Assembly: GCF_029223585.1 (NCBI RefSeq)
Contig: NZ_CP119424.1
Location: 310,001-374,000, forward strand
Source of the DNA: Photobacterium sp. DA100
GTDB lineage: Bacteria > Pseudomonadota > Gammaproteobacteria > Enterobacterales > Vibrionaceae
Direction: 5' to 3'
DNA length: 64,000 nt
A program made the translations under genes and the position numbers. Numbering within the stretch: the first letter of the stretch is position 1; each line of letters begins with the position of its first letter. Below are positions 1 through 64,000 of the stretch, piece after piece. The notes beneath the pieces were generated by a model. It was given only the letters and a program-made list of their open reading frames with translations, did not search any database and was not told the DNA's origin.

Positions 1-981
1 GCTCAGTTCATGTTGCATTGTGGGTTTTTCCCGAGCGAGCTTCAATGCAAAGGCGAACCCCCAGTATTTGATAGCCACCAGCAATGCGCCAAATGCCAGG
101 CCAAAGAAGGTATAGATATTCCAGTCGCTGAAATTCATCCTTGCGCCAATAGCAAAGAAGAACAAGATCAGGAAGAACTCACGCAGCGGCTTTAAATGGA
201 CAGAAATCGCTTGGGATACCCGGCTGGTCGCAATCGAAATCCCGGCAATGAACGCTCCGCTTTCATAAGATAAACCCACCTGGTGGCTTAGTTCAGCCCA
301 GAAGAAGCACCACGCGAGGGTTGCCAGGAAGCTGTATTCCTGTATCACGTCGAACCTTCTGAAAAGGGGAAAGATAATATAGCGCACGCCAATGAATGCC
401 AACGTACAGATCGCGACGAACTTCCCCAGCATCAATAAAAAGCCGACCAACATGGCGTTGCCACTATTCATATTGAGAAAGATAATCACACTGATCGCGA
501 TGATGTCCTGGACCAGCAAGATGCTGGTGATCACCTCACCCATCCGCTGATGATGCAACGTCGTTGTTGGTATTAACTTCAAGCCAATGACCGTACTGGA
601 AAACATCAATGCTGCTGCGCAGATCACTGCATCGAGCAGCGACAGTTGAATTGCCAAGCAGAACAAAAGGGTGATGGTAAAGAAGAAAGCGCAGGTACCG
701 AGCGTAATGATCGCACTCTCTTTGAACAGGTTAAGTAGCTTGTTGGGCTGCAGGTTGAGGCCGATGAGGAATAGCAGCAAGATGACGCCAATATTGCCAA
801 TTTGGGTGATGTGCTCGGGGTGAGGGACTAGGTTGAAGCCGTGGGGGCCGATAATAACACCGGCTGCAATGTAGGCCAGGATAATGGGTTGGCTGGCATA
901 TAAAAAAAGCGTACCGAGGATAGCTGCGCTGATAATAATCGCACATAGTTCAAAGATTATCGGTGCTAGATCAATCGGCAT
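1..981 (-). CDS. CPA2-family monovalent cation:proton antiporter (partial, runs off left edge)
   Basis: An open frame reads from an ATG at 981 down to base 1 without a stop, about 327 codons of the N-terminal membrane domain. The translation is very hydrophobic with roughly nine membrane helices. It carries typical CPA2/Kef features: the AYIAAGVIIGPHG turn, the LLLFLIGLNL helix, a FSSTVIGLK segment and the LLVQDIIAI segment containing the ion-binding Asp. Family members exchange K+ or Na+ for protons at the inner membrane. The C-terminus, where a nucleotide-binding RCK domain might sit, lies outside the window, so Kef type versus RCK-less type cannot be decided. The gene stands alone and points away from the DUF2541 gene. 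Confidence 0.85.
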   Translation of the reverse strand, partial: MPIDLAPIIFELCAIIISAAILGTLFLYASQPIILAYIAAGVIIGPHGFNLVPHPEHITQIGNIGVILLLFLIGLNLQPNKLLNLFKESAIITLGTCAFFFTITLLFCLAIQLSLLDAVICAAALMFSSTVIGLKLIPTTTLHHQRMGEVITSILLVQDIIAISVIIFLNMNSGNAMLVGFLLMLGKFVAICTLAFIGVRYIIFPLFRRFDVIQEYSFLATLAWCFFWAELSHQVGLSYESGAFIAGISIATSRVSQAISVHLKPLREFFLILFFFAIGARMNFSDWNIYTFFGLAFGALLVAIKYWGFAFALKLAREKPTMQHELS

Positions 982-1205
982 ACCGGTTCGACCCCATGAG
1001 AAAATCCCTACAACATGGTGTCACATAAGTTTGGCCTAAGTTGTTATGTTGCGCCTAAGCGTTTAGTTGCATTTAGTGCGGTGGATTGCAGTTGTTGATG
1101 GAAATGTGTGCGTTGACTTACTTGATTTATGGTACGTCGTTCTGTATTGTTGGTTGGGTAATGGTTCTAAGCAATATGGATGTTGCTTGATTAGGCTTAA
1201 TTTGC

Positions 1206-1231
1206 AGCGGGCTGGTGCCCGCTTTTTTTTT
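1206..1231 (+). terminator. Strong plus-strand intrinsic terminator with no plus-strand gene upstream
   Basis: A perfect 7-bp GC-rich stem (AGCGGGC / GCCCGCT, loop TGGT) is followed by eight to nine T residues on the plus strand. Both flanking genes are on the minus strand, so no annotated transcript ends here. On the minus strand the stem is preceded by A residues and lacks a T run. It may end an unannotated small RNA starting after about 1000. Confidence 0.7.
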
Positions 1232-1276
1232 CATTTCTCGTTAGCTATATGGTTCAAGAAATTAACGGCCTGGCAA

Positions 1277-1687
1277 TTAGCGCCGTTTGGTCTGTATTTC
1301 GACAATGCCACGCTTGGTCATTCCTGCCAGATCTGTTTTTTTATTGCCGACACTTTTGTACTTGAAGGTAATTTGTCTCAGGTTACGGGCCTGGTGACGG
1401 GGGACTGAGATGGCGCGGCTGGTTTTTCCTTTCAAGAGAATGCCTAGGTCGTCGGTGACTATTTGACTGCCGTCCCGAAAGTGTAAAGTGATAGATTCCA
1501 TATTAATAATGCCTTGCTTGGACTTGAGGCGCACCTGGCGAATATCGCGATTATGCCGGTTGATATTTACCCGGTCGGTATCCTCTCGGTAGGTAACACG
1601 GCGCTCGGCTAAATGCTCCCAGTCTTTGGCGAAGGCCGGTTGGCTGAAAGTAAGAATCAGGGTAAATAAAAGTAATAAACTTCTCAT
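1277..1687 (-). CDS. DUF2541 (YaaI-like) periplasmic protein
   Basis: A 136-residue exported protein of unknown function. The start at 1687 is chosen because it begins a clean signal peptide (MRSLLLLFTL, hydrophobic core, cleavage after PAFA); the in-frame ATG at 1753 would add 22 residues before the signal sequence. The mature part is basic and rich in beta strands, with VRLKSKQG and ITLHFRDGSQ segments like those of the DUF2541 family, whose E. coli member is YaaI. The family assignment is from recalled sequence similarity and is moderate. It is monocistronic, with no recognisable partner. Confidence 0.6.
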   Translation of the reverse strand: MRSLLLLFTLILTFSQPAFAKDWEHLAERRVTYREDTDRVNINRHNRDIRQVRLKSKQGIINMESITLHFRDGSQIVTDDLGILLKGKTSRAISVPRHQARNLRQITFKYKSVGNKKTDLAGMTKRGIVEIQTKRR

Positions 1688-1873
1688 TGAAAACACCTTA
1701 GTGCATGCATGTAAATTAATGATTTTATTGGGTAATATACAACTTGCATTCACTCTATATATGTTGGTGCGAATTGAACAGGCAGCCCTGTCAGAGTTTG
1801 GTTAAACCGTACCTGGCCGTATTAAAAATCATCTAATTTCGCTTTGTTGGGGGCCGTTTTGTATTCAACCTCA

Positions 1874-1896
1874 TCGCACTGTTAAAAACAGTGCGA
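1874..1896. terminator. Perfect 10-bp hairpin downstream of the RpiR gene
   Basis: TCGCACTGTT and AACAGTGCGA flank an AAA loop. It lies about 70 bases after the stop of the minus-strand RpiR gene. The T-rich side (CTTTTATC) is on the plus strand, so it is an imperfect terminator for rpiR; it may instead be a 3' stabilising hairpin. Confidence 0.4.
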
Positions 1897-1967
1897 CTTT
1901 TATCTGTAGGGGTTGTTCATAGAGGTGTGTACAGTGATTGTTGTATGGATAATTGTGTCTTGTTTCA

Positions 1968-2876
1968 TCAAAAATCAATCGAGGAGAAAGTGCCGAAGAA
2001 CTTGAATAACCCTTCTAATTCTTCAAAGTTATCATCTCCTTCCGTTTGCTTCTGTACCAGAAACAGCAGTAACTCGATAAACAAGAACCCGATAGTGCGG
2101 CTGTGGAAAATTGAGTCAACATCACTGGGCAAGACATACTGCATGTTGCTGTATTTACCATACGGGTTGGACTGGGTGTTAGTGATCACAGTGACATGGG
2201 CCTGTTTACTGTTGAAGAACCGAGTGATATCGATAACCACAGGGTTGAACCGATAGTACGAAAAGGCGACTAAAACATCTTGCTGTTTAACCCCGAGAAG
2301 AGCTTTGGGTAATTCGCCCCTATCAAGTGGCAGCAATACGACTTCAGCGCGACTGTATTTCAATAGGGTTGAGAAATGAATAGCCAATGCTCGTGATGAA
2401 GCCGGGCCAACGACATAGATGGTTCTATTTTTATCCGCAATTAATGCGGCTAGGAGCTCAAGCTCCCTGACGTTGAGCTCATGGGAGAATTGCTCGATAA
2501 GCTTGCTGACGTTGCCAACGTAGCGCTGGACTTCATCTTTCGTATCTATCGGCAAAGTTGTTGCTTTGGATTTACTGGCTTTGCTGGCTTTGCTGGCTTT
2601 GCTGGCATCGATGGGGGAGACAATCGTATTTAAACCGGGATCTTTTTTGAGTGCTCTTTTGAAGGCAGCGTAGCCGGTGAAACCAAGCTTGTTCAAGTAT
2701 CGGCCTATGGTCGCCTTGCTTATTTTGGCTTTTTGAGCGAGGTCGATGATGCCGTAGTAAGTCAGCTCTTCAAAATGAGTGACAATATAATTGTGAAGGT
2801 TGGTTTCTGATTCTGTAAAAGGCTTCAACTGCTCAGCGAGCTGCTTATATGTTTTCAGATCAAGGTTGTCTTTCAT
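1968..2876 (-). CDS. MurR/RpiR-family transcriptional regulator (HTH + SIS)
   Basis: A 302-residue regulator with an N-terminal RpiR-type helix-turn-helix (about residues 35-75, IDLAQKAKISKATIGRYL) and a C-terminal SIS sugar-isomerase domain (about 135-270, with YVVGPASSRALA) that would bind a phosphorylated sugar or other small effector. The domains are joined by a low-complexity linker holding four SKA repeats. ATG 2876 is preferred over the ATG at 2930 because the extra 18 residues match no family feature, but neither has a strong ribosome binding site. It is divergent from the dcuC/lyase pair and probably regulates it. The effector is unknown. Confidence 0.85.
   Translation of the reverse strand: MKDNLDLKTYKQLAEQLKPFTESETNLHNYIVTHFEELTYYGIIDLAQKAKISKATIGRYLNKLGFTGYAAFKRALKKDPGLNTIVSPIDASKASKASKASKSKATTLPIDTKDEVQRYVGNVSKLIEQFSHELNVRELELLAALIADKNRTIYVVGPASSRALAIHFSTLLKYSRAEVVLLPLDRGELPKALLGVKQQDVLVAFSYYRFNPVVIDITRFFNSKQAHVTVITNTQSNPYGKYSNMQYVLPSDVDSIFHSRTIGFLFIELLLFLVQKQTEGDDNFEELEGLFKFFGTFSSIDF
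2575..2606. repeat. 9-bp tandem repeat inside the RpiR-family gene
   Basis: The unit CTGGCTTTG occurs three full times plus five bases. On the coding strand it encodes successive Ser-Lys-Ala triplets in the linker between the DNA-binding and SIS domains. The unit is a multiple of three, so slippage would change linker length without a frameshift. Confidence 0.9.
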
Positions 2877-2976
2877 ACTGTCATGACAAATAAAGTTCGA
2901 TGGGAAATCACATTTCACATCGTTTCTCATCGCAATGCAAAGGCGGTGTCCTCATCGATAAACCTTTATATGTTTG

Positions 2977-2992
2977 TGTGATCTGGATTACA
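2977..2992. promoter_or_regulatory. CRP-like site between rpiR-like gene and dcuC
   Basis: TGTGA-N6-TTACA matches 9 of 10 positions of the TGTGA-N6-TCACA consensus. It sits in the divergent intergenic region, about 100 bases upstream of the RpiR start and 200 upstream of dcuC. Catabolite control would fit a dicarboxylate uptake locus. Confidence 0.55.
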
Positions 2993-3085
2993 GTTTCACC
3001 GCTTTCTTCAGTGCGCTCACGGCAGGGATCAAGCTGGAAGCTCCTTGCGAGTCGAGCAAGGGGATGGCTATCAACATTAAAACGG

Positions 3086-3102
3086 GAAGATTATTAATCT
3101 TC
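3086..3102. promoter_or_regulatory. Perfect palindrome, candidate operator upstream of dcuC
   Basis: GAAGATTA-T-TAATCTTC is an 8+1+8 perfect inverted repeat about 95 bases before the dcuC start. A dyad of this size between divergent regulator and target genes is a plausible binding site for the RpiR-type protein. Confidence 0.45.
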
Positions 3103-3198
3103 TCACACTTTGGGCTGAGAATATTCACTTCCCATGTCGCTTTTATACCTGTCACGCCAAGATGACCTGAATGAATAATATCGAAAAAGGTTATGTCT

Positions 3199-4560
3199 AT
3201 GGTTGCTCTACTCGCACTGCCCATTGTTTTTGGTGCAGGTTATTTGATAGTGAAGAAATACAACACTCAGGCTGTGCTGTTTGGCTCGGGTATCTTGATG
3301 ATGATTATTGGCGCTGTTGCTGGCGGCTCTGAATTTTTGCCCAAAGGGGTCAATAGCTCTGGCGCCACAGTCGTGGACTTCTTCTTGGTGATCCAATCAA
3401 TTAGCTCATCCACATTGGCCAAGTTGGGGTTGATCATCATGGCTGTTGGCGGCTTTTCCAAGTATATGGGCCATATCGGTGCGGCCAATGCGTTGGTGAA
3501 AGTTACTACCAAGCCGCTTTCGGCGATCAACAACCCGTATGTGATTCTGGCGCTGACCTACATCCTGGGGCAGTTCCTCAATGTGTTCATACCGAGTGCG
3601 GTTGGTTTGGCTATGTTGCTGCTTGTTGCCTTGTATCCGGTATTGGTAGGTATTGGCTGTACACCGGCATCGGTTGCCGCCGTGCTGGCGACGACCGCTT
3701 GTCTTGACTTGGGGCCAGCTTCCGGTGCATCGAACAAGGCGGCAGAAGTGATTGGCATTGATGCGGCTTCGTATTTTATTCAGCACCAGCTCTTTGTGGG
3801 AATCTGTACGGCTGTGGTTATCGCCGTGCTGCATTTTGTGTGTCAGAAATGGTTTGACAAGCGTGATGCAAAAAAAGGCGTTAACTACGAGCTTAATACC
3901 AAGGAAGATACCGCGCGCGAAGCTCCGCTGTGGTTTGCTATTCTTCCAGCCTTGCCTTTAGTTTTGCTGCTGACGTTCAGTAAGTTCGCGATCACCGCAA
4001 TTAAAATCGATGTGGTGACCGCCATGTTTATTAGCTTGGCCGTCGCTATGCTGTGCGATTATATCTATTCGAAAGACGGTAGAGCCGTCGCTTCCTCTCT
4101 CAAGGTGTACCTTCAGGGGATGGGGGATGTGTTTGCAGGGGTGGTATCGCTGATTATTGCGGCACAGACTTTTGTGGTAGGTTTAAAGGCTATTGGGTTT
4201 ATTTCCGGCCTGCTGGGTTTAGCGGCACACCTTGGCTTTGGGTACACTATGATGGTGAGTATGCTGGTTGCCATAATCGGTATTACCGCACTTCTGTCAG
4301 GCTCAGGCAATGCGGCCTTCTTCAGCTTTTCGAACTTGGCACCGGATGTCGCCACTCAAGTTGGTGTCTCTACTGCCGCTTTGGCACTGCCAATGCAGCT
4401 ATCAGCGGGTATTTTCCGTTCCTTCTCGCCTGTTGCCGGTGTCGTTATTGCCTGCGCTGGAGTGGCTGGTATCCCACCAACGGAGTTGGTCAAGCGTACC
4501 GCAATTCCAATGATGGGGGGATTGCTGACCGTTCTTCTCATTACATTTATTGGCGCTTAG
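3199..4560 (+). CDS. dcuC: DcuC-family C4-dicarboxylate transporter
   Basis: An inner-membrane carrier of about 453 residues with some 12 hydrophobic segments. It resembles the DcuC family, which exchanges or exports C4-dicarboxylates such as succinate and fumarate, mainly under anaerobic conditions. Supporting segments include GGSEFLPKG near residue 45, LGQFLNVFIPSAVGLAML and LDLGPASGASNKAAEVIG. ATG 3199 is preferred because AAAAAGG lies 8 bases upstream; ATG 3193 is only 2 bases from it. The stop at 4560 abuts the following lyase gene, so the two are probably translationally coupled. True DcuC versus a related carrier for another dicarboxylate or N-succinyl compound is not settled by sequence alone. 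Confidence 0.85.
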   Translation: MVALLALPIVFGAGYLIVKKYNTQAVLFGSGILMMIIGAVAGGSEFLPKGVNSSGATVVDFFLVIQSISSSTLAKLGLIIMAVGGFSKYMGHIGAANALVKVTTKPLSAINNPYVILALTYILGQFLNVFIPSAVGLAMLLLVALYPVLVGIGCTPASVAAVLATTACLDLGPASGASNKAAEVIGIDAASYFIQHQLFVGICTAVVIAVLHFVCQKWFDKRDAKKGVNYELNTKEDTAREAPLWFAILPALPLVLLLTFSKFAITAIKIDVVTAMFISLAVAMLCDYIYSKDGRAVASSLKVYLQGMGDVFAGVVSLIIAAQTFVVGLKAIGFISGLLGLAAHLGFGYTMMVSMLVAIIGITALLSGSGNAAFFSFSNLAPDVATQVGVSTAALALPMQLSAGIFRSFSPVAGVVIACAGVAGIPPTELVKRTAIPMMGGLLTVLLITFIGA

Positions 4561-4570
4561 GATGAAGTAT

Positions 4571-5929
4571 ATGCCCGGTTCAAATGTCTCTGTTTTTGAC
4601 TCAACCCTTTATTCCCCGCTTTTTACCCAAAAGGATATGAAGCGGATATGGTCTGACGATAACCTTATCCAAACTTGGCTAACTTTCGAGAGCAGTATTG
4701 CCAGGGTTCAGGCTGAACTTGGGCTCATTCCGCAGCAGGCTGTCACCTCGATAGAGCAGGTTTGTGTTACCGGCAATATCGACTGGGTTCGGTTGGCGCA
4801 GGATACCCAGTCGGTCGGCATGGCAATCAAACCTTTGGTTGATCAGCTCACAGAGCAAGGTGATGATTACGTTAAAAAGTACCTGCACTGGGGCTGTACA
4901 ACCCAGGACTTGCTGGATACCAGCTTGGCAATGCGGGTAAAGCAAACGCTGGACTTGGTTCGTACCCAGCTAGTTAGTTTGGGCGATCAGCTTGAAGGCA
5001 TGGCCCTTACCCACAAGCAAACCGTGATGGTGGCGAGGACCAATGCGATGGACGCCTTGCCAACCACCTGGGGGCTGCAGGTAAGCAGTTATTTGCAGGA
5101 AGTGACCCGGCACATTGTTCGTCTTGATGAGCTATACCCGCGTGCAATCACCGGCATGTACGGCGGGGCGGTGGGTAACCTATCGTCGATTGGTCCGCAG
5201 GGGCTGGCGGTGCGAAGTGGATTGTTTTCTGCTCTTGGTCTGACTGAGCCTAGAGGGCTGGCTAATGCCAGTTTGGATAATATTGCCGAGCTGATCCAGT
5301 TCTTTGCATTGGTGCACGGCACCCTGTGCCGGATCGCCAACGATACCGAAACCATGGGGCGGGCCTCGATTGCGGAGGTTCGAGAAGGCGAGGCTGGCGG
5401 TGGCTCAAGCACCATGCCGCACAAAGCCAACCCGCGAGCCGCCAATATGATCCAAACCCTATCGCGTATGGGCTGGATGTACGCTGGCAGTGCGCCAAAC
5501 CTGATGGATCAGCATGATGTCCGTTCTGCCTCGATGCGGGTGCTGAACTGGAGTTTGGTGCCGGAGTCGTCATTGGCGGTCTCCACTGCACTGGAACGGG
5601 CCCTGCGGTTGGTAGCGAACCTTGTCGTCAACAAGCAGCGGATGCGTGACAACTTCGAAGCCTCCCGCAACTTTATCATGTCGGAAGCGGTGATGATGAA
5701 AGTGGCCGATAAAGCCGGCCGAGGCGAAGGCTATCGCAGGGTACAAGCCGCCATTGCGAAGGCACCCGCAGAGGGAAGTCTGGCAGAGGTACTGAAACAA
5801 GACGCGGCGGTTTGTGCCATGCTATCACCGCAAGAAATTGATGAGGCCTGCAAGCCGCAACATTACCTCGGTTGCAATGAGGCGCTTATCGACGAGACGA
5901 TTGCACAATATCGTCAGGTAGTGGGTTAA
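4571..5929 (+). CDS. Fumarase/aspartase-superfamily lyase (CMLE/adenylosuccinate-lyase-like)
   Basis: A cytoplasmic lyase of about 452 residues. It has the superfamily signature GGSSTMPHKANP near residues 277-288 and the HWGCTTQD motif near 106-113. Enzymes of this group release fumarate from a substituted succinate, or cycloisomerise carboxymuconate. ATG 4571 is preferred: AGGA at 4559-4562 overlaps the dcuC stop and gives an 8-base spacer. ATG 4562 is an alternative. The usual RT(H/L)xQxAxP stretch reads RTNAMDALP, so one normally conserved position differs. Pairing with a C4-dicarboxylate carrier suggests the product is fumarate that is exported, exchanged or metabolised. The substrate is unknown; pcaB is not assigned because no aromatic pathway genes are nearby. 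Confidence 0.8.
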   Translation: MPGSNVSVFDSTLYSPLFTQKDMKRIWSDDNLIQTWLTFESSIARVQAELGLIPQQAVTSIEQVCVTGNIDWVRLAQDTQSVGMAIKPLVDQLTEQGDDYVKKYLHWGCTTQDLLDTSLAMRVKQTLDLVRTQLVSLGDQLEGMALTHKQTVMVARTNAMDALPTTWGLQVSSYLQEVTRHIVRLDELYPRAITGMYGGAVGNLSSIGPQGLAVRSGLFSALGLTEPRGLANASLDNIAELIQFFALVHGTLCRIANDTETMGRASIAEVREGEAGGGSSTMPHKANPRAANMIQTLSRMGWMYAGSAPNLMDQHDVRSASMRVLNWSLVPESSLAVSTALERALRLVANLVVNKQRMRDNFEASRNFIMSEAVMMKVADKAGRGEGYRRVQAAIAKAPAEGSLAEVLKQDAAVCAMLSPQEIDEACKPQHYLGCNEALIDETIAQYRQVVG

Positions 5930-6015
5930 GTTAGTCTATTAGTATTGCTAAGGAGCTTGTGCCTTCATGCAGGCTCCTCGCCTTGATTAAGCTCCTCAAC
6001 TTTCATTTCACATTA

Positions 6016-6031
6016 CGTGACTTGCATCACG
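6016..6031. promoter_or_regulatory. CRP-like site upstream of the efflux operon
   Basis: CGTGA-CTTGCA-TCACG is a symmetric dyad with 8 of 10 matches to TGTGA-N6-TCACA, about 75-90 bases upstream of the TolC-like gene. It could bind CRP or a relative. Confidence 0.5.
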
Positions 6032-6040
6032 CCCATTGAT

Positions 6041-6062
6041 TTTTAGAGTTATTACTCTAAAA
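6041..6062. promoter_or_regulatory. Perfect 9-bp inverted repeat, candidate operator of the efflux operon
   Basis: TTTTAGAGT and ACTCTAAAA are separated by four bases, 44-65 bases before the first gene of the operon. The AT-rich dyad has the size of a TetR- or MarR-type operator and overlaps the likely promoter. No regulator gene is adjacent. Confidence 0.45.
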
Positions 6063-6105
6063 TTGATATATCTAGCCACTGATACAGGCATATAGGTATT
6101 TCACA

Positions 6106-7560
6106 ATGAGATTAACGCCAGCTGCGGTGCTTACCTGCTGGGCGATGATGGCGGTACCGGCAGCAGCCAGTGCCAATGACACCATTGATAATGACCCACA
6201 TCTTTCATCTTTTGCTGTGGCAACGCCAGCAAAGGCCCAGCAACCTGTCAGCTTTCTTGAGGCTTGGCAGGCTGTCGTCAGCCAAAATGATGGCCTTGCT
6301 GCCGAGCGAGCCAATATTGAGCGAACCCGAAGCATGCAAGATGCCGCGCGGGATTTGTACTTACCCTCCATCAGCGCAACGGCGAAATACACCCGGCTCG
6401 ACAAGCCGGTCGAAATTAAGCCTTCTGATCTAATCGAGAGCATGCCTATCGGCGATGTTGTTTCCGGCTTGCCAATTTTCGATCAGCTGTTTACGTCACA
6501 GCTGACCAAGCGTGAGGTTTTCACCAGCTCAATCCGTGCGGTATGGCCCATTTTTACCGGCGGCCGGATCACCGCGGCGCAGGATATTGCCAAAGGGCAA
6601 ACGGAAGAAGCCACCCAGTTACTTGCGATGAAACAGCAGGCAACCTTTGAGGATCTCTCCAAGTTCTATTTCGGGGTGGCTTTGACCCAGCAAGTACTGG
6701 ATACCCGTATCGAGGTAGAAAATGGTCTCAAGCAGCATTACGAGCGTGCCAAGAAGCTGGAGCAGCAAGGCCAGATAGCCAAAGTTGAACGCCTGCAGGC
6801 ACAAGCGTCTTATGACAAGGCGCGGGTAGAGCGCCAGAAAGCGCAACGGGATATGGAAATTGCCCAAGTTGCCTTGACCAAATTGATCAAAGCCGAAGCT
6901 CCCGCGGTGCCGTCCTCTTCGTTGTTTGTCAACGAGTCGCTGCCTCCTATGTCGTCGTTTTTGAATAAGACGCTGGCTGGCTATCCCGGTCTGCAAATCC
7001 TCGATGCCAAGAAAAAGCAGGCCCAAGGCTTGATGGCGGCCGAGAAGGGCAAGTATTACCCAGAAGTCTACCTGTACGGTAATTACAACCTCCACGAGGA
7101 CGATACGCTGGCAGCGAAAACGGCGCCGGACTGGGCGATTGGCGTTGGGGTCAATATTCCGCTGATTGATAGCTCGGGACGGTCAGGCAAGGTAAAAGCC
7201 GCGCACAGCGCGGTCACCCAGGTGAATTACCTCCGTGCGCAGGCGGAGCAGGATCTTACGGTACTGGTCGAGAAAACCTACCGGGAGGCGATGCAGTCAC
7301 TGGAAGAATATAACGGGTTGGTGTCGAGCTTGGCTCTTGCCAAAGAAAACGTGAGCCTTAGAGAGAAAGCATTCAGCCAAGGCCTGTCGACATCGCTGGA
7401 TGTTGTTGACGCAGAGCTGTATTTGGCAAGTGTGAAAACCCAGCGTACCGCAGCGGCTTACCAATATGTTATCTCTTTGGCCCGCTTGCTGGCGGTCAGT
7501 AGTGAAATCAACAGTTTTAATCAATATCAGCAATATCAGGGGTTAGAGGTTCAGTCATGA
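6106..7560 (+). CDS. TolC-family outer-membrane efflux protein
   Basis: A 484-residue exported protein with a signal peptide (cleavage near AAASA, residue 23) and two repeated alpha-helical/beta regions typical of the TolC/OEP family. These trimers form the outer-membrane and periplasmic tunnel of tripartite pumps. Long helices rich in Ala, Gln and Lys (about residues 190-270 and 390-440) support this. No lipobox is visible, so it is TolC-like rather than an NodT-type lipoprotein. It is the first gene of a tightly packed operon; its stop overlaps the next start by four bases (ATGA). The transported compound is unknown. Confidence 0.88.
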   Translation: MRLTPAAVLTCWAMMAVPAAASANDTIDNDPHLSSFAVATPAKAQQPVSFLEAWQAVVSQNDGLAAERANIERTRSMQDAARDLYLPSISATAKYTRLDKPVEIKPSDLIESMPIGDVVSGLPIFDQLFTSQLTKREVFTSSIRAVWPIFTGGRITAAQDIAKGQTEEATQLLAMKQQATFEDLSKFYFGVALTQQVLDTRIEVENGLKQHYERAKKLEQQGQIAKVERLQAQASYDKARVERQKAQRDMEIAQVALTKLIKAEAPAVPSSSLFVNESLPPMSSFLNKTLAGYPGLQILDAKKKQAQGLMAAEKGKYYPEVYLYGNYNLHEDDTLAAKTAPDWAIGVGVNIPLIDSSGRSGKVKAAHSAVTQVNYLRAQAEQDLTVLVEKTYREAMQSLEEYNGLVSSLALAKENVSLREKAFSQGLSTSLDVVDAELYLASVKTQRTAAAYQYVISLARLLAVSSEINSFNQYQQYQGLEVQS

Positions 7561-8546
7561 GAAACGGCAAATCACGCGCGACGTTGATCGCCACTGTAGT
7601 AACAGGTACCGCAGTGGTTGGCTGGCTAGGTTATCAGTTTTGGCTGGCCCATCAGCCGGCCCCTATCCGTATGCAGGGGCAAATCGAAGCCCAGCATTAC
7701 AATATTTCATCCAAGGTGCCGGGACGTATCGAGCAAGTGCTGGTGCGCAAAGGCGATAAGGTTGCGAAAGGAGATTTGATCTTCACGCTCTCGAGCCCGG
7801 AAATTGATGCCAAACTCGAGCAGGCCCGTGCCGGTGAACAGGCGGCCGATGCAATGTCCCAACAGGCAGAGCACGGAGCACGATCCCAGGAAATCGCTGC
7901 AGCGCGGGACCAATGGCAAAAAGCCAAAGCGGCGGCCAGTTTGATGGCGAAAACCTACCGTCGAGTTGATAACCTCTTCAACGAGGGGGTGATGGCAGAG
8001 CAGAAGCGCGATGAAGCCTATACCCAGTGGCAAGCCGCCCGCTACACCGAGCAAGCGGCCTACCAGATGTACACTATGGCCAAAGAAGGTGCGCGGGTAG
8101 AAACAAAACGCGCGGCGGCCGAAAAGGCCAGGATGGCGGCTGGTGCGGTGGCGGAAGTAGAAGCCTACGCGGCAGATACCCAGATCTCTAGCTGGTTCGA
8201 CGGCGAAGTGAGCCAAGTGTTGCTGCACGAAGGCGAGCTGGCCCCACAAGGGTTCCCGGTGGTGAGCGTTGTGGATATGGATGACGCCTGGGCGGTATTC
8301 AATGTTCGTGAAGACAATTTGAAGTACTTCCAGCAAGGCAGTGAGTTTGCGGCAACCGTGCCGGCTCTTGGTGACAAGGCCTATACCTTCAAGGTGACAC
8401 ATGTTGCGGTGATGGGGGATTTTGCCACCTGGCGTACAACGGATGCCGCTCAGGGGTTTGATATGCGCACGTTCGAAGTGGAAGCGCGCCCTGTTGAGCC
8501 GGTGGCTGGGCTGCGTGTCGGCATGAGTGTGATTGCAAGCAAATGA
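7557..8546 (+). CDS. HlyD-family periplasmic adaptor (membrane fusion protein)
   Basis: A 329-residue adaptor with one N-terminal membrane anchor (about residues 8-28), a biotinyl-lipoyl half near residues 45-80 (YNISSKVPGRIEQVLVRKGD), an Ala/Glu/Lys-rich coiled-coil hairpin (about 85-205) and a C-terminal barrel region (GEVSQVLLHEGELAPQG). Such proteins link an inner-membrane pump to a TolC-type channel. It overlaps the genes on both sides by four bases. It resembles adaptors that work with ABC-2 type exporters (YhiI/YbhG class). Confidence 0.88.
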   Translation: MRNGKSRATLIATVVTGTAVVGWLGYQFWLAHQPAPIRMQGQIEAQHYNISSKVPGRIEQVLVRKGDKVAKGDLIFTLSSPEIDAKLEQARAGEQAADAMSQQAEHGARSQEIAAARDQWQKAKAAASLMAKTYRRVDNLFNEGVMAEQKRDEAYTQWQAARYTEQAAYQMYTMAKEGARVETKRAAAEKARMAAGAVAEVEAYAADTQISSWFDGEVSQVLLHEGELAPQGFPVVSVVDMDDAWAVFNVREDNLKYFQQGSEFAATVPALGDKAYTFKVTHVAVMGDFATWRTTDAAQGFDMRTFEVEARPVEPVAGLRVGMSVIASK

Positions 8547-9688
8547 ACAGACAACTCGCCCGTGAATGGCGGCTGATCCGGGAAGAGCGCTGGCTGCTGT
8601 CGCTGACAACATGGCTGCCCCTGGCGCTGTTCGCAGTCATTTGGGGCATATTCTCTGCGGGCATTGCCAGAGATTTGCCTATTGGCGTGGTTGATTTGGA
8701 CCACAGCCAACTGTCGCGCCAGCTGGTGCGCTACTATGATGCTAACCCGACCTTGGCCGTGTCCAATGCCTATGCCTCCGTTGCGGAAGGCAGCCATGCC
8801 TTGAGGGGAGGGGACATTTACGCCCTGGTGGTGATCCCTGCGAACTTGGAGCAGGATACCAAACTGGGTAAATCACCAACGGCAACGGTGTTTTATAACA
8901 GCCAGTTCGTGCTTATTGGCAAGTTGGTGAACTCGGCAGTCACCCAGGCACATGGAACCCTCAACGCGCAAATTGACACCTTGAGGAATATGGTCGCGGG
9001 TAGCCGAGTGCCCCAGCAGGCATTGGGCCAAGCCGTCCCTGTTCGAAGCCAGATCACGCCGCTGTACAATGCCAACAGCCACTACGGCCAATTCCTGGTT
9101 TCGGCAACTATCCCGGCGATTTGGCAAATTGCAATAGTGATCACCACCATTATTGCCTTGTCGGCCGAGCAGCGCAGAAGTGGCCTCAACAGGTGGTTGG
9201 AGACCAAACCCCAGCGCCACTTAATCGCCAAACTGATGCCTTATACCTTGTTGTTTTTTATCCAAGGCAGCATTTTTCTCGCCACTATGTATGGTGTGCT
9301 GGATTGGCCGATGCATGGTCAGTGGTGGATTTTATCGCTGGCACAGTTGTTGATGATCTTGGCTTGCCAGGGTGTTGCGTGCCTGTTCTACTTGTTTACC
9401 CTCGACGCAACCAAAGCAATGAGCTTGGCGGCTGGCTTTACCGCACCGGCCTTTGCTTTTGTCGGTGTCACCTTTCCGGCTACGGACATGCCGAGTTTTG
9501 CCCTGGTCTGGCGGGCAATGCTACCCGTTACCCATTATCTCGATGTCCAGTTGCATCAGGTAAACCATGGTGTGGGCATCGCTTGGGCTGTGCCGCAGAT
9601 ACTGAGCTTAACGGCATTTTTGCTTACTTGGCTGCTGGCGGCTTGGCGGGTAGGCCAATTGAGTAAGAGACAAGAGGGGGGCGTATGA
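8543..9688 (+). CDS. ABC-2 type membrane permease (first of two)
   Basis: A 381-residue membrane protein of the ABC-2 type (YhhJ/YbhS-like): an N-terminal helix (about residues 18-40), a large periplasmic domain (about 45-190) that includes IGVVDLDHSQLSRQLVRY, and five C-terminal helices. In known systems two such subunits pair with a cytoplasmic ATPase. Here the next gene encodes a second, related permease, and no ATP-binding protein is encoded in the operon. Start ATG overlaps the HlyD gene stop (ATGA). Confidence 0.85.
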   Translation: MNRQLAREWRLIREERWLLSLTTWLPLALFAVIWGIFSAGIARDLPIGVVDLDHSQLSRQLVRYYDANPTLAVSNAYASVAEGSHALRGGDIYALVVIPANLEQDTKLGKSPTATVFYNSQFVLIGKLVNSAVTQAHGTLNAQIDTLRNMVAGSRVPQQALGQAVPVRSQITPLYNANSHYGQFLVSATIPAIWQIAIVITTIIALSAEQRRSGLNRWLETKPQRHLIAKLMPYTLLFFIQGSIFLATMYGVLDWPMHGQWWILSLAQLLMILACQGVACLFYLFTLDATKAMSLAAGFTAPAFAFVGVTFPATDMPSFALVWRAMLPVTHYLDVQLHQVNHGVGIAWAVPQILSLTAFLLTWLLAAWRVGQLSKRQEGGV

Positions 9689-10851
9689 GTTGGCGTTCAT
9701 TGTTTAAGTTTGAGCTCAAGGCCATTTTCTCTAACCCCTCGATTTTATTCACGGTGTTTGGCGGGGTGTTGATTTACTCGTTTCTCTATCCGCTACCCTA
9801 TATCCACCAGTTGCCGCGGCAGCAGCAAATCGTGGTGGTCAACTTGGATCAGTCTGAATTAGGGCGCAAACTCGAGCGGATGGTCGATGCGACTCCCCAG
9901 GTTATGATTACTGCACGGGCGGAGTCAATTGATGCCGCCAAGGCAATGGTCAATCAGGGCAAAGTACAAGGGGTGCTGGTGATCCCGAAAGATTTCCAGC
10001 GGGATGTGTTACTTGGCAAAAGCCCGACCCTGGCCTACGGCGGTGATGCCGCTTATTTTCTGGTGTACGGCACTATTGCAGAAGGGCTCGCGACAGTCGC
10101 AGGGACCCTTGGTGCAGAGGTGAAAGTTGCCAGAATGGTGATGACTGGCAGTGACATGGCATTGGCCGCCGAGCGTTACACGGCGGTTAAGCTCAATGCC
10201 CAGCCAGTATTTAACCCGACGATGGGCTACGTGAATTACGTCGTGCCGGCGGTCTTTGTGTTGATCCTTCACCAAACGTTACTGATCGCTGTAGGGTTAC
10301 TGGGCGGAGGCCAGAATGAGTACCTGCGCGCAGGGAAAATTGGCTACTGGGTGCATTACCCCGCAAGGCGGGTGGTTTTGGTCAGGGGGATCGTGTTTAG
10401 CCTGATCTACCTGCCATTGGTTATGTATTACTTTGGGTTTAGCTTCAGCTATTACCATATCAGCCGGTTGGCATCGATAACGGATCTGGCTTTGCTAACC
10501 CTGCCATTTTTGCTTGCGGTGATCTTCCTGGGCATGATTTTGGGGCAATTGATCCCCCGGCGCGAGTTGGCAACGGTGGTCGTATTGCTAAGCTCATTAC
10601 CGCTAGTGTTTTCGACTGGCTTTATTTGGCCGGTTGAAATGATCCCTGCGCCTATCTCATTGCTGGCCCAACTGGCTCCATCTACCCCGGCGATCAATGC
10701 TTTTCTGCGGATAAACCAAATGGGAGCCGATTTTAATCAAGTCTTGCCCTTATGGGGACAGCTTTGGGGGCAGGCTGTGGTCTACGGAGTTATTGCCGCC
10801 AGACTGATGCTAAAAGTTAAGCGAGAAAATAAGCTTCCGGTAGCCAGATAA
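9685..10851 (+). CDS. ABC-2 type membrane permease (second of two)
   Basis: A 388-residue paralogue of the preceding gene with the same plan: an N-terminal helix (about 20-40), a periplasmic domain that includes IVVVNLDQSELGRKLERM, and a C-terminal block of membrane helices. The two probably form a heterodimer. The four-base overlap with the upstream gene indicates translational coupling. It is the last gene of the operon and is followed at once by a strong terminator. No Walker A or ABC signature occurs in any of the four proteins, so the energy source must come from elsewhere or differ. Confidence 0.85.
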   Translation: MSWRSLFKFELKAIFSNPSILFTVFGGVLIYSFLYPLPYIHQLPRQQQIVVVNLDQSELGRKLERMVDATPQVMITARAESIDAAKAMVNQGKVQGVLVIPKDFQRDVLLGKSPTLAYGGDAAYFLVYGTIAEGLATVAGTLGAEVKVARMVMTGSDMALAAERYTAVKLNAQPVFNPTMGYVNYVVPAVFVLILHQTLLIAVGLLGGGQNEYLRAGKIGYWVHYPARRVVLVRGIVFSLIYLPLVMYYFGFSFSYYHISRLASITDLALLTLPFLLAVIFLGMILGQLIPRRELATVVVLLSSLPLVFSTGFIWPVEMIPAPISLLAQLAPSTPAINAFLRINQMGADFNQVLPLWGQLWGQAVVYGVIAARLMLKVKRENKLPVAR

Positions 10852-10854
10852 GGT

Positions 10855-10893
10855 GAAGAGTGATACTGAGCGTCAGTATCACTCTTCTTCTTT
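10855..10893. terminator. Bidirectional terminator between the efflux operon and the convergent secreted-protein gene
   Basis: A perfect 15-bp stem (GAAGAGTGATACTGA at 10855-10869 and its complement at 10873-10887) encloses a GCG loop, with T-rich sequence following. It separates two convergent transcripts. Confidence 0.85.
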
Positions 10894-10947
10894 GGCCCTT
10901 AATATAAGGTTCAATATAACCGTTAAGGTGTTGGTGGTATTTCGATG

Positions 10948-11580
10948 TTATTCGACTTTCACCAAAATACTTGAGTCTGTGTGAGAAACCGACTGACCAT
11001 AAATATCTAACAATGTGGTCTGAGAATAGGTCATCTTGTCATCTTCAATTTGAATACTCATGGTAAAGTCGGTCGTAGTTGCATTTTTTGCCATGTAGTC
11101 TGATTCTGCGATACCACGTTCTGAGGCAACCAAGGTCATTTGATTACCGGCTGCTCCTTCTGCCGTGACACAGGTATTTCTTGGTACACAAAATGAGTTA
11201 TAGACTTTCTGGTTGGCTTTATCATAGATAAAGTAACCGCGCTGATCATGGAATTTGGAATCGTCGGCCTTACGGAAGACTTCCTGTTTGTAATATAGCG
11301 CAACGAGGTACTGGTCACTGGCATTGGTTGCATCTGCGGCGACTTCAAAGGTGATGGTTTCGTAGAAGGGCGTTACCGCTGGTGAGCCTGCTGCAACATC
11401 TAACTCCTTTTGCGCCGGGGCAATATCAACACCACCGGCTTCGGCGGAAATCCAAGTCCCTACCAGTTGGGCGAGCGGGCCAAAGTCCATACCATCAATA
11501 ATTGTGCTTTCAATATCGTTGGCAATTGCCGGGAGGGAAAGTGCTGCCGATACACCAAGAGCAATAATTGTGTTTTTCAT
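10948..11580 (-). CDS. Secreted protein of unknown function, possibly a heme-binding-type beta-barrel
   Basis: A 210-residue protein with a signal peptide (cleavage after AIA, near residue 20). The mature part begins with GPLAQLVGTWISAEAGG and continues with alternating beta strands. The pattern of a GTW near the start, followed by FYETITFEVA and a GYFIYDKANQKVYNSF strand pair, recalls the small nitrobindin/THAP4-like heme-binding beta-barrels, but that link is weak. Cys residues around FCVPRNTC could form a disulfide. The start has a good ribosome binding site (AAAGGAAG upstream). It is transcribed alone. Confidence 0.6.
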   Translation of the reverse strand: MKNTIIALGVSAALSLPAIANDIESTIIDGMDFGPLAQLVGTWISAEAGGVDIAPAQKELDVAAGSPAVTPFYETITFEVAADATNASDQYLVALYYKQEVFRKADDSKFHDQRGYFIYDKANQKVYNSFCVPRNTCVTAEGAAGNQMTLVASERGIAESDYMAKNATTTDFTMSIQIEDDKMTYSQTTLLDIYGQSVSHTDSSILVKVE

Positions 11581-11883
11581 ATTGAGCTTCCTTTTTAGGT
11601 GAATTAATTTTTATGGCGGTTACTTTATATGAATTAATCTTGGTTGATTATTGATCTGCGATAATTATTGTTTGTGTAAATTTTATTTGTTTTCATATTT
11701 TTAATGTTTGTTATTTGGATTAATTGATTGTTACATCGCGAAATAGATTGAATCGTTTATTATCATCTACTGATTGAAATATAGGCGGCAGGGATGGATT
11801 TAAAAGTAAATAATAGCTTGCCCTGGGGAAGCCATATGGTTTTTATTAGAAGCCATTTAAAATAAAATGGCTTCTTTATGGTG
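11581..11883. other. AT-rich gene-free stretch with a terminator-like hairpin
   Basis: About 300 bases, strongly AT-rich, with no coding pattern. It holds the promoter region of the 10948-11580 gene. At 11848-11875, AGAAGCCATTT pairs with AAATGGCTTCT, a perfect 11-bp stem just after the stop of the next minus-strand gene and its probable terminator. Confidence 0.5.
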
Positions 11884-12720
11884 TCAGAACAACTTAAGTA
11901 CGGCTAGTTGAGTAGAAAAGGAAAAAATTGAAATATTTTTGCTAGAAAGTACACGGTTTATGCTGTTCGACTCAGAAGAAAAATCAACCTCAACCGTGCA
12001 AGTGCCGAACTCTGATTGCAAACTGTCAAGGGTCGTGTCAAAAAGGGTGCTGATCTTCTTGTTGTAATCGCCAGTTAATACCCCTTCACCATTGCGAGAA
12101 TGGATATTCCGTACTACTGCTGTCATATCGTCAATATTGTATTGGCAAGTTAGGCTTTCTAGGAGGTACTCGTAGGTATGGTCGGCGTTCTTATGGAGTG
12201 AGATGGAAATATCATCACCGTTAACAGTCCCAGATACACCAAAAGCTTGAGGTAGGGAGTCTAAGCTGCCTTGGGCGACAATCGTACCATTTCGAGTGTA
12301 TTGGAATTCATAACTGCTGGCATTGATGGGCAGTGTGAAATGATATTGGGTACCCATATCGATAGAGAAATATTCACTGAGCGTGACAGCTTGGCCATCA
12401 GCAAATATCGCAATACTATCGCTTTGATCAACACGCAGCCCTGTCTGATGATCGGCGTAATTGTAAATCTTGGTGGTTGCACTAACCGAGTTGTCGCGGC
12501 TGTCAACAATGATGTTGGTATTGAAATTCAACTTGCTCGTGTTATGACCGCTACTTGAAGATATATCTTGGGACGTTGCCGGGAGGGTGACGATACTGCC
12601 AGTATTTTCTGAGTTGTTATTATTGTTTGAGCCTTTGCTTTCTCCACTTCCGCCACCGCCACAAGCTGTAATGAGTAATGTCGTTAAGGTAATGGCGATA
12701 CTTTTTGATAAATAATTCAT
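11884..12720 (-). CDS. Predicted lipoprotein of unknown function
   Basis: A 278-residue protein with a type II signal peptide (lipobox LITAC, Cys near residue 20) followed by a Gly/Ser/Asn-rich tether (about 20-45). The remaining sequence is Ser/Thr/Asp-rich with beta character and two Cys residues near CQYN and CTVE that may pair. I do not recognise a family. It lies between another secreted protein and the creA gene, all on the minus strand with large gaps, so it is probably monocistronic. Confidence 0.65.
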   Translation of the reverse strand: MNYLSKSIAITLTTLLITACGGGGSGESKGSNNNNNSENTGSIVTLPATSQDISSSSGHNTSKLNFNTNIIVDSRDNSVSATTKIYNYADHQTGLRVDQSDSIAIFADGQAVTLSEYFSIDMGTQYHFTLPINASSYEFQYTRNGTIVAQGSLDSLPQAFGVSGTVNGDDISISLHKNADHTYEYLLESLTCQYNIDDMTAVVRNIHSRNGEGVLTGDYNKKISTLFDTTLDSLQSEFGTCTVEVDFSSESNSINRVLSSKNISIFSFSTQLAVLKLF

Positions 12721-13014
12721 CTTAATTCCTTCTTCGATGTTTTTGAATTATCAATTTTAACAGCTGGTTGATGGCAGTTAGCTGCTTGTGTCGTATCATG
12801 TGTCAGATTTTATGAAGTGCTTCTAAAATGCACGGATTGGGATAATTTATGGTGACTGCCAGCGCATATTATTTTTTATCCGGCTGGTCAGTTTGGGATG
12901 GATTTGACCGATTTTGCAAGGGCGGAAACGCAGCAGGCGGTAATTGTGTTGAAGGAAAAGAAAAGGGGAACGTTGTATTTCCCCCTCTATGTTCTGTCCT
13001 GCTATAGGAGAGAG
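12721..13014. other. Gene-free stretch between lipoprotein gene and creA
   Basis: About 290 bases with no coding pattern on either strand. It should hold the promoter of the lipoprotein gene and the end of the creA transcript. No clear hairpin terminator or operator was seen. Confidence 0.5.
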
Positions 13015-13491
13015 TTATTCAGCCGGTGATGGAGCTTGATACGCCTTGGTTCCCCATAGCGGCACGGTAGAAAGACTGTGCTTGAAGCTGCCCTCTGTTT
13101 CTTTGGTGGTATATGACACATACAGAAGGGTCTGATTCTCGGCATCATAAATACGCCTTACTTTCATGGTCTTGAAGAAAATGCTTTTGGATTTTTTGAA
13201 GACCACTTCACCCGATTTGGACTTGTCTATTTGTGCGATCATCTCTGGGGTAATGTCACCCGTCTGGCGACAAGAAATAGAGCTGTCACTTGGATCGGCA
13301 AGGCTCAAATTGGCCTCAATCGATGCAATATGGCAGGTAACACCTGTTACCACGTCATCTTTTAGGTGCCCGATTTTGATATCCTTCATGGTGAACATAC
13401 CCAGGCTGACGTCACCGACTTCATCATCAGAGCAACCGCTCAGCGCCGTGGTTACGGCAATCAGCCCCGCAAGCAGTAGTTTTGATTTCAT
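13015..13491 (-). CDS. creA: CreA family protein, lipidated form
   Basis: A 158-residue CreA-family protein of unknown biochemical role. It carries conserved CreA segments: GVTCHIASIEANLSLADPSD, SISCRQTG, GEVVFKKSKSIFFKTMKV and the YDAENQTLLYVSY stretch. Unlike E. coli CreA it has a lipobox (LSGC, Cys near residue 20), so it is probably an anchored lipoprotein. The start at 13491 is chosen because GGAG lies 8 bases upstream; the in-frame ATG at 13518 would precede this site. Two Cys pairs are conserved. Confidence 0.85.
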   Translation of the reverse strand: MKSKLLLAGLIAVTTALSGCSDDEVGDVSLGMFTMKDIKIGHLKDDVVTGVTCHIASIEANLSLADPSDSSISCRQTGDITPEMIAQIDKSKSGEVVFKKSKSIFFKTMKVRRIYDAENQTLLYVSYTTKETEGSFKHSLSTVPLWGTKAYQAPSPAE

Positions 13492-13572
13492 TGTTTTTTC
13501 TCCATCTTTTTTCACCATGATAGCAGCAACTTGGCGCTCATTTCTAATCCCTATCTTGCTGCCAACGCCTAC

Positions 13573-14676
13573 CTATGCTTCTTCGTTTTCCTTGATATGG
13601 CTCAACTGCCATAATTTTTCTGCTTTAGTGCCGATGAGCCAGAAACTCAGTGCCAAAAGCGCGAAAAATACGGTTTTGTGCATCGCATCCCAGAAGTATT
13701 CAAAGTAGCGCGTATAGAGATTAATCAGCAAGAAGATGATCCCAAAGCTGCGGGTCAGCTTGTCGGCATGCTTGATGCCGTGATAGAGCAAGCCCAGGCA
13801 TACTAGGCCGGATAGCAGGGCCCAAGGCAAGAACGAGACCTGAGAAACCTTCGACCACGTTGCAGCATTGGTATGGTTGCCGACCAGTGACACCAGCCAG
13901 AGTGCAAACATCAAATAAAACAGTCCGATGAATCGGGTAGGCTCTTGCAAATAGGCAAATTTATGGGGAGGTGTAGTTGAACTACCCTGGTTTGCTGAAA
14001 TGGTTGCCCCGGCCATTTTTTGACGTCCGAACCACCAGGCCGTAGCCAGTACCAGCAAACCAATCACGACAAGGCGCCATGCCATATTAAGCCCCAAAAA
14101 GTAAGCAGAAGGCTCGGCAAAGTAGCTCGTTTGCTCTAATCCCCAAGCGGCGAAGCTGAGGAGGGCAAAAATCCAAACCAACATGCTGGAGAGGCGAAAA
14201 CCAATCACGCCGTAGATAAGTGTCAGGGCCAATAAAAAGAAAGCAACATGGGTTTCGGTAAACCATGCGGTTTCCCGCAGGAACCCAACGGATACTGCAG
14301 TCCACAATACGCCAAAGAAATACATGGCTTCATTGCTGAAGTATTTTTCTGGATAGCGACGACGGCGTTTTACCCCAAAGGTGAACGATCCCGCGGCCAA
14401 TACCGCACTGATGACCGACAGGACGCTGGCTGGCGTATCTATCAGGGTTGCCAGCAATGCCATCAGATAGTCGTCTGCCAACAGTACACCTATAGAGATA
14501 ACAAAGCAGGTGATGGCGATCCAGAATGAGTAGACGGCTAGCAGTTTCCAGTCAAAGCCAACGACCACATAGCTGTTGCGCAGTGACTTGGCGGTATCAG
14601 CATTGATCCGCTCGTCTTTCTCCCATTGGGTGATTGCCTCATTGAGGGTTTTGGCTTGTCGCTTGTTTATTTTCAT
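13573..14676 (-). CDS. DUF2157 integral membrane protein
   Basis: A protein of about 367 residues with a short cytoplasmic N-terminal region (NKRQAKTLNEAITQWEKDERI) followed by ten or more predicted membrane helices. The N-terminal helical domain and the multi-spanning body match the DUF2157 family, whose function is unknown. Two starts are possible (14676 and 14697) and neither has a clear ribosome binding site; 14676 is listed because MKINKRQAK looks more typical. A poorly conserved loop (about residues 215-235, Ser/Thr/Pro-rich) interrupts the helices. Confidence 0.65.
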   Translation of the reverse strand: MKINKRQAKTLNEAITQWEKDERINADTAKSLRNSYVVVGFDWKLLAVYSFWIAITCFVISIGVLLADDYLMALLATLIDTPASVLSVISAVLAAGSFTFGVKRRRRYPEKYFSNEAMYFFGVLWTAVSVGFLRETAWFTETHVAFFLLALTLIYGVIGFRLSSMLVWIFALLSFAAWGLEQTSYFAEPSAYFLGLNMAWRLVVIGLLVLATAWWFGRQKMAGATISANQGSSTTPPHKFAYLQEPTRFIGLFYLMFALWLVSLVGNHTNAATWSKVSQVSFLPWALLSGLVCLGLLYHGIKHADKLTRSFGIIFLLINLYTRYFEYFWDAMHKTVFFALLALSFWLIGTKAEKLWQLSHIKENEEA

Positions 14677-14756
14677 AACTAGACGTAACTCGGTCATCTA
14701 AAACGACGCGCAGCCAGAGAGGCTGCGCGAGGGGTAGCATTAAAGTGGGTTGGCAC

Positions 14757-15203
14757 TTACTGGCCGTCTTCGTCAGCTACTTTTTCAGGTGTGAAAGTTA
14801 GAATATGCTGCTCTGAGGTCAGGGTAAGAGTATCGTTCTCCAAAGCAGCATTATTCCACTCTTGAAGCGATTGCGTCATGATGGCCTCGATTGTAGCCTG
14901 ATCATCTTGAATGCAGGCCATTTTGGTCGAGCCCATGCCGGTCAGGCGAATTCTATTTGCATCAGCCAGTTCAATTTGGCCAAAGAATCGATTGCATCCG
15001 CCGAAACCTGATACCTTGAGATCTGCATCGATGGCCATTCCCGGCACCGTGCGAGGTTCTGTAATGGTGATATCTTTGCCATCGACTTTTGTTAATACCC
15101 AGCTTTGTTGAAGGTTCTGGGCCGAAAAACCCGTTTCTAACTTAGCGTCACAACCCGTGAGAAGAAAGAATAGGGGTGCCAAAATCAGTAGCCACTTGTT
15201 CAT
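14757..15203 (-). CDS. META-domain lipoprotein (HslJ-like)
   Basis: A 148-residue lipoprotein (lipobox LLTGC, Cys near residue 18) with one META domain. The W-V-L-T-K-V-D-G start, the VSGFGGCNRFFGQ motif and the STKMACIQDDQA stretch are diagnostic. E. coli HslJ, a META protein, is linked to novobiocin resistance and heat shock, but that role cannot be transferred. ATG 15203 is preferred because GAGGTAA lies 7 bases upstream; the ATG at 15209 is too close to it. It stands apart from its neighbours by about 80-100 bases. Confidence 0.8.
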   Translation of the reverse strand: MNKWLLILAPLFFLLTGCDAKLETGFSAQNLQQSWVLTKVDGKDITITEPRTVPGMAIDADLKVSGFGGCNRFFGQIELADANRIRLTGMGSTKMACIQDDQATIEAIMTQSLQEWNNAALENDTLTLTSEQHILTFTPEKVADEDGQ

Positions 15204-15307
15204 ATACATTACCTCAAAGGTTTGCCTTACTTGGGCTTACAATCAACCAAATTGTTGAAAAGTTGTTTTGAATAATAGTAGCACTGCCAACCAGTTACCT
15301 AGAACTA

Positions 15308-15640
15308 TCAATAGTGGCCCCGGCCAAAAAAGTTGACTTCGCCTTGCTTGTAGTGGAAGCCACTGTCTTTGTCTACTTCAAACTGCATCAGTGCTCGTTG
15401 TGCATCGCAATAGCTGCCGTGCAATGCAAATGCCTCACGACTAGTATCAATTGCTCTCTCTGCTAGCCGCCGAACTTCGGGTGTTGCTTGGCTATCGCTG
15501 AACAGTATCTGCTGCTGGCTGAGTAAGGTTTCCATCTTTCTCATACAGATCCGTTCATTGTCGGGCAGCACGTTGCTTGCTGTTGCAAACAGGGGGACGA
15601 GAGCAGATATAATACAAAACAATACTCTTACTACAGTCAT
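15308..15640 (-). CDS. Small exported protein of unknown function
   Basis: A 110-residue protein with a signal peptide (hydrophobic residues 4-18, cleavage near ATA). The mature part is mainly helical with two Cys residues (ICMRK and SYCDAQ) that could form a disulfide, and it ends with an aromatic/Gly-rich tail. No family is recognised. It is transcribed in the same direction as the META lipoprotein but 105 bases upstream. Confidence 0.5.
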   Translation of the reverse strand: MTVVRVLFCIISALVPLFATASNVLPDNERICMRKMETLLSQQQILFSDSQATPEVRRLAERAIDTSREAFALHGSYCDAQRALMQFEVDKDSGFHYKQGEVNFFGRGHY

Positions 15641-15774
15641 TTCAGTATGCCAAATTTGGTTCGAGTGAATTATAATACACTGTTCATTAAAAACAAGCTA
15701 ACAATTAAGTTCATGTTTTTATTGTTCATTTTTCCAATGAATGAATCTTGATGACTTATCGGTGGTGTGGATGT

Positions 15775-16080
15775 TTAGCGAGGTGGTAGCTTCTCTAAAC
15801 ATTGACGACATAGGCAAGTGCCCGGCGGGAGCCCAGAGGTATCCCGCTTGGCTAGCTCGAAGCACCAGCAGGTGTCTTTGCCGGCACTGATCTCACAGTA
15901 AGCCGGTTTGCCGCATTGGCTGCAGGTGTGTGTGGACTGCTGTCCTTGGATCTCATCAATTTTTTGCTGTTGCTCAGAATCACTCATGGCGGGCCACGCG
16001 GCTAGTTCAGGCATCGTTCGGTGGCATCCGCTACAGATGCCGTCATTGTTTTTACATTTTGCTACGCAAGGGGTTTTCAC
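15775..16080 (-). CDS. DUF1289 domain fused to a cysteine-rich CWC-type zinc domain
   Basis: A small cytoplasmic protein of about 101 residues with two cysteine clusters. The first (CVAKCKNNDGICSGCHRT, then ELAAWPAMSDSEQQQKI) is a DUF1289 domain, as in E. coli YdhL. The second (CSQCGKPAYCEIS, CWCFELA, CLCRQCL) looks like the CWC cysteine-rich domain. Both probably bind zinc. The frame is open up to an ATG at 16143, but the GTG at 16080 starts right at the domain (VKTPCVAKC). The extra residues overlap a sequence at 16125-16150 that resembles a dispersed element I recall from Vibrionaceae genomes. Function is unknown. Confidence 0.65.
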   Translation of the reverse strand: MKTPCVAKCKNNDGICSGCHRTMPELAAWPAMSDSEQQQKIDEIQGQQSTHTCSQCGKPAYCEISAGKDTCWCFELAKRDTSGLPPGTCLCRQCLEKLPPR

Positions 16081-16163
16081 GGCTGATATGACTTTAATGT
16101 TGGCTAGATGTGCACAACATAACATATACCCAAGTGACTTCAAGTTGCAAAAGGGGACGATTG

Positions 16164-16185
16164 AACGGGGCTATATCACCCCGTT
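16164..16185 (-). terminator. Hairpin downstream of the porin gene
   Basis: AACGGGG and CCCCGTT form a perfect 7-bp stem with an 8-base loop, about 45 bases after the porin stop. On the minus strand a CCCCTTTT stretch follows, so it is a moderate terminator candidate. Confidence 0.45.
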
Positions 16186-16230
16186 TGTCAATGGTACCTT
16201 CTTTCGCAGGGCTGGATGCGTCAATTTTAG

Positions 16231-17421
16231 CTAGAGGAAAAGTCGCGCTCTTAATCCTAACACGAGAGTGTTGTCCTCACTGGATGCCGCTGGCTTATTG
16301 ATGTATTGGATATCTGGTGTAATTTGCAAATGCTTACCTACCTGCATGTTGTAATATAGCTCTGCGGTGAATTGTTCATCGCCGCCAAAAGCAACACCAT
16401 TTGTTTCTGCCCAGTTCACGGCTAACCCAAGGGTGTTTTCAGGCTTACCAAGCCCAAAGTAGCCAACTCCCATGCTGATAGATTTATCATACATTGCAAC
16501 ATCACCATCGGAAAATCCGCCTCTGATAAATGGCATTATATTATCGGTTGCAAACCAGCTTGCGGAGAAGTTGACCCCTTTCCCGCCTTCACCGGTTGCA
16601 TTGCTATGCCGTGTATCCTTTCCGAAATCCCAAACTGTGATATGAACATTATCGGTATAGATTCGGTCTTGTGAAACAGCCCACCCTAGTTCGAGCGTCG
16701 AAAAGTATGCGCCGTCGTTGAATGCAGTATTGAAGCCATCAAAAATGTCTTCTGACTTGCCATTTGCATCGGCGATGGAGCCAACGATATAAACGTTATC
16801 CGTAACCATGTGGCCTGCTGATAATGCCAATACACCTTCGTCTGGAATCCCCATAGCCCCAGAACCGGTAGAGAATGCAAGGTTGTTAAAGCCGTCGACA
16901 GGGTTTGCCAAGGCATAAGCATCAACGAAATCAGTAACGTCTTGCCAGCCAAGCTTGACAGAGGTCCTACCGCCGTTAAACCTTTGCCTCCAATGCAGGT
17001 TAGAGACCAGAAACCCGACATCCGTATAGATAGATCCAATCGAGCCAACATAACCGATCCCTTCGGGGCCGCCAGTCACATCATCTGCAAAAGCAATATC
17101 AGCAACCGGCGTGTCAGTATAGCGGTGGCGATGGCCAACCTTAAAAATAAGCCCGCCATTAGTACTAAATGGATTCCATTCACCGTATAGCTGCACTACG
17201 CCAGATGCTCGATTCACATTATTGCCGTTTGCGCCATGAGGCGATATTACGCCAAGCGCAATGTACTCAAGGCCAAAGTTAGCAGAGCTTTCCTCCAGCC
17301 TGTTCTCAACTGCGCCAGGCCCACCAAAATCCCCGCCCAAAGACGGGGTGATGGCAAACAGCGACGATGATAACAGGCATATTTTTGTTAAATGGGTGTT
17401 CACTTGTGGTGCTCTTGTCAT
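16231..17421 (-). CDS. OprB-family carbohydrate-selective porin
   Basis: A 396-residue outer-membrane protein with an N-terminal signal sequence (hydrophobic residues 12-27, cleavage near residue 29). The rest alternates short amphipathic beta strands and loops, ending in a typical outer-membrane C-terminus (LGLRARLFL). Segments such as SNLHWRQRFNGGRTSVKLGWQD and LGLAVNWAETNG are typical of OprB/PF04966 porins, which let sugars cross the outer membrane. No sugar operon is adjacent, so the substrate is open. It is a single-gene unit. Confidence 0.78.
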   Translation of the reverse strand: MTRAPQVNTHLTKICLLSSSLFAITPSLGGDFGGPGAVENRLEESSANFGLEYIALGVISPHGANGNNVNRASGVVQLYGEWNPFSTNGGLIFKVGHRHRYTDTPVADIAFADDVTGGPEGIGYVGSIGSIYTDVGFLVSNLHWRQRFNGGRTSVKLGWQDVTDFVDAYALANPVDGFNNLAFSTGSGAMGIPDEGVLALSAGHMVTDNVYIVGSIADANGKSEDIFDGFNTAFNDGAYFSTLELGWAVSQDRIYTDNVHITVWDFGKDTRHSNATGEGGKGVNFSASWFATDNIMPFIRGGFSDGDVAMYDKSISMGVGYFGLGKPENTLGLAVNWAETNGVAFGGDEQFTAELYYNMQVGKHLQITPDIQYINKPAASSEDNTLVLGLRARLFL

Positions 17422-17549
17422 CTAATTAAAATTCGCAAGATTTTACAACTCTCTAAATTCTCGGAATTATCATTTCGTGACAGTTGGGCACTATAGTATT
17501 AATGCTCAAAGCTAACTCATCGGTTATCCATGAACATATGTTCACTACC

Positions 17550-19670
17550 TCATGTCGATCGGTGACGCCAAATCGTCATTTCCGACAGGCTATGCTGGAA
17601 CTTGCGTTTGGTTTCCCGGATCACGAAGGGTATTTCCTTCACGGCGACAAGCTCGAAGTGGGGAATGAGGGTTTCGGTTAGCCCGTCAAGGGTGGTGAAG
17701 TTCTCGCCGTTAACTTTGATGCCGCCGAGCCAATTGGCCTTGTCGGTATACTCTTCGAGCCAGGTGTATGGCGAGGCGATGACGAGATAGCCGCCAGGGT
17801 TTAGCCGCTGGTGGATGGCACTGAGAAACTGTTTGGGATTACTCAGACGGTCAATGAGGTTCGATGCGTAGATTAAGTCGTACTGGCCGAACTGCGGCTT
17901 GAGGTTGCAGGCATCTCCTTGGACAAAATTGATTTTGTTGGCGATATCCTGGTAACCAAGCTCGGCCAGAGTCACACATTTGAACTCGACCAAATCACCT
18001 TCTGTTCTGATGGTGTAGCGCTTTTCCCCTTGCTCGGTGAGCGAGTAGGCTTGCTGAATAAAGCGTGCTGAAAAATCAATACCGTCGACGTGGTCAAAAG
18101 TCTTGGCAAGCTCGAAGGATGCTCGTCCGACCGAGCAACCAATGTCTAGTGCGCGATGGTGCCGGGTGAGTTGAATCTCCCGTAAGCAGGCTTGCACGCC
18201 ATGAATGCAGAAGTTTGGTACTGCAAAGTACTCAGGGCCATAGTGAAATTCCAAGTATTGTGAAATCAGCTCGTCGGTTTCATAGATATTCAAGCTGGCC
18301 ATTGTCTCAGGAGCCTGGTGGGATTCGACATACCGGAATCCAGCATGTTGGTAGAAATGGCGACGGAATGCATACCTTGAGGCTTTGATGGATTCATTGC
18401 CGGTAGAGATCCAGGAGCCGCCCTTGATCAGGTTATGCTTGCCATCAAACGTGGGGGTAGAAAAATCATCATAAAGCGGATGCACTTGGAACCCCTGGAA
18501 GCCGTCGATGCTGGTTTCAGTCCATTGCCATACGTTACCTATGATGTCGCAAAACCCTTCATGTTCGAACCGGTCGACAGGGCAGGAAGAGGCGTAATAG
18601 CCCAGCTCGATATTGCCCGGGGCCTCATCCCAATGCGGTGAATCTGCGTCGATGTTCTGCCGCAGTAGATACCACTCAGCCTCTGTTAACAGCCGGATAG
18701 GGCACTGGCTTTGCTCCGCTTTCCAGTTACAAAATGCCTTGGCTTCTAGTTGGTTGACCTCGACAGGCCAGTTTAGGGGCAAAGGTATTTCTTCCGTGAG
18801 GTTGCGCTGTAACCATTGACCATCTTTTTTACGCCAGAAGCGTGGCATGGTTGCTTGGGTAAAGGCAAGCCATGCCTTGCCTTCATCATTCCAATAGCGC
18901 GGGTGGCGGTAGCCATCGGCTTTTACAAAGGCGAGAAACTCTTGGTTGGATACCAGATATTTCGAGGCCTTAAAGTCAGATACCTGGTAGGTTTGGCTGC
19001 CGTATTCGTTATCCCAGCCGTAGGTGTTTTCCTCATCGGTTTTGCCAAGGGAGATATGGCCGCCGGCCACACTCAGCAAGCGATTGTCGGGGGCGGCATT
19101 GGTATCGGTACAAGCTGGCCAGAAAGGGGAAGGCGTGACATCGGCAAGGGGCAACTGGCGAATGATCACCGACGAGGTTTCAAGGTGGATGCGTTCGTGT
19201 TCGATTCCCATCAGGATGATCCAGGCTGGATCCCCCTCGCTGATCGGCAGTGATAACGGAAGCTCATCTATGACGGTATTGACTAGGCTTTTCACATCAT
19301 CCCGGTATTTTTTGACATCGGCTACGCTAGGCCACTGATAGTGGGTCTCGTCCAGATCGTCCCATGACATTTCGTCCACACCGATGGCAAACATGGATTC
19401 AAAATGCGGATTGACTCTTTGCTCTATGAATTTTCCCAGCTTGAGCTTGTTGATGTAGAAGGTGGCCGTATGGCCAAAATAGAAGATCAACGGATGGCGG
19501 AGGGGCTCAGCTTTGACAAAATAAGCCTGGTCATTGTTAATCACACTAAAAAGAGATTCATAGAGGTCCCAGGTGTGATTAAAGGCCAGTTTTAGCTCTT
19601 GGCGCTTTTGTTCGATGCCATGGCCAGTCAGAGGAACGGTACGAGTCGCATACATTGGAACCTTATCCAT
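17550..19670 (-). CDS. ovoA: OvoA: 5-histidylcysteine sulfoxide synthase / 4-mercaptohistidine N-methyltransferase
   Basis: A full-length 706-residue OvoA, the key enzyme of ovothiol synthesis. It joins cysteine to histidine oxidatively using non-heme iron, and the C-terminal domain later methylates the thiolhistidine. Domains: DinB-like N-terminus (about 15-170) with the iron ligands H67 and the HERIHLE motif (H158, H162); a formylglycine-generating-enzyme-like catalytic domain (about 200-450, GGSWISTGNESIKASRYAFRR); and a SAM methyltransferase (about 500-700, LDIGCSVGRASFELAK). Length and order match the known enzyme. The start has AAAGGAAAG upstream. It is a single gene, divergent from a small membrane-protein gene. 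A separate sulfoxide lyase (OvoB) is not encoded nearby. Confidence 0.93.
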   Translation of the reverse strand: MDKVPMYATRTVPLTGHGIEQKRQELKLAFNHTWDLYESLFSVINNDQAYFVKAEPLRHPLIFYFGHTATFYINKLKLGKFIEQRVNPHFESMFAIGVDEMSWDDLDETHYQWPSVADVKKYRDDVKSLVNTVIDELPLSLPISEGDPAWIILMGIEHERIHLETSSVIIRQLPLADVTPSPFWPACTDTNAAPDNRLLSVAGGHISLGKTDEENTYGWDNEYGSQTYQVSDFKASKYLVSNQEFLAFVKADGYRHPRYWNDEGKAWLAFTQATMPRFWRKKDGQWLQRNLTEEIPLPLNWPVEVNQLEAKAFCNWKAEQSQCPIRLLTEAEWYLLRQNIDADSPHWDEAPGNIELGYYASSCPVDRFEHEGFCDIIGNVWQWTETSIDGFQGFQVHPLYDDFSTPTFDGKHNLIKGGSWISTGNESIKASRYAFRRHFYQHAGFRYVESHQAPETMASLNIYETDELISQYLEFHYGPEYFAVPNFCIHGVQACLREIQLTRHHRALDIGCSVGRASFELAKTFDHVDGIDFSARFIQQAYSLTEQGEKRYTIRTEGDLVEFKCVTLAELGYQDIANKINFVQGDACNLKPQFGQYDLIYASNLIDRLSNPKQFLSAIHQRLNPGGYLVIASPYTWLEEYTDKANWLGGIKVNGENFTTLDGLTETLIPHFELVAVKEIPFVIRETKRKFQHSLSEMTIWRHRST

Positions 19671-19871
19671 TGAATCGCTTTCCTTTTAGTTTGTTTCGAC
19701 AACTTGAATTTTAAAGATAGACAATGAAATCCGCGGCCATCAAATTAAAATGTGGCTATATAAACAGTTGTCACAAGGAGAAATATTGGTTTTATTTTGC
19801 CGACATAAAAGTGCAAATATTTTTGCCATAATTACTGGGTGATAACTTTAGCTGGTGAAGTGGAACAATGA

Positions 19872-20423
19872 ATGAGACAAATTTCATTTAATAAATGGCT
19901 GGTGCCAACGTGGACGCTTGTTGCGGTGGGGCTATTGTTTAATATTGTCTCGGCGCTGCTGACCAATTTCTATATCGATGATATAAACCGTCAGACAAAT
20001 GAGATTGCCCAGCTCCAACAAAACAATGAAAAGCTGATCCAGTTGACTTGGCAGCAGGTAGAAACCGTTGAGCGCAAGCGAGAGCACCTACTGGAGGTTT
20101 TGAATGCTGCTGTAATTATGGGTACCTCTGTCCCCGATGAGATATCGGCACACCTTGCAAATGATATTGCCTATTGGTTACCGGACACCCCCATAGTCCT
20201 TGATATTCAGGGGGTACCCGCTCTGATGGCGGCGCTAGATGCTGTTCAGGCGGAACAGAGAGAGAAAATCAATGAGTTGTACCTGTCTAATCAAGCACTG
20301 ATTGGTGAAAACGCGAAAAAGATCAAGGCGGTTTCCCGACTGAGAAATTTGGCGCTGTTTCTCCAGGTGCTAGGCTTAGCGCTGGTCTTGGCTCGGGATC
20401 TAAATTGGAGCAATCATCGTTAA
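19872..20423 (+). CDS. Membrane protein with a coiled-coil loop, unknown function
   Basis: A 183-residue protein with an N-terminal membrane helix (about 10-32) and a second helix near the C-terminus (about 158-175). Between them is a Gln/Glu/Lys-rich region (about 38-75) likely to form a coiled coil. This two-helix plan resembles small sensor or scaffold proteins, but no conserved family is recognised. The ribosome binding site is weak (GTGGA). It is divergent from ovoA with a 200-base spacer. Confidence 0.55.
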   Translation: MRQISFNKWLVPTWTLVAVGLLFNIVSALLTNFYIDDINRQTNEIAQLQQNNEKLIQLTWQQVETVERKREHLLEVLNAAVIMGTSVPDEISAHLANDIAYWLPDTPIVLDIQGVPALMAALDAVQAEQREKINELYLSNQALIGENAKKIKAVSRLRNLALFLQVLGLALVLARDLNWSNHR

Positions 20424-20467
20424 CGGTAGCGCTATAGCCTGAATTTTGCGCTGTCGATCACAAAAGT

Positions 20468-20491
20468 AAAAGCCCTCTTAAGAGGGCTTTT
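20468..20491. terminator. Bidirectional terminator between convergent genes
   Basis: AAAAGCCCTCTT and AAGAGGGCTTTT form a perfect 24-base palindrome between the coiled-coil membrane protein gene and the convergent small secreted-protein gene. It carries T runs in both directions. Confidence 0.8.
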
Positions 20492-20511
20492 GCACAACAG
20501 GTTGCCATCGG

Positions 20512-20820
20512 CTATTTGTTAGTAGAGTGGAATGCGAATCGAGAAGATTGTTTACCACCCTCTGTAGTTGCTTTGTATTTGATGGAGCGAGAGTTTTCTA
20601 GAGTCAATGGAATGAAAACTCGGCCATTTTCATCAGTTTTGTAGCTTTGGCGTTGTTGAGGTACGTTGGCAACAGAAACGGTCGCATTGGCTGCGGGCTG
20701 ACCATTTTCAGTTACTGTAACCCATGCACCGTTGTGGGTATCTGCCACACGGATATCAGCAAAGGCTGAAGAAGACATTACAATCACAGCGGTTGCAGTT
20801 AGTACTTTCAAGCTAGACAT
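20512..20820 (-). CDS. Small periplasmic protein, possible carboxypeptidase-regulatory-like beta fold
   Basis: A 102-residue protein with a signal peptide (cleavage near AFA, residue 22). The mature sequence, with GQPAANATVSVA and YKTDENGRVFIPL, has the pattern of a small Ig-like or carboxypeptidase-regulatory fold (an acquired Asn/Gly turn before a hydrophobic strand). ATG 20820 is preferred because GAGGTGAAG lies just upstream; the ATG at 20853 would add 11 residues with no such site. Function is unknown. Confidence 0.55.
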   Translation of the reverse strand: MSSLKVLTATAVIVMSSSAFADIRVADTHNGAWVTVTENGQPAANATVSVANVPQQRQSYKTDENGRVFIPLTLENSRSIKYKATTEGGKQSSRFAFHSTNK

Positions 20821-21417
20821 AATCTTCACCTCGTTATCTATGGCTTTGGCCATATTGTTGTTTGTGTACTTGTAATCACTCTAAGTTCACGTTCAACCTA
20901 TAAGACCCGCCTTCAAATCGTATCTTTCATCAGATTTATTGTTTTTTTTATTACTACTTTAAATTCATTGCGTTAACAGTTAACCTTTTTTTTCCTTGAG
21001 CATTAAATGTAGCTTGTTGCAAAAGTAAATTTGTTTCTCTTATGCGAACAAGCCTATTAACCTCATTTTCAGTATAGCTAGTGGATTCCATAAAAAGGCA
21101 CAAATTTTGTGGTGACTTAAGCTATTTCAATGATATTAAAAGAAAAAATAAATAAATTTTACACATTTGTAGGCTGGCGCCATGCCAGGCTTGTTTTGTA
21201 TACTGTCTGGGAAGTGAATTGGATCAGCCAAATAATTTAAATATAAAATAAACTCAAATTCGCTGAATTTTATAAAGAAAACACTTACTGTGTTTATCCC
21301 ACGAAAGAACAGAAACTCTGCTGGCATGTACCTCTAGTCACCTGAAAAAAAACATTGTCTTACATTGGTTTATGTGTTGTCTTAGAAGCTGGTGTTCAGC
21401 GCAAAAGGAGTATGCCT
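20821..21417. other. AT-rich gene-free stretch
   Basis: About 600 bases, mostly AT-rich. No frame has coding character, and a 63-codon minus-strand frame at 21136-21327 lacks a ribosome binding site and family resemblance. It should hold the promoters of the flanking divergent genes. A weak CTGGC/GCCAG hairpin at 21174-21188 is followed by TTGTTTTGT on the plus strand. Confidence 0.5.
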
Positions 21418-21909
21418 ATGCCAATATCTATTAGGCATGTTGAGAAGGAAGATATCCCTGCCATTCGTGATTTATTCGCAGGGCGCAATGCTTACAGCGG
21501 TACATTGCAGTTGCCTCATCCATCTCTTGAGTTATGGGAGCGGCGCCTAGAGAACCTACCTTCAAATGTGTATAGCCTGCTTGCTGAAATGGATAGCAGG
21601 GTTGTCGGGCAAGCGGGGATGGTGGTTGAACAAAACCCTCGCAGGCGCCACGTTGCAAGCTTTGGTATGGCGGTACATGACGATCACCAGGGCAAAGGGG
21701 TTGGTAGTGCACTGCTATCGGAGCTGATTGAATTGGCTGAGAACTGGATAGGGATCACCCGTATCGAGCTTACGGTGTATACAGACAATGCTCGCGCAAT
21801 CGCGCTCTATGAGAAGCTTGGTTTTGTCATCGAAGGGACAGCGAGAAACTATGCCTTGCGTAATGGTGAATATGTTGATGTTTACCATATGGCAAGGCTG
21901 CGCGAGTGA
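21418..21909 (+). CDS. yhhY: YhhY/AaaT-type GNAT N-acetyltransferase
   Basis: A 163-residue acetyltransferase of the GNAT fold. It closely resembles E. coli YhhY as I recall it, an L-amino-acid N-acetyltransferase. Shared features are the start ISIRHVEKEDIPAIR, TLQLPHPS, the acetyl-CoA motif DHQGKGVGSALLSELI, and the end YALRNGEYVDVYHMARL. ATG 21418 is preferred because AAGGAG lies 7 bases upstream; the ATG at 21412 is 1 base from it. It would acetylate free amino acids such as phenylalanine or methionine in the cytoplasm, with the exact range unverified. Confidence 0.85.
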   Translation: MPISIRHVEKEDIPAIRDLFAGRNAYSGTLQLPHPSLELWERRLENLPSNVYSLLAEMDSRVVGQAGMVVEQNPRRRHVASFGMAVHDDHQGKGVGSALLSELIELAENWIGITRIELTVYTDNARAIALYEKLGFVIEGTARNYALRNGEYVDVYHMARLRE

Positions 21910-21931
21910 CAGGTCGCTGGGGTGCCAGCAA

Positions 21932-22480
21932 TTAGCTAACAGGGAGTGCTTGGGGAGATTGAATTTCGTAGTACTCCATATTTTCGGTGATCATGTTTAC
22001 CCTGACGGCATCGTTTTTGGTCATGACATGCTTCATGCCGATTTTTTGCATGACTTTTCCTGGATTGGTTTCGCGGCTGAAATGCTGACCATAGATAGTC
22101 TCAAGTTTTAATCGTTTGAAGCCAAATTCGACAATGCGTTCTGCCGCTTCGGTACAGAAGCCCTGCCCCCAGTAGGGGACACCAATCCAATAGCCAAGCT
22201 GAGCTTTATCATTTTGAATGTTGTGAAGGCCGATACAGCCAATTAATTGTTGGGACGACTTTAGGGTAATGGCATAGATGGCGGACTGACCTTGATGCCA
22301 GCCTGCGAGGTGCTTTCCTATCCATTGGCCGGCGACACCATCGGTGTATGGGTGGGGAATGTTAAGCGTACCGTTGGCTATCTGCGCTTCGCCTGCGAGT
22401 GCTTGTACCCGCTTGGCATCAGACAACTGTAGTGGGCGTAAGAGCAACCGCTTGGTCGTTAATAATGGTTGATGTGGCAT
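21932..22480 (-). CDS. RimJ/RimL-like GNAT acetyltransferase
   Basis: A 182-residue acetyltransferase of the Acetyltransf_3 type. It opens with TTKRLLLRPLQLSDAKRV, typical of RimJ/RimL and related resistance enzymes, and has the GYWIGVPYWGQGFCTEA acetyl-CoA stretch followed by NPGKVMQKIGMKH. The substrate is unknown; ribosomal protein N-termini and small molecules are both possible. It is convergent with the yhhY-like gene, with 22 bases between stops and no hairpin. Confidence 0.75.
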   Translation of the reverse strand: MPHQPLLTTKRLLLRPLQLSDAKRVQALAGEAQIANGTLNIPHPYTDGVAGQWIGKHLAGWHQGQSAIYAITLKSSQQLIGCIGLHNIQNDKAQLGYWIGVPYWGQGFCTEAAERIVEFGFKRLKLETIYGQHFSRETNPGKVMQKIGMKHVMTKNDAVRVNMITENMEYYEIQSPQALPVS

Positions 22481-22621
22481 AGTAATCCTCTTTGGTGGCT
22501 ACTGAATGCTATTAGTAAAGCCCTTATAGGCCTTTGTGAATAGCGACTGGATCAAATTAGAGGATAAATATGAAACAATTAGAGCATTAGTGTGATAATT
22601 CAGTGATTTGGAAGGATAATG

Positions 22622-23065
22622 TTATGGCTGCCAGTGCTCTTCACTGTAAGACGCTAAATTATCTAAGGCTTTTTTTAACTGTTTTTCAAACAGGTATTTC
22701 ATAATCCAACCCGTTCCTCTCACTTTTGGGGTGAACTTGACTCGGTAGTGGATCATGCTGTCATGGGCATTCAGAGAGTTGAACTTGATCCAGCCTCCAT
22801 GTTCATCCACTGGGGCGCCTTGGATGATTTTGTAATGAAGGTGCTCATTTTCTTTGTAATCAATAACTTGCTCTTGAACGGTAAATAAGCCGTTTGATAC
22901 TTCTCTGATTGCACCGATGCCGTTGCATTCCGGCTTGCCCTTTTTTATTAGGCTGTATTGACCATCAAAGAAGCGGCCCAGTTTGTCGTGGTCAGTAAGT
23001 AGCTGAAATAGAACTTTCTTTGGTACTTTTGCGGTTTTTTCTAAGGTTATAGTGTGCATGCCCAT
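22622..23065 (-). CDS. SRPBCC-family (START-like) protein
   Basis: A 147-residue protein with the SRPBCC/polyketide-cyclase-like fold: an N-terminal strand and helix (TITLEKTAKVPKKVLFQLLTD), seven predicted strands with GGWIKFNSLN, and a long C-terminal helix (about 118-140). Such proteins bind hydrophobic ligands. The ribosome binding site is good (GGAGG, 5 bases before ATG 23065; a second ATG lies at 23059). Its promoter and leader run into the large gap upstream. No specific role can be assigned. Confidence 0.65.
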   Translation of the reverse strand: MGMHTITLEKTAKVPKKVLFQLLTDHDKLGRFFDGQYSLIKKGKPECNGIGAIREVSNGLFTVQEQVIDYKENEHLHYKIIQGAPVDEHGGWIKFNSLNAHDSMIHYRVKFTPKVRGTGWIMKYLFEKQLKKALDNLASYSEEHWQP

Positions 23066-23679
23066 GGTAACCTCCCCGCGCGGACTATTATGCCATTCTA
23101 TTGGTTGTTATGGTTTTGTCAATATTATGTTTTTGTTGTGTTGGTGGTGTGGTTTTGCTATTGACTAGTGCATGAATTTCTTTATTTTGAAACCATACGC
23201 TTGGGGGATATCTATTGACAGAATTATATTTTAGCTAGTTAAATCAATATCCTATAATCGTTTATTTTGAACGCTATGTAAGTATTGTCGAAAATAGATG
23301 ACGTCTATCACAAAAAAAATGCCAAAGAGTATTGCAAAAGCCTTGGTAGCCTCTTATATTGGAATCTGTTGATTGCAATACAGAGGTAGAAATTCCATAC
23401 AGGGCTCCTTAAACCGTTAATTAAGGTCAAGTCAATCTCCTCTAGCTATATCACAGTTCTTTAATTCCTCGGTTATTCCAATGTTGGCATAAGATGTGCT
23501 TTTACATTCATGTGTATCTTATCCGTTGGATTGCGATGAGGTTTGACGTTTTACTTTTACTGAATTGTCATAAGGATGTCACAGGCTGTAGTTTAAAGTA
23601 AAACGGTTAGGATGAGTAAGAACGGTATTATTAAAGAGAAATATCAACCTTACTCGTTTAGGAAAATGAGAGGTGTATT

Positions 23680-23754
23680 ATGTCAAACAGAAACCGTCGA
23701 CAGTGGTTCTACCATCAGTCACAAACAAATAACCTGAAATCAAAATCTAAGTAA
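23680..23754 (+). CDS. Candidate 24-residue small protein
   Basis: ATG at 23680 is preceded by GAGAGGTG at a usable distance and opens a frame of 24 codons ending in TAA. The peptide is strongly basic (six Lys/Arg among the last and first stretches, with SNRNRRQWF near the start) and polar. A stable hairpin follows about 60 bases after the stop, so this may be a small protein or a dual-function regulatory RNA. It has no match I can confirm. Confidence 0.35.
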   Translation: MSNRNRRQWFYHQSQTNNLKSKSK

Positions 23755-23813
23755 TTTCATTGTTGCGCAAACGCGCTAATGCTATGATTTAAAATCAGTT
23801 ATTTCGAAGAAAA

Positions 23814-23845
23814 GCCAGAAGCACCAGTGATCCAGTGTTTCTGGC
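23814..23845 (+). terminator. Stable hairpin after the 24-codon small ORF
   Basis: GCCAGAAGCAC pairs with GTGTTTCTGGC (11 bp including one G-U), 10-base loop. The downstream stretch (ATATATTTTCT) is a weak T tract, so it is a moderate terminator. Confidence 0.45.
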
Positions 23846-24028
23846 ATATATTTTCTATAGGCTCCAACCTTATTCCCGCTATATTTTATTATTTACCGCC
23901 TCACGCAAACGTTTCCCTTGTTGCTCATATGCTACGTTTTCTCGAAGTTATTTTCTTACGCTTACTAAAACAAGTTTATTTTATTTTTGAGGCAGCATTG
24001 TACTGATTAACACATCTGAATTTATCTT

Positions 24029-24045
24029 TGCTTATTGCCGGTGCA
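24029..24045. promoter_or_regulatory. NtrC-like binding site 1 upstream of aapJ
   Basis: TGCTTA-TTGCC-GGTGCA fits the NtrC dyad TGCACC-N5-GGTGCA with a perfect right half (9 of 12 overall). It lies about 215 bases upstream of the sigma54-predicted start. Confidence 0.4.
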
Positions 24046-24084
24046 AATCCCTGTCCAAATAGATGACCTGATTTGATGCGTATA

Positions 24085-24101
24085 TGCACCATAGCGGTTC
24101 G
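24085..24101. promoter_or_regulatory. NtrC-like binding site 2 upstream of aapJ
   Basis: TGCACC-ATAGC-GGTTCG fits the same NtrC dyad with a perfect left half (10 of 12 overall), 56 bases after site 1 and about 160 bases upstream of the predicted start. Two such sites form a plausible enhancer. Confidence 0.45.
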
Positions 24102-24226
24102 TTTTGTACGTAATAATTCCAGTCGATGGTTAAGCGTCATTCTGGTATCTAATCTGATAGTTATTTCTGTCATTAATAGTGCGATTAGTGGTGAATCTGT
24201 CCATACGCCACCCCTTTAGGGTTAGG

Positions 24227-24242
24227 TGGCACACCTGTTGCA
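24227..24242 (+). promoter_or_regulatory. Sigma54 promoter of aapJ
   Basis: TGGCAC-N5-TTGCA gives the invariant GG and GC dinucleotides of -24/-12 promoters with correct spacing. Transcription would start near 24253, about 50 bases before aapJ. It sits beside a GCCACC/GGTGGC hairpin (24207-24230). Confidence 0.75.
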
Positions 24243-24301
24243 ATAGTGAGACTGCACAATAAAACAGAAGCTTATCTCTAATGGTAGACAGGATGTCCAA
24301 T

Positions 24302-25342
24302 ATGAAAAAAGTTATAAATAGTGTTTCTATATCTTTGCTTGTTTCTGCTCTCATGGTATCGGGTAGTGCGATGGCGACACCGGATTCAGCCGGAGCGACA
24401 TTGAAAAAGGTAAAAGAAGCCGGAGTGTTAAAGTGCGGGGTGAGTACAGGGTTACCGGGATTTTCCAGTACCGATGCCAAGGGAAACTGGGAAGGAATCG
24501 ATGTTGAGTTCTGCCGAGCTGTCGCCGCTGCCGTATTGCAAGATGCCAGCAAGGTACAGTTTGTCCCCTTGACAGCCAAGGAGCGTTTCACCGCCCTACA
24601 GTCTGGCGAAATTGATATTCTCTCTCGCAATACGACATGGACCATGCAGCGTGACAGTGCACTGGGTATTAACTTTGTTGGGGTTAACTACTATGACGGC
24701 CAAGGGTTCATGGTGAGCAAAGAATTGGGGATCGCCTCGGCCAAAGAGCTAGATGGCGCTTCTGTGTGTATCCAGTCGGGTACGACAACTGAGCTGAACT
24801 TGGCTGATTACTTCCGGATGCATGGAATGGCGTTCAAACCGGTTGTTTTCGATACTTCGGACCAAACAGTAAAAGGCTTTGAAGCCGGCCGCTGTGACGT
24901 ATTGACTTCTGATCAGTCTCAACTCTATGCACTACGCATCAAATTGGCCGATCCCTCATCGGCGGTTGTGCTGCCTGAAGTGATTTCCAAAGAGCCGCTG
25001 GGGCCTGTGGTTGCCCAGGGGGATGATCAATGGTTCAACATCGCCAAGTGGACATTGAATGTGATGGTCAATGCCGAGGAGTACGGGATCGATCAGACCA
25101 ATGTCGACAGCATGAAAAAGTCTACTGATCCTAATGTGCTGCGCTTGCTGGGGGTTGACGGTCCTAAAGGGCAGGGACTGGGACTTGCAGATGATTGGTC
25201 GTATCAGGTGTTGAAGCAAGTGGGCAACTACGGCGACAGCTTTGAACGAACTGTCGGTACGGGCTCACCGCTCAAGATTGCGCGGGGCTTGAATGCGTTG
25301 TGGAATGACGGCGGGATTATGTATGCCCCTCCTGTGCGCTAA
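24302..25342 (+). CDS. aapJ: AapJ: general L-amino-acid ABC transporter, substrate-binding protein
   Basis: A 346-residue periplasmic binding protein that captures amino acids for the AapQMP importer. It has a signal peptide (cleavage after SAMA) and the family start TLKKVKEAGVLKCGVSTGLPG, then DVEFCRAVAAAV and RFTALQSGEIDIL. ATG 24302 is chosen because it begins the signal peptide; ATGs at 24281 and 24293 lie upstream in frame. The gene is first in aapJQMP and sits behind a sigma54 promoter. A strong hairpin terminator follows it, which would favour excess binding protein over the membrane subunits. Confidence 0.93.
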   Translation: MKKVINSVSISLLVSALMVSGSAMATPDSAGATLKKVKEAGVLKCGVSTGLPGFSSTDAKGNWEGIDVEFCRAVAAAVLQDASKVQFVPLTAKERFTALQSGEIDILSRNTTWTMQRDSALGINFVGVNYYDGQGFMVSKELGIASAKELDGASVCIQSGTTTELNLADYFRMHGMAFKPVVFDTSDQTVKGFEAGRCDVLTSDQSQLYALRIKLADPSSAVVLPEVISKEPLGPVVAQGDDQWFNIAKWTLNVMVNAEEYGIDQTNVDSMKKSTDPNVLRLLGVDGPKGQGLGLADDWSYQVLKQVGNYGDSFERTVGTGSPLKIARGLNALWNDGGIMYAPPVR

Positions 25343-25361
25343 TGGCTAGGTTGGCTGGAAT

Positions 25362-25398
25362 GGGGGCCAGCTGAGGCTGGGAAGCTGGCCCCTTTTTT
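25362..25398 (+). terminator. Intra-operon terminator/attenuator between aapJ and aapQ
   Basis: GGGGCCAGC pairs with GCTGGCCCC (9-bp stem, 12-base loop), followed by seven T residues. Partial termination here would lower expression of aapQMP relative to aapJ. Confidence 0.8.
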
Positions 25399-25440
25399 TG
25401 ATATTGCACAGGGAATTAACGTATTGGTAAAGGTGCATAG

Positions 25441-26715
25441 ATGTCTACAAGTAACTTAGAGTTGGATTCGCGACTTGATCTTGCCCAAAAGCCGGCAGGC
25501 AGCAAGGTAGCCGCATCAGAATTATCGACTGATATAACCCATAACTTCCTCCCCAAAACGGTAAAGCGGGTGCTGTACAACCCGTCTGCGAGAGCCGTGT
25601 TTTTTCAGGTGCTGTTGTTAGTCAGCGTCGGTCTGTTGGTCTACGTTGCCATCAACAATGCCCTGGCTAACCTGTCGCAGCGGGGGGTTTCAACAGGGTT
25701 TGATTTTTTAGGCCAAACGGCAGGTTTTGGGATCGGAATGTCGTTAATCCCCTACGATGAGACCCATACTTATGGCGCAACATTTGTTGTCGGCTTGCTC
25801 AATACTGCCTTGGTGGCCGGGCTTGGTATTGCCCTGGCTACTGCTCTGGGCTTTGTAATCGGTGTCGCGCGGCTATCCAAGAACTGGCTGCTTAGCCGAA
25901 TTGCTGCGGTTTATATTGAGGTGTTCCGGAACATTCCTCTGCTGCTGCAGATCCTCTTTTGGTATACGGTCGTACTACAGGCACTCCCTTCCCCCCGTGA
26001 TAGCTTGTCGTTAGCCGATGCCATATTTCTTAATGTCCGTGGGCTGTTCTTGCCTGCCCTTGAATTTTACCCCGGTGCGGGCTGGGTTCTTGGAGCCGGA
26101 CTGCTAGGTTTGTTCATTGCTGTTGCTATCCACAGGCTCAGCCATCGTCGGCAACAGCATACAGGACATTGTTTACCGGCATGGCGCTTGAGCGCGTTGG
26201 TGATGGTGATATTGCCCGCAGCAGCTTTCTATTTGGCCGGGCAACCGGTCGGGGTCGAGTATCCGGCCTTAAAGGGGTTCAACTTTCGTGGCGGTATTGA
26301 TGTTATGCCGGAGCTATTTGCTCTGTTGATCGCTTTAGCTATATATACCGCTGCCTTCATAGCCGAGATAGTTCGTTCAGGGATCGCGGCTGTCAGTAAG
26401 GGGCAAACGGAAGCCGCGAATGCCTTAGGCTTGCCGTCAGGAACGGTGCTCAAGCTTGTCGTGATCCCGCAGGCAATGCGAGTCATCATTCCCCCCTTGA
26501 CCAGTCAGTATTTGAACTTGGTGAAAAACTCTTCGCTGGCAATGGCCATCGGGTACCCGGATTTGGTGTCGGTATTTGCAGGTACCACATTAAATCAAAC
26601 CGGGCAGGCGATTGAGATCATCGCTATGACCATGGCGGTTTACTTGGCGTTTAGTTTGTTGACCTCGCTGTTGATGAATATCTATAACCGAAAAATGGCA
26701 TTGGTGGAGAGATAG
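25441..26715 (+). CDS. aapQ: AapQ: amino-acid ABC transporter permease
   Basis: A 424-residue inner-membrane permease of the HisMQ type. It has about eight membrane helices, the long loop typical of AapQ between helices, and the conserved cytoplasmic EAA motif (EAANALGLPSGTVLKLVVIPQAMR). IEVFRNIPLLLQILFWY is characteristic of the family. It pairs with AapM to form the translocation pore for L-amino acids. The aapM start follows its stop with a 1-base gap. Usual length for AapQ is about 400 residues. Confidence 0.92.
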   Translation: MSTSNLELDSRLDLAQKPAGSKVAASELSTDITHNFLPKTVKRVLYNPSARAVFFQVLLLVSVGLLVYVAINNALANLSQRGVSTGFDFLGQTAGFGIGMSLIPYDETHTYGATFVVGLLNTALVAGLGIALATALGFVIGVARLSKNWLLSRIAAVYIEVFRNIPLLLQILFWYTVVLQALPSPRDSLSLADAIFLNVRGLFLPALEFYPGAGWVLGAGLLGLFIAVAIHRLSHRRQQHTGHCLPAWRLSALVMVILPAAAFYLAGQPVGVEYPALKGFNFRGGIDVMPELFALLIALAIYTAAFIAEIVRSGIAAVSKGQTEAANALGLPSGTVLKLVVIPQAMRVIIPPLTSQYLNLVKNSSLAMAIGYPDLVSVFAGTTLNQTGQAIEIIAMTMAVYLAFSLLTSLLMNIYNRKMALVER

Positions 26716-26716
26716 T

Positions 26717-27814
26717 ATGAAAGTTTTTCATTTTTCCCCTTCTGAGGCACCTCCATCCAAGATGATCGGTATTTCTGCCTGGCTGAGGGAAAACTTGTTT
26801 TCATCAGCTTTGAATACCTTGATCACCGGAGCGATCGCTGGGGTGATATTTGCTGCGGTGACCAGCCTTTTTCAATGGGCGTTCCTCGATGCTGACTGGG
26901 TTGGATTAAGCCGTGAAGATTGTGGCCGTGACGGCGCGTGTTGGGTGTTCGTCCAGGCTCGGTTTGACCAGTTCATGTTTGGTTTTTACCCAAGCGATGA
27001 GAGTTGGCGCCCCATGACATTTATGTTGGGGCTGGCAGCTACTATAGCAGTACTTCTGTTGGGCAAAGGCTCAGTGAAAAAAGCGGGGCTGGTGTTTGCC
27101 TTGACCGTGTTTCCCGTTCTATCTGTTGTCTTGCTTTACGGCGGCCTGCCGGGCTTGCCTGTCGTGGAAACCCACCTTTGGGGCGGGCTGTTGATTACGT
27201 TGGTTATTGCCCTGACGGGTATTGTGGTGTCATTGCCTCTTGGCGTGGTTTTGGCGCTTGGCCGCCGATCGTCAATGCCGATAGTGCGAAGCATGAGCAC
27301 GGTTTATATCGAGTTTTGGCGTGGTGTCCCCCTGATCACTGTGCTGTTTATGGCCTCGGTCATGCTGCCGTTATTCCTGTCGGGAGGGACCGAGATCGAC
27401 AAGCTGATCAGGGCCTTGATTGGCGTAGTGCTATTTAATGCGGCGTATATGGCAGAAGCTATTCGTGGTGGCTTGCAATCTATTCCCAAGGGGCAGTTTG
27501 AGGCAGCGGAAGCGCTTGGTCTGAGTTACTGGAAATCAACGCGGCTGATCATTTTGCCCCAGGCCCTGAAGATTAGCATCCCTTCTATCGTCAATACTTT
27601 TATCGCACTGTTGAAAGATACCAGCCTGGTATTGATCATCGGTATGTTCGATGTTTTGGGGATTGCACAGTCAGCCAATAGTGATCCGGCTTGGCTGGGG
27701 TTTTCGACCGAGAGCTTTGTTTTCGCCGCATTAGTTTTTTGGATTATGTGTTTCGGGATGTCGCGTTACAGCATTTACCTGGAGGGTAAGCTGAACACCG
27801 GGCATAGTAATTGA
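26717..27814 (+). CDS. aapM: AapM: amino-acid ABC transporter permease
   Basis: A 365-residue partner permease. It has an N-terminal hydrophobic region, the VYIEFWRGVPLITVLFM segment and the EAA motif near residues 255-285 (EAAEALGLSYWKSTRLIILPQALK). It heterodimerises with AapQ. The stop lies 15 bases before the aapP start. Family membership is clear from the operon and motifs. Confidence 0.92.
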   Translation: MKVFHFSPSEAPPSKMIGISAWLRENLFSSALNTLITGAIAGVIFAAVTSLFQWAFLDADWVGLSREDCGRDGACWVFVQARFDQFMFGFYPSDESWRPMTFMLGLAATIAVLLLGKGSVKKAGLVFALTVFPVLSVVLLYGGLPGLPVVETHLWGGLLITLVIALTGIVVSLPLGVVLALGRRSSMPIVRSMSTVYIEFWRGVPLITVLFMASVMLPLFLSGGTEIDKLIRALIGVVLFNAAYMAEAIRGGLQSIPKGQFEAAEALGLSYWKSTRLIILPQALKISIPSIVNTFIALLKDTSLVLIIGMFDVLGIAQSANSDPAWLGFSTESFVFAALVFWIMCFGMSRYSIYLEGKLNTGHSN

Positions 27815-27829
27815 TACAAGGAAGTGAGT

Positions 27830-28597
27830 ATGTATACAAAAACGGTTTATCAGTCGGTACCGGAAGATTCGGTGATCCGCTTGCAGAAAGTCAATAAGTG
27901 GTACGGTGAATTCCATGTTCTCAAAGATATTGATCTGGAGGTAAAAAAGGGCGAAAAAATCGTGATTTGCGGGCCATCTGGTTCTGGCAAGTCAACCATG
28001 ATCCGCTGTATCAATCACCTTGAAGCCCACCAGCGCGGGCAAATTAAGGTGGCGGGCACAGAGCTGACAGAGGATCTGAAAAATATCGAGTTGGTCCGCA
28101 GGGAAGTCGGGATGTGTTTCCAGCATTTTAATCTTTTCCCGCATTTGACGGTGCTGCAAAATTGTACGCTGGCTCCTGTCTGGGTGAAGAAAATGCCTCA
28201 GCAGGAGGCGGAGGCGCTCGCGATGGAGTATCTAAAGCGCGTCAGAATTGCCGATCAAGCCCATAAGTTTCCGGGGCAGCTATCAGGCGGGCAGCAGCAG
28301 CGGGTCGCAATCGCCCGTTCCCTGACGATGCAGCCGCAGGTGATGTTGTTCGACGAACCGACTTCAGCGCTGGATCCTGAAATGGTCAGGGAAGTGCTTG
28401 ATGTGATGGTGGAGCTGGCCGCCGAAGGGATGACCATGCTTTGCGTGACCCATGAAATGGGATTTGCCCGCGAGGTTGCCGACAGAGTGATCTTCATGGA
28501 TGCAGGGGAGATTATTGAGGAGAACGCGCCGGAAGCCTTTTTCAGTCATCCGCAGTTCGACCGTACCCAAGCCTTCTTGCAGCAGATTATTCATTAG
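27830..28597 (+). CDS. aapP: AapP: amino-acid ABC transporter ATP-binding protein
   Basis: A 255-residue ATPase that powers the AapQM pore. It has Walker [10 protein letters not shown], the signature LSGGQQQR, Walker [15 protein letters not shown] and the switch His ([12 protein letters not shown]). ATG 27830 is preferred because AAGGA lies 7 bases upstream; the GTG at 27824 is too close to that site. It is the last gene of aapJQMP and ends before a terminator. Confidence 0.95.
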
Positions 28598-28651
28598 TCA
28601 ATCTCCTTTGTGGACGACGAGACCACGTAGTGTCCGTTTTAACCTCCCTTG

Positions 28652-28675
28652 GCGCCCTTCAGGGCGCTTTTTTTC
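28652..28675 (+). terminator. Terminator of aapJQMP
   Basis: GCGCCC and GGGCGC form a 6-bp stem with a TTCA loop, followed by eight T residues. Confidence 0.8.
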
Positions 28676-28763
28676 TTTGCCGTTTTTTGTGCCGCAAACT
28701 AGGCCCAGTTTCTGTCTATCCGGTCTTGGCGGACCGTTCAGAATGTGAACTTGCCCGGGCCCT

Positions 28764-29381
28764 TTACTGGTAAATAGTCCCTTCTATTTGTGCATGCTCG
28801 GGAATGCGGGGAATGGTTATGCCACCCAGATAGATGTTGCCTTTGACAATCAGGAAAGGTGGCAGCTCGGTAATCATGGAGTTGGCAAGGTAGAGATCCC
28901 CACCGACATAGAGCCGGGCCGGCAGTTTGGTTAACTGGGTCCCCATAAGGCTGAGGTCGCCGTTGACTTGTAATCCTTCGCTGATGGCGATTATTTTCGA
29001 GTGGGCAAGGTTGAGATACCCACCGATATGCAGCTGGGCAGGCAAGTACTCAATATTACTGTAGGCGAGGTTCAGGTTGCCGTTGACCGTCAAGGCGTTG
29101 GGCAGTTGACGGATCTGGCTATTTTCGAGGTTAAGGTTACCCGCGACAACCAAAGGATCGGGCAAAACCAGTTCGGCAGAACGGCGCAGGGATACATTAC
29201 CGTAGGAGTCGGTATGGTTGAGTAACTGCTGGGGGATAATAACAGACTTAGCGACGCTATGGTTTACGGGTAGCAAGATCAGGAGTAGCCATATGGACAT
29301 ATGGCGAAATGCCACGGTTGTTTGGGTCTGGTCTGTTGAGGCTCTTGTCTTTAAACGAGTGCTGAGTGAGTTTGCATTCAT
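28764..29381 (-). CDS. Exported protein with six 20-residue leucine-rich-like repeats
   Basis: A protein of about 205 residues. An internal signal peptide (about residues 28-45, SIWLLLILLPVNHSVA) suggests export. From about residue 73 to 192 it has six consecutive 20-residue repeats of the form LPxxLxVxGxLxLxxSxIxx, a solenoid related to short bacterial leucine-rich repeats. Such repeats usually mediate binding. ATG 29381 is listed, but the start is uncertain: a TTG at 29387 and an ATG at 29300, right at the signal peptide, are alternatives. No partner gene is seen. Confidence 0.65.
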   Translation of the reverse strand: MNANSLSTRLKTRASTDQTQTTVAFRHMSIWLLLILLPVNHSVAKSVIIPQQLLNHTDSYGNVSLRRSAELVLPDPLVVAGNLNLENSQIRQLPNALTVNGNLNLAYSNIEYLPAQLHIGGYLNLAHSKIIAISEGLQVNGDLSLMGTQLTKLPARLYVGGDLYLANSMITELPPFLIVKGNIYLGGITIPRIPEHAQIEGTIYQ

Positions 29382-29539
29382 AACCAATGCCGTTATGGCT
29401 CCCTAATGATCTCTTTTGGTGCACCGTGCACGTTTTGTAATCATCTGAATAATAAATAAGAGATAGATTATTACTATACAAAGCGATGTATTGACAACGG
29501 CAACGCTAAAAAAAACGCGATAAGCGGCCAAAAGCGTTA

Positions 29540-29786
29540 TTTATAGTTTGAATGATAGAGATTCCTGATAACAAAACGAATAAAGCTTGTATTTTTTTGA
29601 TGTTGGTAGACGGATGATGAAACTTGGCATTGCCTTTGCAACGTTACTTGTGCGTTTCGGGTAACAAGCTTGGTAGCCATCACCTCCCCTGGGACATTGC
29701 GTCCTTTCCTTGGATACCGAGTTTGGAAACGATGTAAGCAATTAGCACAACTTCCTTTGGGCGCTCTTCCAGGCGCCCTTTTTTTC
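29540..29786 (+). ncRNA. Candidate small RNA ending at an intrinsic terminator
   Basis: Between the divergent LRR-like gene and kefG there is no coding frame, yet a strong plus-strand terminator (GGGCGC / GCGCCC with T run, 29759-29786) ends the region. Upstream are small stems (GTTAC/GTAAC, GGAC/GTCC, CTTGG/CCGAG) separated by an apparently unpaired CATCACCTCCCC stretch near 29690 that could pair with ribosome binding sites. The 5' end is not defined; no convincing promoter was found. It could alternatively be an attenuating leader of kefG. Confidence 0.4.
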
Positions 29787-29914
29787 TTTGTCAGTCTACA
29801 CTTAATGCAACCATAAAAACCTATATGTTGCATGTAGGCTGTTGTCTTGTAAGAGTTTTGGCGAATGCGGCTTATTCGCAGCTTGCTATTTCCATTCCCA
29901 GCGAGAGGATGTTT

Positions 29915-30541
29915 ATGTCAGGGGTCAAGAACAAAGTGCTTATCCTTTTTGCCCATCCTTCTGTCAACCGCTCTGAAATCAACTGGCCTTTGTTCTGCTC
30001 GTGCCAAGGCATCGAAGGGGTAACCACGGTTGACCTCTATCATGAATATCCTACCTTCAGGATCAATATCGACAAGGAGCAGCAAAGGCTGAGGGAGCAC
30101 GATATCGTGGTGTTCATGTTCCCCATGTACTGGTATTCCACCCCGGCCATCTTGAAAGAGTGGCAGGATTTGGTGCTGGAATATGGTTTTGCTTATGGTT
30201 CAGAGGGAACGGCTCTACAGGGTAAGAAGTTCCTCTGCGTGATGTCCGCGGGGGGGCCTGCCTCAGCCTACTGCGAACAGGGCTTTAATCATTACACCAT
30301 CAGAGAATTGCTGCATCCACTGGAACAAACAGCGGTACTGACGGGGATGCACTATCTCGCGCCCTACGCATTGTTCGGCGCTCGCACCGCTGCAGAGGAG
30401 AAGCGGGTGGGCAAGCACATAGCCGGTTGGCAGCGACTGCTACTGGCATTGAGGGACGACCGAATTGATTTTGAGCAGGCCGGTGAAGTTGCCAAGCTCA
30501 ACGATCATCTCGACAGTCTGATCACGGAGGAGCCAGCATGA
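29915..30541 (+). CDS. kefG: KefG/KefF-type NAD(P)H:quinone oxidoreductase subunit
   Basis: A flavodoxin-fold protein of 208 residues that activates a Kef-type potassium antiporter. It begins with VLILFAHPSVNRSEINWPL and carries the VVFMFPMYWYSTPAILKEWQD motif typical of KefF/KefG. ATG 29915 is preferred because GAGAGG lies 6 bases upstream. Its stop overlaps the start of the following antiporter gene (ATGA), so they are co-translated. KefG, the partner of KefB, versus KefF is not certain by sequence alone. Confidence 0.82.
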   Translation: MSGVKNKVLILFAHPSVNRSEINWPLFCSCQGIEGVTTVDLYHEYPTFRINIDKEQQRLREHDIVVFMFPMYWYSTPAILKEWQDLVLEYGFAYGSEGTALQGKKFLCVMSAGGPASAYCEQGFNHYTIRELLHPLEQTAVLTGMHYLAPYALFGARTAAEEKRVGKHIAGWQRLLLALRDDRIDFEQAGEVAKLNDHLDSLITEEPA

Positions 30542-32472
30542 CGGTCTATTTTATTCAGGCATTTATATATCTGTGTGCCGCTGTGGTCGCCGTTCCGATA
30601 GCTAAGCGGCTTGGCCTAGGTTCGGTGCTGGGGTATCTGATAGCCGGTGTGGTTATTGGTCCCGTGGTGGGCTTGGTGGGTGATGAGACGCTCGCCATTC
30701 AGCACTTCGCCGAATTTGGTGTTGTGATGATGCTTTTTTTGGTCGGGTTGGAACTAGAGCCTAAAATGCTATGGGATATGCGGCATCGACTGCTTGGTTT
30801 GGGCGGGCTGCAAGTCGGGCTTACTACCGTTGTGGTGATGGCCATTGCGATGGCGTTGGGGCTGGGGTGGACCCTGGCGCTGGCGATTGGATTGATCTTT
30901 TCCCTGTCATCAACGGCGATTGTTCTGCAGACCTTCAACGAGAAAGGGCTAGCCAAAACGGAGGGAGGCAGAAATGCCTTCTCGGTATTGCTGTTCCAGG
31001 ATATCGCTGTGATCCCAATGCTGGCGTTGATCCCGTTGCTGGCACTGCCTGAACTGGTAGCAAAAGCCCAGCAATTGGCGCAGCAGGCGGCCGAACATCA
31101 TGAGGAACTGAGCCTGGTGGAAGGCCTGCCGGGCTGGGGGTATGCGCTAGTCGTAATAGGGGCCATCGCTGCGGTGGTAGTGGGTGGTCACTTCTTAAGT
31201 CGTCCGCTGTTTCGGTTTGTGGCCAGTGCGGGATTGAGGGAGATTTTTACGGCTACCGCGCTCATGCTGGTGATTGGTATTGCTGCCTTGATGAGCCTGG
31301 TCGGATTATCACCGGCCTTGGGAACCTTCCTGGCCGGTGTTGTGTTGGCCAACAGTGAATTTCGCCATGAGCTGGAGTCGAACATTGAACCGTTCAAAGG
31401 GTTATTGCTCGGTCTGTTCTTCATTACGGTTGGCGCAGGCATCGACTTTTCTGTTTTGTTCAGCAATGTCGGCATGGTGGTAGCGATCACTCTAGGGGTG
31501 ATGGCTGTCAAGGCGACAGTCTTGTTTGCTCTAGCATTGATTTTCAGGGTAAAGGGAAGCGATCGCTATTTGCTGACATTGAGCTTGGCCCAGGCCGGTG
31601 AGTTTGGTTTTGTTTTACTGAGCTATTCAGTGCAAAACCATGTGCTGCCGGCAGGTATTGCGCAAGTATTATCCTTGGTTGTTGCTATCTCGATGTTCTT
31701 GACCCCGGGACTGTTTATTTTCTTTGAGAAAGTGGTACTACCGAGGTTTGAAGCGAAGAGTAACGAGCGCGAAGCCGATAAAATTGATGAAACGGGAGCT
31801 GTGATTATTGCTGGGATTGGTCGTTTTGGACAGATAGTTAACCGCTTGCTGGTTGCAAACGGCGTCAAGACAGTCGTGCTCGATCATGAAGCCGGTCAAA
31901 TTGACAACATGCGAGCCATAAAAATCAAAAGCTACTATGGGGATGCCACCCGTCCTGACTTGCTGCACACCGCAGGTATTGAAGACGCCAAGTTGCTGGT
32001 TATTGCAATTGATGACCAAGAACGGGCGGTCGAGTTGACCGAGTACGTGAAACACACCTATCCCCATATCCGGATTTTGGCACGGGCCTACGATCGGGGA
32101 CACCATTACGCGCTGCGTTTTGCGGGAGCGGATTTTATCATCAGCGAAACCTACCATTCTGCACTGACATTGGGAACTCAAGCCATGAAGGAGCTGGGTA
32201 TCCATCCATTCCGAGCCGAGCAATTGCGGCAAACCTTCGTCGAAACCGAAGCTAAGAGTAAGGAAGCGCTCTACCAAGCGTGGAAGGACAATACCGAAGA
32301 GAGCAAATTCAATGCAACGTACCGCGATCTGTTTATGCAGCTTGAAGAAGCGCTCAGCAACGAAATGAAGGCCGACAGGCATGATAAACATGCGTCATCC
32401 GAGCGGGGATGGACTCCGCCACCGAAAGGCTATATCGATGTCATTACAGAAATGCAAAAAGATCAAGACTAG
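30538..32472 (+). CDS. kefB: KefB/KefC-type glutathione-regulated K+ efflux antiporter
   Basis: A 644-residue antiporter: an N-terminal CPA2 membrane domain (about 1-385) with the VLGYLIAGVVIGP turn and the LLFQDIAVIPML ion-binding region, then an RCK/TrkA-N domain (about 415-560; GAVIIAGIGRFGQ) that senses nucleotide and glutathione. Electrophile-glutathione adducts open such channels and lower cytoplasmic pH, protecting the cell. Linked to the KefG-type protein by a 4-base overlap. KefB and KefC are similar; the kefG partner favours KefB. Confidence 0.88.
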   Translation: MTVYFIQAFIYLCAAVVAVPIAKRLGLGSVLGYLIAGVVIGPVVGLVGDETLAIQHFAEFGVVMMLFLVGLELEPKMLWDMRHRLLGLGGLQVGLTTVVVMAIAMALGLGWTLALAIGLIFSLSSTAIVLQTFNEKGLAKTEGGRNAFSVLLFQDIAVIPMLALIPLLALPELVAKAQQLAQQAAEHHEELSLVEGLPGWGYALVVIGAIAAVVVGGHFLSRPLFRFVASAGLREIFTATALMLVIGIAALMSLVGLSPALGTFLAGVVLANSEFRHELESNIEPFKGLLLGLFFITVGAGIDFSVLFSNVGMVVAITLGVMAVKATVLFALALIFRVKGSDRYLLTLSLAQAGEFGFVLLSYSVQNHVLPAGIAQVLSLVVAISMFLTPGLFIFFEKVVLPRFEAKSNEREADKIDETGAVIIAGIGRFGQIVNRLLVANGVKTVVLDHEAGQIDNMRAIKIKSYYGDATRPDLLHTAGIEDAKLLVIAIDDQERAVELTEYVKHTYPHIRILARAYDRGHHYALRFAGADFIISETYHSALTLGTQAMKELGIHPFRAEQLRQTFVETEAKSKEALYQAWKDNTEESKFNATYRDLFMQLEEALSNEMKADRHDKHASSERGWTPPPKGYIDVITEMQKDQD

Positions 32473-32710
32473 TCTTGGCCAATAGCGAAAACAGCAAAAG
32501 CCAGAGATGCGCAGCAAGGCAATTCTGTAGCTTGGGTTGCACGCATTCTGCTAGATATCAGAAAAGCAATGGAAAGGAAAGCGCCCGAAAAATAGTAAAC
32601 GATTGCTTTTTTTTGCTTAAGATTGACATCTGGAAATCTTTTCTTACATTTGCTGAATCTTTGCCCAATTAAACACAGATCACGAAAAAATCACCCTTTT
32701 GGGTTGTTAA

Positions 32711-32726
32711 TGTGATCTATATCTCT
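32711..32726. promoter_or_regulatory. CRP-like site upstream of nupC
   Basis: TGTGA-TCTATA-TCTCT has a perfect left half and 8 of 10 consensus matches. Nucleoside transporter genes are commonly CRP-dependent. A leader of about 300 bases separates it from nupC. Confidence 0.4.
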
Positions 32727-32764
32727 ATATACTCCGCTTCCGGCCAGAGCCATAGAGGCTCAGC

Positions 32765-32846
32765 CACCTTAGTTACAAGCTGTCACCATGGACATGTGAA
32801 TGACCCACGGAGTTGGACCGGCATTACTTAGCTTGTTAATTAGGTG
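32765..32846 (+). promoter_or_regulatory. Structured leader of nupC that can hide the small-ORF ribosome binding site
   Basis: CACCTTAGTTACAAGCT (32765-32781) and AGCTTGTTAATTAGGTG (32830-32846) form a 17-position stem with three mismatches. The 3' arm contains AGGTG, part of the ribosome binding site for the small ORF at 32853. The loop contains GTCACC (32782-32787), which can pair instead with GGTGAC (32843-32848). The two pairings exclude each other, as in a switch. A GAGCC/GGCTC hairpin lies just upstream (32747-32761). Confidence 0.4.
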
Positions 32847-32852
32847 ACTTGT

Positions 32853-33017
32853 ATGTTTTACAAATGGACGGACAATTCCACATTTTCTGGGCTCTTTTGC
32901 TCAGGACCTTCCTGTTCAGCTTTCTCCCCGAAGGCGATGTCCCCATTGGTATTGCAGGCAGTAACACCTTCATTTTTCGATTTCCCAACACATAGTCAAA
33001 GCAACAGGACGAAATAA
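32853..33017 (+). CDS. Candidate 54-codon upstream ORF coupled to nupC
   Basis: ATG at 32853 follows AGGTGA at a proper distance. The frame runs 54 codons and ends in TAA, which overlaps the nupC ATG (TAATG at 33015-33019). The predicted peptide is Ser/Phe/Pro-rich and resembles nothing I know, so it may act as a leader peptide rather than a protein. nupC also has its own ribosome binding site (AGGA at 33006). Confidence 0.3.
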   Translation: MFYKWTDNSTFSGLFCSGPSCSAFSPKAMSPLVLQAVTPSFFDFPTHSQSNRTK

Positions 33018-34225
33018 TGCAGTTGTTAATTAGTTTGGCCGGTATCTTGGTACTGGTATTGTGCGCGTACGCGCTATCTGAAAACCGTAAAGCAATCAAC
33101 TGGCGCACGGTTGGTGGGGCGTTGTTGTTACAGGCCAGCTTTGCTGCCTTGGTCTTGTATATTCCCGTTGGGCAAAAGATGCTGGGGGCAATGAGTAGTG
33201 GTGTTGCTAGCGTATTGGGTTTTGCCGATGAAGGGATCAAGTTCCTGTTTGGTGATCTAGCTACTTCCGGTTTTATCTTTGCTATTCGCGTCCTTCCTCT
33301 TGTTATCTTCATTAGTGCTCTTATCTCCCTTCTTTACTACCTCGGTGTGATGCAATGGATCATCAAAGTGATTGGTGGTGGTATTCAGCGTGCGCTGGGT
33401 ACAAGCCGTGCCGAATCACTGGTTGCCACGGGTAATATTTTCCTGTCGCAGGGTGAATCGCCGCTGTTGGTGAAACCGTTCCTACCGCAAATGACTCGTT
33501 CAGAACTGTTCGCCGTCATGACTGGTGGTATGGCGTCGGTTGCCGGTAGCGTATTGGGCGGTTACGCGGGCCTTGGTGTTGAGCTTAAGTATCTAATTGC
33601 CGCGAGCTTTATGGCTGCGCCGGGCAGCTTGATGATGGCTAAACTGCTGGTTCCAGAGCAAAGCGTTGCTGTTGAGCAAACTGATATTGAAATGGCGAAA
33701 AGTGATCACAGCAATGCGATTGATGCGCTAGCTGCAGGTGCCATGAACGGTATGAAAGTCGCGGTGGCTATCGGTACTATGCTGATTGCTTTTGTCAGTG
33801 TGATTGCGATGGCGAATGCCGGCCTTGAAATGGTAGGTTCTTGGGTTGGTTTCGAAAGCCTGACGCTGCAGGGTGTTCTTGGTTACCTATTCTCGCCGTT
33901 GGCCTTTGTGATCGGCGTTCCTGCTTCTGAAATGCTACAGGCTGGCGCGTTCATCGGTCAGAAAATGATCCTGAACGAGTTTGTTGCCTTCCTGGATTTT
34001 GTCAGCATTAAAGAGACTCTTTCACAGCATAGCCAGGTGATTATCACGTTTGCTCTGTGTGGCTTCGCTAACATTGGTTCAATCGCTATCCAGATTGGCT
34101 CTATTGGCGTGATGGCCCCTGAGCGTCGCGGTGATGTGGCAAGCCTAGGTATTAAAGCTGTACTGGCTGCGACACTGGCTAACCTGATGAGTGCGGCGTT
34201 GGCTGGTATCTTTATCAGCCTGTAA
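33017..34225 (+). CDS. nupC: NupC-family nucleoside:cation symporter
   Basis: A 402-residue concentrative nucleoside transporter (CNT family). It has the family hallmarks: NAINWRTV-like start after an N-terminal helix, GIQRALGTSRAESLVATGNIF near residues 120-140, SQGESPLLVKPFL, the GGYAGLGVELKYLIAASFMAAPGSLMMAKL stretch and the TFALCGFANIGSIAIQIG end. It imports nucleosides using a Na+ or H+ gradient. Length is normal. It is preceded by the leader and small ORF described above. Confidence 0.92.
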   Translation: MQLLISLAGILVLVLCAYALSENRKAINWRTVGGALLLQASFAALVLYIPVGQKMLGAMSSGVASVLGFADEGIKFLFGDLATSGFIFAIRVLPLVIFISALISLLYYLGVMQWIIKVIGGGIQRALGTSRAESLVATGNIFLSQGESPLLVKPFLPQMTRSELFAVMTGGMASVAGSVLGGYAGLGVELKYLIAASFMAAPGSLMMAKLLVPEQSVAVEQTDIEMAKSDHSNAIDALAAGAMNGMKVAVAIGTMLIAFVSVIAMANAGLEMVGSWVGFESLTLQGVLGYLFSPLAFVIGVPASEMLQAGAFIGQKMILNEFVAFLDFVSIKETLSQHSQVIITFALCGFANIGSIAIQIGSIGVMAPERRGDVASLGIKAVLAATLANLMSAALAGIFISL

Positions 34226-34254
34226 TTAACCTTACAGCCATAGCTAATCCAACC

Positions 34255-34277
34255 AAGCCGCCCAAATGGGCGGCTTT
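34255..34277 (+). terminator. Terminator of nupC
   Basis: AAGCCGCCC and GGGCGGCTT form a 9-bp stem with an AAAT loop, followed by TTGTTG. Confidence 0.75.
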
Positions 34278-34313
34278 GTTGTATGGGGTATTACAACTTG
34301 CGTTGTTTGATAG

Positions 34314-34526
34314 TTATTCATGGCATAAGTACTTTTGACGGTAAGCGAAAGCTTTGCTGAACAGGGTGACCATGAAGGCAACGTAGATAAAGCCTAGGCT
34401 AAAAGTAATGCGTTCATTCGCTAACAGTTGGTAACAGCAGAAAACAAATACCAGAATCGTCACAGTTACATTAATTACATGGATGAAAGGTCGATCTTTC
34501 GACAAGCGGGCATAAGTTCTAATCAT
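34314..34526 (-). CDS. Small two-helix membrane protein
   Basis: A 70-residue protein with two hydrophobic segments (about 15-37 and 42-60) and basic ends. ATG 34526 is preferred because GAGA precedes it by 7 bases; the ATG at 34562 lacks one. No family is recognised. It is convergent with nupC and close to its terminator. Confidence 0.45.
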   Translation of the reverse strand: MIRTYARLSKDRPFIHVINVTVTILVFVFCCYQLLANERITFSLGFIYVAFMVTLFSKAFAYRQKYLCHE

Positions 34527-34884
34527 TTTTATCTCATGATTATTTGATATCCTTTGGTTCAATATGGAAATAATTTACTTCATTAATTCTTTATGAAAAG
34601 CAGAAAGAAGTCGAAATGTGAATCTAGCAACAATTATAAAAATATTAAGCATATTTAAGTTGTGAATAATTCTTCATCTAAAATGTTTGAGATGTTTTCG
34701 GTTCATGGTTTTTTACTATGGTTGTCTAGCAATGATGCCTTAATTCGGGTTTATTAGATTTTTTTTGTTATTTTGATTATGTTTGAATTAATGTGAATTA
34801 AACACTTTTTACTATGATTAATGGCTTTTTGCTCGTACCTTGTAATTACATTTTGAACACTGTTTTTTACTAAAGAGGTACGCA
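34527..34884. other. AT-rich gene-free stretch
   Basis: About 360 bases, strongly AT-rich and without coding frames. It contains a direct repeat (GAATTAA twice, near 34785-34800) and the promoter region of the outer-membrane protein gene at 34885. Confidence 0.5.
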
Positions 34885-35367
34885 ATGAAATCATTAGGTC
34901 TAATCATGGCATCTGCAGTCTTGCTGTCTGGCGCTGTTTCCGCCGCTGAATATGAGACTTTTGTGGGGGTGGGGGTAAGTGATGGTGTGATGTACAACGG
35001 AGGCCATCAGTTTGAACCTAACCTGCGTGTGGGTACGGTTATTAACGAGAAGCATCGATTGACAGGTACTTATGCTTATGCGACGGACTCCAAGGATTCA
35101 AATATATTTGCTTCGTATGATTATTTGGTAAGTATTTCAGACAATCAAAAGTGGAACTGGTTTATTGGTGGTAGTGCGGGTTATGCCGTATTCAAGGATG
35201 CGGGTAATGATTGGAGCCTCGGTGCTCAAACCGGTGTGCAATATCAAATTAACGATAAGTACAGCATGGAAATGGGGTATCGTGTCATTGATACCTGGGA
35301 TGATTGGAAAGACCGAAATATGTCACAGCTCGATTCGTTTTATCTTGCAGTGGATATCAAGCTATAA
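34885..35367 (+). CDS. Small outer-membrane beta-barrel protein
   Basis: A 160-residue protein with a signal peptide (cleavage after VSAA) and about eight amphipathic beta strands ending in an aromatic/Leu residue (LAVDIKL). Strands such as RVGTVINEKHRLTGTYAYA and WNWFIGGSAGYAVF suit an eight-stranded barrel. The ribosome binding site (AGAGGTACGC) is good. The family is not resolved; the size fits small OmpW/OmpX-class or porin-like OM proteins. Confidence 0.65.
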   Translation: MKSLGLIMASAVLLSGAVSAAEYETFVGVGVSDGVMYNGGHQFEPNLRVGTVINEKHRLTGTYAYATDSKDSNIFASYDYLVSISDNQKWNWFIGGSAGYAVFKDAGNDWSLGAQTGVQYQINDKYSMEMGYRVIDTWDDWKDRNMSQLDSFYLAVDIKL

Positions 35368-35389
35368 GTTGATATTATATTAATACCTT

Positions 35390-35425
35390 AAGGGGATAAT
35401 GGGGTGTCTGCTCTTATCCCTTTTT
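35390..35425 (+). terminator. Terminator of the outer-membrane protein gene
   Basis: AAGGGGATAA pairs with TTATCCCTT (one mismatch), followed by five T residues. Confidence 0.65.
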
Positions 35426-35504
35426 CATTTCAATAGTATTGCCTGTTTCGGTTAATTTGATATTTTTGTGATGTTTTCGTGGAATTAATTGCCTCGTGTG
35501 CAAA

Positions 35505-36797
35505 TCACCCTTCCGTATCGGATTGCGGTAAAACCGCATTCAATATGACCGTGACGATAGTGCCGGTGGCAATGCCTGAGTGAAAAAACGTTGCCAGTTC
35601 ATCGGGTAACTGGTGCAGCAGCCGCGGCTCAAAGATAACGGCCAAACCCGAGGCCAGGCCAATACAGACTATCAGTGCATTGCGTTTGGTGTCTTGGGCT
35701 TTGCTTAGGATTCGGATCCCGGTATACGCGATCATCCCAAACATCACCAAGCCAACACCGCCAATCACTGGTTTGGGAATGGTGACTGCAAGGGCGGCAA
35801 ATTTGGGGAAAAGGCTGGAGAGGATTAGCAGTCCGCCAGTCATTGCCACGACAAACCGGCTGGCAACGCCGGTAATACTGACAATCCCGACATTTTGGCT
35901 AAAAGAGGCGAGAGGCATGGCGGTGAGTAAGGCGGCAAGGCTGCTGCCAAGGCCGTCCCCGAGTAAGCCGCGTTTGAGATCGTCACCAGAGATTTCCGTG
36001 TGGCAGTTTCGGCCTAGCGCAATGAAGTCACCGGTGGCTTCCGCAATCACAACGATGTATACCAGACTCATGCTTAAGATTGCGCCCCATGAAAAATGCA
36101 GGCCGTACTTCAGGGGAACTGGCCGGCCGAACCAAGGGGCCAGTGTGACGTGGTGCAGTTCGACCATTCCCAGCCCAAGAGCAAGCAGGTAGCCGCCAGC
36201 AAGTCCGAAGAAAATGGCGGCAGCGGCCAAACTTCCCCTTCCGAAGACAGTAACCAAAACCACAATGGCCAGCGAGAGAGCCGCCAATAGCAGCTTGCTC
36301 AAGGAGGCAAACTCAGCGCTGCCCTCTGCAGTACCGCTTATCCATTTGATAGCAACAGGCAAGATGGTTAGCCCGATGAGAGTGACCACTACGCCGCTTA
36401 CCACCGATGGAAAGAGCCGACGAATTTTGTCCATATAAAAGCTGGAGGCAATGACCAGCAGCGATCCGACAAGTGCTGCGCCCATAATGCTGGCGATCCC
36501 TTCTTCCTTGCCGATGGCAATGGCAACCCCCAGAAAGGCAAAACTAGACCCCATAACAACCGGTAAGCGGATCCCGACAGGACCAATACCGATGCACTGG
36601 ACAATGGTCGCGACGCCAGAAACAAACAGCGAAGCATTGATCAGGGCAACCACTTCCGCCGAGGGGAGTCCGATGGCGGTGCCGACGACCAGTGGTACGG
36701 TCACAATTCCGCCGATAGAGGCCAGCAGGTGCTGGATAGCCAGTATCAGCGACAGCCCCAGAGGGGGGCGCTGGTTGAGGGTATAGAGTAATTTCAT
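35505..36797 (-). CDS. NCS2-family purine/uracil-xanthine permease
   Basis: A 430-residue permease of the nucleobase-cation-symport-2 family. It has about 12-14 membrane helices, the TVPLVVGTAIGLP start, the SLVYIVVIAEATGDFIALG segment that forms the substrate site and the SQNVGIVSITGVASRF motif. It is the last gene of the xdh operon and overlaps xdhC by four bases (ATGA), so it probably brings in xanthine, hypoxanthine or uric acid for oxidation. Exact substrate preference is open. Confidence 0.85.
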   Translation of the reverse strand: MKLLYTLNQRPPLGLSLILAIQHLLASIGGIVTVPLVVGTAIGLPSAEVVALINASLFVSGVATIVQCIGIGPVGIRLPVVMGSSFAFLGVAIAIGKEEGIASIMGAALVGSLLVIASSFYMDKIRRLFPSVVSGVVVTLIGLTILPVAIKWISGTAEGSAEFASLSKLLLAALSLAIVVLVTVFGRGSLAAAAIFFGLAGGYLLALGLGMVELHHVTLAPWFGRPVPLKYGLHFSWGAILSMSLVYIVVIAEATGDFIALGRNCHTEISGDDLKRGLLGDGLGSSLAALLTAMPLASFSQNVGIVSITGVASRFVVAMTGGLLILSSLFPKFAALAVTIPKPVIGGVGLVMFGMIAYTGIRILSKAQDTKRNALIVCIGLASGLAVIFEPRLLHQLPDELATFFHSGIATGTIVTVILNAVLPQSDTEG

Positions 36798-37594
36798 TCT
36801 TGCTTGTTTATCTGGTGGGGTTGGTCGGCCTGGTAGTTGGCAATGAGCTGGGCGGCAATGGATATTGCAATCTCTGCCGGATGTTTCCCCCCAACTTCAC
36901 TCAGCCCGACAGGACAGATCATCCGGTTGATGTCATGTTGGCTAAAGCCTCGCTGGCTTAGCTGGTAGCAGAACCTTTTGCATTTGGTGGCAGAGCCTAT
37001 CAAGCCAAAATAAGCAGCATCAGGGCGTCGGAGAATGGCTTGTGCCAGCATGAGATCAAGCTGGTGGCTGTGGGTCATCACCAGATAATAGCTGCCGGCA
37101 GGGAGCGCCCTGACTTCCGCGACCGGGTCATCACTGATGATCTTTGTAACCCTGGATGGAAGTTGAGCCGGAAAGATTGACTCGCGCTGGTCGATCCAAC
37201 TGATCTCAAAGGGCAGTGAGGAGAGGGTATTCACGACCGCTTTTGCGACGTGGCCGGCACCGAACAGCGCGAGATGGTAGTGGTGCTGTACAATGGGCTC
37301 GAAGCAAAGCGTGGCTATTCCCCCGCAGCACTGGCCGAGCCGAGCGCTGAGGGGGAAGCGTTCGGTCTTCAGCTGGGAATTTCCGGCAAGCAGCATCTCT
37401 CGGGCTATCTCAACGGCTTTATACTCCAGGTGGCCGCCTCCGATAGTGGCAAAGACTTCATCGCGGGTCACCAGCATTTTTGTTCCGGCAGTGCGCGGCA
37501 CCGAGCCTTGCTCATCCAGCATGGTGACCATCACGCAGGGTTCACCCAGTTCATCAAGGCGGGCCAGTTCATGGATCCAGTTATCGCCACTCAT
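36794..37594 (-). CDS. xdhC: XdhC: xanthine dehydrogenase maturation factor
   Basis: A 266-residue accessory protein that inserts sulfurated molybdenum cofactor into xanthine dehydrogenase. The N-terminal XdhC/CoxI domain carries VMVTMLDEQGSVPRTAGTKM and ATIGGGHLEY. The C-terminal Rossmann-like part has LALFGAGHVAKAV and the end GLSEVGGKHPAEIAISIAAQ. It lies third in the operon, 55 bases after xdhB. Confidence 0.9.
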   Translation of the reverse strand: MSGDNWIHELARLDELGEPCVMVTMLDEQGSVPRTAGTKMLVTRDEVFATIGGGHLEYKAVEIAREMLLAGNSQLKTERFPLSARLGQCCGGIATLCFEPIVQHHYHLALFGAGHVAKAVVNTLSSLPFEISWIDQRESIFPAQLPSRVTKIISDDPVAEVRALPAGSYYLVMTHSHQLDLMLAQAILRRPDAAYFGLIGSATKCKRFCYQLSQRGFSQHDINRMICPVGLSEVGGKHPAEIAISIAAQLIANYQADQPHQINKQE

Positions 37595-37649
37595 AGAAAC
37601 AACCTGCTGGTTTGCTGCGCACTTTTGTTTTCACCTGTCCTCCGCCGCA

Positions 37650-40049
37650 CTATTGGGAGCTCTTTGTCGGGCTGGCGATATTCGCTAGTGTTGGACTCTG
37701 GTTGTTTTCTTGGAGGCGGCTGAGCGCCCTCAGCACCCGTTCCGGGGTGACTGGTGTGTCAAGTTCGGGAACCGTACCCTTCTCCGACGTCGATGAAATA
37801 GCGTGTTTTAGTGCCCCTACTACTGAAATTGCTAGCATGAACGGGGGCTCTCCGACGGCCTTGGAGTGAAAGATGGTTTGCTCTGGGTTGTGGTTGTTTT
37901 CCAGAAGGTTGACGCGAAAGTCGATAGGGGTATCGGCAATTGTCGGGATCTTGTAGTTGGATGGGCCATCCGTTATCAGCTTGCCTTTGTCGTCCCAGAT
38001 GAGCTCCTCGGTCGTTAACCATCCCATCCCCTGGATAAAACCGCCTTCGACCTGTCCTCGATCGATAGCCGGGTTCAAGGATGAGCCGACATCATGGCAG
38101 ATATCGACCCTCAGGACTTTGTACTCGCCCGTCAGGGTATCGATAATGACTTCGCTGCAGGCCGCGCCGAAGACGTAGTAGAAGAAGGGGCGGCCGCGAG
38201 CTTGGCTTTCGTCGTAATGGACTTTCGGAGTGCGGTAGAATCCCGTACTTGATAGTGCGATCTGGTTGAGGTAAGCCAGCTCGATAAGGTCTCTGAATGA
38301 TAGAACGTTTTCTCCGATATGGACGGAACCGTTGCGAAAGGCAATTTTCTGTTCCTGTGTGTGGAAGTGCTCGCTCGCGAAGGTGATCAGTCGCTGCTTG
38401 AGGGTTCTGGCGGCATTTTGCGCCGCTTTGCCATTTAAGTCGGCACCGGAAGAGGCAGCTGTCGCCGAGGTGTTGGGGACCTTGTCGGTTCGGGTGGCAC
38501 TGATTTGGATCTGGGCGATATCGACCTGGAATTCCTCGGCCACCACTTGGGCGATTTTAGTATTTAGCCCCTGTCCCATTTCGGTGCCGCCGTGGTTGAG
38601 GTGAATACTGCCGTCCGTATAGAGGTGGATCAGGGCACCGGCTTGGTTGAGGAAAGAGGCGGTGAAGGAGATACCAAATTTTATCGGAGTGATTGCCAGT
38701 CCTTTCTTCAGGATCGGACTGTTCCGGTTGAACTGCGTGATAGCCTGACGGCGAGCATGATAGTTGCTGCTGGTTTCGAGTTGCTCGGTGACAGTATGCA
38801 GAAGGTTATGCCGGACGGGTTGATAGTAGTGGGTCGTGTTGCGTCCGTTATCGTCGTGATAGAAATTACGCTTGCGAACTTCCAGCGGATCTTTGCCGAG
38901 GTAGCTGGCGATTTGGTCCATGATTGTTTCTATGGTCACCATCGCCTGAGGCGCCCCGAAGCCACGGCAGGCGGTATTGGAAGCAATATTGGTCCGGCAG
39001 CAATATCCATCAATACTGACATCACCAAGGTAATAGGCATTGTCACTGTGGAACATGGCCCGGTCCATGATGGCGGCCGAGAGATCGGGTGAATAGCCGC
39101 AGTTGCTGGCTAGGGTAAGTTCTATTCCCTCTATGACGCCGCTGTCGTCAAAGCCGACAGTGTAGCGGTTGTAGAAGGGGTGGCGCTTGCCGGTCATCAG
39201 CATATCTTCTTGGCGGTAGAGGCAGATTTTGGCCGGACGCCCGGTGAGGTGGGCGACAACCGCCGCCATACAGGCCGGTCCTGCGGCCTGGGTTTCTTTC
39301 CCGCCAAAGCCACCGCCAATGCGGCGGGTATCGACCACGACATTGCACATCTGGGTGCCGAGGACCTTGGCGACTTGTCGCTGGACATCAGTCGGGTTTT
39401 GGGTCGACGCATAGACGGTCATGCCGCCGTCTTCTGTCGGCACGGCTTGGCTGGCCTGGGGTTCCATATAGAAGTGTTCTTGGCCTCCAATATTGATTTC
39501 CCCCTCGATTTTATGGCGGGCCCTGGCGAGGGCGGCCTTGGCGTCGCCCCTGCGTTGCCAACGTTTGTCGCAGACTAATTGCTTTTTTTCCAGCGCTTGC
39601 TTGATGCCGAGTGTAGCCGGTAATTCCTCATATTCGATGATAGCCGCCTGTGCGGCCCGGTAGGCGGTTTCCGGCGCATCGGCGGCCACGATCAGCACTG
39701 GCTGGCCGATGTATTCCACCACGGCGTCGGCAAGCAGCGGGTCTCCGGGAAAGATGGTACCGATATCTATTTCGCCTGGAATATCCTTGCTGGTGACCGC
39801 GAGTGCAACGCCGTCGAACTCATAGCACGGGCGGACATCCAGTGCGGCGATCCTAGCGTGGGCGTGGGGGCTCAGCCGGGCATAGAGGTGGAGCTGATCC
39901 TGCAGGTCGAGGCGGTCATCAACAAAGACGGCTTCGCCGGTGGCATGTTTCCTGGCACTTTCGTGTTGGAGGCTATGGCCAATCCCCGAGTGTAAGTCAG
40001 ACCCTGCTTTCGATACATCGGTGTTGGCAGGACGGTTTTGATTAGCCAT
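37650..40049 (-). CDS. xdhB: XdhB: molybdopterin-binding catalytic subunit of xanthine dehydrogenase
   Basis: A 799-residue catalytic subunit. It has the aldehyde oxidase/xanthine dehydrogenase hammerhead domain (about 25-140) and the molybdopterin-binding domain (about 160-770). Motifs include RIGGGFGGKETQAAGPA, the substrate-site RGFGAPQAM, the GGTEMGQGLNTKIAQV segment and the C-terminal KAVGEPPFMLAISV with the catalytic Glu. It oxidises hypoxanthine to xanthine and urate. Start ATG 40049 overlaps the end of xdhA by 8 bases. Length matches XdhB of two-subunit bacterial enzymes. Confidence 0.93.
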   Translation of the reverse strand: MANQNRPANTDVSKAGSDLHSGIGHSLQHESARKHATGEAVFVDDRLDLQDQLHLYARLSPHAHARIAALDVRPCYEFDGVALAVTSKDIPGEIDIGTIFPGDPLLADAVVEYIGQPVLIVAADAPETAYRAAQAAIIEYEELPATLGIKQALEKKQLVCDKRWQRRGDAKAALARARHKIEGEINIGGQEHFYMEPQASQAVPTEDGGMTVYASTQNPTDVQRQVAKVLGTQMCNVVVDTRRIGGGFGGKETQAAGPACMAAVVAHLTGRPAKICLYRQEDMLMTGKRHPFYNRYTVGFDDSGVIEGIELTLASNCGYSPDLSAAIMDRAMFHSDNAYYLGDVSIDGYCCRTNIASNTACRGFGAPQAMVTIETIMDQIASYLGKDPLEVRKRNFYHDDNGRNTTHYYQPVRHNLLHTVTEQLETSSNYHARRQAITQFNRNSPILKKGLAITPIKFGISFTASFLNQAGALIHLYTDGSIHLNHGGTEMGQGLNTKIAQVVAEEFQVDIAQIQISATRTDKVPNTSATAASSGADLNGKAAQNAARTLKQRLITFASEHFHTQEQKIAFRNGSVHIGENVLSFRDLIELAYLNQIALSSTGFYRTPKVHYDESQARGRPFFYYVFGAACSEVIIDTLTGEYKVLRVDICHDVGSSLNPAIDRGQVEGGFIQGMGWLTTEELIWDDKGKLITDGPSNYKIPTIADTPIDFRVNLLENNHNPEQTIFHSKAVGEPPFMLAISVVGALKHAISSTSEKGTVPELDTPVTPERVLRALSRLQENNQSPTLANIASPTKSSQ

Positions 40050-41484
40050 AAGTGGTCACCCTAGTGTCGATTTGACCGTTTTGCTGTTCGATGAAAAATC
40101 GGTAAAGCAGGTTGGCGGCTATCTGGCGACGATAGCGCGCGCTGGCCCTGCAATCCGATAAAGGCGTGAAATCTGAGTCCAGGGCGAGCATCGCGTCTTC
40201 GATGGTGCTTTTGTCCCACGGGCTGCCCAGCAGGTGCTGTTCGCAGTGTGCCGCTCGCTTGGGTATCTCGGCCATGCCGCCGTATGCGATCCGCGCGGAG
40301 GTGACCACCCCATTGGCAATGCCGATATTGAAGCCGGCACAGACAGTTGAAATGTCGTCGTTGAGGCGCTTTGAGACCTTGTAGCAATGGAAAATCAAAT
40401 CCCCTGGCTTGGGTATGCTAATACTTTCGATAAACTCGGAAGGCTGCAGAGCGGTTTGCCGATATCCAGTAAAAGCTTGTTCAATTGGGAGGTGACGAGT
40501 CGTGCTGCCCTGACGCAGGTTGAGGCAGGCATTGAGGGCTATTAACAGCGGTAAGGTGTCACCGATCGGTGAAGCGGTGGCGATATTGCCGCCAAGGGTT
40601 GCCTGGTTGCGGATCTGCTGTGAGGCAAAGCGACCGAGCAGATCGCCGAAGTCCGGGTAGTATTGTTTAAGGCGATCACGGCAGTCGCTGAGCGGTACGT
40701 TGGCGCCGATGATCAGCCTATCGTCATCTTCACTGATGGTTTTCATCTCTGATACGTGGCTGATGTCGATAAGGGCATCAATCTTGTTATGTTGCTGGGT
40801 CACTTCCATTGCCATATCGGTGCTACCGGCAATGAGTCGGGCCTGCGGTTTGTCCTCCAGTAGTTTGGCCAGTGCATCGGTTGTCGAGGGAATATCGCAG
40901 GTTAGGCTCTCGACCGACAGATAACCCGGCTCATGGCGGAGGCTGGTGAGCTTGGCGATAGTGGATTGCTCCTGCTCGCTAAATTGATCCTTGATCGTTT
41001 GGCTTTGCGCCAGCGACAGGGCGGCATTGAGGATGGGTTGGTACCCAGTGCAGCGGCAAAGGTTGCCCGATAGCGCCTCGATAGCCTGCTGGCGGCTTGG
41101 CTGGGAAGTGTTCTTGATAAGTGAAAACACTGACATGACGATTCCAGGCGTGCAAAAACCGCATTGTGAGCCATGGCAATCTACCAGTGCCTGCTGGACG
41201 GGGTGGAGGGCTCCGTCCTGGTCTTTTAACGCTTCGACGGTGATCAACTGCTTGCCATGCAGCGCCGAGACAAATACCGTGCAGGCGTTGACGGCACGGT
41301 AGAGCAACTGGTCATCACCGGTTAACTCGGCCAGTACTACGGTGCAGGTTCCGCAATTGCCCGATCCGCAGCCTTCCTTGGTGCCGGTTCTGTTGACACA
41401 AGTGCGTAGGTAATTGAGCACTGTCATATTTGGCGATAACAGCTTTTCCTCGCGCAACTCCTGATTGAGTAAGAACGTGATCAA
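40042..41484 (-). CDS. xdhA: XdhA: iron-sulfur and FAD subunit of xanthine dehydrogenase
   Basis: A 480-residue subunit with an N-terminal ferredoxin domain (CGSGNCGTC, about 38-48), a second [2Fe-2S] domain (CGFCTPGIVMS and GNLCRCTGYQPI, about 110-150) and a FAD-binding domain (about 180-350, with IAGSTDMAMEV and ATLGGNIATASPIGD). It passes electrons from XdhB to FAD/NAD. The start is TTG at 41484, supported by AAGGAG 5 bases upstream. It is the first gene of xdhA-xdhB-xdhC-permease. No regulator is adjacent. Confidence 0.92.
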   Translation of the reverse strand: MITFLLNQELREEKLLSPNMTVLNYLRTCVNRTGTKEGCGSGNCGTCTVVLAELTGDDQLLYRAVNACTVFVSALHGKQLITVEALKDQDGALHPVQQALVDCHGSQCGFCTPGIVMSVFSLIKNTSQPSRQQAIEALSGNLCRCTGYQPILNAALSLAQSQTIKDQFSEQEQSTIAKLTSLRHEPGYLSVESLTCDIPSTTDALAKLLEDKPQARLIAGSTDMAMEVTQQHNKIDALIDISHVSEMKTISEDDDRLIIGANVPLSDCRDRLKQYYPDFGDLLGRFASQQIRNQATLGGNIATASPIGDTLPLLIALNACLNLRQGSTTRHLPIEQAFTGYRQTALQPSEFIESISIPKPGDLIFHCYKVSKRLNDDISTVCAGFNIGIANGVVTSARIAYGGMAEIPKRAAHCEQHLLGSPWDKSTIEDAMLALDSDFTPLSDCRASARYRRQIAANLLYRFFIEQQNGQIDTRVTTYG

Positions 41485-41785
41485 GGCGACTCCTTAATTA
41501 GATGAAGATGAAAGGAGATTTGTATAAGTATGGCAGGGGCTTGTGCAAAAGGGAGAAGATCTTATCGAGGATCTTGGTTTGTTCTAAGTGGCGGCCAGAG
41601 CGTTGTTGAGAGGGATGGCGGGGTGAATTTTTGCTAGTGGCTTAAATGGGGTACTAGGCTACCGGAAGGAGCGTACGAGGAGGTCATTGACATGAGTATT
41701 CTCCCCGTAGGCTCCTTTAAGGTCAATCAGTCCTGCTGTGACTTATCGGGTGGCAACAGCAAGATGCGCTACCCAAACGGGCCAT
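41485..41785. other. Gene-free stretch with a long imperfect hairpin
   Basis: About 300 bases without coding frames. At 41666-41718 a long imperfect stem (AAGGAGC / GCTCCTT, then ACG/CGT and GGAG/CTCC) lies downstream of the minus-strand dehydrogenase gene and probably ends its transcript. The rest would hold the xdhA promoter; no clear operator was seen. Confidence 0.5.
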
Positions 41786-42658
41786 TTACTTATCAAATTG
41801 TTTGATAAGCACCGAAGTATCCGCGCGGTTGAAGCCACGCTGTTGTAGTTCGGCATACTCTTGGTCGACTTGCTTGGCAAGGGGGAGATCAATACCGAGT
41901 TTCTCGGCAGCGTCAAAGCAAATGCCCAGATCTTTTCGCATCCAGTCGATGGCAAAGCCGAAGTCAAATTTATCTTCAGCCATGGTTTGAGCGCGGTTTT
42001 CAAGCTGCCATGACCCGGCCGCACCATGCTTGAGGACTTCGGTCATCTGGGCGATATCCAGTCCTGCTGCTTTCGCCAAGGTAATAGCCTCGGATAGGCC
42101 CTGCAGAATCCCTGCAATACAGAGTTGGTTAGCCATCTTGGTGATTTGACCATAGCCAACCCCGCCCATCAGGGTTGCGGCTTTGGCAAAACAGTCTATT
42201 ACCGGCTTGGCTAGTTCAAACACCTTGCTATCCCCGCCCACCATCACCGTCAGGCAGCCATTTACGGCACCGGCCTCTCCCCCGGAAACCGGTGCATCAA
42301 GGAAGCTGAGCTGGCAACCTTGGGCCTGCTCGGCAATTTCTTTGGCGACCTCAGCAGAGGCGGTCGTGTTGTCGATAAGAATGGCGCCAGGCTTTGCTGA
42401 AGCCAGGATGCCATCTTCGCCACAATATACTTGGCGTAAATCATCATCGTTGCCGACGCAGGTAAAGACAAAATCGGCCCCTTCGGCCGCGGCTGCAGGT
42501 GTTAATGCATAGCTGCCGGCGTAGGTTTCAACCCATTTTTCGGCCTTGGCAGTGGTGCGGTTAAAAACGGTTACATGGTGGCCAGCATTGGCAAGGTGTC
42601 CAGCCATCGGGAAGCCCATGGTGCCCAGTCCAATAAATGCGATTTTGTGTGATGTCAT
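41786..42658 (-). CDS. Beta-hydroxyacid dehydrogenase (3-hydroxyisobutyrate/tartronate-semialdehyde reductase type)
   Basis: A 290-residue NAD(P)-dependent oxidoreductase. It has the Rossmann start IAFIGLGTMGFPMAGHLANAG, the substrate motif FLDAPVSGGEAGAVNG and the catalytic Lys in QITKMANQL, typical of GarR, GlxR and MmsB. The start at 42658 is supported by AGGGAAG upstream; an in-frame ATG at 42781 would add 41 residues with no support. Which acid it reduces is not determined. It stands alone. Confidence 0.85.
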   Translation of the reverse strand: MTSHKIAFIGLGTMGFPMAGHLANAGHHVTVFNRTTAKAEKWVETYAGSYALTPAAAAEGADFVFTCVGNDDDLRQVYCGEDGILASAKPGAILIDNTTASAEVAKEIAEQAQGCQLSFLDAPVSGGEAGAVNGCLTVMVGGDSKVFELAKPVIDCFAKAATLMGGVGYGQITKMANQLCIAGILQGLSEAITLAKAAGLDIAQMTEVLKHGAAGSWQLENRAQTMAEDKFDFGFAIDWMRKDLGICFDAAEKLGIDLPLAKQVDQEYAELQQRGFNRADTSVLIKQFDK

Positions 42659-42891
42659 GAATTTGCTTCCCTTATGATGACCGTTGTACCGTAACGGTGA
42701 TGATGAACAGTGTTGTATTGTAACGTCTGTATCTCGATGAAAGAACAGAATATTATTGAATAACCACGAGATATAGCACAATTGGGGCTGTCAAAAAATA
42801 ACTAAAAAAATGTGGGCAAGCGCAATCTTTTCTTGTGGTTCACTAGCGGTAGCCCTATTATGCGCAAAGTTATTCTGATAATGGCTGATTT

Positions 42892-43611
42892 ATGCTGGCT
42901 TCTGTGCTGAGAACTTTGATGCTGATAGTATGTTTGGGATTTGTATGGCCTAGCCATGCAGGCTCAGCCATGCCTGTATCAAGCTATACTCCAGCACAGG
43001 ATCATAGTGTGGGCCATGGTGTCGATAGTACGTCCAGTGACTATCTGCCAATGGCGTTTTCTAAGCAGTTGGCGCAATCGGCATCTTTTGACCGTTTTTT
43101 TGCCACCGCCCACGGTATCCGTTTGCAGCAGCCCGATGAGCAAACTCCATCGCTGCTTTCCGATGCTGCTAGCGGATTAGAAAGCCTGCTCGACGGGCCT
43201 CAGTCTGCACAGCTCCAGTCCTCGCCCTCAAAGGTTTCTCAAACTGATCTCTCTGCTTTATTTAAGATGGATCAGGGTGATTTGACTGAGGCAGGACATA
43301 ATTTCGGTCATTCCCATTCCAATGACAACCAGCACTCCAATCACAGCCGTAGTTTAGATCTTGCAATCGCGGCATCCAGCCGATTTGCCAACTTGCTTCG
43401 TCACGACCCAGAAGAGATTGAGCCGGCCTATCAACTGGCTATTGAACTGCCTGTCGAGCCGGTCCCCAGTTTTGTTAAGGGCTACCAGGTCGACATGCTG
43501 CCGTCTTTGGATTGGATGCTGAATACCACTCCTCCTTCGGGCCGGATTTCCGGTTGGAAGGAGTCCAACCTCATCTATACCGTTTACCACCATCGCTTGC
43601 CAATGGCGTAG
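42892..43611 (+). CDS. VemP-like export-monitoring arrest peptide upstream of secDF2
   Basis: A 239-residue exported peptide with a signal sequence (about 1-25) and a polar, Ser/His-rich middle (HSHSNDNQHSNHS near 140-150). Its C-terminus reads RISGWKESNLIY (218-229) and ends ten residues later. As I recall it, V. alginolyticus VemP carries a very similar RISGWKE segment just before its arrest site (Trp143-Lys144, stall at Gln156, total 159). Here the Trp is residue 222, so the equivalent site would be near Arg235, 4 codons before the end. The middle region is longer than in VemP. It lies immediately upstream of secDF2, the partner expected for VemP. No clear ribosome binding site is seen. 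Homology is recalled, not searched. Confidence 0.7.
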   Translation: MLASVLRTLMLIVCLGFVWPSHAGSAMPVSSYTPAQDHSVGHGVDSTSSDYLPMAFSKQLAQSASFDRFFATAHGIRLQQPDEQTPSLLSDAASGLESLLDGPQSAQLQSSPSKVSQTDLSALFKMDQGDLTEAGHNFGHSHSNDNQHSNHSRSLDLAIAASSRFANLLRHDPEEIEPAYQLAIELPVEPVPSFVKGYQVDMLPSLDWMLNTTPPSGRISGWKESNLIYTVYHHRLPMA

Positions 43612-43808
43612 TCCGCCATCGATCTAATCTGGCCTGTTAGTGGCCAGGAATGTTGAACCTTGCCTGTTAGCACTCCATCAATGCCAGTGCTTAATTGCTG
43701 AGTATTGCTGTGAGAATGGGCAGGGGCGGTAATTGATACTGTTATCCAATTTTCGGAAAACAGGCGCTGCTCATTTCAATGAGATGGGCAAGCAAACCAG
43801 TGGTATAG
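43575..43808 (+). promoter_or_regulatory. Long-range RNA pairing between the vemP-like 3' codons and the secD2 start region
   Basis: CTATACC (43575-43581) pairs with GGTATAG (43802-43808), which ends 3 bases before the secD2 ATG. GCTTGCC (43595-43601) pairs with GGCAAGC (43787-43793). The two 7-bp helices are in register and can stack. Local hairpins lie within the intervening sequence: ATGGCG/CGCCAT at the stop codon (43603-43619), CTGGCC/GGCCAG (43629-43647) and CTGTT/AACAG (43739-43764). A ribosome stalled near codon 235 (43594-43596) would cover both upstream arms and free the secD2 start. Confidence 0.55.
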
Positions 43809-43811
43809 AAT

Positions 43812-45632
43812 ATGAGAAAAAAAGCCCCTCAGCGGTTAATCAACCATTACCCCGCTTGGAAGTATGTTGTCCTAATTGTCACATTGGTTGTGATGATGCT
43901 AAGCGCTATTCCGACCTGGTACGGCGAAGATGCTGCCGTAGAGGTTTCGGCCAAAGGAGTGCCGGTACCTGATGTTGTTCAACTGCAACACACCTTGAAG
44001 CAGCATGACATTGCGGTTAAGCGTATCGACCAGCAATCCGATAACACCTTGGTGGTGCTTGCCGATGAATCTCAGCAGACAGCTGCCCGTACTGTGCTGG
44101 CCGAGGCAATGGGGCCTAACAGCGATTCGCAGCTGACCTTGGCTATGACACCGGCTGCTCCGGTATGGTTGCAGAGCATGGGCTTTGCGCCGATCAAGCT
44201 CGGCCTCGACCTTCGCGGCGGCGTGCAGTTCTTGCTAGATGTGGATATGAACCAAGTCTACCAGGCCCAGGCTGAATTGTTGCAAGATGAGCTGCGCCAG
44301 GAGTTCCGCCAGCAGGGGATCCGTAATACCCGCATCGAATCGGTCGCTTCGGATACCTTGCTTGTGCGCCTTCCAAACAGTGAGGCCAATGGCAAAGTTC
44401 GTCAGTTCATCCGCCAAAACTACCCTCAATGGCAAGTGACCAACGAGTCGGGCCATGGTGTGAGACTCGCCTTGAAAGCTGATGAGCAAACTCAGCTCAG
44501 AAACCTAACTGTTCAGCAAAACTTGCAAACGATGCGTAGCCGTATTGAAGAGTTGGGGATCACTGAAGCCTTGGTTCAGCGTCAGGGGGAAAACCGTATC
44601 CGCATTGAGCTGCCGGGGGTTCAAGACCCGGCTGCGGCAAAAAGTGTTATCGGTGCGACCGCCAGCTTGGCTTTCTACCCGGTCCGTGAACTGGGCAGCG
44701 GCAGTACGATGACAATCAATGATGAACACGGCAATCCGGTACGCGTAGCACGCAAGCCAATCCTGAGCGGTGATCATATCGTCGATGCCCGTGCCAGCTT
44801 TGGCGAAATGGGTATGGCCGAGGTGAACATCAACCTCGACAGCGCTGGCGGCAAGATCATGTCTGACTTTTCGCGTCAGAACATCGGCAAGCCAATGGCG
44901 ACCGCGTTCAGTGAATACAGCCGCGATAGCGAGGGCAATGCGGTACAGGAAAGCAAGATCATCAGTGTCGCGACCATCCAGAGCCAACTGGGTAACCGCT
45001 TCCGTATCACCGGTGCAGGCTCTATCCAGGACGCTCAGCAATTGGCATTGCTGCTGCGTGCCGGCTCGCTGACTGCTCCTGTTACCATTGTTGAAGAGCG
45101 AACTATCGGCCCAACTCTAGGGGCGGAGAATATTGAGAATGGTTTTGCGGCACTGGCACTGGGCATGGGCCTGACCTTGATTTTCATGGCACTGTGGTAC
45201 CGACGCCTGGGCTGGGTAGCGAATGTTGCGCTGATCTTCAATATGGTGATGCTGTTTGGTCTGCTTGCCATGATCCCCGGAGCCGTGTTGACGTTGCCGG
45301 GTATCGCTGGTCTGGTGCTGACCGTCGGTATGGCGGTTGATACCAACGTACTTATTTTCGAGCGTATTCGCGACAAGCTCAGGGAGGGCCGTAGCCTGGC
45401 CCAGGCCATAGACCGTGGTTTCAGCAGTGCTTTTAGCACTATTTTCGATGCCAACTTCACCACGATGATCACTGCCGTTGTGCTATACGCCATCGGTAAT
45501 GGCCCGATTCAAGGCTTTGCCCTGACTCTGGGGCTCGGCCTGTTGACCAGTATGTTTACCGGTATTTTTGCTTCCCGCGCCATTATTAATCTGGTGTGGG
45601 GTCGTGATGCTCGACGTGAGGTGCGAATTTAA
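43812..45632 (+). CDS. secD: SecD2: second copy of protein-export membrane protein SecD
   Basis: A 606-residue SecD. It has an N-terminal membrane helix (about 15-35), a large periplasmic P1 region (FAPIKLGLDLRGGVQFLLDVD) and a C-terminal membrane part with TVGMAVDTNVLIFERIRDKLREG, a conserved proton/cation path motif. SecDF uses an ion gradient to pull exported proteins across. Its position behind a VemP-like gene and separate from other sec genes marks it as the second (SecDF2) set found in Vibrio; the primary set should lie elsewhere. Start ATG 43812 lies in the sequestered region described above. Confidence 0.92.
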   Translation: MRKKAPQRLINHYPAWKYVVLIVTLVVMMLSAIPTWYGEDAAVEVSAKGVPVPDVVQLQHTLKQHDIAVKRIDQQSDNTLVVLADESQQTAARTVLAEAMGPNSDSQLTLAMTPAAPVWLQSMGFAPIKLGLDLRGGVQFLLDVDMNQVYQAQAELLQDELRQEFRQQGIRNTRIESVASDTLLVRLPNSEANGKVRQFIRQNYPQWQVTNESGHGVRLALKADEQTQLRNLTVQQNLQTMRSRIEELGITEALVQRQGENRIRIELPGVQDPAAAKSVIGATASLAFYPVRELGSGSTMTINDEHGNPVRVARKPILSGDHIVDARASFGEMGMAEVNINLDSAGGKIMSDFSRQNIGKPMATAFSEYSRDSEGNAVQESKIISVATIQSQLGNRFRITGAGSIQDAQQLALLLRAGSLTAPVTIVEERTIGPTLGAENIENGFAALALGMGLTLIFMALWYRRLGWVANVALIFNMVMLFGLLAMIPGAVLTLPGIAGLVLTVGMAVDTNVLIFERIRDKLREGRSLAQAIDRGFSSAFSTIFDANFTTMITAVVLYAIGNGPIQGFALTLGLGLLTSMFTGIFASRAIINLVWGRDARREVRI

Positions 45633-45633
45633 T

Positions 45634-46530
45634 ATGTTGATTACTATGAAAAATGCAACAAAATGGCGCCACTTCACGAGTGTCGTCTCGATTATTTTGC
45701 TGATTGGCTCTTTGGTCGCTATTTCGGTTAAAGGCCTGAACTGGGGGTTGGATTTCACCGGTGGTATCGTCACGGAAATCCAAACGAACAGTGCGCTAAC
45801 CAGCCACGAAATCAACCAGCAGCTTGATACCGAGCTGGGTCAGGATGTCAGTGTCATCGCGGCCGGCGAGCCGGGACGCTGGGTCTTGCGTTATGCCATT
45901 CCCGAGCAAGGCGAAGCGCCGGATGTTTCCGCCGCAATGCACAGTCTTGATGCGCAGCTTCAGGTGCTAAATACCAGTATTGTCGGCCCGCAGGTTGGGC
46001 AAGAGTTGGCGGAGCAGGGCGGCCTGGCTCTGCTGATTGCAATACTGTGTATCCTTGGCTACCTGAGTTATCGCTTCGAGTGGCGCCTGGCGTCGGGTTC
46101 GGTGTTTGCCCTGGCGCATGACGTTATTTTCGTCCTGGGCTTCTTCGCCCTGACCCAGATGGAGTTCAACCTGACGGTGCTGGCCGCTGTTTTGGCTATT
46201 TTGGGTTACTCGTTAAATGACTCGATTATCATTGCCGACCGTATCCGAGAGTTGTTGATGTCAAAACCGGACAAGCCGATTGAAGACATCAATAACGAAG
46301 CGATAGCGGCGACGATTTCCCGCACCATGATCACGTCGGGTACGACACTGCTGACTGTCGGCTCTCTGTGGCTATTGGGAGGTGGGGCGCTGGAAGGGTT
46401 TGCCATTGCGATGTTCATCGGTATTTTGACGGGCACCTGGTCTTCGGTCTCGGTCGGCACCGCGCTGCCAGAGTTGTTTAAACTCAATGCGTCACACTAC
46501 AAGCTGGAGCCGGTTTCACAAGAGCCGTAA
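45634..46530 (+). CDS. secF: SecF2: second copy of protein-export membrane protein SecF
   Basis: A 298-residue SecF. It has the LNWGLDFTGGIVTEIQT start of the periplasmic region, six membrane helices and the VLAILGYSLNDSIIIADRIRELL motif. It partners SecD2. The start follows the secD stop by one base (GAGG upstream), so the two are translated together. An ATG at 45646 is an alternative start. The operon ends at a strong terminator. Confidence 0.92.
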   Translation: MLITMKNATKWRHFTSVVSIILLIGSLVAISVKGLNWGLDFTGGIVTEIQTNSALTSHEINQQLDTELGQDVSVIAAGEPGRWVLRYAIPEQGEAPDVSAAMHSLDAQLQVLNTSIVGPQVGQELAEQGGLALLIAILCILGYLSYRFEWRLASGSVFALAHDVIFVLGFFALTQMEFNLTVLAAVLAILGYSLNDSIIIADRIRELLMSKPDKPIEDINNEAIAATISRTMITSGTTLLTVGSLWLLGGGALEGFAIAMFIGILTGTWSSVSVGTALPELFKLNASHYKLEPVSQEP

Positions 46531-46553
46531 CAAGCCGTCATTGAATATTCGAC

Positions 46554-46575
46554 AAGGGCCTTCGGGCCCTTTTTT
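46554..46575 (+). terminator. Terminator of the secDF2 operon
   Basis: AAGGGCC-TTCG-GGCCCTT: 7-bp stem with a stable TTCG tetraloop, followed by a T run. Confidence 0.85.
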
Positions 46576-46689
46576 ACTGTCATTTCTGTTGCTTATTTCC
46601 TGGCAAGCCACTTGTATCCAACAAGCTGGAACTATGGTAACGTCAAATGAATGGAGACTAGCGCCAAGATTGAAAGGAAAAGACGCGAG

Positions 46690-47877
46690 ATGGGAAAAAA
46701 ATCACTAGAGACCAAGATCGTTACCGCAGGACGCTCTGAGCAATGGACACAGTCACTGGTCAACCCGCCAGTTAGCCGGGCATCGACCATTGTGTTCGAA
46801 TCGGTTGAGCAGATGAAGCACGCAGCGGCTCACCGTACCAACAAAACCCTATTCTATGGCCGACGAGGTACCAATACCCACTTTGCATTTCAAGATGCCA
46901 TGGTCGAGTTGGAAGGTGGTGTCGGTTGTGCACTCTATCCGTGCGGGACCGCAGCAATCACCAGCGCAATTCTGTCGTTTGTAAAAGCGGGCGATCATAT
47001 TTTGATGGTTGATGGTGTCTATGAGCCGACCCGTGATTTTTGTGACAAAATGCTTGATAAGATGGGAGTGGAAACCACCTATTACGATCCACTGATTGGT
47101 GAAGGGATCCGTGATCTGATCAAACCCAATACCACGGTACTTTTCCTCGAGTCACCGTGCTCGATTACCATGGAGGTCCAAGATGTTCCGACCTTGGCAC
47201 GCATTGCCCATGAGCATGATTTGGTCGTGATGCTGGATAATACCTGGGCCTCTCCGATTAATTTCCAACCATTTGAACACGGCGTGGATATCTCGATTCA
47301 AGCGGCAACCAAGTACATTGTCGGCCATTCCGATGTCATGCTGGGAACCGCAGTAGCTAATGAGCGTTGTTGGGATCAACTGCGTGAAAACAGCTACCTG
47401 CTCGGTCAGTGCACCTCTCCGGACGATGTCTACCTGGCGATGCGGGGTCTTCGTACCCTAGGGGTTCGCCTGAAACAGCATGAGCAAAACAGCATCAAAG
47501 TCGCGCAGTGGCTGGCGGGACGTGAAGAAGTTGACCATGTCCGTCACCCGGCATTTGAAAGTTGCGAGGGCCACGAGTTTTACAAGCGTGATTTCAAAGG
47601 CTGCAATGGTTTGTTTTCTGTTGTGTTAAACCGCGGGAATACCGAGGCACTGACAGCGCTGCTAGATGGCATGGAGCACTTTAGCATGGGGTACTCCTGG
47701 GGGGGCTTCGAGAGTTTGATCCTTGCCAATGAAAACATCAACTCGCTGCGTACGGTCGCCAAGAAGGACTTCGCCGGGCCGCTACTGCGACTGCATGTTG
47801 GCCTGGAATCTCCGGACGATCTGATTGCTGATTTGGAGCGCGGTTTCGAGCGTTTTAACGCGGTATTGAATCAATAA
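46690..47877 (+). CDS. metC: Cystathionine beta-lyase
   Basis: A 395-residue PLP enzyme that splits cystathionine into homocysteine, ammonia and pyruvate in methionine synthesis. Motifs: YGRRGTNTHFAFQDAM, the LYPCGTAAITSAIL stretch, DNTWASPINFQP and the PLP Lys in QAATKYIVGHSDVMLG. The WGGFESL near the end favours MetC over cystathionine gamma-synthase. ATG 46690 (GKKSLETKIV start) is preferred; an in-frame ATG at 46651 lacks a ribosome binding site. It is a single gene. Confidence 0.9.
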   Translation: MGKKSLETKIVTAGRSEQWTQSLVNPPVSRASTIVFESVEQMKHAAAHRTNKTLFYGRRGTNTHFAFQDAMVELEGGVGCALYPCGTAAITSAILSFVKAGDHILMVDGVYEPTRDFCDKMLDKMGVETTYYDPLIGEGIRDLIKPNTTVLFLESPCSITMEVQDVPTLARIAHEHDLVVMLDNTWASPINFQPFEHGVDISIQAATKYIVGHSDVMLGTAVANERCWDQLRENSYLLGQCTSPDDVYLAMRGLRTLGVRLKQHEQNSIKVAQWLAGREEVDHVRHPAFESCEGHEFYKRDFKGCNGLFSVVLNRGNTEALTALLDGMEHFSMGYSWGGFESLILANENINSLRTVAKKDFAGPLLRLHVGLESPDDLIADLERGFERFNAVLNQ

Positions 47878-47901
47878 TCGCGGCAACGCGAATCCAATGA
47901 C

Positions 47902-47925
47902 AAGGCCAGCAATGCTGGCCTTTTT
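47902..47925. terminator. Bidirectional terminator between metC and the HD hydrolase gene
   Basis: AAGGCCAGC-AAT-GCTGGCCTT, 9-bp stem, T run on the plus strand. It lies between two convergent genes. Confidence 0.8.
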
Positions 47926-47934
47926 CGTTTGCGG

Positions 47935-48588
47935 TTATTGTCCGGCCTCGCCAATTTCATGGCCCAGCTGGCGGAGAAACCCTTTCATATATTCTGTCCG
48001 CCGCTCGGCTTCCTGCCTGCCTGCTTGGGTATTCATCGTGGCTGATAGTTTGAATAGCTTGGTGTGGAAGTGATCAATGCAATAGGCCTTGTCATTGAGT
48101 TCTCGGTGCTCGGCAAACGGATCGTCAGTTGCGTAAAGCGCGGAATTGAAACCGGTACTGACCTGGATGCACCGTGCAATGCCGATAGCACCGAGCGCGT
48201 CAATGCGATCGGCGTCCTGCACTATTTTTGCCTCTAAAGTTTCAGGTGTGATATTGGCGCTGAAGCTGTGGGCTTCTATTGCATGGGCGATGGCACTGAA
48301 ATAGTGTTCTGGGTATTGGAGGCTTCGCAGGAGCGCCACAGCTTTTTTGCCCGCCATTTTTGATGCTTGGCTTCGCTTAGGGTGATCCTTGGGCAGAGAT
48401 ACACAGTCATGGAGCCAGGCTGCCGGAATGATAACGTCCAGGTTGGCTTTCTCCTGTACGCCTAATTGCTTGGCTGCGGCGACAACCCGCTTGATGTGGC
48501 TTAAGTCATGGGCCAGGTCAGCAGTTTCGAGAGAGCGGATATAGCTTTCGAGAACTTGTTCTAATTTCAGGTATTGGCTGGAGGTCAT
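47935..48588 (-). CDS. HD-domain phosphohydrolase (YedJ-like)
   Basis: A 217-residue metal-dependent hydrolase. The HD ligands are visible: H in DLAHDLSHIKRV, HD in IIPAAWLHDCV, and D in KIVQDADRIDALGAIG. The spacing and the IGIARC stretch resemble E. coli YedJ. Likely substrates are nucleotides or other phosphate compounds, not known. It is convergent with metC. Confidence 0.8.
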   Translation of the reverse strand: MTSSQYLKLEQVLESYIRSLETADLAHDLSHIKRVVAAAKQLGVQEKANLDVIIPAAWLHDCVSLPKDHPKRSQASKMAGKKAVALLRSLQYPEHYFSAIAHAIEAHSFSANITPETLEAKIVQDADRIDALGAIGIARCIQVSTGFNSALYATDDPFAEHRELNDKAYCIDHFHTKLFKLSATMNTQAGRQEAERRTEYMKGFLRQLGHEIGEAGQ

Positions 48589-48677
48589 GCAGGACTCTTC
48601 TTTAATTATCTTTCTTGAGCACCGGTGTGCGCAGGTTTTGGCTACTATTTAGTAAACGCCATACTAAAGGGGAAGTT

Positions 48678-49001
48678 ATGAAAAAGACAGGGTATTGGGC
48701 TGCTATTGTCATACTCCCAGTGACAATACTTGGTTGTTCAAGCTCAGAGCTGGAAAGCTACCAGCTTTTTCCTGATGACTTTGTATACGATGTGCCTTAT
48801 GACAGTATCTACCATTATGGCTATAACCAAGGGTGTGACAGTGCGCTTGGCGTGACGGGGAATTACGGTAAGGTCTTTGGTAAAGATGAAACCTTAGATG
48901 GAAGCGATACGAAATTCAATCAGGGCTGGGATGACGGTAATCAAGCCTGTCAGTCGGGCACGCGGGTACTGATGCCGACATCGTTTATCCATGCCAATTA
49001 G
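48678..49001 (+). CDS. Small lipoprotein of unknown function
   Basis: A 107-residue protein with a lipobox (ILGC, Cys near residue 20) and a mature part rich in Asp, Gly and Tyr (YHYGYNQGCDSALG). GGGGAAG lies 5 bases before ATG 48678; the frame extends upstream to 48615 but without a site. The paired CDSALGVTGNYGKVFGKDE and FNQGWDDGNQAC stretches suggest a short repeat. No family recognised. A terminator follows at 49029-49053. Confidence 0.6.
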   Translation: MKKTGYWAAIVILPVTILGCSSSELESYQLFPDDFVYDVPYDSIYHYGYNQGCDSALGVTGNYGKVFGKDETLDGSDTKFNQGWDDGNQACQSGTRVLMPTSFIHAN

Positions 49002-49028
49002 CGTGCCACAGACCCCGTCCACATAAAA

Positions 49029-49053
49029 AAACAGACCGCGAAGGTCTGTTTTT
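49029..49053 (+). terminator. Terminator after the small lipoprotein gene
   Basis: AAACAGACC and GGTCTGTTT form a 9-bp stem with loop GCGAA, followed by TT. Confidence 0.75.
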
Positions 49054-49137
49054 GGTTAAGTCATTATCATTTTGTGTTTCAGATTTACCTAGCCATGTAT
49101 CGTTATTAATCGTTCGTCACAAAATGTTATGTCTTAT

Positions 49138-49419
49138 TTAGTTTGGTCTAGTCAGTGATTGTACTTGTCCGTCACGGAACGAAACCGGTACAACAGCATG
49201 GACTTCTGGCAGCAATAAAAATGCATCTTCATTTGATTCATTATTCATTTCCACCACAACTTGGAGGTGTTTGTTCAACGCCCGCTGCAGAGACGGTGTT
49301 GAAATTTTGTTACCTTGCTTGCTGAATTGACTGTATTGACCTTTACTGGAATATACCCAAACGTTAAACGGGTCATTCCCTTTTTCTAGTTGCTCGATAA
49401 AATCGGCGATGTTTCTCAT
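49138..49419 (-). CDS. Small cytoplasmic protein of unknown function
   Basis: A 93-residue soluble protein starting with MRNIADFIEQLEKGN. ATG 49419 has AAAGGACTTTT upstream; the in-frame ATG at 49464 lacks a site. The sequence is mixed alpha/beta with basic and acidic patches and no membrane segment. I do not recognise the family. Confidence 0.5.
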   Translation of the reverse strand: MRNIADFIEQLEKGNDPFNVWVYSSKGQYSQFSKQGNKISTPSLQRALNKHLQVVVEMNNESNEDAFLLLPEVHAVVPVSFRDGQVQSLTRPN

Positions 49420-49583
49420 AAAAGTCCTTTTCCCTAACCAATAACTGCGTATTGATTTTCCCATTATGGAATGAAGTTGTTATTTTTCAATTTGATTTAC
49501 ATGTCTTATCTAGGGTTATGTGACGTACATTGCAAAAAATTGAAACTCGTATGCATATCCAAAAATCAAATTAACTTGTCCTG

Positions 49584-49760
49584 TCACTTTAATCCCAAGT
49601 AATCGATAAGCTTGTCAATAAACAACCCCAGATTAATTCCTTGCGGGAATATTATCAAGAAGATGAATGTGATGAAGAGTGTTATAAATATAAGTCTATT
49701 GTAAAATTCTTTTTCTGAATAAAATTCAGGATTATCACAGCATATTATGTCACAGAGTAA
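49584..49760 (-). pseudogene. Possible 3' remnant of a membrane-protein gene
   Basis: The minus-strand frame ending at 49584 reads as a plausible protein tail: a polar stretch, a hydrophobic helix of about 20 residues (LIFITLFITFIFLIIFP) and an amphipathic end. No start codon with a ribosome binding site exists before it runs into the antisense of the tag gene. It may be a truncated gene or chance. Confidence 0.3.
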
Positions 49761-49782
49761 GGGCCATAGATAAGGAGGGGTG

Positions 49783-50361
49783 ATGGAGACGGGTGTGTGC
49801 GATTGGGCGATGAAGCAGCCTATCGAGCGGGAATACCATGATCGAGAGTGGGGAAGAGTAAATAAATCAGATAGATACTTGTTTGAGTTTCTAACCCTTG
49901 AAGGAGCCCAGGCGGGACTCAGCTGGTACACCATACTCAAAAGACGTGACGCTTACAGGCTGGCTTTTGAGGAGTACGATTTGTCTAAGCTGGCAAATTT
50001 TGATGAAGATCACGTGGAAAAAATTATTTCCACCTACGACGTTATTAAGCACAGAGGGAAAATTAGCTCGGTATTTAATAATGCACGTGCTACACAAGCA
50101 CTAATTAACGAGTACGGATCCTTGGCTGACGCATTATGGCAATTTGTCGATCACCAGCCAGTGATCAATCACTGGCAGTCAATTGACGATATTCCCACCT
50201 CTACCGATACTTCAAAGAAAATGAGTCGTTTTCTCAAAAAGAGAGGGTTCAAATTTGTTGGGGAAACGACCTGCTATGCCTTTATGCAAGCCGTTGGCAT
50301 GGTTAACGACCATTTAGTCTCCTGCCATTGCCACCAACAAGTTATCAAAGAGCAGGAATGA
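49783..50361 (+). CDS. tag: DNA-3-methyladenine glycosylase I
   Basis: A 192-residue base-excision repair enzyme that removes 3-methyladenine from alkylated DNA. It has the family pattern: CDWA near residue 6, HDREWG at 19-24, EGAQAGLSWYTILKRR, and the zinc ligands near the C-terminus (HLVSCHCH). The start at 49783 lies 4 bases after AGGAGG; a GTG one codon earlier is less likely. It stands alone between a possible gene remnant and a CDF transporter. Confidence 0.92.
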   Translation: METGVCDWAMKQPIEREYHDREWGRVNKSDRYLFEFLTLEGAQAGLSWYTILKRRDAYRLAFEEYDLSKLANFDEDHVEKIISTYDVIKHRGKISSVFNNARATQALINEYGSLADALWQFVDHQPVINHWQSIDDIPTSTDTSKKMSRFLKKRGFKFVGETTCYAFMQAVGMVNDHLVSCHCHQQVIKEQE

Positions 50362-50506
50362 TTCGGCATCGATAGCTTTAGCCTATTGCAGTAATAGGGA
50401 AGAGAAACTGGTTTGTCTGTCAGAGGACGCGTATTATATGCCACTTTCGTTTATCCTGGCTGTGTGAGGTGGCTTGGGTAATTTAACCTTGTAAGAAGTT
50501 GGGATA

Positions 50507-51430
50507 ATGGCTGAAAATCCGGTAAAAATAATTCACCGTGCAACGTGGATTGGATCAATCGTCAATGTCAGTTTGGCGGTTTTGAAGATCACAGTAGGTA
50601 AAATTACAGGCAGCCAGGCGTTGGTTGCCGATGGCGTGCACAGCTTTTCTGATTTGATCACAGATACCGCCATTTTGATTGGATCGCGTTACTGGACAGC
50701 TCCTGCCGATGAAGGCCATCCTTATGGCCATGGTCGGTTCGAAACTTTTACCAATATCTTTATCGGTATTTTGCTGCTAGTCGTTGGTATTGGTATCGGC
50801 TGGGATTCGTTGTCTGCACTGGGGCATGAAGCCAATGCGACCCCGGGTATGCTGGCTTTCTGGGCGGCGATCGCCTCAATTGTCGTCAAAGAGTTACTGT
50901 ACCGCTGGACAGTTATTCAAGCCAAGAAAATCAATAGCCGCTCTCTCCATGCCAATGCCTGGCACCACCGGACCGATGCGCTGAGTTCTCTGCCTGTCGC
51001 CGTCGCTGTTGTGGCGAATTATGTTTTTCCTGATTTGCATTACCTCGATCAAGTTGCGGCACTCATCGTAACGGCGATGATCCTCAAAGCGGCGTTTGAA
51101 ATTCTGTGGCCTGCTATCTTGGAGCTGACCGAGGCACAGGGAGATGATGGTATTGAGGCTAAGATCCAAGGCTATGCCAGCGAAGTACCTCAGATCAAAG
51201 AAGTGCATGCTATCCGCAGCCGACGCACTGGTAGTACAATTTTGCTGGACTTCCATATGTTAGTGCACCCAGATATGCGAGTGGAAGATGCCCATACCGT
51301 CAGTGAAAAATTCAAGTCGCACATATTGTCTCAGATTGATGAGCTGGTTGATGTCATTATCCACATTGAGCCATACACTTGTGCCGAACGGGTGATCAAT
51401 CCGTGCTGTGAAGATAAGAGTTGTGATTAA
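50507..51430 (+). CDS. Cation diffusion facilitator (metal exporter)
   Basis: A 307-residue CDF transporter with six membrane helices (about 12-200) and a C-terminal cytoplasmic metal-binding domain. The metal sites are visible: ADGVHSFSDLITD in helix 2 and HHRTDALSSLP in helix 5, and HPYGHGRFETF between helices. It exports divalent cations such as Zn2+, Fe2+, Mn2+ or Co2+ against protons. The Cys-rich end (CCEDKSC) is unusual. The exact metal is not determined. Confidence 0.88.
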   Translation: MAENPVKIIHRATWIGSIVNVSLAVLKITVGKITGSQALVADGVHSFSDLITDTAILIGSRYWTAPADEGHPYGHGRFETFTNIFIGILLLVVGIGIGWDSLSALGHEANATPGMLAFWAAIASIVVKELLYRWTVIQAKKINSRSLHANAWHHRTDALSSLPVAVAVVANYVFPDLHYLDQVAALIVTAMILKAAFEILWPAILELTEAQGDDGIEAKIQGYASEVPQIKEVHAIRSRRTGSTILLDFHMLVHPDMRVEDAHTVSEKFKSHILSQIDELVDVIIHIEPYTCAERVINPCCEDKSCD

Positions 51431-51464
51431 TTGGGCACTCAACGGATAGATAAAAAAGTGCTAA

Positions 51465-51480
51465 TTCTCAATATTGAGAA
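51465..51480. promoter_or_regulatory. Perfect 16-bp palindrome upstream of the DUF1904 gene
   Basis: TTCTCAAT-ATTGAGAA, a perfect dyad in the gap between the CDF gene and the DUF1904 gene. It is a candidate operator; no regulator gene is adjacent. Confidence 0.4.
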
Positions 51481-51517
51481 GCTCTAGCAACAACGCACTT
51501 GGCTATCTTCTTTAATG

Positions 51518-51560
51518 TGACCTCGGTCAAATTAGCGAGCAGCGATTTTGCTGCTCGCTA
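51518..51560. promoter_or_regulatory. Two further inverted repeats in the DUF1904 leader
   Basis: TGACC-TC-GGTCA (51518-51529) and TAGCGAGCAGC / GCTGCTCGCTA with a 6-base loop (51533-51560). The second is an 11-bp perfect stem that ends 22 bases before the start codon. Confidence 0.4.
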
Positions 51561-51581
51561 TGGTCTTAAAGGAGAAGCGCT

Positions 51582-51968
51582 ATGCCGTTAATCAGAATTA
51601 AGTCTTTGCCTTTTGCCCAGGAAGTGAACATTCCCTCTACTTTAGGTGTGCTTTCCAAAGCGGTATCAGAAACCAGCGATATCGATTTAAAACATGTTAT
51701 GGCGACCTGGGACTACCTTTCTCCCCATCACTATGCCCACAACGGAAAAGTGGTCGACTGCCAGCCGGATAGCACTCACCCTTTGCTGGTTCATCTCGTT
51801 GCCCCCAGTTTCAATACCGAAGATCAAATTGCCAATATGCTGGAAGTGATTGCCAATACTTTGGCTGATGTTTTGCCTGTGGCGAAGGAAAATATCTTCA
51901 TCAACTTCTCTCCGGCATACAGTGACGGTGTCTATGACTCTGGACACGTTGTTGAGTGGGATAATTAG
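51582..51968 (+). CDS. DUF1904 family protein
   Basis: A 128-residue cytoplasmic protein that begins MPLIRIKSLPF with a Pro at position 2, as tautomerase-superfamily proteins do. The FTxE-like and NFSPAY segments fit the DUF1904 family. AAAGGAG lies about 8 bases before the ATG. It is preceded by three inverted repeats, so its expression may be regulated. Function is unknown; a tautomerase-like activity is only a possibility. Confidence 0.6.
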   Translation: MPLIRIKSLPFAQEVNIPSTLGVLSKAVSETSDIDLKHVMATWDYLSPHHYAHNGKVVDCQPDSTHPLLVHLVAPSFNTEDQIANMLEVIANTLADVLPVAKENIFINFSPAYSDGVYDSGHVVEWDN

Positions 51969-52000
51969 ACATATTTTATGATCCAGCGCACATTTTAATC

Positions 52001-52027
52001 AAAAGGCCGCTGGTTTAAAGCCGGCTT
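52001..52027 (+). terminator. Terminator after the DUF1904 gene
   Basis: AAAAG and CCG pair with CGG and CTTTT around a bulged G, followed by a T run. Confidence 0.5.
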
Positions 52028-52256
52028 TTTTTGAGTCTAAAGCGCGTAAATATGTTCATGATCTTAGAGAACGCGGATATGACGCCTTTATTTCAGGAAA
52101 GTTCCCGCAGCCAGGACCTCCCTGTGTTTGCATAGCCATGCCGTAAGGAGCCATTTCTATCTTTTTGGCAGTCCTGACTAGCACTTTGTGTTGAGCTTGT
52201 TATAAATGTGGTGGTTTTGTTATTGTTTGGCTGTGGTAATCAAACATGGAATGTCT

Positions 52257-53591
52257 ATGAGCGCAGTTGAAGCAAATTTCGATGGCCTAGTTGGCCCTAC
52301 TCACAATTACAGCGGGCTGTCTTTCGGTAATGTCGCTTCGGCGAAGAACCAAGCGACCCCCTCGAACCCTAAGCAGGCTGCCCTGCAGGGACTGGCCAAG
52401 ATGAAGGCCCTGTCCGATATGGGGTTGGTACAGGGGATACTTGCACCGCAGGAGAGGCCTGATATTGCCACATTACGCCGTTTAGGCTTTAACGGCAGCG
52501 ATCAAAGCGTATTGGCCGAGGCGGCGAGACAGGCACCGAAAGTGCTTGCTGCTTGCTGCTCCGCTTCAAGTATGTGGACGGCCAATGCGGCAACGGTTTC
52601 GCCTTCGGCTGACACCATGGACGGGAAAGTCCATTTTACACCAGCGAACCTAATCAATAAGTTCCACCGATCAATCGAGCATGAAGTAACAGGCCGGATC
52701 CTGAAAGCGACTTTTGCTGACGATAACTATTTTGTTCATCATCCGGCCCTGCCGAGTGTCGAGCATTTCGGTGACGAGGGGGCGGCCAACCATACCCGCT
52801 TTTGTCATGATTATGCCCAACCGGGGGTAGAGTTCTTCGTCTTCGGTCGCCATGCCTTCGACGGTCGTTTTCCCAAGCCGACAACGTATCCCGCCCGCCA
52901 TACCTTTGAAGCCTGTGAAGCGGTAACAAGATTGCACCAACTGGATAGTGACAAGGTGGTGATTGCTCAGCAGAACCCAGAGGTGATAGACCAGGGGGTG
53001 TTCCACAATGATGTGATTGCCGTCGGTAACCGTAATGTGTTGTTCTGTCATGAGCAGGCATTTTTGGACCAGCCGGCTGTGTATGATGAGCTCAAGCTTA
53101 AATTGTCGGGTGATATGCGCATTATCGAGGTCCCTACTAAGAGCGTTTCGATTGAAGATGCCGTCACCAGTTATTTGTTCAACTCCCAGCTTGTCACTAT
53201 GCCTGACGGCAAAAATGTACTGATTTTACCTGAAGAGTGTCGCAACAATCCGCGAGTTTGGGCCTACCTGGAGCAACTTTTGTCCGATAAGCAGGGCATT
53301 AACGATATCAAAGTGTTCGACTTGAAGCAGAGCATGGCGAACGGCGGTGGACCTGCCTGCTTGAGGTTACGTGTTGTATTGACTCAACCGGAGTTGGCGG
53401 CGGTGAACCCAAGCACCCTGATGTCCGATGCGGTGTACGGCCGGCTTTGCCAATGGGTGGAGGCGCACTATCGCGATCGGTTGGTTGAGGCTGACTTGGC
53501 AGATCCTTCTCTGCTGGTCGAATCACGCACGGCCCTTGACGAGCTAAGCCAAATCCTTGGCTTGGGCTCGGTCTATCCTTTCCAGCAATAA
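52257..53591 (+). CDS. astB: N-succinylarginine dihydrolase
   Basis: A 444-residue enzyme of the arginine succinyltransferase (AST) pathway; it hydrolyses N-succinylarginine to N-succinylornithine, ammonia and CO2. It begins with [27 protein letters not shown] and has [17 protein letters not shown], the [22 protein letters not shown] segment and the catalytic Cys in [19 protein letters not shown] 52257 is preferred (GGA 6 bases upstream) over 52251. The other ast genes are not adjacent, so the pathway is split over the genome. Confidence 0.93.
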
Positions 53592-53600
53592 TGCGTAATG

Positions 53601-53628
53601 AAGCAGCACATTTTTGTGCTGCTTTTTA
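53601..53628 (+). terminator. Terminator of astB
   Basis: AAGCAGCAC and GTGCTGCTT form a 9-bp stem with a 6-base T-rich loop, followed by TTT. Confidence 0.75.
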
Positions 53629-53832
53629 CAGCCCGTCTCCTGCAAACTCTTACACATTGTTTTGAAAAATTTTATCTATCAGGAATATCCATTTTGCATC
53701 TTCTTTTGCAGCAAATGAGTTAACTTGCAAGAGAAATGGTTTTAATGGTTTTTAAGTTACTGATATAGAGCAAAAATAGAGTTGGCATGAAACATGGTTG
53801 AGTTGCCCTGTTGATGATATGGGGTAAACGAG

Positions 53833-54213
53833 ATGAAGTATTGTTATCACTTATTGGTTTTGTTGGTTCTCGCAGGATGCGGAGGTGGGGATGACGGCAC
53901 TTCGTCTCAATCCCAGCAAGAAAAGCCAACCACAACACTGCTTGGTGAAAATACAGTGCCTACGGATGCTAGATTTCAGCAGTTTGAAACTTATTTATTT
54001 GAAATAAACCCTGCAGACTTTGAATTCTCCGGCAACCGGCTTTACCTCAAAGTTTACCTCTCTTCCGGCAATACCTTGTACCTGGGCCAAATTGACAAGC
54101 AAGATCTGTTCGCTTTTCCGATTTCTGTGCCGATTAAGGAACAGGCGGTTAGGTATGACTTGTTCAGCGACTTTGCGGGTGACAAAGCTGTCACAGGGGA
54201 GAGCACGCTATGA
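53833..54213 (+). CDS. Predicted lipoprotein preceding the LruC-domain gene
   Basis: A 126-residue protein with a lipobox (VLAGC, Cys near residue 16) and a Gly/Asp/Ser tether. The rest has beta character (LYLKVYLSSGNTLYLGQI). Its stop overlaps the next gene's start (ATGA), so the two form an operon. I do not recognise its family; it may anchor or assist the LruC protein. Confidence 0.6.
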   Translation: MKYCYHLLVLLVLAGCGGGDDGTSSQSQQEKPTTTLLGENTVPTDARFQQFETYLFEINPADFEFSGNRLYLKVYLSSGNTLYLGQIDKQDLFAFPISVPIKEQAVRYDLFSDFAGDKAVTGESTL

Positions 54214-55697
54214 AAAAAGCACTATTGATGTATTTTGCAGGGGCGATATCGATGCTGTCTCAAGCGATGGCCGCCGAGCAATCCATCTTGCTCAAAGATA
54301 CCGTTTCGACTCAGGGAAGTGGTAGTATTGATTTGTTTAAAGCACAGATACCGCAAAATAACCCGACGGCTGCAACCTTGGAAAACTTGCGGGCTGAGAA
54401 CAATAATAGCTTGGTATTGGCGGTTGATGTCAATGAAGCAGCAAACGGCACAGAGAAAGCCTCAAGCCAAGGTGTCGCCGTTGAGTCAGTTACTTTGACG
54501 GTCGTTTCTGACGGGAATACCTTTACCTTTACTGATTTTTCCACCCCGACTCAAAGCTTGTTGGCGAAAGCCGGGCAAACGGATCGGACTCTTTTTTATA
54601 CCCTGATTGGCAGAACGGGCTCCTCTTCCCTGACGTCGAATACTGGATGGGAGGGGACGTCGTTTGACGCGGTACTGACGATTCCTGTTAACGTCTCGCT
54701 GGAGAATGCCACGTCAGTAGTGGTGGAGATTACCTTTCTGGAAACCAATACTTCTTTGGGTGACCCTGAAGCCTTTTATGATTTTACGGCAGGGCCTGAA
54801 GATCTTGCTTTGCTGAGTCAAACAGATGCGGCAACCCTTTCTGAAGAAGCCCCTGGACAAGATGAGGCGCCTTTGGTGATCACCCAGAATCAAATAGGCA
54901 GTGAGACGGATTCGTGGGTGTATTACCCTTCTTCCGTGGAGTATTACGTGGCAGCCTATGAGGATAATTACCCGGTTAAGAGCGACTATGATTTCAATGA
55001 TTTGGTCGTGGGCTATCGCGTGGGTTATGGGATGACAGGGCAGCAAGTGACCTCATTGATTGTTTATGGTTATATGATTGCGAGGGGATCTGGTTATACC
55101 CACGATTGGCATTTGCACATTGGCTTGCCGGATGCCGCATCGGGCACTGGTACCCTGAACCTATTCAAGCCGGACTCTGCCGAACAAGAAAGTGGCTACC
55201 CGCAAACATTTTCCCTTACGGGAAGTTTTGACAAGCGCCTGCTGCAGGGGACGAAGTCGTTAATGAGGAGCCCCAGCTCGGAATTTGCCAATACAGAAAT
55301 CGATATCGACTTGATAAAAGGCCATAAGTTTAGTGTTGCCTTTGATTTTGATACCCCTATCGAGATTTCAAGCATCTCTTTACCACCTTATGACCCTTAC
55401 TTGTATGTACAAAACACCGGTTATGAAATTCACTTACCCGAGTATGCTTCTCGGTTAGGCAGTTCTGTGAATAACGCAGAAGCCATTGGTGGTTTCAAGA
55501 ACGAGCAGGGTTACCCATTTGCCATTATTATTCCTGAAGATTGGGAGCCGCCCCTCGAGCGGGAGGATTTGGGCGGCGTATACACGACTTTCCTAGAGTT
55601 TGTTACCAGTAATGGCGAGCAAGAGGACGCCTGGTATACCGCTCCGGCACAAGACAAAATCAAGCAGATCGGCAAGGCCTTTTGGAAATGGGATTAA
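54210..55697 (+). CDS. LruC-domain secreted protein
   Basis: A 495-residue exported protein with a signal peptide (cleavage after AMA, residue 21). The N-terminal half is Thr/Ser/Asn-rich with beta strands. The C-terminal half contains the LruC-domain core (KSDYDFNDLVVGYRVG near 265-280), followed by the HDWHLHIGLPDA and EWEPPLER-like segments expected for the family, first described in Leptospira. Members are surface-exposed or secreted; function is not known. It is translated with the upstream lipoprotein. Confidence 0.78.
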   Translation: MKKALLMYFAGAISMLSQAMAAEQSILLKDTVSTQGSGSIDLFKAQIPQNNPTAATLENLRAENNNSLVLAVDVNEAANGTEKASSQGVAVESVTLTVVSDGNTFTFTDFSTPTQSLLAKAGQTDRTLFYTLIGRTGSSSLTSNTGWEGTSFDAVLTIPVNVSLENATSVVVEITFLETNTSLGDPEAFYDFTAGPEDLALLSQTDAATLSEEAPGQDEAPLVITQNQIGSETDSWVYYPSSVEYYVAAYEDNYPVKSDYDFNDLVVGYRVGYGMTGQQVTSLIVYGYMIARGSGYTHDWHLHIGLPDAASGTGTLNLFKPDSAEQESGYPQTFSLTGSFDKRLLQGTKSLMRSPSSEFANTEIDIDLIKGHKFSVAFDFDTPIEISSISLPPYDPYLYVQNTGYEIHLPEYASRLGSSVNNAEAIGGFKNEQGYPFAIIIPEDWEPPLEREDLGGVYTTFLEFVTSNGEQEDAWYTAPAQDKIKQIGKAFWKWD

Positions 55698-55841
55698 AAT
55701 ACGCTTTTATGGTGGAAATTGTCCAATGACTTGACCTTAAACTCATTGCGCAGGGATAATATGGCACAATCAATAGGCTAAGGGTTTAACTTGGCCTGCT
55801 GGTTTACCTGTTTAACTAAGATTGCCCGTGACGGAGTCGAA

Positions 55842-56363
55842 ATGGCGAAACTATCCCTTCAAGAGCAGATGCTAAAAGCTGGTCTTATTGACAAGAAAAA
55901 ACTGAAGAAAGCGGGCAAGCAGTCCAAAAAATCCCGTACTCTGCGTAATGAAGCCAAAGCGGCTGTTGAAGCCAACAAAGCAGCCCAGTTGGAGCAGGAT
56001 AAAGAGCTGAACCGCCAGAAGCAGGATGAGGCGAACAAGAAAGCCATCGCTTCTCAGGTCAAGCAGTTGATCGAAATGAACAAACTCGAATTGGCTGATG
56101 GCGATATCGGTTATAACTTTACCGACGGTACTTTGGTTAAGAAGATTTATGTCGATAAGCCGACACAAGACCAACTGGTGAGTGGTCGTTTAGCGATTGC
56201 CCGTTACCTTGAGAGCTATGCCGTGATCCCTGGCGTGGTTGCAGACAAGATTAGCCAGCGTGATGAAGAGACGATTATTGTCAACAATACTGTGTCTGAG
56301 CAGGAAGTTGATGAAGATGATCCATACGCAGATTTCCAGATCCCAGATGATCTGATGTGGTAA
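55842..56363 (+). CDS. yaiL: DUF2058 protein (YaiL-like)
   Basis: A 173-residue nucleoid- or RNA-associated-looking basic protein. It has MAKLSLQEQMLKAGL at the start, a Lys/Glu/Ala-rich N-terminal half with strong helix and coiled-coil character (about 15-80), and a C-terminal domain ending in DEDDPYADFQIPDDLMW. This matches the DUF2058/YaiL family. GGAG lies 6 bases before ATG 55842. Function is unknown. A terminator follows at 56387-56411. Confidence 0.85.
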   Translation: MAKLSLQEQMLKAGLIDKKKLKKAGKQSKKSRTLRNEAKAAVEANKAAQLEQDKELNRQKQDEANKKAIASQVKQLIEMNKLELADGDIGYNFTDGTLVKKIYVDKPTQDQLVSGRLAIARYLESYAVIPGVVADKISQRDEETIIVNNTVSEQEVDEDDPYADFQIPDDLMW

Positions 56364-56386
56364 CGGTTTGATTCTTAGTGATTGAT

Positions 56387-56411
56387 AAAGCCCAGCATTG
56401 CTGGGCTTTTT
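56387..56411 (+). terminator. Terminator of yaiL
   Basis: AAAGCCCAGC-ATT-GCTGGGCTTT: 10-bp perfect stem followed by TTTT. Confidence 0.85.
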
Positions 56412-56424
56412 GTTTTCAGCCCTA

Positions 56425-56448
56425 AACCACCTACTTCAGTAGGTGGTT
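56425..56448. repeat. Left-end hairpin of the IS200 element
   Basis: An 11-bp perfect stem with a TC loop (AACCACCTACT / AGTAGGTGGTT). It serves as the transposase recognition structure. Confidence 0.75.
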
Positions 56449-56531
56449 ATCATCCAGCGAGGCTTTGCCTGAAGTACTACTCATGCTAAATGCTCTCTTG
56501 ATTTTTCGCGAAGTCAAAGAGGACAAATAAC

Positions 56532-56966
56532 ATGAGTAGATATAACCAAGCTTCCCACGTATTTTGGCGATGTCAATATCACATCGTATGGACGCCCAAG
56601 TACCGCTTCAGGATTTTGAAGAACAATGTGGGTAAAGAGGTTTATCGGTGTATCCAGGTCTATTGTAATCAACTTGGATGTGAGGTCATTGAGTTGAATG
56701 TACAAGTTGACCATGTACACCTTGTCGTAAAGGTTCCGCCAAAGTTATCAATATCCAAGTTGATGGGGGTATTGAAAGGCAAAATAGCCTTGAAGTTATT
56801 CAGTAAGTTTCCGTATTTGAGAAAGAATAAGCTTTGGGGAAATCACTTTTGGCAAAGAGGCTATTTTGTCGATAGCGTTGGAATTAATGAAGAAATAATC
56901 CGGCGATATGTAAGGCATCAAGAGAAGAAAGAGCGTCAAGAACAGGGAGAGTTAGCGCTGAACTAA
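56532..56966 (+). CDS. tnpA: IS200/IS605 family transposase TnpA (HUH/Y1)
   Basis: A 144-residue single-strand transposase. It has the HUH motif DHVHLVV (H61, H63) and the catalytic Tyr in IIRRYVRHQ (Y126). The start MSRYNQASHVFWRCQYHIVWTPKY-type region matches IS200 TnpA. GAGG lies upstream. Length is close to the usual 140-155, and there is no frameshift, so the gene looks intact. No tnpB accompanies it. Confidence 0.93.
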   Translation: MSRYNQASHVFWRCQYHIVWTPKYRFRILKNNVGKEVYRCIQVYCNQLGCEVIELNVQVDHVHLVVKVPPKLSISKLMGVLKGKIALKLFSKFPYLRKNKLWGNHFWQRGYFVDSVGINEEIIRRYVRHQEKKERQEQGELALN

Positions 56967-56972
56967 ACAAAG

Positions 56973-56989
56973 GCCCCCTTCGAGGGGGC
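56973..56989 (+). terminator. IS200 internal terminator-like hairpin
   Basis: GCCCCCT and AGGGGGC form a 7-bp stem with loop TCG, just after the transposase stop. It likely blocks read-through from or into the element. Confidence 0.6.
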
Positions 56990-56999
56990 TCATGCAAAG

Positions 57000-57019
57000 C
57001 CACCTTCTTTAGAAGGTGG
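57000..57019. repeat. Right-end hairpin of the IS200 element
   Basis: CCACCTTCT-TT-AGAAGGTGG, a 9-bp perfect stem. It shares the CCACCT core with the left end. Confidence 0.75.
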
Positions 57020-57051
57020 ATCTTTTACTTTTAGCTGTTTCCTCACAATCA

Positions 57052-57972
57052 TCATTGTGGGTTAAGGAAGTCAGAGATATGCCGGTAAGTCGCTGCGCAA
57101 TGCTCTGAGACCAGATCCTCCAAGTTTAGGAACGCGTGTGTCATGTCGTCGAAATGGTGATGGGTACTTTCTACCCCTAGTATCTGCAAGCGTTCGAAAT
57201 ACCGCTTTCCCTCGTCTTGTATCGGGTCAAATCCGGCCGTTATGAGTGTGGTTGCAGGGTGGTTACTGGGTAACGCCCCAAACAGTGGCGAAGCTTCATG
57301 GCGGTTTTCACCAAGCTGGAAATATTGGTCGAAATACCATTGTATTTTAGCGGTTTCCAAGATAAAGCCTTCACGGTAGTCAATTAATGACTCGCAGGAA
57401 AAGGTGTAGTCGAGGCTAGGGTATATCAAGACCAATTTGTCTACGCTATCAGGATTGCGTTGGGCCAGCGTTGCAGCCAATGCCCCCCCTGCTGAATCGC
57501 CTGCCAGAGAAATAATTGGCTCAAAGGCGATAGGTAAGGGCTTTAGCGTGTTAATCATTTCTTCCAGGCCCATGATGCAGTCTACCAGACCTTTGGGGTA
57601 GGGGTGTTCGGGTGCGAGCCGATAATCAACCGTCACAACAATGTGCTGGCTATGGTGGGCGAGACGGCGGCTAATTGGATCATAGACCTCAATGCTGCCA
57701 CACATATGGCCGCCACCATGGAAAAAAAGCAGTATCGGCAACTCATGCTCTGGCGATGGGTGGTAAATTCGGCATGGAATTGACGTGCCGTGGATATGGG
57801 TATCAATTACTCGGCTGATATCCACCATCGTTGTAACAAATTGGTGGGTAATGGTTGCTAGTCCCAGCCTAGCCATTTCTGGGGTTGGCGGTATGCCAAG
57901 TTGTTTAGCCTCTGCAAGCGCATCATTGAATGATTTTAGCCATACCTGAAGGTTTGTTGGCATGTCGGCCAT
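57052..57972 (-). CDS. Hormone-sensitive-lipase-family esterase (alpha/beta hydrolase)
   Basis: A 306-residue carboxylesterase with the HSL oxyanion motif FFHGGGHMCGS and nucleophile elbow GDSAGG, and the catalytic Asp in FDPIQDEG and His near THAFLN. Such enzymes hydrolyse short- or medium-chain esters. The ATG at 57972 has AAGGAAG upstream. It begins 50 bases inside the end of the LysR gene, so the pair is co-transcribed. The 3' end lies near the IS200 right end. Confidence 0.88.
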   Translation of the reverse strand: MADMPTNLQVWLKSFNDALAEAKQLGIPPTPEMARLGLATITHQFVTTMVDISRVIDTHIHGTSIPCRIYHPSPEHELPILLFFHGGGHMCGSIEVYDPISRRLAHHSQHIVVTVDYRLAPEHPYPKGLVDCIMGLEEMINTLKPLPIAFEPIISLAGDSAGGALAATLAQRNPDSVDKLVLIYPSLDYTFSCESLIDYREGFILETAKIQWYFDQYFQLGENRHEASPLFGALPSNHPATTLITAGFDPIQDEGKRYFERLQILGVESTHHHFDDMTHAFLNLEDLVSEHCAATYRHISDFLNPQ

Positions 57973-58894
57973 GAGAGCTTCCTTGTTGTTTTAGCCGTTT
58001 AATTTCGGGGACTCGCTCAATCAGGTAATCCTTGAAATTGGCGCAGCGAGCTGGCATATACTTTCGTGGTTTGAAATAGAGGTTGAGCTCAAATTGGCTG
58101 CTGACGTAATTCTCCAAAACCGGCTGCAAGGTCTGTCGGGTGAGCTCTTGGGAGATCAAACTGATCGGTAAGTAGGCGATCCCACCACCGTTAATCGCGA
58201 TATTTTTGAGGATCTCGCTATCATCGGCTTCAACCGTTTGGGCGATCTCCACCGTTGAATACTCCCCGTCTAGTTCGAAGATCCACCGGTTGCCACCAAC
58301 CAGCGTGCTGGCATACAGGCAGCGGTGATGTTTGAGATCATCGGGGACAACCGGCTTGCCGTTTTTTTCTATATAGTCCGGCGAGCAGCATGCCATGAGG
58401 GGCTCCCTTAGCAGCGACCGCTTGACCAGCAGGCTGTCTTTGTCCTGAAACCCGCGGTAGGTGGCATTGGCGCGAATGGCAAAGTCGACATCGTGGACAT
58501 GATCAACCTCGAAGGCCGTTTCCAGGACGACAAAGTTTATCGAAGGGTGAAGCTGGAGGTATTCGCCGATGATTTGGCTGAGGTAGTGCTTGGCAAAGAG
58601 CGGCGTACTGGCAATTTTGATGGTCCCTCTGTCTTCACTGCTCATGTTTTGGACTTCGTTGAAGACATCATCTATCTGGGTGTGCAATAGGCTGAATCTG
58701 TCGAATAGCCGTTGCCCAGCTTGGGTAGGGGTGATTTTCCGTGTTGTGCGCTTGAGTAAACTCACCCCCATTTTCTCTTCCAGTTCATTCAACCAGCGGC
58801 TGGCGGCGGAAGGAGAGATGTTGTTGTGCTTGGCCGCTTCGCTGATCGAACCGGTTCTTACAACATGAAGAAAGAAGACAACCTTGTCCAGCAT
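57923..58894 (-). CDS. LysR-family transcriptional regulator
   Basis: A 323-residue regulator with an N-terminal winged helix-turn-helix (about 1-65, SISEAAKHNNISPSAASRWLNELEEKMGV) and a C-terminal effector domain (about 90-300). ATG 58894 is preferred because GGGGG lies 5-6 bases upstream; a TTG four codons earlier is possible. It is divergent from the FabG-like gene and overlaps the esterase by 50 bases. The C-terminal end is extended by a basic tail. Effector unknown. Confidence 0.88.
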   Translation of the reverse strand: MLDKVVFFLHVVRTGSISEAAKHNNISPSAASRWLNELEEKMGVSLLKRTTRKITPTQAGQRLFDRFSLLHTQIDDVFNEVQNMSSEDRGTIKIASTPLFAKHYLSQIIGEYLQLHPSINFVVLETAFEVDHVHDVDFAIRANATYRGFQDKDSLLVKRSLLREPLMACCSPDYIEKNGKPVVPDDLKHHRCLYASTLVGGNRWIFELDGEYSTVEIAQTVEADDSEILKNIAINGGGIAYLPISLISQELTRQTLQPVLENYVSSQFELNLYFKPRKYMPARCANFKDYLIERVPEIKRLKQQGSSHGRHANKPSGMAKIIQ

Positions 58895-58961
58895 GTGCAC
58901 CCCCAAAATCCATTTACCCCCATATAGTTATAGCAAAAAAGTGCCAAAAAATGATGACAGC

Positions 58962-59014
58962 ATAGTTATATCGCCAAATGACGTCCCATATTCGCAAATG
59001 TGATTTGCATCAAT
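58962..59014. promoter_or_regulatory. Candidate LysR operator and CRP-like site between lysR and the FabG-like gene
   Basis: GCAAAT-GTG-ATTTGC (58994-59008) is a perfect dyad of the size of LysR boxes. It overlaps TGTGA-TTTGCA-TCAAT (58999-59014), a CRP-like site with 8 of 10 matches. ATAGTTATA also occurs twice nearby (58924-58932 and 58962-58970). Confidence 0.4.
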
Positions 59015-59156
59015 GTGAGTAATTGTTTGGGGGGAATCTTCTAAAATACCAGAATACAGTGAGTTGTGTTGCCCGTCACAACTGCAGGCACTCGCTAATA
59101 CCAGTTCTAACCGTTTAGATGTCAACAGTTTGGTATTCATTAAGGGGAATATAAAA

Positions 59157-59891
59157 ATGCTAGAAAATAAAGTGTGTATCGTGACAGGTGGTGCCCAAGG
59201 TATTGGCCGCTGCATTGTTGAAACCTTTGCCAAGCAGGATGCGCTGCAAGTATATGCTTGCGACATGAACTTAGCTGCAATGGCTGACTTGGAAGCAAAA
59301 TACCCGAATGTAAAAGGGGTTGAGTTGAATGTTTGCGATCGCACCAATATTGCTCAATTTGTGGAAAAGGTGAAGTCGGAACACGGCAAAATTGATGTTC
59401 TGGTTAATAATGCGGGTGTGACACGAGATAACCTGATAGAAAAAATGACTGAGGAAGATTGGGATCTGGTCTCGGATGTCAACCTCAAGGGCGTGTTCAA
59501 CATGACCCAGGCCATTGCACCCGTGATGATTGAAGGTGGCTCGGGGTCAATTATAACCATGTCTTCAGTGGTCGGTACTGATGGTAATATTGGCCAGTCT
59601 AATTATGCGGCTACTAAAGGTGGCGTGATTGCCATGACCAAAGGATGGTCGAAGGAGTTTTCTCGCAAGGGGGCCCAGGTCAGGGCCAACTGTATTGCTC
59701 CTGGGTTTATCGAAACTCCAATGACTGTCGATTTACCGGATAAAGTGCTGGACTTCATGCGGCAGAAAACACCGTTAGGCCGGATGGGCAAACCGCAAGA
59801 CATTGCCAACGGTGCCTTGTTCCTGGCGAGTGACAACTCGGCCTTCATTACCGGCCAAACTTTGAAAATTGATGGTGGGTTGGTGATCTAA
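59157..59891 (+). CDS. fabG: FabG-like short-chain dehydrogenase/reductase
   Basis: A 244-residue SDR. The NAD(P)-binding motif is TGGAQGIG (about 10-17), and the catalytic residues are S in MSSVVGTDG and Y-x-x-x-K in NYAATKGG. It closely resembles 3-oxoacyl-ACP or acetoacetyl-CoA reductases. AAGGGG lies upstream of ATG 59157; the open frame extends back to 59064 but without a site. It is divergent from the lysR/esterase pair, which suggests shared regulation. The name fabG indicates the family; the main fatty-acid copy usually lies in the fab cluster. Confidence 0.8.
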   Translation: MLENKVCIVTGGAQGIGRCIVETFAKQDALQVYACDMNLAAMADLEAKYPNVKGVELNVCDRTNIAQFVEKVKSEHGKIDVLVNNAGVTRDNLIEKMTEEDWDLVSDVNLKGVFNMTQAIAPVMIEGGSGSIITMSSVVGTDGNIGQSNYAATKGGVIAMTKGWSKEFSRKGAQVRANCIAPGFIETPMTVDLPDKVLDFMRQKTPLGRMGKPQDIANGALFLASDNSAFITGQTLKIDGGLVI

Positions 59892-59915
59892 CTTATTCGC
59901 TTCAGGTAACGTCAC

Positions 59916-59946
59916 AATCCCCTGCGGTACGGCAGGGGATTTTTTA
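59916..59946 (+). terminator. Terminator of the FabG-like gene
   Basis: AATCCCCTGC pairs with GCAGGGGATT (10 bp), 6-base loop, followed by T residues. Confidence 0.8.
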
Positions 59947-60009
59947 TGCGCGGTTATTAAATCTGTTGTGCCGGTAATGCCGTGTCGCCCGCCGTTGGGC
60001 TATTTCAGA

Positions 60010-60105
60010 TCAAAAGTGGCAGCTAAAGAAATCATTCTCCCATTGATTGGATAGGGATGAACGGAGCAAGCGAAGTTTAATCCAGTGCGTAATGCTATTT
60101 AGCAT
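60010..60105 (-). CDS. Candidate 31-residue small protein
   Basis: ATG at 60105 has AAAGGA 7 bases upstream and opens 31 codons to a TGA at 60010. The sequence is amphipathic with a basic N-terminal half (ITHWIKLRLLRSSLS) and two Cys/aromatic residues at the end. It lies in a gap of about 500 bases between the FabG-like gene and rbsR, where no other gene is seen. A short regulator-like protein is possible, but function is unknown. Confidence 0.35.
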   Translation of the reverse strand: MLNSITHWIKLRLLRSSLSNQWENDFFSCHF

Positions 60106-60344
60106 GATGTTGTCCTTTAGCCGGGTTGAACGGGCTGTTGGGTTGAGAGCCAAAGATATACCGTGAAAACTTGGCTTACAGTTGTACGCTGAATGGGGCG
60201 CTTGGTCAATAAAATAGTGTTCATTATTTATAAACAGATCATTTAACTAATATTAATCACTATCAAAATGGTAACGGCGGATGCCTAATTTGACGGGCGG
60301 GGGAGTAGGAAGCGGAAATAGCGACTTGCAGGAGAAGTTACCAA

Positions 60345-60370
60345 GCAAAAGAGCCCACGAGACTGGGCTC
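60345..60370 (-). terminator. Terminator of the rbs operon
   Basis: GAGCCCA and TGGGCTC (60351-60370) form a 7-bp stem with a 6-base loop. On the minus strand TTTT follows, ending transcription after rbsR. Confidence 0.75.
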
Positions 60371-60392
60371 CGTTGTTAGTGTTGAAGGTACA

Positions 60393-61397
60393 TTAGTGAA
60401 CGCGCTTGACGCTATCGCGTTCTACCAGTGTCGGTTCGAGTTGGATCACCGTGTTGGTTTCGTGCTTGTTCTGGATCTTGTCGAGCAGGATATCGACGGC
60501 TTGTTGTCCCAATCGGTGTTTGGGCTGGTGGATTGTCGTTAGTGACGGGGTAATGTACTTGGCCAGCTTGATATCGTCGTAGCCAACAATTGATAGATCT
60601 TCCGGTACGCGAATACCTTTTTTGCTGGCGGTATTGATTACGCCCATCGCCATCATGTCATTACAGACGAACAGGGCTGTTGGTAGTTCACCCCTGGCAA
60701 ATACTTCATTAAAGGCGATTTCCCCGCCTTCACACTCGAAGTTGCCCGAGGCAATCCACTTCTTGTTGACTTCCAATCCGGCTTCTTCCATCGCCTGCAC
60801 ATACCCCGACAAGCGCTGCTGGGCGGTGAGTTTATCAAGCGGGCCGGTTAGGCAGCCAATTTGGGTATGTCCTTGGTCGATGAGGTGTTTGGTCGCCAGA
60901 TAACCGCCATGGTGCGAGTTATCCTGGATTTTATCGCTCGGGAAATCGATCGGGCCCCAGTCCATCACCACGGTTGGGACCGGTTGGTGGCGAGAAAATA
61001 GATCGAATGCCTGACCGTCAACTTCGCTGCACATCAAAAGCAGTCCATCGACCCGTTTTTGCAGCAGGATATCGAGGCTGTCACGCATACGGGCTAGATC
61101 GCCTTCGGTATTGCACAGGATCAGGTTGTAGCCTTGCTCGTAGCAACGGCGCTCGACCCCTTTTACCACCTCGCCGAAAAAAGGGTTGGTCGAGGTGGTC
61201 ACGAGCATACCGAAAGTACGGGTGTGGTTAACCTTAAGGCTTCGCGCCAAAGCTGACGGGGCATAGTTCAGCTCTTTCACTGCCGCCATGACACGGGTAG
61301 AAATGTCTTCACTGACAAAGCGGGTTTTATTTAGGACATGGCTAACCGTAGAAGTCGAGACTCCTGCGAGCTTTGCTACATCTTTGATTGTCGCCAT
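60393..61397 (-). CDS. rbsR: RbsR: ribose operon repressor
   Basis: A 334-residue LacI-family repressor. It has the LacI DNA-binding head (about 1-55, TIKDVAKLAGVSTSTVSHVLNKT) and a periplasmic-binding-protein-like effector domain (about 60-330). Similarity to E. coli RbsR is clear in FGMLVTTSTNPFFGEVVKGVER and LSIVGYDDIKLAKYITPSLTTIHQP. It represses the rbs operon until ribose binds. It is the last gene of the operon, 45 bases after rbsK. Confidence 0.93.
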   Translation of the reverse strand: MATIKDVAKLAGVSTSTVSHVLNKTRFVSEDISTRVMAAVKELNYAPSALARSLKVNHTRTFGMLVTTSTNPFFGEVVKGVERRCYEQGYNLILCNTEGDLARMRDSLDILLQKRVDGLLLMCSEVDGQAFDLFSRHQPVPTVVMDWGPIDFPSDKIQDNSHHGGYLATKHLIDQGHTQIGCLTGPLDKLTAQQRLSGYVQAMEEAGLEVNKKWIASGNFECEGGEIAFNEVFARGELPTALFVCNDMMAMGVINTASKKGIRVPEDLSIVGYDDIKLAKYITPSLTTIHQPKHRLGQQAVDILLDKIQNKHETNTVIQLEPTLVERDSVKRVH

Positions 61398-61441
61398 AGG
61401 CTCTCCCTGAACCGTGCCCAGGCGGGCACGGTACCAATTAC

Positions 61442-62362
61442 TTACTGGTGCTCAATAAGAAAACGTTCCACTTCACGGCGGTGTGGAATAGAGGTTTGAG
61501 CACCCATTCGAGTGACTGAAATCGCGGCAGCAGCATGGGCAAAACGAATGGCGTCATCCATCGCCTTGCTTTCCTGCAGGCCGGTCAGCAGCGCACCGTT
61601 GAAGGTATCGCCGGCAGCCGTGGTATCTTTGGCATCTACACGGAAGCCCGGTACTTGTCGGCCTTGGCCGTTCTCGCTTACCCACACACCTTGGCTGCCC
61701 AAGGTGATCATAACGTGCTTGATGCCTTTCTCGTGCAGGGCATCGGCGGCCTGTTGGGCGCTGGTAGTGTCTGTCACCTTGATACCGGTTAGCAGTTCTG
61801 CCTCAGTCTCGTTAGGCGTAATCATATCAATATGTTGCAATAAGTCATCCGATAATGGCTGGGCAGGGGCTGGGTTTAGTACTACACGAGTCCCAGCTTG
61901 CTTTGCCACTTTTGCTGCCGCTTCGATGGTCGCCATCGGGGTTTCCAGTTGCATCAGTAGCGTATCGGCCTGCTTGATCAGGTTGTGGTGAGGCTCGATG
62001 CGAGCCGGGCTCAGGCAAGCATTGGCTTCGGCCGATATAGCGATACTGTTTTCTCCGGTTGCCGCCACTTGGATCATCGCAATACCGGTAGGCATATCTT
62101 TCTCAATCATCACGCCATCGGTATTCATGCCTTCTCTGGCAAAGGCGTCACGCATCTCGTGGCCGAAGCTGTCGTCACCGACACAGGCGATAAAGGCGAT
62201 ATCGGCACCCAGGCGGGCGGCCGCTACTGCCTGGTTTGCCCCTTTCCCCCCGGGGATCACACAGTAACTGTGGCCATGCAGTGTTTCTCCCGGACGAGGA
62301 AACGAAGCAACTTGCAGAACATGATCGGCGTTCACACTGCCAAGAACGACTAATTTATTCAT
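61442..62362 (-). CDS. rbsK: RbsK: ribokinase
   Basis: A 306-residue ribokinase (PfkB family) that phosphorylates ribose to ribose-5-phosphate. It has the N-terminal motif PGGKGANQAVAAARLGADIAF, and the catalytic anion-hole motif DTTAAGDTFNGALLTGL near the C-terminus. ATG 62362 is preferred because AAAGGT lies 7 bases upstream; an ATG at 62392 is less likely. It is separated from rbsB by nearly 200 bases that contain several hairpins. Confidence 0.93.
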   Translation of the reverse strand: MNKLVVLGSVNADHVLQVASFPRPGETLHGHSYCVIPGGKGANQAVAAARLGADIAFIACVGDDSFGHEMRDAFAREGMNTDGVMIEKDMPTGIAMIQVAATGENSIAISAEANACLSPARIEPHHNLIKQADTLLMQLETPMATIEAAAKVAKQAGTRVVLNPAPAQPLSDDLLQHIDMITPNETEAELLTGIKVTDTTSAQQAADALHEKGIKHVMITLGSQGVWVSENGQGRQVPGFRVDAKDTTAAGDTFNGALLTGLQESKAMDDAIRFAHAAAAISVTRMGAQTSIPHRREVERFLIEHQ

Positions 62363-62400
62363 ATTGGGACCTTTTTCATTCTCATTGGCCAAAATGTATG

Positions 62401-62545
62401 GCTTAGCAGTTGGGTAGAAGTAGGTTGCTAAGCGATAGATTTTGCACCCTTTTTAGGGTTAAAACTAAGGCGCGAAAGCTGAAGTCATATCGACGCCTTA
62501 GTTTAAGTGTTCCTAGATCCTAGAATTTAGGCACTAGGTTCTAGG
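62401..62545. repeat. Cluster of four inverted repeats between rbsB and rbsK
   Basis: Read in the minus-strand direction after rbsB: CCTAGATCCTAG / CTAGGTTCTAGG (62512-62545, 12 positions with one mismatch); AAACTAAGGCG / CGCCTTAGTTT (62462-62504, 11-bp perfect); ACCCT / AGGGT (62446-62459); GCTTAGCA / TGCTAAGC (62401-62433, 8-bp perfect). They may slow RNA decay or attenuate read-through to rbsK. Confidence 0.75.
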
Positions 62546-62554
62546 TCCTGTCTC

Positions 62555-63433
62555 TTATTCAGAAACCACTTTCAGAGGAACAGGGATGTTTGCTTCAACC
62601 TGCTCGCCTTTCAGCATCTTGTCGGCGGTTTCCACACCCAGTGCACCAATTAGGTCTGGCTGCTGGGCGATAGTCGCTCCCAGTTTGCCGCGCTTAACCG
62701 CAGCGATACCGTCATCAGTGCCGTCAAAGCCAACGATCAGGACATCTTTGCCCGATGCCTGTACGGCACGCAGGGCACCCAGCGCCATTTCGTCGTTTTG
62801 GGCAAATACTGCTTGTACGTCAGGGTTAGCCGCCAGCATGTTTTCCATCACGTTCAGGCCTTTGGTGCGGTCGAAGTCCGCTGGTTGGCTCGCTAGTAGT
62901 TCCATGCCGCTTGCATTAACCGCTTGCATGAAGCCTTTACCACGCTCACGGGCTGCAGAGGTACCGGCAATACCTTCTAGTTGGATAACGCGGGCTTTTT
63001 CACCCACTTTTTCCATGATGAACTTACCGGCCATTTCACCACCGGCCACGTTGTCAGAGGCAATGTGGCTGACTACTTCACCGCGGCTGGCACCACGGTC
63101 CAGGGTTAGGACAGGGATGTTAGAGCGGTTGGCCATGCGGATAGCATTGGAAACCGCATCGGAATCGGTCGGGTTGATCAGAATTGCCTTCACGCCACGA
63201 ACTGTCAGATCTTCCACATTGGAAAGCTCTTTGCTTGGATCGTTTTGTGAATCAAGAACAATCAGGTTATAGCCCAACTCTTTCGCTTTGGCTTCTGCCC
63301 CTTCTTTCATGGTAACGAAGAATGGGTTGTTCAGCGTGGAGACAACCATTGCCATCGTGTCCTGCGCGGCAGCCGTAGAGCTGAATGAAGCTGACAGTAC
63401 AGCGGCAGAGATCAGGGTTGCTAACTTTTTCAT
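62555..63433 (-). CDS. rbsB: RbsB: ribose-binding periplasmic protein
   Basis: A 292-residue ribose-binding protein. It has a signal peptide (about 1-23, cleavage after AAA) and the typical sequence [46 protein letters not shown]. The [17 protein letters not shown] and [15 protein letters not shown] stretches hold the hinge and sugar contacts. It delivers ribose to RbsAC and also to a chemoreceptor in related species. It lies upstream of rbsK behind four hairpins. Confidence 0.95.
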
Positions 63434-63499
63434 TCTATTTTCCTTTCTACATATGTCGGGTGGAGGCGGGCAGGGGGCTACCCGCGAACAGAGGTTGTG

Positions 63500-64000
63500 T
63501 TACTTATTTTTGTTATCTACTAGGACTGCCAGCAGGATAACCACTGCTTTCGCAATCATTTGGTAGTAGGAGGAGACATCCAATAGGTTTAGGGCGTTGT
63601 TCAAAAAGCCGATGATCAGTGCACCGATCAGGGTACCCATAATGCGGCCTTTACCACCAGCAAGGCTGGTACCGCCAAGAACAACCGCAGCGATAGCATC
63701 AAGCTCGTAGCCCATACCCGCTGTCGGCTGTGCCGAAGACAGGCGAGAGGTCACGATGATGCCGGCAAGCGCGGCGAGCAGACCACAGATGGCATAGACC
63801 CCAATCTTGACGCGATCCACATTGATACCAGAAAGACGAGCTGCTGATTCGTTACCGCCGAGGGCATAGATGTAGCGACCGAAACGGGTGTGGTTCAATA
63901 GGTACCATACCGCGGCAAAGACAATCACCATCAGCCAGATTGGCACTGGGATACCCATCGCGTAGCCGGTGCCGAACCAGGCAAAGCTGTCAGCAACGTC
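63500..64000 (-). CDS. rbsC: RbsC: ribose ABC transporter permease (partial, runs off right edge)
   Basis: The C-terminal part, 166 codons ending at 63500, of the membrane subunit of the ribose importer. The sequence RYIYALGGNESAARLSGINVDRVKIGVY and the end SSYYQMIAKAVVILLAVLVDNKNK match RbsC closely. An internal ATG at 63958 is not a start; the frame remains open to the window edge. The gene is followed by rbsB after 66 bases. rbsA and rbsD should lie beyond the window. Confidence 0.93.
   Translation of the reverse strand, partial: DVADSFAWFGTGYAMGIPVPIWLMVIVFAAVWYLLNHTRFGRYIYALGGNESAARLSGINVDRVKIGVYAICGLLAALAGIIVTSRLSSAQPTAGMGYELDAIAAVVLGGTSLAGGKGRIMGTLIGALIIGFLNNALNLLDVSSYYQMIAKAVVILLAVLVDNKNK

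Follow-up and report, generated by a model that had tools for sequence, protein, structure and literature searches.

Does the short open reading frame (ORF) that precedes a second set of export genes in Photobacterium sp. DA100 monitor protein export as VemP does in Vibrio alginolyticus, and if so, with which arrest sequence? We examined this in a window of 64,000 nt, the whole stretch of DNA analysed, from a genome of 6.01 Mb in two contigs. The features of the locus are as follows.

42892..43611, + strand: VemP-type monitoring-substrate ORF (vemP), ATG start, 239 amino acids plus stop
42892..42960, + strand: signal-peptide-like N-terminus, residues 1-23, likely cleavage between SHA and GS, by inspection of the translation
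43360..43383, + strand: short hydrophobic segment (SHS) L157AIA, three residues and Arg164, equivalent of V. alginolyticus L78ALF ... Arg85
43543..43578, + strand: putative arrest anchor R218-ISGWKESNLI-Y229, from translation, alignment and genome motif scans
43579..43608, + strand: PTC-proximal, lineage-specific tail T230VYHHRLPMA239, from the alignment of representatives
43594..43596, + strand: predicted P-site residue Arg235, placed by register with W143-Q156 of V. alginolyticus VemP
43575..43582, + strand: 5' arm, inside the arrest codons, of a predicted helix that would hide the secD2 ribosome-binding region, from MFE folds
43612..43811, + strand: leader between vemP and secD2, 200 nt, folding better than shuffles (z -3.1 and -3.8)
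43801..43808, + strand: 3' arm of the predicted helix, TGGTATAG, in the secD2 ribosome-binding region, from MFE folds
43812..45632, + strand: secD2, from NCBIfam and Pfam
45634..46530, + strand: secF2, from NCBIfam and Pfam

Coordinates and translation agree with the sequence-only reading of a 239-codon ORF with a signal-like N-terminus and RISGWKE (residues 218-224) near the C-terminus. The N-terminus, MLASVLRTLMLIVCLGFVWPSHA followed by GS, resembles a signal peptide by inspection (Arg7, hydrophobic run), the C-terminus is SGRISGWKESNLIYTVYHHRLPMA, and the start codon and signal-like region are kept in a homologous locus (L009). The position upstream of a second secD-secF pair was borne out as well: SecD2 matched NCBIfam PRK12933 (1077.9 bits, cut-off 728), SecF2 matched TIGR00966 (274.5 bits, cut-off 160), and the pair is a second set because the other SecD/SecF pair of the genome is on contig C1. 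The vemP ORF had no match in Pfam or NCBIfam, nor in a PDB sequence search up to an E of 10, and Rfam returned nothing for ORF or leader; no terminator-like site was found between vemP and secD2, and no promoter-like site upstream of vemP. A protein search yielded 29 proteins, those with names being Photobacterium hypothetical proteins, the nearest from P. gaetbulicola (92% identity).

A VemP-like ORF was present upstream in all of the best 80 of 105 confirmed secD2 loci (78 found by regular expression, and L058 and L060 by reading), which span Photobacterium, Shewanella, Aliivibrio, Grimontia, Enterovibrio, Motilimonas and Vibrio. Among 52 Photobacterium genomes, 45 match the vemP ORF and the other seven carry a V. 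alginolyticus-like WKETNAMYVA type; a profile of the C-terminal part matched in 90 of 394 genomes of the order. Besides the core, the ORF contains a conserved central segment, PxYxLAxExP ... DWxL. With gene order, motif, Arg-Trp spacing, conservation, purifying selection and predicted leader pairing observed as detailed here and below, we regard it as very probable that this is a real, VemP-type monitoring substrate before secD2F2, which most likely turns on spare export genes as export slows.

The ORF falls within a family already described. Fujiwara et al. (2024) screened uORFs of <300 aa of secA, secDF and yidC and counted 339 VemP-like sequences with an 'RxxxWKxxNxxY-like' motif, the VemP spacer between signal and arrest site having a median of 133 (PMC10987492). 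The ORF shares with that set its size and place (a uORF of <300 aa on the same strand, 200 nt before secD2), a localization signal, by inspection, and the motif, as R218-ISGWKESNLI-Y229; its spacer is about 210 residues, where the published criterion is >30 aa. Judged by its sequence, it is thus a further member of the known VemP family, with a PTC-proximal arrest sequence that appears to differ in this lineage from the one studied. The proposal that it extends the known VemP set is not new in view of the 339 sequences counted earlier. That it is a VemP homologue with a long insert stands insofar as it is of VemP type and has 79 extra residues, but its length is no novelty, as stop-to-stop frames in secD2 loci measure 150-252 aa and long spacers are usual.

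With V. alginolyticus VemP the ORF has in common the place before secD2F2, the signal sequence and the RISGWKExNxxY core; it differs in the 79 residues added before the SHS (Arg164 versus Arg85) and, near the PTC, in TVYHHR instead of VALNSQ, T230, Y232 and H233 standing for V151, L153 and N154. The SHS with an Arg three residues on (L157AIA-ASS-R164), an element whose roles, like those of Arg85, are described for VemP (PMC11470409, PMC7793623), is present. From Arg164 to Trp222 there are 58 residues, as from Arg85 to Trp143, and the Arg lies at exactly -58 from the Trp in 48 of 76 representative ORFs. Among Vibrio orthologues an accessory (hydrophilic)xP element, located 18-20 residues upstream of the Arg, is reported to be highly conserved (PMC11470409); the equivalent place here, residues 144-146, reads N-D-N and has no Pro. 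In the suggested comparison with Vibrio VemP, BLASTP against the V. alginolyticus-type VemP of locus L128, of which the C-terminal 29 residues are identical to the published 'long' segment, aligned 13 residues, RISGWKESNLIYT, at an E of 1e-4 (single comparison); outside the core BLASTP gave no alignment. Of the 15 specified positions of HRIXGWKETNAMYVXLNXX (PMC7897499) only eight are identical (R, I, G, W, K, E, N, Y), so we did not file the ORF as a V. alginolyticus-type arrest sequence. In a 54-row SecD tree, made by a quick method and with long branches flagged, a single branch (SH-aLRT 99) sets off all 13 rows with YVALN-type tails, and SecD2 of the window lies outside that clade.

The 76 representatives (cut at 80% identity from 137 distinct, regex-selected ORFs, and including 29 profile hits, L130-L158, whose downstream genes were not individually checked) separate an invariant from a variable part. 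R-4, W0, K+1 and N+4 are invariant, the regex itself already demanding W and limiting its neighbours, and position +7 is Tyr in 68 of 76. From +8 to +14 the entropy is 2.4 to 3.4 bits; +11 is Asn in 13 of the representatives, and +13, the predicted P-site position, is Gln in 13. Arg235 lies at +13 from Trp222, as Gln156 does from Trp143 (V. alginolyticus letters from PMC5449182). In simulations, about I140-K144/N147 forms a rigid anchor (PMC8887479), and the cryo-EM structure shows a clash of Asn154 (+11) with U2585 and U2506 (PMC5449182). Sources disagree on the weight of Gln156: it is a space-filler in the consensus quoted by PMC7897499, whereas PMC5449182 names S141A and S155A as the only changes without influence. 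The alignment fits a fixed mid-tunnel anchor joined to a lineage-specific PTC module, and the PTC would here be silenced by a C-terminal sequence unlike that of V. alginolyticus VemP. A comparable organization is found in uC_KYxIW/CliM (PMC10987492, PMC13183943), where an essential motif lies some residues from the stall site and PTC-proximal residues are less conserved, although that system belongs to Clostridia, precedes yidC and has an unrelated motif. The non-Gln stall residue, put forward earlier as special, was dropped as a novelty, since Gln at +13 is itself the exception.

To our knowledge, the VemP mechanism rests nearly all on one sequence, in which Asn154 and a PTC-proximal helix block the ribosome. 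If the anchor is retained by the 63 of 76 lineages without an equivalent of Asn154, then the PTC is silenced by other tails or the anchor has a larger part than hitherto assumed.

The register of the stall bears on one alternative, in which the ribosome stops at the stop codon or at some other non-+13 position (termination arrest, for example) with the regulatory outcome unchanged. We consider this unlikely: three of ten representatives of a DedA-linked group described below end at +12 and one RodA2-linked ORF at +11, as it would have it, but 76 of 76 secD-group ORFs reach at least +13, and the distance from anchor to stop varies from 14 to 20 residues (25 in locus L321), indicating that the stop codon is not fixed relative to the anchor. 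Because certain DedA- and RodA2-linked ORFs terminate before that position, we gave up a +13 stall site for every group and kept it just for the secD group.

Compared with the sister species P. lutimaris, P. rosenbergii and P. pectinilyticum, the vemP ORF is under purifying selection, with dN (0.19-0.22) well below dS (1.16-1.32). Substitution is uneven along it: dN is 0.33-0.54 for residues 26-140, 0.05-0.11 for residues 206-229 around the anchor and 0.10-0.12 for the tail (residues 230-239), that of SecD2 being 0.03-0.04.

The segment 43540-43840 outfolds 100 of 100 shuffles (z -3.8), and its predicted structure pairs TGGTATAG, which lies upstream of the secD2 ATG, with CTATACCG within the arrest codons. 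Over 79 loci, which are related, so that the figures are not counts of independent events, the 15 bases of the ribosome-binding region had a mean of 6.32 bases paired with the +14..+62 nt stretch relative to the W codon; with the remainder of the leader shuffled, this mean was 1.20. At least five pairs occurred in 59 of the 79 (L058 and L060 were left out of these counts, the regex hit being in an overlapping frame). With a longer 5' flank and every second locus, the mean was 5.70 versus 0.90 in shuffles, with at least five pairs in 25 of 40. Among seven loci of the YVALN type, five had at least five such pairs. A plain duplex test was weaker, giving p<=0.05 in 17 of 79 loci where 4 are expected, and was not significant for the secD2 locus of the window alone (p 0.21). 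On this prediction, the secD2 ribosome-binding region pairs with the arrest codons, the place that a stalled ribosome would occupy. The arrest peptide uDF_RQH_Enterobacterales also precedes secDF2 and its stalled ribosome opens an SD-hiding stem, but it has an R-G-P-P motif at the PTC and, as described in PMC10987492, is without the VemP anchor.

These data argue against a worn-down relic, a former VemP that lost its PTC-proximal residues, no longer stalls and leaves secDF2 constitutive. The absence here of L153 and N154, important or PTC-blocking in V. alginolyticus (PMC5449182), would suit such decay; however, the anchor is invariant in the 76 representatives, most of which are without the V. 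alginolyticus tail, anchor and tail have a dN of 0.05-0.12 against 0.33-0.54 for residues 26-140, and the predicted leader pairing is kept, which makes decay very improbable.

A working sensor could operate as follows, export-sensitive arrest, release by force and secDF2 induction being carried over by analogy from V. alginolyticus. The signal peptide would target the VemP-type protein to the Sec translocon, where fast export would pull on the nascent chain and translation would run through. Should SecDF1-driven export falter (in Vibrio, at low Na+), the anchor R218-xSGWKExNxxY229 would grip the nascent peptide inside the exit tunnel, and the ribosome, with about Arg235 in the P site, would stall. 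It would then cover the arrest codons, which would otherwise be paired with the secD2 ribosome-binding region, and secD2F2 would be translated.

DNA encoding GWK[ED]xNxxY occurs at three places in the 6.01-Mb genome, against none for the reversed-pattern control, which argues that the motif in the vemP ORF is more than chance.

Site 1, + strand: in the 42892-43611 ORF, before secD2
Site 2, C1:1776325: ends a 157-aa ORF with a signal-like N-terminus, before a dedA-type gene
Site 3, C2:827317, minus strand: ends a roughly 150-aa ORF that precedes a SEDS gene and is hydrophobic at its N-terminus

Between the ORF at C1:1776325 and the dedA-type gene (PF09335, 68.6 bits, cut-off 33.9) are 452 nt, which hold a small putative membrane ORF. 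The SEDS gene on C2, rodA2, scores above the RodA cut-off (TIGR02210, 383.9 bits, cut-off 336.7); it is the genome's third SEDS gene. When a stricter pattern was used, 150 genomes of the family contained 43 sites (control, 0); the 30 examined were all at the C-termini of short ORFs, 22 before secD, five before rodA2 and three before dedA. The 394 genomes of the order contained 67 sites (control, 0), and the 30 examined, none from the family of Photobacterium, were again all C-terminal: 25 before secD, three before dedA then secD, and two before an S41-type peptidase gene (at S41 locus L337, recognition was limited to the N-terminal S41 domain, in a shorter frame). Altogether, 60 of 60 sites examined, out of 110, end short ORFs, 47 of them before secD, six before dedA, five before rodA2 and two before S41 genes. 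That the ORF simply encodes an exported protein of the secDF2 operon, whose C-terminal motif works outside the cell, as the signal-like N-terminus and conserved central segment might suggest, is therefore most improbable, the motif being almost confined to these ORF ends, matching an experimentally mapped arrest motif and having codons predicted to pair with the downstream ribosome-binding region.

From these positions, the arrest module seems to have been reused for other envelope genes. ORFs before rodA2, dedA, chaA-like and S41 genes were outside the scope of the screen in PMC10987492, as described there, and we found no earlier report of motif-bearing ORFs before non-secDF envelope genes in the literature searched, which was short on subscription papers. 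The sequence-only reading had missed these loci, as well as the fixed anchor with its variable PTC-proximal part and the pairing between SD and arrest codons. For specialists the surprising part would be that the same anchor apparently terminates leader ORFs upstream of rodA2, dedA and further envelope genes. Should rodA2, dedA or S41 genes also be under control of the module, export monitoring would extend beyond the Sec machinery to the synthesis of the cell wall and to the homeostasis of membrane or ions, and screens confined to sec and yidC uORFs would have missed such loci.

A profile search of 296 family genomes gave 13 strong matches for the RodA2-linked type, 12 in Photobacterium and one in another genus, all preceding rodA2. 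The motif is kept in 12 of the 13, the exception being P. aquae (L216/L230). The C-terminal sequences of three, WKESNAIYRALNDHPV, WKESDAFYRALNSHPV and WKESNALYKAINGHPITA, closely resemble WKETNAMYVALNSQFSA of V. alginolyticus, and the body of these proteins is different. The dN/dS was 0.12-0.15 in three of six pairs, where dS was computable. Leaders were sampled at 12 loci, a start codon being obtained for nine, two of which are near-identical: at least four bases were paired in eight of nine (shuffled means 0.76-1.58; L212 had 0 pairs), and taken singly p<=0.05 was reached in three of nine. The predicted pairing resembles that of secD2.

Of the DedA/ChaA-linked type there were eight strong matches in Photobacterium: six precede dedA and two a ChaA-like gene (PRK10599, 324 bits, short of the cut-off of 505). 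Over six pairs, dN/dS was 0.12-0.43. Leader pairing is unsupported overall in this group: at least five bases were paired in six of 17 leader-start combinations, p<=0.05 was obtained in one of 17, and nine of 17 had 0 or 1 paired bases, below or near the shuffled mean.

On balance, we slightly favour the view that the VemP anchor is a portable export-sensing module, ending within a single genome three different leader proteins (exported or membrane-anchored) that would share a stall-and-unmask scheme with interchangeable PTC-proximal tails and would induce secD2F2, a dedA-type gene and rodA2 when export or ion-motive force fails.

At the two ChaA-like loci dedA lies further on, with an apparent decayed secD start between, and in relatives chaA-like antiporter genes accompany the dedA-type locus. 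Vibrio-like genomes contain the orders vemP-secDF followed by a ChaA-like gene (L163) and vemP-ChaA-like-dedA (L165), which make it plausible that the DedA/ChaA-linked ORFs stem from loss of secDF in a longer operon.

In the genome of Photobacterium sp. DA100, ORFs closing in the VemP motif (GWK[ED]xNxxY) are also found upstream of rodA2 and of a dedA-type gene:

C2:827296-827763 (L160:4794-5264), minus strand: VemP-motif ORF upstream of rodA2, C-terminal end …NHRLGGWKEANTQYRSIAEPH, then stop
C1:1775896-1776366 (L159:3397-3870): VemP-motif ORF upstream of the dedA-type gene, C-terminal end …RLSGWKEGNLLYSHRVG, then stop

The rodA2 gene is the third SEDS gene of this genome, and the ORF preceding it has a hydrophobic N-terminus and another hydrophobic stretch directly ahead of the motif. 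The dedA-linked ORF, like V. alginolyticus VemP (Arg85 to Trp143), has an Arg 58 residues ahead of the motif Trp. Another small ORF, roughly 83-90 aa long and with a single hydrophobic stretch, lies between it and dedA (between 3870 and 4323 of L159) and recurs at this position in related species (L179-L182, L186), with a longer frame in L181.

When DA100 (G000, L159) was compared with G012 (L180), the window ORF was 100% shared and the rodA2-linked ORF 99%, whereas the dedA-linked ORF was just 65% shared, although DedA was 96%. This disparity among the three ORFs suggests replacement or rapid change at the dedA-linked locus.

Other gene orders were observed around VemP-type ORFs. In L317-L319 (family f19) and L240 (G063), dedA is interposed between the sensor and secDF, giving the order VemP-type ORF, dedA, secD. 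An apparent decayed secD start (VKKLTKHHLINHNAKWQCAVL) separates the VemP-type ORF from a ChaA-like gene in G031 and G011 (L184, L185), which hints at a loss of secDF from this locus with retention of the sensor. Downstream of the VemP-motif ORFs (…GWKDANLIYK…) of two family f17 genomes (L337, L338) there is an S41-type peptidase gene, not secD; its frame is short in L337. Finally, G131 contains two sensor-secDF operons (L161, L163), one sensor with a YVALN-type tail and the other with a different one.
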